A stretch of 24,998 bases of DNA from a virus: positions 1-24,998 of the IMG/VR virus record IMGVR_UViG_3300028025_000469. The stretch is one strand, 5' to 3'. Of this stretch, positions 1-24,998 are shown piece by piece. Made by a program: the position numbers and the translations under genes. The first letter of the stretch is position 1, and each line of letters opens with the position of its first letter. The notes beneath the pieces are model-generated. The model was given only the letters and a program-made list of their open reading frames with translations, did no database searches and had not been told where the DNA came from.

Positions 1-1777
1 GTTCTGGATCATCCTTCATCAACCTATCAATGACCTTGGTCATGTCGGTCTTATCCATCATTTTAGAAGCTATAGCGCGTTCTTCTTTCTCGCGCTCTTT
101 CTTACCAGCCACGGCAGACAGACCTGCATTACCAATGTTCTCAAAGGCGTACTGAGATTTACCAGCCATCAAAGCTAGACCAAACTGCAGCCAATCATCG
201 TTGGTGAAACCTTTGGTTTTTGCAGATGCAGGAACAGCATCCTTAGCCTCGTCAACAATCTCTTTTTTATCTTTTTTGGTCAGATCTTTGATGTCATAGT
301 TGGCAGGATCACGAGGTGTTCTATCATCTTGAGTCGCAGTACTAGGCGTTCTGTAATTGGCAGGATCACGTTTTGTACGGTCATCAACCCGTGCTGCAGG
401 GTTAAGCTGCTGCTGTTGCTTCTCAGCTATTCTTGGGGCATCCATAATGGCAGCGCCAAAGGCTGCATCAGGATCCATAGCACCAAGCATTGGATTTTCA
501 TACAAAGCTTCTTTAAGCTGACTTCCTCCGGGAGAAGCCATAACGCCTTGCTGTGCCTTGCCTAAACCATAACCGATAGCACCAATTCCCTGCACCGCAG
601 GATTGGTTAATGCCAATTTTCCTAAATTTCCTAGACCGCTAATGGCTGCTCTTGGCCCAAATTTACCAGCCATTTCTCCGCTAGTAATCAAAGCTTGCCT
701 TCTGGCAGCTTCTTGAGCCAGTTTCTCTGCTGCGATTCTGTCTGTGGCTTGAGTTACTCCACCGCCAGAAGGGCCAGCAAGTCTTGGTAAGGCTGCGTTT
801 TTAGCAGCGCGTTCAGCCATAGCTGTTTCAGCGGCTGTTCCTTGGGTTACCCTAGCTGCATCTGCAATTTTAATTTTGTCTTGCAGTGCGTTGTATGCTG
901 CTTTGGCAGGGTAATAACCCAAACCAGTGGCGGCTGTTGCCGCTATCTCTTTGTTGATTAAATCTTCAGAGCCGTCAGCTTGAGCAGCTTGTTTTGCAGG
1001 GGGTTGGTCTACTGGCAAAGCTTCAGCCTGCGCTGTAGAGCCGGGAGCAAGTTTAAACGCAAACTTCTGGAGCTTCTTCAGGTAGCCTTGAGCTTCAGTC
1101 GGTAAAGCAGAGGCGTTTAACTCGCCCTTGTTTGCACGTAGATGCTTGTTTAAGACTGTCTCACCTTGGTTGTAGGCTATTGCAATCTTAGACGGGTCAC
1201 CAGCGTACTTCTTGTTTAAATCAGCCATAAACGCAATGGAAGCGTCGATGTTTTTGTATGGATCTTTGCGGTCTTCTGGGTTTACACCGTAGGCTTTACC
1301 GGTGGCTTTGGTAAGTTGACCGATACCCTGTGGCCCTGTTGGAGATTGAGCGTCAGCCCTGTAACCGGACTCAATGTTAAAGATAGAGTCAACTAGCACT
1401 GGGTCTACGCCATTTTCTTTGGCTTTTGCCAAGGCGTATTCACGGTAATCGGCTTTTGCGTTGCGACCTTCGTTGCTGTAAACATCACCACCATCATCAA
1501 AGGCGACAATGCCTCCAGAGGCTAAGTTCATGCTCATTGGCAAGGCAGCAATACCTACATCTTCTGGTAACTCTTCCATTGCAGAAAGCTGTTGATCAGC
1601 CACTGTAGGCTGTTGTTCCTCTGGGCGAGGTGCAGACCGAAGATCTTTCCTGCGGACAGACTCAGAGATTGCCAGTGAGAACGTGTAAGGATCCTGCTTA
1701 TGCATTTCTGCAAAATTCTTTAACTCCCCATCGGGGAGCATGGATAGCTTACGTGTGATTTGAGTTACATTGATCAT
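1..1777 (-). CDS. Ejection/internal virion protein with lytic transglycosylase (SLT) domain, C-terminus cut by window edge
   Basis: An open frame runs from ATG at 1777 to the left edge, giving 592 residues without a stop. Residues about 105-210 read as a Slt/goose-type lysozyme fold: catalytic Glu in NIESGYR (E136), the motif SPTGPQGIGQL (145-155), and AIAYNQG (199-205). Such domains cleave the peptidoglycan glycan strand. In podoviruses they usually sit in virion proteins ejected into the envelope to open a path for DNA. Ahead of it is a GGIVAF motif (88-93). The rest is Ala-rich and probably helical, with a short internal repeat around DDRT-x-RDPANY (465-475 and 484-494) and a KER-rich tail (559-570). 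It starts three bases after the upstream Gln-rich gene stops, consistent with co-expressed ejection proteins. Domain call strong; role in the particle inferred. Confidence 0.85.
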   Translation of the reverse strand, partial: MINVTQITRKLSMLPDGELKNFAEMHKQDPYTFSLAISESVRRKDLRSAPRPEEQQPTVADQQLSAMEELPEDVGIAALPMSMNLASGGIVAFDDGGDVYSNEGRNAKADYREYALAKAKENGVDPVLVDSIFNIESGYRADAQSPTGPQGIGQLTKATGKAYGVNPEDRKDPYKNIDASIAFMADLNKKYAGDPSKIAIAYNQGETVLNKHLRANKGELNASALPTEAQGYLKKLQKFAFKLAPGSTAQAEALPVDQPPAKQAAQADGSEDLINKEIAATAATGLGYYPAKAAYNALQDKIKIADAARVTQGTAAETAMAERAAKNAALPRLAGPSGGGVTQATDRIAAEKLAQEAARRQALITSGEMAGKFGPRAAISGLGNLGKLALTNPAVQGIGAIGYGLGKAQQGVMASPGGSQLKEALYENPMLGAMDPDAAFGAAIMDAPRIAEKQQQQLNPAARVDDRTKRDPANYRTPSTATQDDRTPRDPANYDIKDLTKKDKKEIVDEAKDAVPASAKTKGFTNDDWLQFGLALMAGKSQYAFENIGNAGLSAVAGKKEREKEERAIASKMMDKTDMTKVIDRLMKDDPE

Positions 1778-1780
1778 AGT

Positions 1781-2683
1781 TTACATTCTGCTTATAGCAA
1801 GATCCGCAAGACCAGCACGAACTTGTCCGCCCTGTTTAAACAGACCAGCGGACTTGGCAGCAATGCCTGCACCAGCAACTTGGGTCAGCATTGAGGGAGG
1901 AGCTTGGTACATGGTAGATCCAAGCTGTGAGGTTGGTAAACCACGAACAATGTCAGACATAAAGCCGATTTGCTTGTATGGGTAGTTTTGCTCTGCGTTG
2001 TAGTTTTGAGTTCCAACGTTAAGCAGATTTTGAACCTGTTGCTGCTGCTGAGTTCCTAGTGCGTTCTGCAGGTTTAAGTTGCCTGTGGTTTGACCGTACA
2101 GGTTTTGACCTTGAGAACCTAACGCAGCGTAACCCTGCAAACCACGGCTTGTGTCTGCGTTAAACTGATTCTGGGCATTGGTGTAAGCATTCTGTAAGCC
2201 AGCAGCTTGGATATCACCTTGCTGCAAAGCTAAATTACGCTCACGTTCTGCTCGCATGATTGCATCACGAGAGCCACCAAAAGCGCCAGACTGTGCTGCT
2301 TGGGCTTGCTGTTGGGTTCCTTGAATGGCTGACATCCTTGCAGCATCACGTTGTTGGTTCTGAATCACGCTTTGGATATACGGACTCATGTATTGATCAG
2401 CTTGCTGCTGACCAAACTGTTGACCGGAGAGATTCTTTAAACCTTGCGCCGCAGCTAAAGAGTTAGGGTCTTGCCCCATTCCACCTGCTTGTGTAAACGC
2501 TTGCTTCTGAAGATCGGTAAAGCCTGCAACCTGATCTCCTGAAAGGCCCTGTGACTTAGCCCAGTCTGCGTAGCTTTGGTACGGGGTAGATACGGCTTGC
2601 TGCGCTGTACCAAGCAGAGTCTCTGCGTAAGGAGCAATTTGAGGGGCAAAGCCCGTTTGATACTGTACTGTTTGATCTGCCAT
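1781..2683 (-). CDS. Gln-rich internal virion / ejection-like protein
   Basis: This 300-residue protein is rich in Gln, Ala and Asn. It has a long, probably helical central part with conserved-looking stretches: YMSPYIQSVIQNQQRD (about 98-113) and GAFGGSRDAIMRAE (about 133-146). I recall this arrangement as a recurrent virion protein in uncultured podovirus-like phages, often next to tail hub or ejection proteins, but I know no experimentally assigned function. It has no signal peptide or clear membrane segment. The C-terminus carries FKQGGQVR and GLADLAISRM. The G-G-x-V piece recurs in neighbouring proteins. ATG at 2683 follows TAAGGA, in which the stop codon of the previous gene overlaps the ribosome binding site. 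Its place before the transglycosylase gene suggests they act together in ejection. Confidence 0.7.
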   Translation of the reverse strand: MADQTVQYQTGFAPQIAPYAETLLGTAQQAVSTPYQSYADWAKSQGLSGDQVAGFTDLQKQAFTQAGGMGQDPNSLAAAQGLKNLSGQQFGQQQADQYMSPYIQSVIQNQQRDAARMSAIQGTQQQAQAAQSGAFGGSRDAIMRAERERNLALQQGDIQAAGLQNAYTNAQNQFNADTSRGLQGYAALGSQGQNLYGQTTGNLNLQNALGTQQQQQVQNLLNVGTQNYNAEQNYPYKQIGFMSDIVRGLPTSQLGSTMYQAPPSMLTQVAGAGIAAKSAGLFKQGGQVRAGLADLAISRM

Positions 2684-2692
2684 GATTATTCC

Positions 2693-5170
2693 TTATGCTG
2701 GTAAATGTTTTACAGCTTTTGAATCTACGGCAATCTTTCCTTTGCCAATAGACTTTTTACGTCCCGCTTGAATGCGATCCATCATTTTATAAAGTGCCTT
2801 TGCTCCTGCATCTGTCGAGCCATTACCTAGTTCAGATACGATACGTGCAGGAATTACAAACTCATTATTGGCTAAACGTGCTGGCTGGTTGCGTCCAATT
2901 CTAGCTGGGATGCTGTCCGACACACCGTCTCCGGGGCCTTTGAGTAGCTGACCGCCATCAGAGTAGCCGCCAAGAGAACCTAAGCCGCCGCCAGCCAAGG
3001 CAGCTATACCGCCGTCAGCATAGACCTGTGCAGGGTGGAAGTTGAACTTGCCGTTCTTGTAGAAGTTTGATGGTCTAACACTACCGCCACGGGCAAACTT
3101 GTTATGCGAAACAAGGCCATCAGATATGTAGGTGTGCGCTTGGTCGATAGTCAGTTTGACTACATCCCCAGTGCCGATTTGCTCTAGTGAAGCAACAACT
3201 TTGAAACCTTCTGCGTTTACGTTTGGCGCAGTCTCAATAGCGTCGCCTTCTTTTAAGGCATCTACGCGCTTCCATTCCCGGTCAACAAGCAAAAACTTGT
3301 GGGAAAGGGATGTAGTGATTTCGCTGCCATCGGTAAACTTAACGATGCTCTTAGGCTGCTGGATTGTTTCTGCGTAAACAACTTCAAAGTCGCCATACTC
3401 AAAGGTGTCCTCGTGGAGCGTGTGTACAACATCACCGACCTTTAATGAGCCAGCCTGAACTTCAGAACCGTCAGCTAAAAGCACATGTGTTTTGGGGTCT
3501 ACGCAATCGCCGTCACCACCATAACCACCATAACCACCACCTTCGCCAACATCTCCACCAGCGGGACTTTGACCGGAATTACCGCCTGTTGGACTAAGAC
3601 TTCCGTCAGGATTTGATGAATAAGACTGACCGCCAGCCGCTATTGCGTTTGCTGTTGCTTGTGCATTTGCAGCATCTGTCATCGCTTGGTTTGCAGCAGC
3701 TTGGGCACTCGCTGCGGCTCCGGCTTGCTGCCCTTGTGCTGTTGCTGCATCTATACTCATTGGGTTACCAATTGAACCTGCACCTGTTTGTCCGGTAACT
3801 CCATAGCCTCCCGAACCTACGGGAGTTCCGTAGCCAGCACCGCCAAAGGTTGCTGGAGAGCTTGGGGGAGCGCCGAACATTTTCCCTGACGTATAGCCAT
3901 TCAGTGCTGCTTGCTGGGCCGCTGCTGATGCTGCACTAGCGTTTGCTACTGCTTGTGGGTTCATAGCTTGAGCTACTTGTTGTGCAATAAGCCCGCCGGG
4001 TAGTGCGCCACCTAATATATTTCCGTAAGTATCAACCAAGCCATACATTAAACCACCACTCATTGGACTAGAAAGAGGGCTTGAAGGCGCGGAATATCCG
4101 TCTCCTGTTTGTTCTCCGCGATCACCTCCTCCACCCCGATTAGCCGCAGCAAGGCGTTCTTGGTTAGCTTTATCTAGCGCAGAAATCCCAGAATCTGCAT
4201 CCGGAACCCAAATATAGCTGTTTGTAAGAGCATCAAGTATGTATTTCCCACCTTTACGAGTTCCGTAATCCGACGGCATTTCTGGGCCCTTTGTTGTTTT
4301 TTCTGTAAACGTCATTGGATTGGTTGATCCGGGTTTACCCATGAGGTAATCAAATGCTTTTTGTGAGTCTGAAACGGCTCCACCTTCAGCCATACCACGC
4401 GCAGGAACGCCGCCGTATGTTCCAACGGAACGACCTCCCCACTCTGATGTAGGAGTTGCGCTTTCCTGATATATCCGCCCGGTAACAGGATCACGCTTCA
4501 TTGTGCGGATATATCCCGGAGAAGGGTTTGCCTCTGGCCCAGAATCTTTATTGCCAAATGAGTCCATTAAAATTGGCGCTGCAAGCATTGCAAGACTCAT
4601 CTTGTTGTCTTTAAGGAAGTCCATAGGTGCTTTTGCTGCTGCGCTAAAACCTGTGCCAATATCAGGCTTGGATGCGGCTTGAATAGCTGCAACACGCTCT
4701 GTATCTGTCAGGTTTGGCATACTTGTGTCGTATTCTGCGTTTACTGCCCTAGCGTTTACACCAGCACCCATGTTTCCTAAGCTTTGGCTCAATCCTGCTC
4801 CGCCATAAGCACCCATACCAGCCATAATGCCCTTCTCAAGGCTACCAGAGGCCAAACCAGAGATTCCACCAACAGCAAGTGCTGAACCTACTTGGCTTGC
4901 TGCAGCACCCTCAAGACCAAACATACCACCTAACGCCTCACCAGCGCCGGGGAGGAAAGCATCAAGTGCGAATCCTGCGACTGCAGGTAGGATGTTTTCT
5001 AAGAAGCCTGCTTCAGGCAACCCTGTTTCAGGGTTAATGGTTAATGATCCGCCATGCGCCATAGCAAGAGCCTGAAGTCCTTGCACCTCTTTGGGTGACA
5101 TATGTACAAGCGTCCGGTCTGGGCCACGGCCTTGCGCCGCCATTTGGGTTGCTAGATTCTGTAGGCTCAT
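2693..5170 (-). CDS. Large Gly/Ala-rich virion protein with internal intein-like Hint domain
   Basis: The protein has 825 residues. The N-terminal part (about 55-135) is Gly/Ala-rich and hydrophobic, with alternating small residues that could be membrane-active. Residues 345-555 are low-complexity Gly/Ser/Ala/Gln. Residues 556-690 form a Hint (mini-intein) domain, listed separately. The C-terminal part (691-825) has several G-G-x-hydrophobic motifs (ARGGSV, YADGGIA, YSDGGQL) and a well-ordered block beginning GPGDGVSDSIPA (745-756) and including FVIPARIVSELGNGST (771-786) and KMMDRI. I recall that block as recurrent in phage structural proteins of unknown function. If the Hint domain is active, the product would be cleaved or spliced at residue 556 and/or 690. 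The position between gp10-like and ejection-like genes suggests a tail-tip or ejected protein. ATG at 5170 overlaps the previous stop as ATGA. Confidence 0.75.
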   Translation of the reverse strand: MSLQNLATQMAAQGRGPDRTLVHMSPKEVQGLQALAMAHGGSLTINPETGLPEAGFLENILPAVAGFALDAFLPGAGEALGGMFGLEGAAASQVGSALAVGGISGLASGSLEKGIMAGMGAYGGAGLSQSLGNMGAGVNARAVNAEYDTSMPNLTDTERVAAIQAASKPDIGTGFSAAAKAPMDFLKDNKMSLAMLAAPILMDSFGNKDSGPEANPSPGYIRTMKRDPVTGRIYQESATPTSEWGGRSVGTYGGVPARGMAEGGAVSDSQKAFDYLMGKPGSTNPMTFTEKTTKGPEMPSDYGTRKGGKYILDALTNSYIWVPDADSGISALDKANQERLAAANRGGGGDRGEQTGDGYSAPSSPLSSPMSGGLMYGLVDTYGNILGGALPGGLIAQQVAQAMNPQAVANASAASAAAQQAALNGYTSGKMFGAPPSSPATFGGAGYGTPVGSGGYGVTGQTGAGSIGNPMSIDAATAQGQQAGAAASAQAAANQAMTDAANAQATANAIAAGGQSYSSNPDGSLSPTGGNSGQSPAGGDVGEGGGYGGYGGDGDCVDPKTHVLLADGSEVQAGSLKVGDVVHTLHEDTFEYGDFEVVYAETIQQPKSIVKFTDGSEITTSLSHKFLLVDREWKRVDALKEGDAIETAPNVNAEGFKVVASLEQIGTGDVVKLTIDQAHTYISDGLVSHNKFARGGSVRPSNFYKNGKFNFHPAQVYADGGIAALAGGGLGSLGGYSDGGQLLKGPGDGVSDSIPARIGRNQPARLANNEFVIPARIVSELGNGSTDAGAKALYKMMDRIQAGRKKSIGKGKIAVDSKAVKHLPA
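3101..3505 (-). other. Mini-intein / bacterial-intein-like (Hint) domain inside the 825-residue protein
   Basis: The domain is 135 residues (556-690 of the host protein). It starts with Cys (C556, CVDPKTHVLLADG, block A), followed by LKVGDVV. Block B is SLSHKFLL with His624. The C-terminal blocks are HTYISDGLVSHN, ending His689-Asn690. These are the residues used for the N-S acyl shift and Asn cyclisation in Hint domains. It has no homing endonuclease insert. The next residue is Lys691, not the Cys, Ser or Thr needed for canonical splicing, so cleavage at one or both ends is more likely than standard ligation. The preceding residues are a flexible Gly/Tyr/Asp linker. Recognition is from motif order and spacing; activity is inferred. 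Confidence 0.87.
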
Positions 5171-5466
5171 ACTTTTACTTTCAGCACGTTACTGGCGGTT
5201 GTATCGTAGTAGACATCGCCTACACGAAGGTTAGCTAAATCTGCCTCAGTTGGCAAGCTCGGAGTGGCTGTTCCGGGGACAGGGGGTGCGCTCAATGCCG
5301 CAATTATATTGGCTCCGTTGCGTTGTGTGGAGATATTGATTGGGCTGTTATTGTCCAATTGGTTGAAATACAACCGCAGCAGGTTGGTTAGTTGGTCTTG
5401 GTAAACCCGGTCGTATTGGTCTGGTGCACTGGGCAATCTAGGAGCAATTACGTTTTTCTGTGCCAT
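5167..5466 (-). CDS. Small conserved phage protein of unknown function
   Basis: This 99-residue soluble protein sits between the gp10-like gene and the Hint-domain gene, overlapping both (TAATG at its start, ATGA at its end). The N-terminal half looks helical (YDRVYQDQLTNLLRLYFNQLD). The C-terminal half is Pro/Ala-rich and ends in a short beta-like segment containing LRVGDVYYDTTASNVLKVKV, which resembles the small beta-strand repeats found in fibre or capsid decoration proteins. No catalytic motif, membrane segment or signal peptide is seen. Tight coupling to virion genes supports a minor structural role, perhaps as a trimeric accessory to the tail hub, but that is inference. Confidence 0.65.
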   Translation of the reverse strand: MAQKNVIAPRLPSAPDQYDRVYQDQLTNLLRLYFNQLDNNSPINISTQRNGANIIAALSAPPVPGTATPSLPTEADLANLRVGDVYYDTTASNVLKVKV

Positions 5467-7823
5467 TAACCACCCCTGCGACCGTCAGGCCGTACATCAA
5501 TACGTGGCGCACCTAACTGCCACTGGGTACCTAGCGTATTTGAAGTAATCCGCATAGACATCTGCCGACCACGAACCCGGATATTGACTTGCCCAGTAAA
5601 GGTGTCTAGGTCAATTGGGTATGTTTGCGTAGCTGTTACCGGCAATGAGGCTGTAGAGCTTGTACCACCGATTGACAGAGGGTTGTTATACCCAGAACCA
5701 GAGTTCTGCAACGGTAAAAGCTGCATAGTCAGGCTAGGTGTTGTTCCATCTGTAGAGCCACGGAAGGTTAAGTCAGGCAGCATACGCCATACAAACGCCA
5801 TGTTGTGCCCGTCACCAATGTCAAACTGAGATGTTGTGATACTAGTAACAATAGGTACAAGCGTAGCTAAAGTGCCGTCGTCTACACCACTCTCGTGATA
5901 GACCAAATTATTTACATAAGTAGCCGCAACAGGGTAATTCCGCAAAGACGAATCTAACCACGCAGTACGAGCCATACTACCGTAGTACCAAATATCTTCG
6001 CCATAGTTGTACACCACATAGCGGTCAATCGTTGTGCTATTTTCCGTGCAATAGAACCACCAGACTTCATTGAAGCCTTCATTGGTACTGGAAAATATTT
6101 GAGAGAACTGTGTACGGTTAATGTCGTCGTATACAAAGCGCAATAAGTCGCAGCGCAGTGTTTGCACCCGACCGTCATACTTGTAGAACTTATCTTGCCC
6201 CATCCAATACGCAGTGCCGTTGGTGTACGTTGCGGCGTTAAGGCCCACAATAGAGATGTTATCGCTTAGTAGTTGAGAACCCCAAACATAGGGTGGCCCA
6301 AGATACTGCAAGGAATATAGTGCTGAGTCAGTAAACACCAAAATCTCTTGGCGGGCTTGCAGTGCTGTCTGAATAGCAGAACCATGCGACAGGCGCAGGC
6401 TACCAGATTGGTTTGTAATTGCAGGTGTCCAGTTGGTAACGCTCTCTTGGTCAGACCAGCGAATCAGCATGGGGTCGTACACTGTGCTAAGGTAGTCGGT
6501 AGCACCAAAACAGAATGTAAACCGGCTGGCATCTGACACCAAAATTGAGTTTTGGAAGTCTGGAACGTCGCTAGCCCCAGCCAAAGATGACACAAGTACA
6601 GCACGGGGGGAAAGCGTTTGAACCCCCGACCCAGCGGAAGTGGTGTTTATAAAAGTCCCTGCCACATAATTTGCATACGTAGTGGACAGCTTGTAAGTAG
6701 TATCTGTAACGTATGTAACGTAATACACAGTAAACGGCACAAGGGGTAACGGCAACGCCCCTGTGGTCTCAAACATTATCACGGTACCACTTGGTAGGGG
6801 TGTAGTTGTATTGCTAGTTAAAGTAACAACCGCAGGGGTTGCATTAGAGATTGTTACCGTGGTGGGAAACAATACAGTCGGCGCTGTAGTGGCGTTCCAG
6901 TAGTACAAATGCCCCAGTTTTGGGCCAAGTATGAGGTTTTCACCAAAGTTATATTGGCTCCATACATTAAGGGTAGCCCGTGCATCGTATCCTAATCCGC
7001 CCCAGTTTCCACTACTCCATGAATTAGCGCTCCAACCAGCAGCGCTGGTAGAAATAGCCGAGCCGATGTGTAGTATGTACGCTGCATAGACTACGGAACC
7101 ACCCCCTGAACCAGAGGCGTTTGCCACGGTGGTAGCAGTTACTTGGTATGAGCTTGCTACTGGAGTAGCTGTAATAGTGGTAGAGGCGACAGTTTGTGAG
7201 GCGCTAACTGTATAAGTACCAGTTCCTCCGGTTCCTGTACCAAAGGCAGTAATCTTAGTGCCTGCGGTAACTCCTGTGCCAGTAAGCACATGCCCAACAG
7301 CTAAAGCACCACCAGAAAACGCCGTAACGGTTAGGGTAAACCCGGAGATACTCCCCGTGGTAGTTACAGTTGACAGCACTGTGGCTTCGTATTCTCCGTT
7401 AAGAGTTACGTTATTAACTGCTGTAGCCCCTGAAAAAATAACAAAATCGCCTGTTAGGGGTATGTAAGAAGCAGATACTACCGTAACCGAAGACGACCCG
7501 TTAATCGTTGTAAACGGGCTAGGTGAAAGTAGGTAGGTGCCTGATATTGGTGTAATGTCGGCGTATTGACCTGTCTGCTCAATGTAGAACTTTTTATCTG
7601 TGCCTACGCCTACAAGGTTTGCACCGGCTGTAGTAACCCAATTCCACAAAGATCGGCAGAGACCTATAAACGTATTAGCTGAAAGACGAGTCCACCCACC
7701 AATTTTCTCCGGTGTGCCCTGACGAAAACGAACCATCTCAGATTCATAATAGCCACCTTCGTTGGTGTAACGAGTGTTCTCGCGGTTAACACCGGGCTTT
7801 AGGACAACTTTTTGTAAGGGCAT
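5466..7823 (-). CDS. P22 gp10-like tail/packaged-DNA stabilisation protein
   Basis: This 785-residue beta-rich protein has an N-terminus ([20 protein letters not shown], then [18 protein letters not shown]) that I recognise as typical of the phage stabilisation family related to P22 gp10, which forms part of the tail hub below the portal and keeps packaged DNA in. The later parts, such as [17 protein letters not shown] and [17 protein letters not shown], fit the beta-propeller-like body of these proteins. An extra module at residues about 158-220 is almost the same as two copies in the tail fibre at 9942-11402. The C-terminus ends in an [12 protein letters not shown] tail. ATG at 7823 lies 18 bases after the endolysin stop. 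Family assignment is good; the exact position in the particle is inferred. Confidence 0.82.
7164..7352 (-). repeat. Inserted beta module shared with the tail fibre at 9942-11402
   Basis: Residues about 158-220 of the gp10-like protein contain [13 protein letters not shown] followed by [16 protein letters not shown]. The fibre protein at 9942-11402 holds two closely similar copies (about 10644-10835 and 10278-10469). The protein sequence is conserved although many third codon positions differ, so this is a functional protein module under selection rather than a recent DNA copy. Its function is unknown; Gly/Thr-rich beta structure suggests a surface-exposed decoration domain. Confidence 0.8.
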
Positions 7824-7841
7824 AGCTCATTTTCCCACGAA

Positions 7842-8270
7842 TCAGACAAAAGGTCGAGTACCTGATTTGTCAATGATAAGCGCATTCCCTCTGGGTTTAG
7901 CGGTTTCGGTGTTTGGGATGCTGATGTGCGTCCAACGGTCAAACTCACGGATGATCTGGTCATAGGGTAAACCCGCAGCAATTACCGCACGGACTACCTC
8001 ATCAGGGGTCATGCCGGGTACTCGTAGGTCAGCAGCGCAACCGTGACGGTGCTGGCTGGAGTCTTTGCTTCCCACTGCATCGTTGACCTGTTTACACCGA
8101 AAGGCGCTGTTAATCATTACAGGCTTGCCGCCAATGGCCTCTTTGACCTGCTCCAGTAGTTGCGCCAAGCGTTGCAGGTTGCTTATTTCTTCCTGTGTCG
8201 GGCTGTTGTCAAACTCACGATGGTCTGTGACAGTTAACTCGGCAAGGGTAAAGTGGGGTGAGAGGTTCAT
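7842..8270 (-). CDS. M15-family peptidase endolysin
   Basis: This 142-residue protein has the zinc peptidase signature S-x-H-x-x-G-x-A-x-D as SQHRHGCAAD (72-81; ligands H74 and D81), and E-F-D-R-W-T-H at 109-115, giving the catalytic Glu109 and third ligand His115. These match the M15 family (D-Ala-D-Ala carboxypeptidase / L-Ala-D-Glu endopeptidase), used by many phages of Gram-negative hosts as compact single-domain endolysins cutting the peptide stem. It has no signal peptide, so release would depend on the holin encoded just upstream, with which it overlaps by four bases (ATGA). Length is normal for the family. No cell-wall binding domain is seen. Confidence 0.92.
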   Translation of the reverse strand: MNLSPHFTLAELTVTDHREFDNSPTQEEISNLQRLAQLLEQVKEAIGGKPVMINSAFRCKQVNDAVGSKDSSQHRHGCAADLRVPGMTPDEVVRAVIAAGLPYDQIIREFDRWTHISIPNTETAKPRGNALIIDKSGTRPFV

Positions 8271-8677
8271 TTTTTACCTTTCATATCGGCTAATTTCTCA
8301 AGCGTTCTGCCACCAAAATACGCGCCCATCACAAGCATTCCCCACTGCCCAAGCAGCGTAACGTAAGACTCGGAAATCTTGAAGCCAAATCCGTCCAAAA
8401 TAGCCAGCGTAAGGTACGCTGTCAGGATATATACCAAGGTCATTGGGCGCACATTTTTAGACAGCCACGAATCTGAGGACATATCCGCAGTCCAGCGGTC
8501 TGTGGTGTTTTGCTGCTCGGCTTTAAATAGTTCTGCCTCGTTTGCCATTTCAGCCAGTTTGCCGTTTTGGGCAAGGGTGGCGAGTTCAAGCTGCGCCCGT
8601 GCCTTAGCTTCAGGGTCGGGGATAAGTTTGTCGATGATTTTGCCGCCTACTTGCAGCAGTCCTGAAATGTCGAACAT
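8267..8677 (-). CDS. Holin of the 3TM (GTA/phage) type
   Basis: The protein has 136 residues. It begins with an amphipathic helix and the block KLIPDPEAKARAQLEL (18-33), a long charged helix (34-60), then SWLSKNVRPMTL (70-81), then hydrophobic segments at about 79-96 and 104-122 and a basic tail. This arrangement is typical of the Holin_3TMs family described from gene transfer agents and phages, whose members permeabilise the inner membrane so that the endolysin can reach the wall. The gene overlaps the endolysin start and follows two other membrane-protein genes, forming a lysis block. TAATG couples it to the gene before. Confidence 0.88.
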   Translation of the reverse strand: MFDISGLLQVGGKIIDKLIPDPEAKARAQLELATLAQNGKLAEMANEAELFKAEQQNTTDRWTADMSSDSWLSKNVRPMTLVYILTAYLTLAILDGFGFKISESYVTLLGQWGMLVMGAYFGGRTLEKLADMKGKK

Positions 8678-9294
8678 TATTGTTTACTCCTTGAAAGCAT
8701 AGTTGCGGCAATACTCAGCATGGTTCGTGCTGATTCTAAGTTTTCGGGTTCGGTTTCCCATCCCACGGTTATCTGCCCCACAAACCGCCCCGGCTCTGGT
8801 GGAACACTGATTCTGCAAGTATATGTAACACCCTTGTTGATGTACCAAATACCCATTTCAGACTGCGCCGTGCGGTACTCCCCGCAAGGTATTTCGTTTG
8901 CCATCAGCTTCACAACGTCAGCGTTATTGGCTGCGTTCTGTGTAAACAGTCCTACATCTAGTCCGTCGTTGGTTTTGTCTCTGCCGTCCTTTGCATAGGC
9001 TCGGTATAGGACACGAGTACCAAACATCGGGTTGACCTTGAACACTGCAACGATAGTGGCGTTGGTGGTTTTGAATAGGTGGGCGGAGGCATCCTCAACA
9101 CGGTCTTCTGCAATGCTGGGTATCTTCTTGGATTCTTTGTAAGCCCCAATGAGTAGGTCTTGGTTTGTGTAAACAAAGTAGCCAGCAAAGGCAACCAAAC
9201 CCATGATAAGGATGGCAGCTAGTTTAAACGGCGAATCCACATACCCAAGAACTTTATCCAAGGTAGTATTTGCGTTTAAACCTTCATCAGCCAT
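8677..9294 (-). CDS. Single-pass membrane protein of the lysis block, function unknown
   Basis: The product is 205 residues from ATG at 9294, which overlaps the previous stop as TGATG; a GTG three bases earlier is possible. One hydrophobic segment (about residues 25-45, LAAILIMGLVAFAGYFVYTN) follows a short N-terminal region. The remaining 160 residues form a soluble alpha/beta domain with two Cys residues (in IPCGEY and YTCRIS) that could form a disulfide if periplasmic. The N-in, C-out layout resembles an inner-membrane spanin or a membrane-anchored sensor, but the C-terminal domain is not coiled-coil as expected for a spanin. The middle strands (TIVAVFKVNPMFGTRVLYRAYAKD) recall a PAS/GAF-like sensory fold; this is weak. 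The holin neighbour suggests a lysis or superinfection role. Confidence 0.7.
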   Translation of the reverse strand: MADEGLNANTTLDKVLGYVDSPFKLAAILIMGLVAFAGYFVYTNQDLLIGAYKESKKIPSIAEDRVEDASAHLFKTTNATIVAVFKVNPMFGTRVLYRAYAKDGRDKTNDGLDVGLFTQNAANNADVVKLMANEIPCGEYRTAQSEMGIWYINKGVTYTCRISVPPEPGRFVGQITVGWETEPENLESARTMLSIAATMLSRSKQ

Positions 9295-9764
9295 CACTTA
9301 CCTTTCAAAGCAATAATTCCAATACCCACCAGCGCAAATATTGCTGCTGCTATTAAGATACAAAGCGCCATCGTGATGGCTTCGTCAATTTCCGCCTTCC
9401 TGTTCTTAGCCGCTTTAGCATCCAGTATCTCCTGCACTTTCCTGCGCTGCACTATGCTGTTGCGCTCCAATACAATCTGCGTCCACAAGGCACTTTGACC
9501 TTGGTTGATAAAGTGCCACTTCAGTTCTTCCTCAGCTTTGTTTAATTCATGCAGTTGCATGACCGTGGACATTGCTTGGCTGGTGTCTGAACTGTATTTC
9601 TTCTTCGGGTCTTTTACCGCTTCCTTAGCTACCTTATCCTTTGCGTCAAAAAACTTCATCACGTCATTCGTGATGCCTTGGACATCCTTGCCCATTTTGA
9701 TTGCGGCTTGGATGCCTTTTATAGCACCCTGTGCTATGGCAAATGCGCTAATTGGGTCGATCAT
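9294..9764 (-). CDS. Tail-anchored membrane protein of the lysis block, function unknown
   Basis: This 156-residue protein has an N-terminal Ala/Gly-rich amphipathic region (MIDPISAFAIAQGAIKGIQ) and a charged, probably coiled-coil middle (about 40-125, with DTSQAMSTVMQLHELNKAEEE and VLERNSIVQRRKVQEI). It ends with one strong membrane segment (about 129-152) and a GK tail. I recall similar proteins in phages of aquatic bacteria next to holin or endolysin genes; none has a proven function to my knowledge. A long helical domain with a C-terminal anchor could be a holin regulator or a reversed spanin-like protein. ATG at 9764 has GGAGG a few bases upstream (GTTCTGGAGGTCAAAA), an unusually strong ribosome binding site for this window. 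Confidence 0.72.
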   Translation of the reverse strand: MIDPISAFAIAQGAIKGIQAAIKMGKDVQGITNDVMKFFDAKDKVAKEAVKDPKKKYSSDTSQAMSTVMQLHELNKAEEELKWHFINQGQSALWTQIVLERNSIVQRRKVQEILDAKAAKNRKAEIDEAITMALCILIAAAIFALVGIGIIALKGK

Positions 9765-9921
9765 TTTTGACCTCCAGAACCCAGCGGCACACCCTCCCGT
9801 CTTTGTCTAAAAACTCATTGGCTCCATACTTCTCCTGCGGCAAGACGACGCGGCACACCAACACAATTCTTGTCTCGGTGTTGGGCCATTGAATTTGAGC
9901 AGAGGCAATTGCATCAATCAC
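9748..9921 (-). CDS. Small GTG-start protein, unknown
   Basis: An open frame of 57 residues starts at GTG (9921) just after a TAA in the same frame and ends at TAG (9748), inside the next gene's first codons. It reads as a normal soluble protein (RVVLPQEKYGANEFLDKDG, then WVLEVKND), not like an antisense or shadow product. It fills the only space of this size between two genes in the window. No clear Shine-Dalgarno is seen upstream of the GTG, where the sequence is T-rich. There is no ATG in frame. The strong GGAGG of the following gene lies inside its last codons. Moderate support from protein-like composition and the otherwise gapless layout. Confidence 0.5.
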   Translation of the reverse strand: MIDAIASAQIQWPNTETRIVLVCRVVLPQEKYGANEFLDKDGRVCRWVLEVKNDRPN

Positions 9922-9941
9922 AAAAAATTAAACATTACTAT

Positions 9942-11402
9942 TTAACGCAGTTCGTACCATGCATTTAATGAAGGAGACCCTACTGTAATAGCAAACGCTA
10001 CCAAGTAAGTGGCCCCAACGGGAACAATAATAGTACCTGCAAAAGGATAACTACCACCCGGTGTGTACCAATTTCCAAAATACACTGATACACCACCATT
10101 CATAGTGCAGTACATAGCCCCGCCACTGGCTCCGTTTGTATACCCAAGAACAGAAAGCTCGATAGGTTTTCCTGTACTATTTGTGTATGTTGTGCCGAGA
10201 GCACGTGAGGCAGATACGTCTGTCCAAGTTTGCCCTACTCCAATTCCTTGGTTAGCCGCAGACTGCCACACTTGAACTGTACCGGTTATGGTTGTGGATG
10301 ATACTGTTTGTGACGCACTTACCGTGTATGTGCCTGTACCGCCTGTGCCTGTACCAAGCGCGGTAATAGTTGTCCCTACGGTAACTCCTGTGCCAGAGAT
10401 GGTCTGACCAATGGAGAGGGTTCCAGAGGTAACCGCAGATACAGTCATTGTTGTGCTACTAATGGCTGCAGTAACCACCGCTACGGACGCAGTAGAAGTA
10501 AGTAAGTTTCCGTCAGTTCCGGGAGCTACTAGGGTTACATTTTCTGTGTCTTTGCCGATAACAACGCTGTTACGGGTAAGTGTTGCTAGCCCTGTCCCGC
10601 CATTAGTCACGGGTAAGGTTGTTGTGGACTGCCATACCTGTGCCGTTCCAGTTATTGTGGTGCTAGACACTGTCTGCGATGCACTTACCGTATATGTTCC
10701 TGTGCCTCCCGTACCTGTTCCAAGGGCAGTGATTGTTGTACCCCCAGTAACTCCTGTACCAGTAAGCACCTGCCCAATAGCAATAGTCCCAGAGGTTACC
10801 GCAGCCACGGTCATTGTTGTAGTGCTGATAGATGCGTTAAATACTGCCACATCAGAAGCAGAAGCAAGAAAGTTTCCAACAGTTCCGGGGGCTACAAAAG
10901 CTACGTTGTCCGTGCCTTTACCGACGACTAGGCTGTTACGGGTAAGAGTTGCTAGCCCTGTGCCACCGCTGGTTACGGGAACAGTGCCAGTCGCAGATGT
11001 AAGTGAAATAGCCTCAAAATCAGAGCCGTTCCAAGCAGCTACGCACTTGTACCCTGCTGGGACAGTGATTCCTGTAGTTGGCCCAACACCTACGAGTTTG
11101 ATGCTCTGTGTGCTGGATGTCTTGTTAATGACAACGTAGGTCTTTGACTGTGCTGGAGCCGTGATTGTCCGGGTAACTGTACCCCCCGCAGTCCATAAAA
11201 TGATTGCCTGCCGCGATTGGTTTGCTACCTGAACGGTGGTGGAAAGCGTTACATCCGCATCAGCACTAAGGGTAGTGGTTCCTGAAACTGCATCGTCAAG
11301 CAAGGATGTAATTGCGTTATTGACGGTATCGCCCCATACGCCAGACAATTCGCCTGTAACGGGGAGGGCTAAACCCAAAAGGGGTGTTGATGCAGTAGTC
11401 AT
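9942..11402 (-). CDS. Tail fibre protein with duplicated 122-residue unit
   Basis: The protein has 486 residues. The N-terminus ([21 protein letters not shown], then [10 protein letters not shown]) is a recurrent phage fibre anchor in my recollection. Residues 141-262 and 263-384 are two copies of one unit, each beginning with the fibre-type sequence [17 protein letters not shown] and ending VWQS. Each unit contains the Gly/Thr beta module also found in the gp10-like protein. The last 100 residues (from [18 protein letters not shown]) form a C-terminal head with aromatic residues and Gly turns, a likely receptor-contacting domain. Binding specificity cannot be read from sequence. ATG at 11402 follows a good AAAGGA, where the previous stop codon touches the binding site. 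Confidence 0.8.
10251..10982 (-). repeat. Two tandem 366-base units in a tail fibre gene
   Basis: Unit one covers 10617-10982 and unit two 10251-10616; each encodes 122 residues in perfect register. Fixed points include [11 protein letters not shown] at both starts, [20 protein letters not shown], and VWQS, all spaced exactly 122 residues apart. The nucleotide copies differ at many synonymous sites, so the duplication is not recent. Units like this give fibres adjustable length and can expand or contract by recombination. Confidence 0.88.
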
Positions 11403-11411
11403 AAGGTTCCT

Positions 11412-12380
11412 TTACTGTAAGTTGTCTATTGGTGTCCAGCCTGCGGCATCTGTTGTATCCACTGCTGTCCAGCCTGCTGTTTCGGGGTTGTTGATTACCG
11501 CCCAGTTCACAGTTTGAGCAGTGCTTAACGTGGCCCAATTTGCTGCTTCAGGGTTGTTGATAAGCGCCCAGTTTGCCGTCTGGTCGTCGATAATTTTAAT
11601 CCAGCCCGCTACCTCTGTATTGTCCAACAAATTGATGTTTTCAGCAATAACGGCTTGGAACGCGGCTTGGACGGCTGGTACGTCTGTAATACTGATATTT
11701 TCAATGACCGTGAAGTAAACCTCAAGGATGGCGGTCTGGGTTGCATCTACCCCAAAATTCTCCGTAACGTCCAAGAAGAACACAGAAATTATGGTGATGG
11801 CTTCAGTAACCGTGATGTCTTCGGTGATGCTGGCTACAAACTGGGCAGCAATGGTTTCGGCTTCCTCTAGCGTAACAGCCTCAGAAATAGCTACGGCAAA
11901 CTGCGCCGTCATAGCCCGTATGTCGTCTACGGCGATTGGTTCTGTAATGCTCTGTAGGAACGCAGACTGCTGGGTGTTGCTATCTTCCACGGTAAACGGT
12001 TCTGCACGGTCATTTAGCATTGCTGTGTAAACGGCTTGGCTGTCTTCGAGGATGATGTCTTCTGTCTGTGCTACGGAAAACTGGGCGGATATTAACGGGG
12101 TATCCGTTAAAACAATGTCTTCCGCTATAGATTGCAGGAAGGTAGATGCCTGTGCGCTGAAGTCGTCCAGCGTGATTGTCTCTGTAACGCTGCCAAAGTA
12201 GTTAGCCCCTGCGTCGTTGATAACGTCTGCTATGCCGATTGGCTCTGTGATGGATTGCAGAAACGCAGATGCTTGGGCGCTAAAGTCGGTTAAGGCAATG
12301 TCTTCAGAGATGGATAGAACGAATGCCGTCCCGCCAAGCGAGGCAAAGGATGATTGGGCAAACGCTGCTATTCCGAACAT
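11412..12380 (-). CDS. All-repeat virion protein (12 x 20 residues, then 6 x 11 residues)
   Basis: The 322-residue protein starts MFGIAAFAQSSFASLGG, an N-terminus I recall from phage structural proteins. From residue 20 it consists of about twelve 20-residue repeats with a leading aromatic or hydrophobic residue and an invariant Glu at 26, 46, 67, 87, 107, 127, 147, 167, 187, 207, 227 and 247; an Asp or Glu follows five to six residues later. From residue 260 it changes to an 11-residue repeat with Trp at 260, 271, 282, 293, 304 and 315 and recurring NNPE. No catalytic motif is seen. The acidic ladder could bind divalent cations. It sits among fibre genes, so a fibre shaft or adaptor is likely. 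Overlaps the previous gene as TAATG. Confidence 0.78.
   Translation of the reverse strand: MFGIAAFAQSSFASLGGTAFVLSISEDIALTDFSAQASAFLQSITEPIGIADVINDAGANYFGSVTETITLDDFSAQASTFLQSIAEDIVLTDTPLISAQFSVAQTEDIILEDSQAVYTAMLNDRAEPFTVEDSNTQQSAFLQSITEPIAVDDIRAMTAQFAVAISEAVTLEEAETIAAQFVASITEDITVTEAITIISVFFLDVTENFGVDATQTAILEVYFTVIENISITDVPAVQAAFQAVIAENINLLDNTEVAGWIKIIDDQTANWALINNPEAANWATLSTAQTVNWAVINNPETAGWTAVDTTDAAGWTPIDNLQ
11415..12323 (-). repeat. Tandem peptide repeats: 60-base period then 33-base period
   Basis: Bases 11604-12323 encode the 20-residue repeats (60-base period, one or two units longer by a residue). Bases 11415-11603 encode the 11-residue Trp repeats (33-base period). The spacing of the key Glu and Trp residues is nearly exact, while other positions vary, which indicates old repeats kept by selection. 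Confidence 0.88.
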
Positions 12381-12955
12381 TATTCGTACAAGATGTTGAT
12401 AGAGCCAGCATCGAAGGTGTCAGTGCCGTTGACTGTGGTGAGGCGAACCCTATCCAACACCCCTGCAAGGTCAATAGTCCCTATTGCGTTAAAAATACTA
12501 TCAGAAGCAGGGCGAGAAAATAAACCTGTAATTGACCACTTGTTGCTACCCAACAGAGTTAGCGTAAAAGCCCCGCCCAATATGGCGGCTGCGTTATCTA
12601 TATTGATGCCAATACCAGATGTGTAAGCTGCAATTGTTACCGCTGCCCCGTTTGTAAAGCGAGCACCAGACCCTAGATACCCGGTACTAGTAATACTTCC
12701 ACTTCCCAGTTGTAATATCCAATTCGACGACCCACTAGTACTTACCCCATTTAGTATTACAGTAACCCGTTTCACCCATGATGGAATTCCAGTGAAGTTA
12801 ATAGCTGTACCGCTAGTAGACGCAACAGCAGTGCCAGACGTAATCACGCTTGCGCCCATTACTGGAGTCCCGTTAATTGTTGGGCTGGAAAGGGTTGGGC
12901 TGGTTATTGTTTGCCCAGAGGCTATCAGTCCCCCTGCTACTTGTGTTAAAGCCAT
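12380..12955 (-). CDS. Tail fibre tip-like protein, paralogue A
   Basis: This 191-residue beta-rich protein has a short N-terminal helix/strand part ([20 protein letters not shown]), then SGTAVASTSGTAINFTGIP and SWVKRVTVILNGVST. It ends with DRVRLTTVNGTDTFDAGSIN and ILYE. It is a clear paralogue of the protein at 15108-15653: both share the SGTAVASTSGT entry and the NGTDTFDAG C-terminus, but differ in the middle. I recognise the family as frequent in uncultured tailed phages beside fibre genes. Conserved ends with a variable middle suggest a receptor-binding head with exchangeable loops. Its start ATG at 12955 shares a base with the stop of the 49-residue gene upstream. Confidence 0.75.
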   Translation of the reverse strand: MALTQVAGGLIASGQTITSPTLSSPTINGTPVMGASVITSGTAVASTSGTAINFTGIPSWVKRVTVILNGVSTSGSSNWILQLGSGSITSTGYLGSGARFTNGAAVTIAAYTSGIGINIDNAAAILGGAFTLTLLGSNKWSITGLFSRPASDSIFNAIGTIDLAGVLDRVRLTTVNGTDTFDAGSINILYE

Positions 12956-13104
12956 TATTGGTTCTCCTCTGCTGGCTCTGGCGTGTTGCCTTCAGCAAGC
13001 CATGCTAGGTAGGCTTGGTAGTCGGTGTTGTCGGAGTCAAAAGGGATGCAAGCACTGTCTGATAAACGGATTACTTGGTTTGGTTGTTTTGCAAGTTTGT
13101 ACAT
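12955..13104 (-). CDS. Small 49-residue fibre-cluster protein
   Basis: ATG at 13104 opens a 49-codon frame starting [16 protein letters not shown] and ending TPEPAEENQ, with TAA sharing a base with the next ATG. The middle ([21 protein letters not shown]) matches a small acidic protein or domain I recall being encoded beside tail fibre genes in many phages, where it may cap or chaperone a fibre. No membrane segment or catalytic motif is seen. The start is adjacent to the stop of the upstream fibre gene. Position, size and protein-like sequence make it a credible gene; function is unknown. Confidence 0.82.
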
Positions 13105-14058
13105 TTATAGCTCCGCAGTAGCAGTTAACGCCGTAAGGTATGCAGCAGTAGTTTGATACGGAAGGAAGGCTTCTGAATTATTAAAACCAGTATTAAAGCC
13201 AGAACCACCCCCACCAAGTGTAGGTGTTGCCCTCATGGAAACTTTATGAAAAGTTCCTACCCACGCATTTGCACCAGCGGGAACATACCAACTTGGTATT
13301 TGGTAGTAGTACCGCTGGCACAAAGCCAACTCCGTACCATACAGACGGTACTCAAATGGGGATGCTGTTGTACCTGCTTCTAGCTGTACGCCTGTGATGT
13401 AGAAGGTTGCACCTGATGTGCCGACTACGCTGGTTGCGCCTGTGGCTGAAATGTAGTTTGCACCAGCCCATGCACTAGCAGTACCGCTATATGTAGACCC
13501 TACACCTAAACCAAAACTAATACGGATTCCAATACCTGTAGTTGTCAGCCATGTGCCAGAAGTATCGCCAGCAATAGTGACTGATTTTTGTTCCCATGTA
13601 TTCGCTGATGAAATTGTGTAGCTAAAAGGGTAGCTTCTGTCAGCTGCTGAATTTCTCAAAGCGCCGCCAAATGTTCCCGTCAATGAGCTACGAACCCAGA
13701 AAGACAAAGTTACAGTCGCGGCGTTTGCAGTACCCCAACCAAAATCAGCAATGTTTGTACCTTCAACCAGCTGCGACAGCATGAAGTAATCGCCAACTAG
13801 CACAGAGTATGCAGAAGAAGATGTGACCAATGCAGAGTTGACAAAGCCAGTTGCGGCAGTTGATGACTGTTGTACGGTGCATTTAGATGCTTGAGTGCCT
13901 CTAATTTCGTAACGGTCAAGTGTATAAACGCCGCCAACAGTATTAGTAACACTCGCCCCCGCATTCCTCTGATCTATCACCATTGCGCCGTTGATGATGC
14001 GGTTACGCATCGTTGTGTTATTTGAGCCACCTTGGGCGATGTTTACTGCGAATGTCAT
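13105..14058 (-). CDS. Receptor-binding-type tail protein with jelly-roll-like domain
   Basis: The protein has 317 residues. The N-terminal MRNRIINGAMVIDQRNAGAS (17-36) is a very frequent entry sequence in phage adhesins in my experience. The middle has strands such as TVTLSFWVRSSLTGTFG and YITGVQLEAGTTASPFEYR; the latter, including the VQLE and PFE pattern, closes a carbohydrate-binding-like beta-sandwich in this group. The last 70 residues are aromatic-rich. No enzyme motif is visible, so binding rather than depolymerisation is likely. It overlaps the fibre gene at 14055-15104 by ATGA and is followed directly by the 49-residue protein. Sugar target unknown. Confidence 0.78.
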   Translation of the reverse strand: MTFAVNIAQGGSNNTTMRNRIINGAMVIDQRNAGASVTNTVGGVYTLDRYEIRGTQASKCTVQQSSTAATGFVNSALVTSSSAYSVLVGDYFMLSQLVEGTNIADFGWGTANAATVTLSFWVRSSLTGTFGGALRNSAADRSYPFSYTISSANTWEQKSVTIAGDTSGTWLTTTGIGIRISFGLGVGSTYSGTASAWAGANYISATGATSVVGTSGATFYITGVQLEAGTTASPFEYRLYGTELALCQRYYYQIPSWYVPAGANAWVGTFHKVSMRATPTLGGGGSGFNTGFNNSEAFLPYQTTAAYLTALTATAEL

Positions 14059-15104
14059 GCTGCAATCTCCGTAATGGTGATCGACGAGTAGTAAACGCCG
14101 CCAAATAATCTACCGGTTGTAGCGCCATTAAACGTATATGGGTTTGCCCCAGACGGTTTGCCAGCCCTAATTCGGAATGTGGTTGAGGATGTTGTTCCAG
14201 AAGTCATGTAGTACTGCAGAATAATGGGCGTTCCAGCAGCAGAATCGTAGTAACCCTGTATAACCGCCGCCAAAGCGTTGGCTGTTGAGTCTTGAAATAA
14301 CGCAACGATAATATCAGAGCCTGAACTTCCGGGCGACATATTACAAAGTACTTCAACTACCAGCTTGCTTGTTGCGCTAATTGGTGTAACCGCCAGAGTC
14401 ATAAACTCTGTGCCTTCTGTGATTTGTGGTATTGTGTCGTCTTTAGGAATAGTTGCAGTCCCTGTTGCCACTGCGCCAGTTTGGTAGTTAACAGCCTGCA
14501 ATATAGAACCAGTAGGTAATGTAGCTTTTGGGATAGTTTGAGTACCCGTCAACTTAGACGCTGACATTCCAACAATATAAGTATCCGACACACTACCCGC
14601 CGTAGCAGGGATGGCGTTCAGCACCGAACTTACCAAGAAGCTCTCTGTGACCACTGCATCGCCTACTGTGCAGGCGTTGTTCAATACTACTGTTGTGCCT
14701 GTGGTGGCTACAAAGTCAGTGCCATTATTTACTAGCCGTACCCCGTTCCTGTAAACGTCGATGTAGCCAACGGTGTAGGAAGGAACACTGAATGATGTCT
14801 GGCCCGCTGTTGCGGTGAAGTTCGTTACGGTTCTGTAGGCTGTAGTCGTCACGCCGCTGGCGGGGATGCCAAGATAACGGACGCTGATGTTGCTTGTACC
14901 GCTTGGTGGAGCGGCTGAGAAGGTCAGGGTAGTGCCTGATACGGAGTATGTACTTGGGTCTTGGAGTACACCCGTTACAGCAACAATGATTGAAGACGTG
15001 TTGGCAGGGGCCACCGTCATGGTGTAGCCTACAGTTGTTCCATCCCCGCTGAACGTATCCGTCAGGAAAGCAATTGAAGTTGGGGTGTTGCCGATGTATG
15101 ACAT
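14055..15104 (-). CDS. Tail fibre protein with IGNT-type N-terminal anchor
   Basis: This 349-residue protein has the N-terminal domain MSYIGNTPTS, FSGDGTT, then VAVTGVLQDPSTYSVSG and TLTFSAAPPSGTSNISVRYLG (to about residue 85). This corresponds, block by block, to residues 1-85 of the Gly-rich protein at 17352-18659, so the two fibres probably attach to the same kind of site. A second similar beta-sandwich (VPSYTVGYIDVYRNGVRL) follows, then a fibre-like part and a C-terminal domain of about 120 residues (EFMTLAVTPISATSKLVVE) likely to be the tip. I see no lyase or hydrolase motif. Overlaps its neighbour by ATGA. Confidence 0.82.
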   Translation of the reverse strand: MSYIGNTPTSIAFLTDTFSGDGTTVGYTMTVAPANTSSIIVAVTGVLQDPSTYSVSGTTLTFSAAPPSGTSNISVRYLGIPASGVTTTAYRTVTNFTATAGQTSFSVPSYTVGYIDVYRNGVRLVNNGTDFVATTGTTVVLNNACTVGDAVVTESFLVSSVLNAIPATAGSVSDTYIVGMSASKLTGTQTIPKATLPTGSILQAVNYQTGAVATGTATIPKDDTIPQITEGTEFMTLAVTPISATSKLVVEVLCNMSPGSSGSDIIVALFQDSTANALAAVIQGYYDSAAGTPIILQYYMTSGTTSSTTFRIRAGKPSGANPYTFNGATTGRLFGGVYYSSITITEIAA

Positions 15105-15107
15105 AGG

Positions 15108-15653
15108 TTACTCGTAAAGAATATTGACTGTGCCAGCATCGAAGGTGTCTGTGCCGTTTACAGTGGTAAAACGTACACGATCAAGAGTGCTTGCGGTTGT
15201 TTTATTACCGGTTATCCAGCCGGGATTACTTGCCGTAGATAGCGCATATTGAGCCGTGCATACCCATAAATTTGACCCAATAAGCGTTAAAACATACCAT
15301 CCACTTGTTATGTCTGCGGCAGCAGTTTGGTATCTATCAAAACCAGCAGTAGATGTACCGTTTGCAACACCCATAACTGTCGAAGTGCTTGTGTAGCCAG
15401 TTGTTTCTACCGAACCACCGCCAATTTGAAGTCGCACAGGGCTTGTGCCATTTGTACTAACACCAGCAAACATCACAGTGACCCGTTTAACCCAAGACGG
15501 GATGCTGGTAAAGTCAATGCTAGTGCCTGATGTTGAGGCGACAGCAGTTCCAGATGTAAGAACTCCCACGCCCGTAGGCGTACCAGCAATTACAGGGCTG
15601 GTTAAAGTTATTGGTGCGTTTAAACCTGCCTGACTTATTGTGCTGATAGCCAT
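15108..15653 (-). CDS. Tail fibre tip-like protein, paralogue B
   Basis: This 181-residue protein is paralogous to the one at 12380-12955. The shared start is SGTAVASTSGTSIDFTSIP and SWVKRVTVMFAGVST; the shared end is NGTDTFDAGTVNILYE. The middle (about 75-155) differs almost completely and contains aromatic residues (GFDRYQ, SGWYVLTL, LWVCTAQYA). Similarity is visible also in DNA, over the 3' ends near 15113-15185 and 12385-12455. The gene follows a clear AAGGA and the only small gap (25 bases) in this part, which holds nothing I can name. Likely receptor-binding or fibre-cap protein. Confidence 0.75.
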   Translation of the reverse strand: MAISTISQAGLNAPITLTSPVIAGTPTGVGVLTSGTAVASTSGTSIDFTSIPSWVKRVTVMFAGVSTNGTSPVRLQIGGGSVETTGYTSTSTVMGVANGTSTAGFDRYQTAAADITSGWYVLTLIGSNLWVCTAQYALSTASNPGWITGNKTTASTLDRVRFTTVNGTDTFDAGTVNILYE

Positions 15654-15678
15654 AGGTGTTCCTTATGTTGCACTTATT

Positions 15679-16038
15679 TTAGGTGTTGACCGTAGGTTTG
15701 GCAAAGGATAACGGGTCTACGCCTTTGGGAATGGTGTCTGGGTCAATGATGTCCTCAACTTTATCCCCAAAACGCAGTGCATGTATGCAGTAAACAACCG
15801 TGCCGTCTATCAACGCTGTAAATTCGTGGACTTTGTCCTTCTTAATGTAGATCATGCAGGGGGCTGAGAACGCTGATTCCTGCCCGTCAACTATGCACTT
15901 GACACCGCCGTATGCCAAAAGTGACAGGTGGTCAAATGGGTGGGTATGCCCAACCTCAATGTCCCCGGCATGTTCAAAGTACATCTGCCGTGAGTACAGG
16001 TTTGCTACGCAGCCAAGAGATATTTTTGGGGGGTTCAT
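15679..16038 (-). CDS. Small cupin-fold protein
   Basis: This 119-residue, single-domain cupin has the first motif G-H-T-H-P-F-D-H (30-37; metal ligands probably H31, H33 and D36 or H37) and a G-containing strand after it (AYGGVKCIVDG). The second motif includes VHEF (70-73), with H71 as likely last ligand. Cupins of this size bind a metal and may be enzymes, sugar isomerase-like proteins or sensors; nothing here identifies a substrate. It overlaps by ATGA with an oxygenase-like gene that itself overlaps an aspartyl hydroxylase-like gene, making a three-gene set of double-stranded beta-helix proteins within the fibre region. Confidence 0.8.
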   Translation of the reverse strand: MNPPKISLGCVANLYSRQMYFEHAGDIEVGHTHPFDHLSLLAYGGVKCIVDGQESAFSAPCMIYIKKDKVHEFTALIDGTVVYCIHALRFGDKVEDIIDPDTIPKGVDPLSFAKPTVNT

Positions 16039-16520
16039 TTTTTGGTTATTTCCGTTACTTGTTCCATAGGTACTAAAGCGCCGTAAGAGAAAATTACCCG
16101 CTCCCCACCAAACATAGGGGTAGAGCCGTGTTGCTCAAGGCTGGCTAAAACAATCCACAGGTCGCCTATCTCAACCTCAATGCTTTCTTCGCCAAACAAC
16201 GGCATACCGCCAGTCGTAGGTTTACGTAACATAGTGTTACAGCGTACATGTGCAAAACCCTCTGGGGCAGTATCCTGATGCATGTGCGTGTGTACGCCAT
16301 CAATGTAGTGGTTGCCAGTAAGTATCTTAAATACAGGTTCTACGCTGTGGGGTTTAAGACCAAAGGCAGCGAACGCATCTTCAAAACCATCAGCCTTTTC
16401 CCGCATGGAATACCTACGACCAAAGCCGTTAGGGTGCCAAATATCTGTTTCCAGCGCCGTCTCTATGTGTCTGCCAGTAGCCCAGCCTTTGCGGACTCGC
16501 CCAGCAGCTAGGTCAATCAC
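16035..16520 (-). CDS. 2OG-Fe(II) oxygenase-like protein
   Basis: This 161-residue protein has HTHMHQD (77-83), giving an H-x-D pair (H81, D83), a distal His in LEQHGSTP (H131), and Arg in GGERVIFSYG (R141). That spacing fits the iron- and 2-oxoglutarate-binding double-stranded beta-helix. It is small for the superfamily and its N-terminal part (1-60) has no clear relatives to me. Substrate unknown; phage members of this group are common near tail genes in aquatic phages. Start is GTG at 16520, chosen because GTGA overlaps the previous stop exactly. The reaction would be hydroxylation with release of succinate and CO2. Confidence 0.75.
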   Translation of the reverse strand: MIDLAAGRVRKGWATGRHIETALETDIWHPNGFGRRYSMREKADGFEDAFAAFGLKPHSVEPVFKILTGNHYIDGVHTHMHQDTAPEGFAHVRCNTMLRKPTTGGMPLFGEESIEVEIGDLWIVLASLEQHGSTPMFGGERVIFSYGALVPMEQVTEITKK

Positions 16521-17053
16521 AGCCTATCCCCATAGACATTGATAATTAGGTGTACTCGGTCTTCAGTAGTACTTTGGTTCCACGCAGAATGCCAACGCAC
16601 ATTATCTATTTCCACCGCCTCTCCTAGAGGCATTTCTATTGTTTCGTAGTCAATCTCGTAGCAAGCCAGCGGGTTAGTGACTAGTGGTATGTGGACACGG
16701 TGTATGTCTTCAAGGAATGGCGTTATATCTGCATGTCTATTTACATGAGAGCTTGGTTTAAGCCTTGCTAGCAATGCCACATAGTTTGTTACATCATAGT
16801 AGATACGCAGCCAGTCAATGATCGGTGTAAGCACGGACTCATATTTGCCAAACAGCGGCTGATTCTGTATATCCTCTGTAAGATATGACTGAGCATGTCG
16901 AAATACCATCGAGTCATATTGCCCTTCGTGCGAAATCATCGACTTACGCCAATCAAGAACAAGCCAGTCTAGTTCCTCAATGGTGTTTATGAAGTTCTGT
17001 ATTAGAACATCTGGAACTTGCCCAAGAATAATGTGTGTTGTATCAAGTTTCAT
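16517..17053 (-). CDS. Aspartyl/asparaginyl beta-hydroxylase-like 2OG oxygenase
   Basis: The protein has 178 residues from ATG at 17053, chosen over an ATG 33 bases upstream because it gives the usual ATGA overlap. The core reads LLARLKPSSHVNRHADITP (94-112), with H107-x-D109 as iron ligands, followed by HRVHIPL (118-124), a distal His in RWHSAWN (H155), and EDRVHLIINV with R166 as the likely 2-oxoglutarate-binding Arg. This order is that of the Asp/Asn beta-hydroxylase family, whose members hydroxylate Asp/Asn side chains or free amino acids. The phage target is unknown. Adjacent fibre proteins are plausible substrates but that is speculation. Confidence 0.83.
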   Translation of the reverse strand: MKLDTTHIILGQVPDVLIQNFINTIEELDWLVLDWRKSMISHEGQYDSMVFRHAQSYLTEDIQNQPLFGKYESVLTPIIDWLRIYYDVTNYVALLARLKPSSHVNRHADITPFLEDIHRVHIPLVTNPLACYEIDYETIEMPLGEAVEIDNVRWHSAWNQSTTEDRVHLIINVYGDRL

Positions 17054-17355
17054 AGTGTTACAGATGGGATATAACCCCATGTCCAAGACCGTGTGTCTAA
17101 AACCGCCATTGGGTGCGGCTTGGGTTCGTAAAAAACATCATTCTCTGCATCGTATATAAAACCAACTCCAGCAAAGTTTCCTCTTAACGCCGCGCCACCG
17201 TCTGGCTGATTGTCAACACCGTAATGCACACCCATACGTGTGTTGTATGAAGTTTGTATCCATAGGTCTTTATCTGGTAGTGTGTCAATAAAGTCCTGCT
17301 CGGCAACAATAACCGTGTCTACTACGCCGTCAACAACCCGTGCAAAATGGCTCAT
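17050..17355 (-). CDS. Conserved small fibre-region protein
   Basis: This 101-residue protein has MSHFARVVDGVVDTVIVAEQ at its N-terminus, WIQTSYNTRMGVHYG in the middle, and YDAENDVFYEPKPHP near its end. I recognise these blocks from small proteins encoded near the tail fibre genes of cyanophages and other aquatic phages; the same blocks also occur as a domain in larger proteins. No function is established as far as I know. It is soluble, acidic and aromatic-rich, with no enzyme motif. It is tied by ATGA overlaps to the Gly-rich fibre before and the aspartyl hydroxylase-like gene after, so it may be a fibre accessory. Confidence 0.78.
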   Translation of the reverse strand: MSHFARVVDGVVDTVIVAEQDFIDTLPDKDLWIQTSYNTRMGVHYGVDNQPDGGAALRGNFAGVGFIYDAENDVFYEPKPHPMAVLDTRSWTWGYIPSVTL

Positions 17356-18659
17356 GCTGTGTATGTCCCAGAAGTTAAGAAGGTGTGGTACGAGTACCCG
17401 CCAGAAGATGAGTAAGTTCCGCCAGTTCCTCTTTGTGCGCCAAGATAGCGAATTATGACAATACCAGAACCACCACCGCCGCCTAAGAAGTTACCTACAT
17501 AGACGCTGCTTGCTCCAGCGCCGCCGCCGCCACCTCCAGTATTAGGAGAACCAGCCGTTCCTGAAGTGGCTGCATACCACCCCCCAAGTCCACCGCCACC
17601 GACACCACCAGAAGCGCGTGATGACTGGTTGCTATAAGAACCGCCACCACCGCCACCGCCGTAATATGTGCTGTTAGGAGCCCAAATTGTCCCTGCTCCT
17701 CCAGCACCGGGTGAGCGATTACCTGCATTAGTACCTACAGCACTATCGCCACCGCCACCGCCAGCGGCCCAAGTATTAGCACCACCGGGGCCATTCCCGC
17801 TCCCTGATGCATTTGCGGCAGTTCCAGCCGCTGCGGTAATGATAGTTGAAATGCTAGATGCAACTCCTGCATTGGTGGCAGAAGTAGACCCGGTACCACC
17901 TGCGCCGACAGTTACCGTATATGCTGTACCTATAGCAGCAGTCCAAGCCGCTGTTAAAAGGCGACCGCCGCCGCCGCCAGTACCTGCAAGGTTAGAAGGA
18001 GTGCCTGACCCACCGCCACCAACAACAAGATATTCAGCCGCGTAAGTGTATGAGGCCGACGTAGTGAACGATGTAGGGGTTGAATATTCTGACCATTCGT
18101 TAGTAACACTATTCCTATACCGTACTCTCCAGTAGTACAAAGTGCTAGTACTTATTCCGCCAAATGGCTTGGTAAAAGTAGATACAGCACCTTGGTTGCC
18201 GCTATCGTAAGCCGTTGTAGCAAAAATGGGGCTTGTAGATATTTGCCATTGGCTATTACTTTGTGGGTACGAATACAACGCATAGTACGCTGTGGCAGTC
18301 ATAGCTACAGGGTCTTGTACCAAAGTTGCCCCTTGAGCCGGGGTTATGTTGGTCGGGGATATAACTATTGGTAAGGTAGTCCCGCCGCTGGTTGCGATAA
18401 CCTGAGTTATTGGACTTGTGTAGTACACATAGATATTGTTAACCCCTGTCAGCGGAGCAGAAGTGAACGTGATGGTGTTACCACTGACTGAATACGCCGA
18501 ACTAGGGTTCTGGGCTACGTTATCAACCGTGACCTGTATCTGCGCTACAGACGCAACTTGTCGAGACAATGTAAACGCCGTAGTAGAAGCGTTACCATTG
18601 AAATAATCAATGGCTGGTGTAAACGCCTGTGTAATATTGGTGTTGCCTATAAAAGCCAT
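17352..18659 (-). CDS. Gly-rich tail fibre/adhesin with IGNT-type anchor and Fn3-like domain
   Basis: The protein has 435 residues. Domain 1 (1-88) has MAFIGNTNITQAF, FTLSRQVASVAQIQV and SGNTITFTSAPL, matching the anchor of the fibre at 14055-15104. Domain 2 (about 95-200) ends LYYWRVRYRNSVTNEWS and FTT, like a fibronectin type III fold. From about 210 the sequence becomes Gly-rich: EYLVVGGGGSG, several runs of five to seven Gly, and IVIIRY near the end. Such regions in T-even-like adhesins form polyglycine II-type layers with exposed loops that decide receptor choice. The loops between Gly runs are the likely variable part. The C-terminus has YHTFLTSGTYT. Confidence 0.85.
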   Translation of the reverse strand: MAFIGNTNITQAFTPAIDYFNGNASTTAFTLSRQVASVAQIQVTVDNVAQNPSSAYSVSGNTITFTSAPLTGVNNIYVYYTSPITQVIATSGGTTLPIVISPTNITPAQGATLVQDPVAMTATAYYALYSYPQSNSQWQISTSPIFATTAYDSGNQGAVSTFTKPFGGISTSTLYYWRVRYRNSVTNEWSEYSTPTSFTTSASYTYAAEYLVVGGGGSGTPSNLAGTGGGGGRLLTAAWTAAIGTAYTVTVGAGGTGSTSATNAGVASSISTIITAAAGTAANASGSGNGPGGANTWAAGGGGGDSAVGTNAGNRSPGAGGAGTIWAPNSTYYGGGGGGGSYSNQSSRASGGVGGGGLGGWYAATSGTAGSPNTGGGGGGAGASSVYVGNFLGGGGGSGIVIIRYLGAQRGTGGTYSSSGGYSYHTFLTSGTYTA

Positions 18660-18983
18660 TTAGACCACCGTTAATCCTGATACCCAAGCGTCTGCTGATG
18701 TTGCTGCGCTTGAGAGTACTACCAAAACATCTGAAGCCTGCAAAATAATTCTGTTACCTTGGATTACCTCTAACGATCCGCCAACTGGGACGGTTGCTGT
18801 CTCTACTAAATAGTAGTTGACCGCCGAACGGGTGATGTAAACGTCACAGGTAATTGGAGAAACGGAAGTGTTAGACACCACAAGGCTGGCTACAGCCAAT
18901 GTGCCAGAAGCGACTGTTGTAACGGTTGAACCGCTCGTGCTTATGTTCTTAACCCCATACGATACGTTGGTGTAGGTAGCCAT
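18660..18983 (-). CDS. Small beta-rich virion protein
   Basis: This 107-residue protein is predicted all-beta from alternating Val/Thr/Ser patterns (ASLVVSNTSVSPITCDVYIT, then LVETATVPVGGSLEVI). The sequence VPVGGSLEVI and ILQASDVLVVLSS recall small proteins encoded near fibre genes that form jelly-roll trimers, such as head fibres or tail collar pieces. No catalytic or membrane features are seen. It lies between two fibre genes and ends one base before the Gly-rich fibre begins. A weak GGGATAAG precedes its ATG. Function not known; structural role likely. Confidence 0.65.
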   Translation of the reverse strand: MATYTNVSYGVKNISTSGSTVTTVASGTLAVASLVVSNTSVSPITCDVYITRSAVNYYLVETATVPVGGSLEVIQGNRIILQASDVLVVLSSAATSADAWVSGLTVV

Positions 18984-18986
18984 TTC

Positions 18987-20030
18987 TTATCCCATCATAA
19001 AAGCTAAATAGTACGCTTGGTCAACTGAGGCTGCAGTGCTTACTGCCCATGTCGGAGCCGTACCGTTTGAAGTCAAAACATATCCGTTTGCGCCAATCGG
19101 CAATTTAGACAGGGCAGTGCCAGAAACGTAGTAAGAAATGTCGCCAGCAGCATAGCTTGTTAGTCCTGTACCGCCGTAATTACTAGCAATAGTTCCGCCC
19201 TGCCATGTACCGCCTGTGACGACCGTAGAGTTCATGTTAAGGGCGTTAGTACCCCAAGTCACATTCTCTGGGAGATACCCGTGGTAGTCCCATGTACCCG
19301 CAACAGTGGCGTTAGATACCAATACAAGTTCAATCGCGCCACCAGAGGTAATCGTTCCAATCGAGCCAGTGGCATAGTCTTGGAGTGTCAGTGTTCCAGT
19401 TGCGTTATTGTTAAACCCAAACGCTACGCCTGTACTCAGGGTAGTCGCATCAGGCATTGTGTAAGTCTGATTGCCTGTGCCAGTAAGGGTCTGAGAGTAA
19501 CTAGATGCCGCAGTTAGCGCCGTTGTGCCACCTGCCGCTGCGATAGAGGTATTGGACTGGTTTAAACGGTTAATAGATACGTTCTGGTTGGCATCACGAA
19601 TCATTACCGAGTTAGCGCCGGAGGAGGAAGTTACGCCTGTGCCACCATAAGCCACGGCTACGGTTGTGCCCTGCCAAGTGCCGGAAGCAATTGTGCCCAA
19701 CGCACTGACGTTGTTAGACCCATCCAAATTAACGGACTTCTCAGACGGGTAGGTTACAAATACATTGACCGTACCAGTAAACGTAACTGCTGACCCAGAG
19801 TTGCTGGATGCCAGAATGGTTGTACGTGTTAGCGTAGGCCCGGTAGTCGAGTAAGTCCCAACACCAACTTCCCAATTACCCGTAGCGTCAAAGGAAGAGT
19901 AGTACGTGGTATTGCCATCGCCCACCACGGCAAAAGATTGGAAGCCCGCGACAGAGCCAGTAAGCGTAAAACTTACTGTGGTATTGGCTGTGCCAGTCTG
20001 TTGTACCCGGTCATTAAGGGCTAGAGCCAT
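18987..20030 (-). CDS. Tail fibre protein with a second anchor type
   Basis: The protein has 347 residues. The N-terminus, MALALNDRVQQTGTANTTVS then VAGFQSFAVVGDGNTTYY and WEVGVGTYSTTGPTLTRTT, ends with VFVTYPSEKSVNLDG. I recall this as a recurrent fibre anchor in uncultured phages; it is unrelated to the IGNT anchor. The shaft includes ASGTWQGTTVAVAYGGTG and GGTWQGGTIASNYGGTG, two copies of a typical fibre shaft sequence, about 150 residues apart. The C-terminus has LPIGANGYVLTSNGTAPTW, then a short end peptide (DQAYYLAFMMG), possibly a trimerisation or chaperone-binding tag. Ribosome binding site AAGGGG overlaps the preceding TAA stop. Confidence 0.82.
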   Translation of the reverse strand: MALALNDRVQQTGTANTTVSFTLTGSVAGFQSFAVVGDGNTTYYSSFDATGNWEVGVGTYSTTGPTLTRTTILASSNSGSAVTFTGTVNVFVTYPSEKSVNLDGSNNVSALGTIASGTWQGTTVAVAYGGTGVTSSSGANSVMIRDANQNVSINRLNQSNTSIAAAGGTTALTAASSYSQTLTGTGNQTYTMPDATTLSTGVAFGFNNNATGTLTLQDYATGSIGTITSGGAIELVLVSNATVAGTWDYHGYLPENVTWGTNALNMNSTVVTGGTWQGGTIASNYGGTGLTSYAAGDISYYVSGTALSKLPIGANGYVLTSNGTAPTWAVSTAASVDQAYYLAFMMG

Positions 20031-20040
20031 TTAAGACCCC

Positions 20041-20640
20041 TTATGAAGTCGCGGTAGTCGAGTAGGTAACAGTTACGGTATCGCCAGAAGTAACAGTCTT
20101 GGCAGTGCTGAAGTTTCCTTCGGAGTACAAAGTACCCGCAGTGCTAGAGATTGTGCTGACTGCGCCAGTACCTGTCACCAAGAAGCAACCGTAAACAGTA
20201 GCAGAACCCGTCATCGTGTAGGTAATCGCTGTGGCTGTAGACGTAGTAACGTTTGATGGGGTTGACCCTGACGAGCTAGCTGCGCCGAATACCGCAGTAC
20301 CACGCACACCTGAACCGCCAACGGTGTAGGTAGTCAACTCTGTCCACGTCTTAGAAGACATAGTGTCTGCTGCTGCAAATGTGGTGCTGTTGTTAATCAG
20401 GCCAAGGAATGGCCCGACTGTGGTGTATGTTCCAGAGGTGCGGAGCAAGGTGTCCAGCAATAACTGCTTACCAATGGCTACGACTAAATTAGGGAACTCT
20501 TCGTCCCACTTGAGGTTGCCCTGTGCATCACGGCACTCAACTTGGTAGTAACCTTCGATGCCCATACCCTCTGGGATAGACGCATTAGCTTGCAGGGTGG
20601 CTACAGCGTTGTCTCCAAAACCTGATTGTTCTTTGTGCAT
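20041..20640 (-). CDS. Virion structural protein, fibre-region type
   Basis: This 199-residue protein has a central N-terminal block, GYYQVECRDAQGNLKWDEEF, followed by PNLVVAIGKQLLLDTLL. This is a recurrent virion protein signature in tailed phages as I remember it. The remaining part is Thr/Ser/Gly-rich beta structure (FLGLINNSTTFAAADTMSS, then TWTELTTYTVGG). ATG at 20640 is supported by TAGGAG six to eleven bases before it; a later in-frame Met (about residue 25) has no such site. No enzymatic motif. Probably a decoration, collar or baseplate-like component. Confidence 0.72.
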   Translation of the reverse strand: MHKEQSGFGDNAVATLQANASIPEGMGIEGYYQVECRDAQGNLKWDEEFPNLVVAIGKQLLLDTLLRTSGTYTTVGPFLGLINNSTTFAAADTMSSKTWTELTTYTVGGSGVRGTAVFGAASSSGSTPSNVTTSTATAITYTMTGSATVYGCFLVTGTGAVSTISSTAGTLYSEGNFSTAKTVTSGDTVTVTYSTTATS

Positions 20641-20645
20641 GGTGG

Positions 20646-20651
20646 CTCCTA
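20646..20651 (-). promoter_or_regulatory. Ribosome binding site fused to a stop codon (TAGGAG)
   Basis: The stop TAG of the 137-residue gene is the first half of TAGGAG, a near-consensus Shine-Dalgarno sequence placed correctly for ATG at 20640. A terminating ribosome would therefore sit on the next gene's initiation signal. This fixes the start of the 199-residue protein. Confidence 0.8.
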
Positions 20652-21062
20652 ATTAGAACTGCGAATTAACGCAGAAGTGGCTGTATTGGCTGGCATTGTG
20701 ATGGTGAACGTACCGGTAGATGTCTTGTCTGACCCGAAATCCAATACCGCAATGGACTTATTTCCTTGGCTGGCATTGTAAATCAAGGCACACCGTGCTG
20801 TCACTGATGTTGACCAAGAAACATTAGCCCAGTTAACGTACACCGTATAGCCAGAGGTGTTAAGCGCAACGCCTGTCATAACCTGACCACCTGCTGTATA
20901 GCCTGACGCTACAACCTCATTTGAGGTGCTATACACCGTGGTATCTTCGTTAAGATTAGCATCTGCCGTGTACAGGGCGATCTTGATTGTGTCCGTCAGC
21001 AGGTTATGCACCGCTTGGTACACCTCTGCTTTAAATGAAGTAGTCTGTGTTTGGACGATCAT
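20649..21062 (-). CDS. Small virion structural protein
   Basis: This 137-residue protein contains SFKAEVYQAVHNLLTDTIKI and ALYTADANLNEDTTVYSTSN near the N-terminus, then SGYTAGGQVMTGVAL, WANVSWSTSVTARCALIYNA and VLDFGSDKTSTGTFTITMPA. The pattern KIALYT near the start and ALIYN with VLDFG near the end is a frequent family in phages that precedes fibre genes; function not established. It has an all-beta C-terminal part and no membrane segment. It starts at ATG 21062, sharing one base with the stop of the adaptor-like gene, and ends with TAG that forms part of the next gene's TAGGAG. Confidence 0.75.
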   Translation of the reverse strand: MIVQTQTTSFKAEVYQAVHNLLTDTIKIALYTADANLNEDTTVYSTSNEVVASGYTAGGQVMTGVALNTSGYTVYVNWANVSWSTSVTARCALIYNASQGNKSIAVLDFGSDKTSTGTFTITMPANTATSALIRSSN

Positions 21063-21742
21063 TACATGACCCCATTATTCTGGGGTAAAGGCGCAGCGCG
21101 GTACTGACCACTACGATACGCATCGCTACGCTCAAGGCCATCACCCAGACGTTTAGCAAGCATTAACGCTTCCTTGTACTTGCCATCGTACAGTGCAACC
21201 ATGTCGGCTTCGCCCTTCATGTAGGTATAGGCTTCTACCAACGCGCCGTAAAGCAGCACAGAGTCAAAGTTGTCACCTAACCAAGTGGTTAACGCAGTGG
21301 TAATGGACTCTGGGTAGTAGTAGTAGTGAAGCTCTGCAGAATACGTAGCATCCGGCGTTGGGCCAAGAATGAACGAAAGCTCATTGCTGATTGCGGAGCT
21401 AGTAACTGTTGGGCCAAACAAGGCGTAGTACTTAGGGATGGCTGTGTCGGTCGGCTGTGGATACGCTTCACGAATGAAGTTGACGTCCTTGTTAAGTAAA
21501 AACGTGTACACCCCAGCCGCATCAATTACCGCTAGAGAATAAGACGAAAGGTAGTCGTTGGGGCACGACAGGTACTTATTGTTAACTGTAACTGACCCCG
21601 TCACGTTTTTCCGCAACGAGGGGAACTGAACGGTGTTGTAAACGCGCTGCTCTGCCTGCTGAATGAACGTATTCATGTCAGTAGTGCTGAACGTGTTCTC
21701 CGTGTAATCGGAGATTGCAGTAACTAGAGCAGCGTAGTTCAT
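21062..21742 (-). CDS. Head-tail adaptor-like protein (tail tubular / SU10-type adaptor)
   Basis: This 226-residue, mostly helical protein begins MNYAALVTAISDYTENTFST and MNTFIQQAEQRVYNTVQFPS, followed by LRKNVTGSVTVNNKYLSCPND. An opening with short helices, an AE-x-R element and a beta insertion is what I know from podoviral adaptor or tail tubular proteins that attach below the portal. The C-terminal half has YYYYPESITTALTTWLGDNF, then helices with LLYGALVEAYTYMKGE and KYKEALMLAKRLGD. Its place just after the gp4-like protein and before the fibre genes fits a head-tail connector. Family-level assignment from memory; moderate certainty. Confidence 0.75.
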   Translation of the reverse strand: MNYAALVTAISDYTENTFSTTDMNTFIQQAEQRVYNTVQFPSLRKNVTGSVTVNNKYLSCPNDYLSSYSLAVIDAAGVYTFLLNKDVNFIREAYPQPTDTAIPKYYALFGPTVTSSAISNELSFILGPTPDATYSAELHYYYYPESITTALTTWLGDNFDSVLLYGALVEAYTYMKGEADMVALYDGKYKEALMLAKRLGDGLERSDAYRSGQYRAAPLPQNNGVM

Positions 21743-21745
21743 ACT

Positions 21746-21988
21746 TTATGCCATTGGGCCTCGTGCCATTAAACCTTTGGTGGCTGCGCCAGTTCCACGG
21801 ACTTTGATGCCAGAGGTTTTGGTTGGCTCATTACCAGCAGATTTGCTGATGCCGCCAATACTTACATCGTAGGTGTCCAGCTTGCTACGGTTGGGTTCTT
21901 TTCCGGGGTTGCCAGAAATAGCTACAGTCTTACCAGACATAGTGTGCGGTGCAGCGTAAGCTGATGCAGGTTTGTTGTTGATAGCCAT
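21746..21988 (-). CDS. Small basic Gly/Thr-rich protein, unknown
   Basis: This 80-residue, probably disordered protein contains VAISGNPGKEPNRSKLD, SKSAGNEPTKTSGIKVRGTG and the end AATKGLMARGPMA. I recall the C-terminal signature RGTGAAT-[KR]-G-x-x-ARGP from small proteins in many uncultured aquatic phages, never with a function. It lies between the adaptor gene and another small basic protein, with GAGG ahead of its ATG. It might be a minor virion component or DNA-binding internal peptide, given the positive charge and the structural neighbours; this is inference only. Confidence 0.65.
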   Translation of the reverse strand: MAINNKPASAYAAPHTMSGKTVAISGNPGKEPNRSKLDTYDVSIGGISKSAGNEPTKTSGIKVRGTGAATKGLMARGPMA

Positions 21989-21989
21989 A

Positions 21990-22178
21990 TTAACCTCGCT
22001 TTTGGTTAGCTACTTTAGCAAGGCCACGGCCTAGCTTCAGCATTTCTTCGTTGGTCTTTCCGCCTTTGCCGCCTTTTCCACCATGCTGAATACCAACGGA
22101 AGGGCCGCTATCGCCAAGATTTTTACCTTTGGTTTTGCCTTTAGAGGCTACACCGTCTGCAGATTTTGTAAATGCCAT
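21990..22178 (-). CDS. Small basic protein with N-terminal KSADGVA-GKTKGK motif
   Basis: This 62-residue protein begins MAFTKSADGVASKGKTKGKN. Residues 5-19 correspond to the C-terminal motif of the proteins at 23953-24456 and 24456-24833. The middle is Gly/Lys-rich (IQHGGKGGKGGKTNEE) and the end is a short helix (MLKLGRGLAKVANQKRG). Net charge is strongly positive. The motif is N-terminal here but C-terminal in the others, so it behaves as a portable tag. ATG at 22178 has the strong TAGGAG site. Function unknown; DNA-binding or virion-targeting peptide possible. Confidence 0.68.
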   Translation of the reverse strand: MAFTKSADGVASKGKTKGKNLGDSGPSVGIQHGGKGGKGGKTNEEMLKLGRGLAKVANQKRG

Positions 22179-22184
22179 GATTAA

Positions 22185-22190
22185 CTCCTA
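22185..22190 (-). promoter_or_regulatory. Ribosome binding site fused to a stop codon (TAGGAG)
   Basis: The TAG stop of the zinc-ribbon gene is part of TAGGAG, which is spaced correctly for ATG at 22178. It supports that start and translational coupling between the two genes. Confidence 0.8.
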
Positions 22191-22571
22191 TGAAACGCTT
22201 ACTGTACCAACACTTGTAGTCGCAACCAAATAATTTGGGGTTAACACTACATCAAAAAAACTTGATCCACCAACAGGGTTCCATCCCCACTGGATGTCCC
22301 TAGATCCACCACTATTGTATCCGTCAGTCATCTGACCGGCGGTAAAATATGTGGTATCTCTACGAGGATTCCTTAAAGCTTGAGGATCATCTACAGGATA
22401 CATTCCCAACTGAAGCTGTGGCTGATCTGGATCCCAGCAACTCTTACAGACCAAAAGGTCATAGACCTTAGTCTTAATAATCTCTTTTTTCAGGTCAACA
22501 AGTTTAAACTGCGCTCCGCATCTGTCGCAGATCGCAATTGCCTTCTTACCTGAAGCAAACCTATTAGCCAT
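22188..22571 (-). CDS. Zinc-ribbon virion-region protein
   Basis: This 127-residue protein begins MANRFASGKKAIAICDRCGA. C15-x-x-C18 and C42-x-x-C45 (VCKSCW) make a four-Cys zinc ribbon with a 23-residue loop. The following part (QLQLGMYPVDDPQALRNPR, then IQWGWNPVGG and DVVLTPNYLVATTSVG) ends in beta strands. I recognise this as a frequent companion of gp4-like tail accessory genes in uncultured podovirus-like phages; no function has been shown to my knowledge. The ribbon could bind nucleic acid or simply stabilise a small virion protein. It starts immediately after the gp4-like stop codon. Confidence 0.82.
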   Translation of the reverse strand: MANRFASGKKAIAICDRCGAQFKLVDLKKEIIKTKVYDLLVCKSCWDPDQPQLQLGMYPVDDPQALRNPRRDTTYFTAGQMTDGYNSGGSRDIQWGWNPVGGSSFFDVVLTPNYLVATTSVGTVSVS

Positions 22572-23504
22572 TTAGATGTAAGTCTGTCGAGGAACAAACC
22601 GCAGAGCGGCTGTTTCACGGTCTTCTGTAGAAGCTAGTTCCCAAGCTTCGTCATACTGCATTTTTAAGATCTCTAGGCGCTGTGCCCCGTTGGGCACTTT
22701 TAACGCTAAATAATAGGCAAGCCCTGCAACCATGCAAGGCAAGAACCGGAATGGGACATCCATAGTGTTTACACCGCTGCCTGCGTCATCAACCCGGCGC
22801 ATACGGTAGTAAACAAGCTGATAAGTTGTTGTATTGTCTGGGGTAGGCCAGACTGTTACGGCTGGTGGTCTAGTCCAATAGACTGGAGTTGCTACAGCAT
22901 GTGTAGCTGCTACGGTGTCCTGCTGTGCCCGACCACAAAAGTTCAGAGTTCCGGCTGTACCACCTGTGGCGGTTACCGAGCTATAGCTTATGATTTCATT
23001 GTCTAGCTTTACAAACCCTGCCGATGGCAGCGGGTTTATGTTACTGATGTAGATTGTCGAATCTGTTGCAGCAACTGCTGTAGTTACAGTGGAGTCAACC
23101 AAATTGATCTGACCGTCCATCCTTTGCACCCAAATCTGTATCGGGCGAGCCTGTTGGAGCTTGTTTGGGATGGTTGCATAGGTAGAAACACTAATACGGG
23201 TGATCGTTAGATCCGCCTGAGTCGCCACGGAGTTAGCGCCAGTGCGTATAAGGTGCTCCAAAAGGTCTACGGTATCGTTGGGTAGCGCATACGTGCTAAC
23301 GCCGGGAATTAGCGTGATCGTGCCTTGTTCAAACGTCCACATGTTGACACCACGATTAGACCAGTCTGCAAATAACAGGTTTAGGCTGCGTCGGGCTGTT
23401 TTCAGGTCGTAACCAGAACGGAGTTCAGAACCGGCACGTTCAAATGCTTCCTCAACAATTTCTGTGAGTTCTAGATTGAATGATGTGGTTCCAGAGGTTG
23501 CCAT
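22572..23504 (-). CDS. P22 gp4-like tail accessory / DNA stabilisation protein with inserted module
   Basis: The protein has 310 residues. ELTEIVEEAFERAGSE (12-27), YDLKTARRSLNLLFADWSNR (32-51) and ALPNDTVDLLEHLIR (73-87) match the helical gp4-like head-tail accessory proteins that bind the portal and begin tail assembly. The C-terminal VPFRFLPCMVAGLAYYLALK and DEAWELASTEDRE continue the fold. Between about 136 and 209 is an extra beta module (IYISNINPLPSAGFVKLDNE, then CGRAQQDT), resembling a recurring surface module of phage virion proteins. ATG at 23504 has AAGGA ahead of it. The family is recognised from sequence; the structural role follows from P22. Confidence 0.82.
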   Translation of the reverse strand: MATSGTTSFNLELTEIVEEAFERAGSELRSGYDLKTARRSLNLLFADWSNRGVNMWTFEQGTITLIPGVSTYALPNDTVDLLEHLIRTGANSVATQADLTITRISVSTYATIPNKLQQARPIQIWVQRMDGQINLVDSTVTTAVAATDSTIYISNINPLPSAGFVKLDNEIISYSSVTATGGTAGTLNFCGRAQQDTVAATHAVATPVYWTRPPAVTVWPTPDNTTTYQLVYYRMRRVDDAGSGVNTMDVPFRFLPCMVAGLAYYLALKVPNGAQRLEILKMQYDEAWELASTEDRETAALRFVPRQTYI

Positions 23505-23506
23505 TG

Positions 23507-23740
23507 TTATTTCCTTGCCGTTTTAGCGGCTTGCAAGAAAGCTGCGTCGGTCGGAGCACTTTTAGCTCCGGGCTTACGCATCTTTTCACCACGCGCTCTT
23601 TTTGCGTGAATGTTTGCATACAAGCCAACCTTACCGCCTTCTGCATACTGTGTAAACGCAGTATCGTCCCGGCGGGCTTTCTTTACGGCTGATGGCATTT
23701 TGGAAGGGTTAATATCACCCATGCCTCTGCTGGACATCAT
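23507..23740 (-). CDS. Small basic protein with GLYANIHAKR motif
   Basis: The product is 77 residues from ATG at 23740, chosen because it overlaps the preceding stop as ATGA; a longer reading from 23770 would overlap the upstream gene more. It begins MMSSRGMGDINPSKMP. The second half has QYAEGGKVGLYANIHAKRAR, then EKMRKPGAKSAPTDAAFLQA. I recall both blocks as portable elements in many unrelated uncultured phage proteins. It is strongly basic and probably disordered at the start and helical at the end. No function known. It precedes the gp4-like gene and follows three other small basic proteins. Confidence 0.72.
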   Translation of the reverse strand: MMSSRGMGDINPSKMPSAVKKARRDDTAFTQYAEGGKVGLYANIHAKRARGEKMRKPGAKSAPTDAAFLQAAKTARK

Positions 23741-23952
23741 TTTTTGCCTTTCGACATTCCGCCGCCACACATGGTAATCATCTTACCCTTTGTCTTGCCA
23801 CGGATCTCGATACCGCCGCCACGGATGGATCCGCCCTTGGCTTTTTTTACGACTGGTTCATCCACAGGGACTGAGTCAGGATACATCTTGGCCTTTGCCT
23901 GTTTTGGCTTGGCTACAGGCTCATCCACTGGGGTAGCGTCAGGATATTTCAT
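23737..23952 (-). CDS. Small protein with duplicated YPD-PVDEPV peptide and RGKTKGK motif
   Basis: This 71-residue protein has YPDATPVDEPV (3-13) and YPDSVPVDEPV (24-34) as an internal duplication visible also in the DNA. Then comes KKAKGGSIRGG, followed by EIRGKTKGKMITMCGGGMSK and a Lys-rich end. The RGKTKGK piece is the basic motif shared with neighbouring small genes. The protein has an acidic first half and a basic second half. No catalytic features; unlikely to fold independently. Starts at ATG 23952, next to the previous stop. Confidence 0.7.
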   Translation of the reverse strand: MKYPDATPVDEPVAKPKQAKAKMYPDSVPVDEPVVKKAKGGSIRGGGIEIRGKTKGKMITMCGGGMSKGKK

Positions 23953-24456
23953 TTAGCACATCTTTCCACGGGTCTTACCACGTTGAGCAATGCCGTCTGC
24001 ACGGCGAGAAGCGGAAGAAACCGATCCACCGGAAGCCATCTTTTTAACAGCTCCACCTTTTTTCATGCCACGAGACTCACGACGCATTTCAGCAGCGTCT
24101 TCGTCTTGTTTGTTTACCGTAGCCTGTCCGCTTTCACGGTACTTACTGGATCCACGGCTATTGCCTGACTCTCCAGCACGTAAAAACTTGGAAGCAGCGT
24201 CTTCATCACGCTGTGCCATAGACATATCAAGAGCAGACTCGCTCATCTGCTTGTCAAGACTATCACGGCCTGACATGCTACCTGTAGGGCTAAGACGGCG
24301 ACCTTCGCGTGACTCTGAGTCCACAGGATCTGCCCGTTTAATAGCCATAGGAGAACCTTTACGGGTCAACCCACGCTTGTCATTGAGGTAGTCGCGTAAG
24401 TTGGTAAAGCCAGACTCTTCTAGCTCTTTTTTGCTGACGATTGGAGCTTTAGCCAT
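23953..24456 (-). CDS. Charged disordered protein ending in ADGIAQRGKTRGK motif
   Basis: The product is 167 residues from ATG at 24456 (TAATG overlap; an upstream GTG is less likely). The N-terminal helix VSKKELEESGFTNLRDYLND is followed by a Ser/Arg/Asp/Glu-rich stretch with RDEDAASKFLRAGESG and QDEDAAEMRRESRG, each holding a DEDAA core. The end has MKKGGAVKKMASGGSV and RRADGIAQRGKTRGKMC. Overall it looks like a flexible linker between a small helical head and a basic tail motif. Such composition suits a scaffold-like or internal virion protein, but nothing proves it. The C-terminal Cys is shared with the protein encoded upstream. Confidence 0.72.
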   Translation of the reverse strand: MAKAPIVSKKELEESGFTNLRDYLNDKRGLTRKGSPMAIKRADPVDSESREGRRLSPTGSMSGRDSLDKQMSESALDMSMAQRDEDAASKFLRAGESGNSRGSSKYRESGQATVNKQDEDAAEMRRESRGMKKGGAVKKMASGGSVSSASRRADGIAQRGKTRGKMC

Positions 24457-24833
24457 TAGCACATCCCACCTTTCTTCATGGTAACTTGCTTGCCTTTGGT
24501 CAAGCCACGTTTGGCTACGCCATTAGCAGACTTGCGAAATGCACCACCTTTAGCCAATGCTAGGGTTGTGCTTTTGCTGCCTTTGTGTTTTTGAGCGTCA
24601 TGTTGTTTAAACGCCTTCTTGATCATGGCTTTGTCTTGAGACTTGTCCATTTTCATGTCTTCTTTCATGTCGCTCTTAGCCATAGTGCCACCTTTTGAAA
24701 ATTTCTTGCCTTTATCGGCGTTACTGAAGTCTTTACCCACGGACTGCGGGATTCCTACTTTCTTAGCAAACGATGGCGAATTGGCTATCGCAGCCATGAA
24801 ATTGTGTTGCTTTTTAGAGCTACTTGGCATCAT
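24456..24833 (-). CDS. Lys-rich small protein ending in SANGVAKRGLTKGK motif
   Basis: This 125-residue protein begins MMPSSSKKQHNFMAAIANSP, followed by SFAKKVGIPQSVGKDFSNAD, a helix-rich block I have seen at the ends or starts of many uncultured phage proteins. The middle is Lys/Asp/Met-rich and probably disordered. AMIKKAFKQHDAQKHKG is a second recurrent block. The C-terminal KSANGVAKRGLTKGK (101-115) and KKGGMC contain the motif also found in three other genes here. The start overlaps the preceding gene as ATGA, with AGGGA just before. Function unknown; strongly positive charge suggests contact with DNA or with the acidic capsid interior. Confidence 0.75.
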   Translation of the reverse strand: MMPSSSKKQHNFMAAIANSPSFAKKVGIPQSVGKDFSNADKGKKFSKGGTMAKSDMKEDMKMDKSQDKAMIKKAFKQHDAQKHKGSKSTTLALAKGGAFRKSANGVAKRGLTKGKQVTMKKGGMC

Positions 24834-24998
24834 TTCCCTGCTTGAATAAGCTGGTCAATTTTTGCTTCAAGCTTGTTAAAGCGTTGGTCAATGTGGTCAG
24901 TAATTCGTTGAACTTCTGCTTGAGTAACTGTATCACGGGCAATCTCCTCGCGGGTTATGTTTAAAAGACGTTCAACACGCTTAGTGTCTTCGCCAATT
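24830..24998 (-). CDS. C-terminal end of a coiled-coil protein, cut by window edge
   Basis: The last 55 codons of an open frame enter from the right edge and stop at TGA overlapping the next ATG (ATGA). The residues (RVERLLNITREEIARDTV, then DHIDQRFNKLEAKIDQLI) have heptad spacing of hydrophobic residues, indicating a coiled coil, and end QAGK. Without the N-terminus it cannot be identified. Its position upstream of the small basic genes would suit another short structural or scaffold-like protein. Confidence 0.7.
   Translation of the reverse strand, partial: IGEDTKRVERLLNITREEIARDTVTQAEVQRITDHIDQRFNKLEAKIDQLIQAGK

Follow-up and report, generated by a model that had tools for sequence, protein, structure and literature searches.

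What does a viral protein do that is assembled from two different, sharply periodic repeats? The question was raised by an open reading frame in a 24,998-base fragment of DNA from an uncultured virus (IMG/VR record IMGVR_UViG_3300028025_000469, positions 1 to 24,998), which was analyzed at its full length and is referred to below as the window. The preliminary description had placed the frame correctly, and its strand is minus; the start codon overlaps by 1 base the stop of the upstream gene. The encoded protein, called here the repeat protein, consists of the following parts.

11412 to 12380, minus strand: repeat protein, 322 residues, ATG start (from open reading frame analysis and about 147 distinct homologues)
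12321 to 12380, minus strand: N-terminal tag, residues 1 to 20 (MFGIAAFAQSSFASLGGTAF), common to proteins with unrelated middles
11604 to 12323, minus strand: shaft, residues 20 to 259, twelve 20-residue units (from periodicity and homologue unit counts)
11415 to 11603, minus strand: Trp tail, residues 260 to 322, six 11-residue units, W-x-x-I-x-x-x-Q-T-x-x (from Trp periodicity)

The preliminary description had noted Glu at nearly exact 20-residue steps, each followed shortly by an acidic residue, and Trp at exact 11-residue steps, and these patterns stand. Twelve Glu residues occupy positions 26, 46, 67, 87, 107, 127, 147, 167, 187, 207, 227, and 247, with one step of 21 residues and the rest of 20, and the residue at +6 is acidic in 11 of the 12 units (9 Asp, 2 Glu). 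Six Trp residues occupy positions 260, 271, 282, 293, 304, and 315. In comparison with 2,000 composition-preserving shuffles, 12 Glu-Glu pairs were present at lag 20 for 1.4 expected (z = 9.7, reached in 0 of 2,000 shuffles) and Trp recurred at lag 11 with z = 8.1 (0 of 2,000); identity over all residues gave z = 9.1 at lag 20 and z = 8.6 at lag 22. The shaft unit has the consensus F-L-Q-S-I-T-E-N-I-T-L-A-D-S-x-T-I-x-A-A/Q. The protein is strongly acidic, with a pI of 4.05, a net charge of about -43, and 3 Lys plus Arg residues.

The window genes form a late operon on the minus strand, in which the repeat gene is surrounded by genes for tail components.

5466 to 7823, minus strand: g5, tail nozzle or stabilization protein (podovirus structure matches)
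9942 to 11402, minus strand: g10, tail-fibre protein, downstream neighbour (PHROG 38233, tail fiber protein, E = 2e-24)
12380 to 12955, minus strand: g12, small tail-fibre-like protein, upstream neighbour (PHROG 29482, unknown function, E = 4e-10)
21062 to 21742, minus strand: g25, tail tube A or adaptor-like protein, conserved upstream neighbour (PHROG 2941 and 10775)
22572 to 23504: SU10-adaptor-like protein

The g5 product matched two solved podovirus chains, 9nwi_Y at E = 5e-12, whose deposited name is "Capsid and scaffold protein," and 8zkk_O at E = 2e-4, which is nozzle gp16, and its homologues in isolates are named "stabilization protein." These matches indicate that the source is a short-tailed phage with the repeat gene in its tail-fibre cluster, of which g5 is the downstream limit. 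The homologue of g25 in Methylophilales phage Venkman is annotated "tail tube A," and the operon also contains a series of fibre-like proteins, a holin, and an M15 endolysin. The neighbouring genes are kept around most homologues of the repeat protein (g10 is present in 88 fetched loci), and the repeat gene lies between the adaptor-like and nozzle genes both in the window and in most long loci. The source virus is an uncultured short-tailed freshwater phage; comparison of the window with cultured phages at the DNA level revealed no close relative.

Elsewhere in the window, in the region after the nozzle gene, a gene at 2693 to 5170 (minus strand) encodes an 825-residue protein that matched a Hint/intein-like splicing domain below the curated cut-off (PF14890, E = 2e-6), possibly an intein or an autoprocessing domain. 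A segment of about 65 residues inserted in both the nozzle protein (5466 to 7823) and g10 (9942 to 11402, two copies) points to the copying of a small domain from one structural gene to another. Small genes of the fibre cluster at 15679 to 17086 (minus strand) resemble, by eye, cupin and 2OG-Fe(II) oxygenase-type proteins; such genes are annotated in the fibre clusters of phages DSL-LC04 and HTVC023P.

Scans of IMG/VR contigs, in which complete relatives with the same three parts were counted, yielded about 147 distinct homologues in uncultured phage contigs. The Glu and Trp spacing is kept in 63 homologues, and the succession of a shaft and a different Trp-repeat end, already recognized in the preliminary description, is conserved for both repeat systems. 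Over 732 shaft units of the 63 homologues, Glu is present in 99%, Asp at +6 in 84%, Phe at -6 in 81%, Ser at -3 in 64%, and Asn at +1 in 52%, and all 211 of the 211 Trp-Trp steps are exactly 11. Comparison with three close homologues gave a dN/dS ratio of about 0.22 overall (0.20 to 0.24 in the shaft), indicating that the open reading frame is under protein-level selection. As far as alignments can tell, the conservation of Glu, Asp, and Phe together with the low dN/dS ratio are the marks of a folded, selected protein. The combination had seemed unlike any characterized protein, and Pfam and PHROGs indeed gave no match for the window protein. A PHROGs search with all 63 members returned nothing consistent, one member alone matching a tail-fibre PHROG (E = 1e-4), and tblastn of two shaft members against cultured phages gave no match. 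A first scan of genome contigs for relatives found none; a second found three metagenome-bin contigs, which we read as phage contigs binned with their hosts.

How such a shaft folds was addressed by structure prediction and by comparison with known repeat families. The preliminary description had suggested a solenoid shaft with a ladder of acidic side chains that may bind calcium or magnesium. Taken as a structured, monomeric, metal-binding rod, this model fits the exact 20-residue period, the 99% invariant Glu, and the Asp at +6 (84%). Monomeric solenoids are usually predicted well. However, AlphaFold2 monomer runs on the whole protein (63-homologue alignment, mean pLDDT 39) and on five units (78 ungapped five-unit windows, pLDDT 52) did not give a repeat fold despite good alignments, which leaves the solenoid unsupported. 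RTX, leucine-rich repeat (LRR), pentapeptide, and other repeat families also gave no match, and we regard the solenoid rod as highly improbable. Neither confidently predicted small domains or disorder nor unconserved spacing was seen; the spacing is strongly conserved.

Individual repeat families were rejected on the following grounds. The nonapeptide GGxGxDxUx of RTX-type calcium beta-rolls is absent from the sequence, with no match in Pfam. For a pentapeptide-repeat beta-helix, the match to SV2C was not significant (E = 0.095) and the strongest lags of the shaft are 20, 60, and 40 rather than 5. The FNIP/FGxxFN LRR protein Crov588 (PDB 6nyr; PMC9525666) gave a profile E value of 2e-17 summed over repeats, the best single stretch reaching only 0.001. 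Crov588 shares with each shaft unit the octamer F-x-Q-x-I-T-E-N, to which the alignment is confined, but differs by its 22-residue unit and its LxxLxFG strand motif, which the shaft lacks (LxxLxF/LxL is absent from the shaft consensus); AlphaFold2 predicts no LRR here. The match was thus attributed to coincidence, a shared octamer being repeated many times, and the LRR fold was rejected.

Low AlphaFold2 confidence would equally fit a disordered linker. The repeats might then form a mostly disordered or flexible spacer, kept for length, function being confined to the tag and the Trp tail; the low pLDDT, the strong acidity, and the replacement of shafts by unrelated sequence (see below) would all be compatible with this. 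Conservation argues against disorder: each unit has a 99% invariant Glu and conserved Phe and hydrophobic positions, the dN/dS ratio is about 0.2 within the shaft, and the units have position-specific identities. A disordered chain, moreover, gives no reason for the preference for four units described below, and we give the spacer very little credence. The failure of the monomer to fold despite strong conservation fits an obligate oligomer, which the shaft, judging from these predictions, is likely to be. Hydrophobicity analysis revealed amphipathicity of a helix-like kind over residues +9 to 0, about half of each unit, with weak alternation.

The N-terminal tag follows the pattern MFGIAAFAQxPFASLAG. 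In the 63 homologues, M1 and G3 are invariant and F2, F7, Q9, F12, A13, and L15 are conserved in at least 90%; residues 1 to 20 show zero amino-acid changes relative to the three close homologues. Proteins recovered by a DNA search for the start MFGIAAF share the tag but have middles of at least four kinds, all encoded in the same genomic region. Type A, to which the window protein belongs, combines the Glu-ladder 20-residue shaft with the 11-residue Trp tail; in type B, TGVxASGAVGTV units about 20 residues long precede the 11-residue Trp tail seen in type A; type C combines GNATVTANA units with Trp units of 10 residues; and the tag is also found on forms of 81 to 120 residues without a long repeat (short single units). 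All tag forms follow the tail tube A-like genes and precede the nozzle gene wherever it is visible. Because a constant tag and a Trp-repeat tail flank unrelated middles, the shafts are exchangeable cassettes, and the constant tag on changing shafts is probably best read as a docking peptide. Two of the short proteins (L158 and L217, 120 residues each) carry after the tag a charged domain (GGHFGFDEKKRDAQWAKDQK...) that is probably helical.

Cultured phages contain related proteins. Venkman EXVC282S gp51 (QLF88126.1; type C; L236, 10001 to 10717) resembles the window protein in its N-terminal tag (MYGLSAFSQSPYSALG), its repeats of about 20 residues, and its Trp tail, and in this phage the gene lies between tail-fibre genes and the stabilization/nozzle gene. 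Unlike the window protein, gp51 has a GNATVTA-type repeat, Trp units of 10 rather than 11 residues, and no Glu ladder. It is annotated as "putative E3 ubiquitin-protein ligase HERC6," which looks spurious since sequence and position are those of a repeat protein of a tail-fibre cluster. Distant TGV-type repeats are found in cultured Roseobacter phages and in phage DSL-LC04. Among the former, CRP-207 gp50 and CRP-345 gp55 (HMO-2011 type; PMC9038755), both named "hypothetical protein," have TGV/SVSATG-type repeats and lie in a tail gene cluster; CRP-207 gp50 shares the N-terminal tag, but both differ from the window protein by another repeat, the lack of a Trp tail, and a different C terminus. 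In Roseobacter phage CRP-901, gp53 (L145, 5677 to 6621) has TGVAGTGAIGT repeats fused to the C terminus of another protein, its N terminus resembling the window gene at 22188 to 22571; a TGV-type repeat is thus also attached to another virion gene. Pelagibacter phage HTVC023P has the surrounding core genes in common with the window, but no tag homologue was recognized among its tail genes that were read, and the tag is thus not universal.

Considering these data together, we think that the repeat protein is probably a virion fibre, either a tail fibre or a whisker, from a short-tailed phage, made of three interchangeable modules with a shaft built in four-unit blocks. The gene lies in a tail morphogenesis cluster beside other fibres and encodes a conserved N-terminal attachment part followed by exchangeable distal parts; no fibre-family profile in PHROG or Pfam matched the window protein. 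The tag would dock the protein on the tail, the shaft would form an elongated homo-oligomer, most likely a trimer, and the Trp tail would be the distal end, contacting the cell surface or capping the oligomer. The middle regions of such a fibre may be swapped by recombination.

P22 gp26 and modular tail fibres likewise combine a conserved N-terminal attachment part with a variable shaft and tip. No sequence similarity to them was found, and the repeat protein differs from them in shaft, tip, and four-unit rule. A tail needle like P22 gp26, with the tag as a plug in the nozzle channel while shaft and Trp tip extend from the center of the tail, would be consistent with a short-tailed phage that has a nozzle homologue, with a short, invariant, hydrophobic N-terminal tag preceding variable distal parts, with a single copy per genome where seen, and with the helix-like amphipathicity of half of each unit. 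P22-type needles are coiled coils, however, and the shaft has no clear heptad pattern. No match to a needle family was obtained, the position in the gene order shifts around fibre gene g22, and the protein is unrecognized among the tail genes read of HTVC023P, a phage with related core tail genes. A needle is therefore improbable in our estimation, and the fibre remains the preferred reading.

The preliminary description had asked whether copy number varies among homologues, and it does: 8, 12, 16, or 20 units, plus exceptions. Units were counted between the first Glu and the first Trp, and parsing artefacts were manually corrected: L079 and L093 have internal Trp, the tail spacing of L318 and L261 is irregular, L316 has Gln instead of Glu in its first unit, L436 has a frameshift, and L367 has an upstream extension. 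Type A proteins have 8 (6 proteins), 12 (116), 16 (20), or 20 units (1), amounting to multiples of four in 143 of 147. The exceptions have 6, 11, 15, and 23 units, one protein each; the 6-unit exception is a distant metagenome-bin protein, and the 6- and 20-unit proteins come from an inclusive recount. The longest type A forms are L444 (609 residues), with 23 shaft units and 12 Trp units, and L442 (481 residues), with 20 shaft units; L444 may have had 24 units, one being lost to assembly collapse of near-identical units.

Unit changes were reconstructed by parsimony on a tree from which the middle units had been left out; support is weak at several of its deep forks. The tree requires 19 changes, 12 of them involving the 16-unit state and 4 involving the 8-unit state; well-supported branches force at least 7 and at least 2 of these, respectively. 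The reconstructed change was of 4 or 8 units in 16 of the 19 cases, and the forced events alone gave 9 of 12 against an expectation of one in four (P = 4e-4). Type B shafts served as a control. Their unit numbers are 7, 8, 9, 10, 11, 12, 14, 16, 17, 19, 20, 25, and 28, and changes by a multiple of four account for about 1 in 20 (Fisher test versus type A, 4e-7).

The multiples of four could be an evolutionary accident, in which ancestral middles of 8, 12, and 16 units were swapped by recombination with no structural rule. Most proteins have 12 units by descent, and phage tail genes recombine often. Against this, the extra block of 16-unit proteins lies after unit 2, 5, 6 to 8, or 11, depending on the lineage, and in L109 it is a recent self-copy, identical at 60 of 80 positions to the following four units. 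Near-identical single units in L261 still add up to 16, and no four-unit rule is seen for the TGV shaft that occupies the same slot. We consider an accident unlikely.

Mutational bias was also weighed. Units have position-specific identities, the highest similarities being those of unit 4 with 7 and unit 7 with 8, and no four-unit super-repeat was detected in the sequence, identity between units at lag 4 being no higher than at lags 1, 3, or 7. Since similarity peaks at lags other than four, slippage would favour steps of 1 or 3, and the sequences suggest that steps of four are most likely kept by selection rather than by mutation bias. In 12-unit proteins, the rare 21-residue steps are nearly confined to the positions after units 2 and 6, a distance of four units, which is suggestive but may also reflect shared ancestry.

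A structural rule would account for these observations if the fibre shaft could work only in increments of 80 residues, or four 20-residue units, perhaps because these make up a structural block or a symmetry-equivalent turn, so that length changes would be kept only in steps of four. With a twist of 30 degrees per unit in a trimer, for instance, four units would move a chain to its neighbour's place. We put the chances at about even that this shaft represents a new kind of viral fibre repeat, with four units as an indivisible structural quantum, a rule from which unrelated shafts on the same tag are exempt.

The Trp tail also varies in length, with 2, 3, 4, 6, or 12 units among 145 type A homologues. 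A five-unit tail was found in 0 of 206 proteins (145 type A and 61 type B), and a change from 4 to 6 units was inferred about 17 times. The tail has a mild 22-residue super-period (lag-2 identity of 0.39 versus 0.33), which may explain gains of two units. Choline-binding and other Trp repeat domains gave no match to a curated profile.

Literature searches on repeat-shaft fibres turned up no account of this family. More generally, no description of this repeat family, of shaft exchange on a constant tag, or of the four-unit rule was found in the libraries and papers searched, which does not in itself prove novelty.

Modular phage fibres are known, and the exchange of receptor-binding tips among them is familiar. 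Here, it is the shaft that is swapped, with a fixed tag on one side and a related Trp tail on the other, and the swapping spans a large group of uncultured freshwater phages without a Pfam or PHROGs profile. The strong preference for multiples of four units, to which the unconstrained TGV shaft of the same slot gives an internal control, provides a rare case of a structural quantum predicted from a sequence survey alone. If the prediction is true, natural selection counts the repeats of this shaft in fours and leaves other shafts on the same tag free of the rule, and the family would offer protein rods whose length is set in defined increments.

Follow-up and report, generated by a model that had tools for sequence, protein, structure and literature searches.

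Three small genes for proteins of double-stranded beta-helix (DSBH) type, here called A, B and C, follow one another inside the tail-fibre cluster of a viral DNA from an IMG/VR record (24,998 bases, hereafter the window, with long late-type genes on the minus strand), and comparison with relatives in other phage loci indicates that the recurring unit is not this A-B-C triplet: it is the cupin, C, with a gene for a small tail protein directly before it. The small proteins that precede C belong to several unrelated families and often end alike, and the type of their C-terminal peptide agrees with the type of the cupin in every case that can be classified. This peptide, which was absent from an earlier note on the same DNA, is our best clue to function. 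Taken as one whole, our preferred explanation, which we advance tentatively, is that the window comes from an uncultured tailed phage carrying an accessory enzyme cassette in its receptor-binding (tail-fibre tip) operon. Within it, C would dock on or modify the C-terminal peptide of its partner while B and A would oxidise tip proteins, a division of labour that strikes us as quite possible, if short of probable.

Layout of the cassette

The cassette lies on the minus strand, downstream of a gene for a tail-fibre protein with a glycine-rich domain (17352..18659; PF21722, 3.7e-17; phrog_18673 tail fiber protein, 1.4e-11), and the enzyme slot is headed by G, a small tail-region protein of 101 residues (17050..17355; phrog_7759, 2.2e-16) whose C-terminal tail IPSVTL is encoded at 17053..17070. 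There follow A, an aspartyl/asparaginyl (PF05118) hydroxylase-like protein of 178 residues with an ATG start (16517..17053); B, a 2OG-oxygenase-like protein of 161 residues from an unregistered family, with a GTG start (16035..16520); and C, a four-histidine cupin of 119 residues (15679..16038). All three reading frames are intact, and the junctions G/A, A/B and B/C are four-base overlaps of sequence ATGA, GTGA and ATGA, an arrangement that usually signifies coupled translation. The earlier note had reported three DSBH-type genes with four-base overlaps, which is what we find, and had set them between fibre genes. They do sit inside the fibre cluster, and the link it drew between the enzymes and the fibres is supported, but the immediate 5' neighbour of A is G, with the fibre gene one further out, and a 25-bp gap separates C from the next, fibre-type gene (15108..15653, minus strand; phrog_29482, a family of unknown function, 2.2e-6), which occupies the same place in the nearest relatives of the cassette (L003-L005).

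Conservation of the metal ligands

Single-sequence scans were barren (A and B against IMG/VR and A and C against GenBank phages gave no match, and B one weak match), so profiles were needed to gather relatives: 79 loci for A, 13 for B and 80 kept for C, with about 160 further loci collected via G and a conserved structural gene. In the non-redundant alignments drawn from these (C, n = 75; A, n = 55; B, n = 34), the ligands H107, D109, H155 and R166 of A are present in 55/55 relatives, H31, H33, H37 and H71 of C in 75/75, and H81, D83, H131 and R141 of B in 33/34 at each position, the counts for H71 of C and H81 of B being biased because these two residues fall within the search patterns, which the other named positions do not. 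The residues assigned earlier to the three proteins are all correct, the list for the cupin lacking only its fourth histidine, H37, and the metal ligands, said there to be kept, are nearly invariant among relatives as well. As judged from this retention in relatives, A, B and C are very likely to be metal-binding and functional.

Hydroxylase-like A and oxygenase-like B

A matches PF05118 with 49.3 bits (6.2e-13), above the curated cut-off of 22.6 bits. The structures best aligned with its profile are, in order, L-proline cis-4-hydroxylase (4p7w, 8e-12), proline 3-hydroxylase (1e5r, 3.7e-5), a bacterial beta-hydroxylase (7v4f, 7.5e-4) and AspH (5apa, 0.1). The HxD...H...R core is common to A and the PF05118 hydroxylases (4p7w, 1e5r and AspH), but A has 178 residues against the 292 of 4p7w and its alignment covers the DSBH part only (4p7w residues 81-185). 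The rest of that enzyme is thus missing from A, and its length rules it out as a full, two-part L-proline cis-4-hydroxylase of about 290 residues; identity as an LpxO lipid A hydroxylase was likewise rejected (NCBIfam NF033391, 18.1 bits against a cut-off of 500). The hydroxylation of fibre Asp or Asn residues that the earlier note had suggested does not follow from the family, since A is nearer to the hydroxylase of free L-proline than to AspH, and family knowledge supports a putative assignment as an Fe(II)/2OG oxygenase and no more than that. Of 55 A relatives, only 7 adjoin G or C, and some occur away from fibres; among contigs that contain G, PF05118 members are few (2/50, against 15/50 for PF13640). 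At the level of gene content, A is shown to be an optional addition to the cassette.

B carries an HxD...H...R motif with GG in between. A Pfam search with 20 B members gave no match and a PDB search with B no relevant one, and the AF2 model has a confidence too low to show a fold (pLDDT 35.6). Compared as profiles, B aligns with A at E 2.3e-4 (probability 44%) and with PF13640-type phage oxygenases at E 1.6e-3 (16%), the motif columns falling into register, and the motif suggests that B, too, is an Fe(II)/2OG oxygenase. Each of the 13 loci retrieved by the B query has C as the gene immediately upstream of B, although several of these loci are near-identical, so that the independent cases are fewer than 13; from the side of the cupin, B is the next gene in 17/75 and lies within three genes downstream in 22/75. 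Gene order across these loci shows B to be a co-inherited partner of C. In L211 (2901-3419), B ends in a stretch (EALEDNTVFINVFADGKS) resembling the last strand of a short class of cupins (C profile, 2.5e-5), possibly a recombination scar.

Enzyme genes behind G in other phages

In unrelated phages, too, homologues of G stand at the head of enzyme genes, and the content of this slot varies. L010, L021, L035, L048 and L079 have one or two PF13640 oxygenases there; L060 has a sulfotransferase-like gene and a pair of PF13640 oxygenases, L044 a sulfotransferase and a PF05118 member, L025 (6370-8197) a methyltransferase and a tryptophan halogenase (PF04820, 5.7e-38), and L115 a cupin, B and two PF13640 genes. 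Of 59 G genes, 15 are followed within three genes by one of A, B, C or PF13640 type; for other genes the figure is 35 of 517 (p 3.6e-5). A survey of neighbouring genes for the triplet, as the earlier note had proposed, speaks against its conservation: the nearest relatives, L003-L005, have the order G-C-B with A absent, and together with the wider locus survey they refute A-B-C as a conserved module. The cupin, singled out there as an unusual third member, is instead the most regular element of the set.

Annotated phage genomes offer a partial parallel. In both Synechococcus phage S-RSM4 (NC_013085) and Pelagibacter phage HTVC023P (MN698239), a small G homologue comes after tail genes and ahead of several short oxygenase genes. 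In S-RSM4 it is directly followed by three annotated 2OG oxygenases, with another two at a greater distance; in HTVC023P one gene separates it from two such oxygenases. Runs of oxygenases behind tail fibres are thus already in the databases; unlike the window, both are without an annotated cupin, PF05118 member or B, and their G proteins end without the tail peptide. While oxygenases near tails are thus known, neither the cupin-B pair nor the pairing of matched C-terminal peptides with cupins is described in the literature that we searched (cupin with tail fibre, and hydroxylated virion proteins, in a search with most subscription journals outside its reach).

A different phage cluster (L266 477-8845; also L278, L279 and L286) contains a carbamoyltransferase, a PfkB kinase, an epimerase, a cupin, a sulfotransferase-PF05118 fusion, a second sulfotransferase, a B relative and two further 2OG enzymes. 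It resembles clusters described from cyanophages, in which genes for 2OGFeDO, cupin DSBH, halogenase and carbamoyltransferase occur together and for which decoration of the capsule or a secondary metabolite has been proposed (PMC7824862). The mix of enzyme types is alike, but the window differs from those clusters in having no sugar, carbamoyl or halogenase genes and in that its cassette sits inside a fibre operon. These likenesses make glycan chemistry a serious rival for A and B, in which the oxygenases and the cupin would alter some component (a sugar, a lipid or an attached group) of the host surface or of a fibre glycan, their linkage to fibres reflecting the need for a receptor change to match recognition. 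The contents of the slot elsewhere (sulfotransferases, methyltransferase and tryptophan halogenase, glycosyltransferase) fit such decoration, as does L266, where relatives of both A, in the form of the fusion, and B lie among sugar and sulfation genes. On balance we regard it as somewhat unlikely: there are no sugar genes in the window or in the G-C-B relatives, the matched C-terminal peptides suggest a protein partner for the cupin, and the cupin of L266 belongs to another subfamily than C (E 0.015 to the C profile). Sugar modification was one of several options raised in the earlier note, and the presence of A and B relatives in L266 fits it.

A phage-specific cupin behind small tail proteins

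C scores below the 27.2-bit cut-off of Cupin_2 (PF07883), with 15.2 bits (0.017) in the window and 23.8 bits in L003. Its structure as predicted by AF2 (pLDDT 75.5) matches that of KdgF (Z 13.2, rmsd 2.0, 87 residues aligned; Foldseek 3.1e-6), and its profile matches KdgF (2.9e-6), CelOCE (1.9e-5) and TM1459 (0.014), so that the model assigns C to the cupin fold. The fold is common to C and these small cupins, and the spacing of the histidines presumably agrees with that of TM1459; identity is about 20%, however, and the C family is phage-specific and coupled with tail proteins. The nearest predicted viral structures come from uncultured Caudovirales phages, and a scan of bacterial genomes with the cupin profile and one narrow pattern confirmed no relative. 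There is also a second, shorter class of cupins, of about 93 residues.

C lies directly behind a gene of 60-170 codons in 62/75 cases, and the large genes that precede the small protein and C mostly have tail-fibre family matches. In 47/75, neither an oxygenase nor another enzyme of the set follows the cupin; C can therefore not depend on B or A.

This independence bears on a structural role, in which C would belong to the virion, capping the fibre tip or serving there as an adhesin, would be anchored through the peptide of the small protein and would use its metal for stability or receptor contact, with B and A separate from it. C alone behind a small tail protein is found in many phages. CENP-C cupin domains, which to our knowledge are not enzymes, likewise match the C model (Z 12.6). 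Phrog_12032, 'short tail fiber protein', is a weak match for C (0.001), and CAI3971407 of Variovorax phage VAC_51, annotated as short tail fiber-type and encoded in a tail operon, has by eye a cupin-like HxHxH. Yet four histidines kept in 75/75 relatives exceed the usual need of a scaffold, and C is coupled with the oxygenase-like B, so that we consider a purely structural C unlikely.

Some further proteins deserve mention for their resemblance to cupins. In L198 (4405-5004) and L219 (the gene after C, 174 residues), a protein with the cupin-like motif HPNP...HEHPGVE adjoins C. The span 13367-14235 of L136 holds a small gene with the tail-like end IVPNTQVL and, after it, a gene for a 174-residue protein without histidines. 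By eye this protein looked like a metal-less cupin, a candidate that we rejected since it goes undetected by the C profile.

A C-terminal peptide matched to the type of cupin

The small proteins before C, although from several unrelated families, often have similar C-termini of the type [I/L]Pxxx[L/I]. Tails such as IPVNIL, IPVSQL, LPITRL, LPTVTL, LPASVL, IPRSIL, IPVTKA and VPVTVIGE precede the long cupins, and G of the window ends YIPSVTL; before the shorter class, the small proteins end in GAQTL or similar (GxQTL). When tails are sorted by loose patterns, defined after seeing the data, their type equals that of the cupin in 51/51 classifiable cases (7 short with QTL, 44 long with the IPV type, 0 crossed; Fisher p 8.6e-9), with neither pattern fitting the other 24 of 75. 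One family of small proteins occurs twice in L199 and L200, ending in GAQTL before a short cupin and in EIPxSIL before a long one. As a feature of gene order and translated sequence, a small tail-region protein with an [I/L]P-x-x-x-[L/I] end is thus shown to stand directly before C or one to three genes ahead of it.

G provides a comparison within one family, as its homologues without a cupin mostly have a W-D-E-x-x-x-x-W-V-type end region instead of the tail. With a tail profile trained without G, the G tail scores 9.3, above 99.88% of 7431 control ORFs, and G in loci with C is separated from G in loci without C at an AUC of 0.90 (p 2.8e-6) when C-terminal extensions of up to 7 residues are allowed and of 0.76 (p 0.0016) with up to 3, all p-values for the tail being optimistic because overlapping data served both to discover the pattern and to test it and because the G cases represent few lineages. 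Allowing no extension abolishes the signal (AUC 0.53), since G tails often bear short extensions.

Such a peptide could also be a by-product, with the cupin gene moving together with the last codons of the upstream gene, the site of its ribosome-binding region. The exact four-base overlap with the upstream gene in 29/75 cupin genes accords with this, as do the GGAG-like bases contained in tails ending IGE or IG. However, tail codons vary synonymously at every position, all four proline codons being in use, and the tail stays on the small protein where other genes separate it from C (the window, L248 and L254); both observations point to selection on the peptide and speak against simple hitch-hiking, which renders this explanation improbable.

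Proposed role in maturation of the tail tip

The preferred reading, of a cupin that docks on or modifies the peptide of its partner alongside tip-oxidising enzymes, is favoured by the intact overlapping genes, the kept ligands, the linkage of C and B and the matching of peptide and cupin. In such a model, C would bind the C-terminal peptide of the small tip protein late in assembly, and the bound cupin would either present the tip protein to the oxygenases or modify it itself. As Fe(II)/2-oxoglutarate oxygenases, B and, in the window phage, A would then hydroxylate either the tip protein or one of its neighbours, and the hydroxylation could mature or tune the host-recognition tip by affecting its folding, stability or specificity. 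A more general version, which we find doubtful but worth stating, is a modular peptide-tag system: interchangeable, unrelated tip proteins would carry a C-terminal tag of the IPVTxL or GxQTL type, read by a cognate metal cupin whose task would be to cap the tip or to mature it chemically, assisted by 2OG oxygenases (B, A, PF13640). If true, it would amount to a post-translational modification system dedicated to receptor-binding proteins.

It is very improbable that the enzymes lower 2-oxoglutarate or otherwise alter host metabolism, with their placement among fibre genes incidental, as in a metabolic reading (PMC9602691) that has little support in our analysis, because the placement behind G and small tail proteins recurs and B pairs with C; for the link to the host 2-oxoglutarate level suggested in the earlier note, nothing we found speaks specifically.

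The 2OG oxygenases are common unexplained genes of aquatic phages. The pairing of the cupin with tail proteins names a concrete candidate, the C-terminal peptide of a tail-tip protein, as its partner or substrate, and what was vaguely an 'auxiliary metabolic gene' becomes open to experimental test. If binding or modification of the peptide does occur, many uncultured phages would rely for host recognition on a maturation step missed by current annotation, and the types of tail and cupin, taken together, could be of use in annotating numerous unnamed tail genes.

Other features of the window

Two fibre-type genes of the window (15108-15653 and 12380-12955, minus strand) have a common C-terminal stretch, TVNGTDTFDAG[T/S][V/I]NILYE, with 82% DNA identity over 60 bases, and more copies of it occur in L005, as if fibre genes had been duplicated and re-headed. 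Elsewhere in the window, an 825-residue protein (2693-5170, minus strand) contains an intein/Hint-like stretch at residues 585-646 (CVDPKTHVLLADG...SHNK), which matches PF14890 Intein_splicing at 2.1e-6, under the Pfam cut-off.
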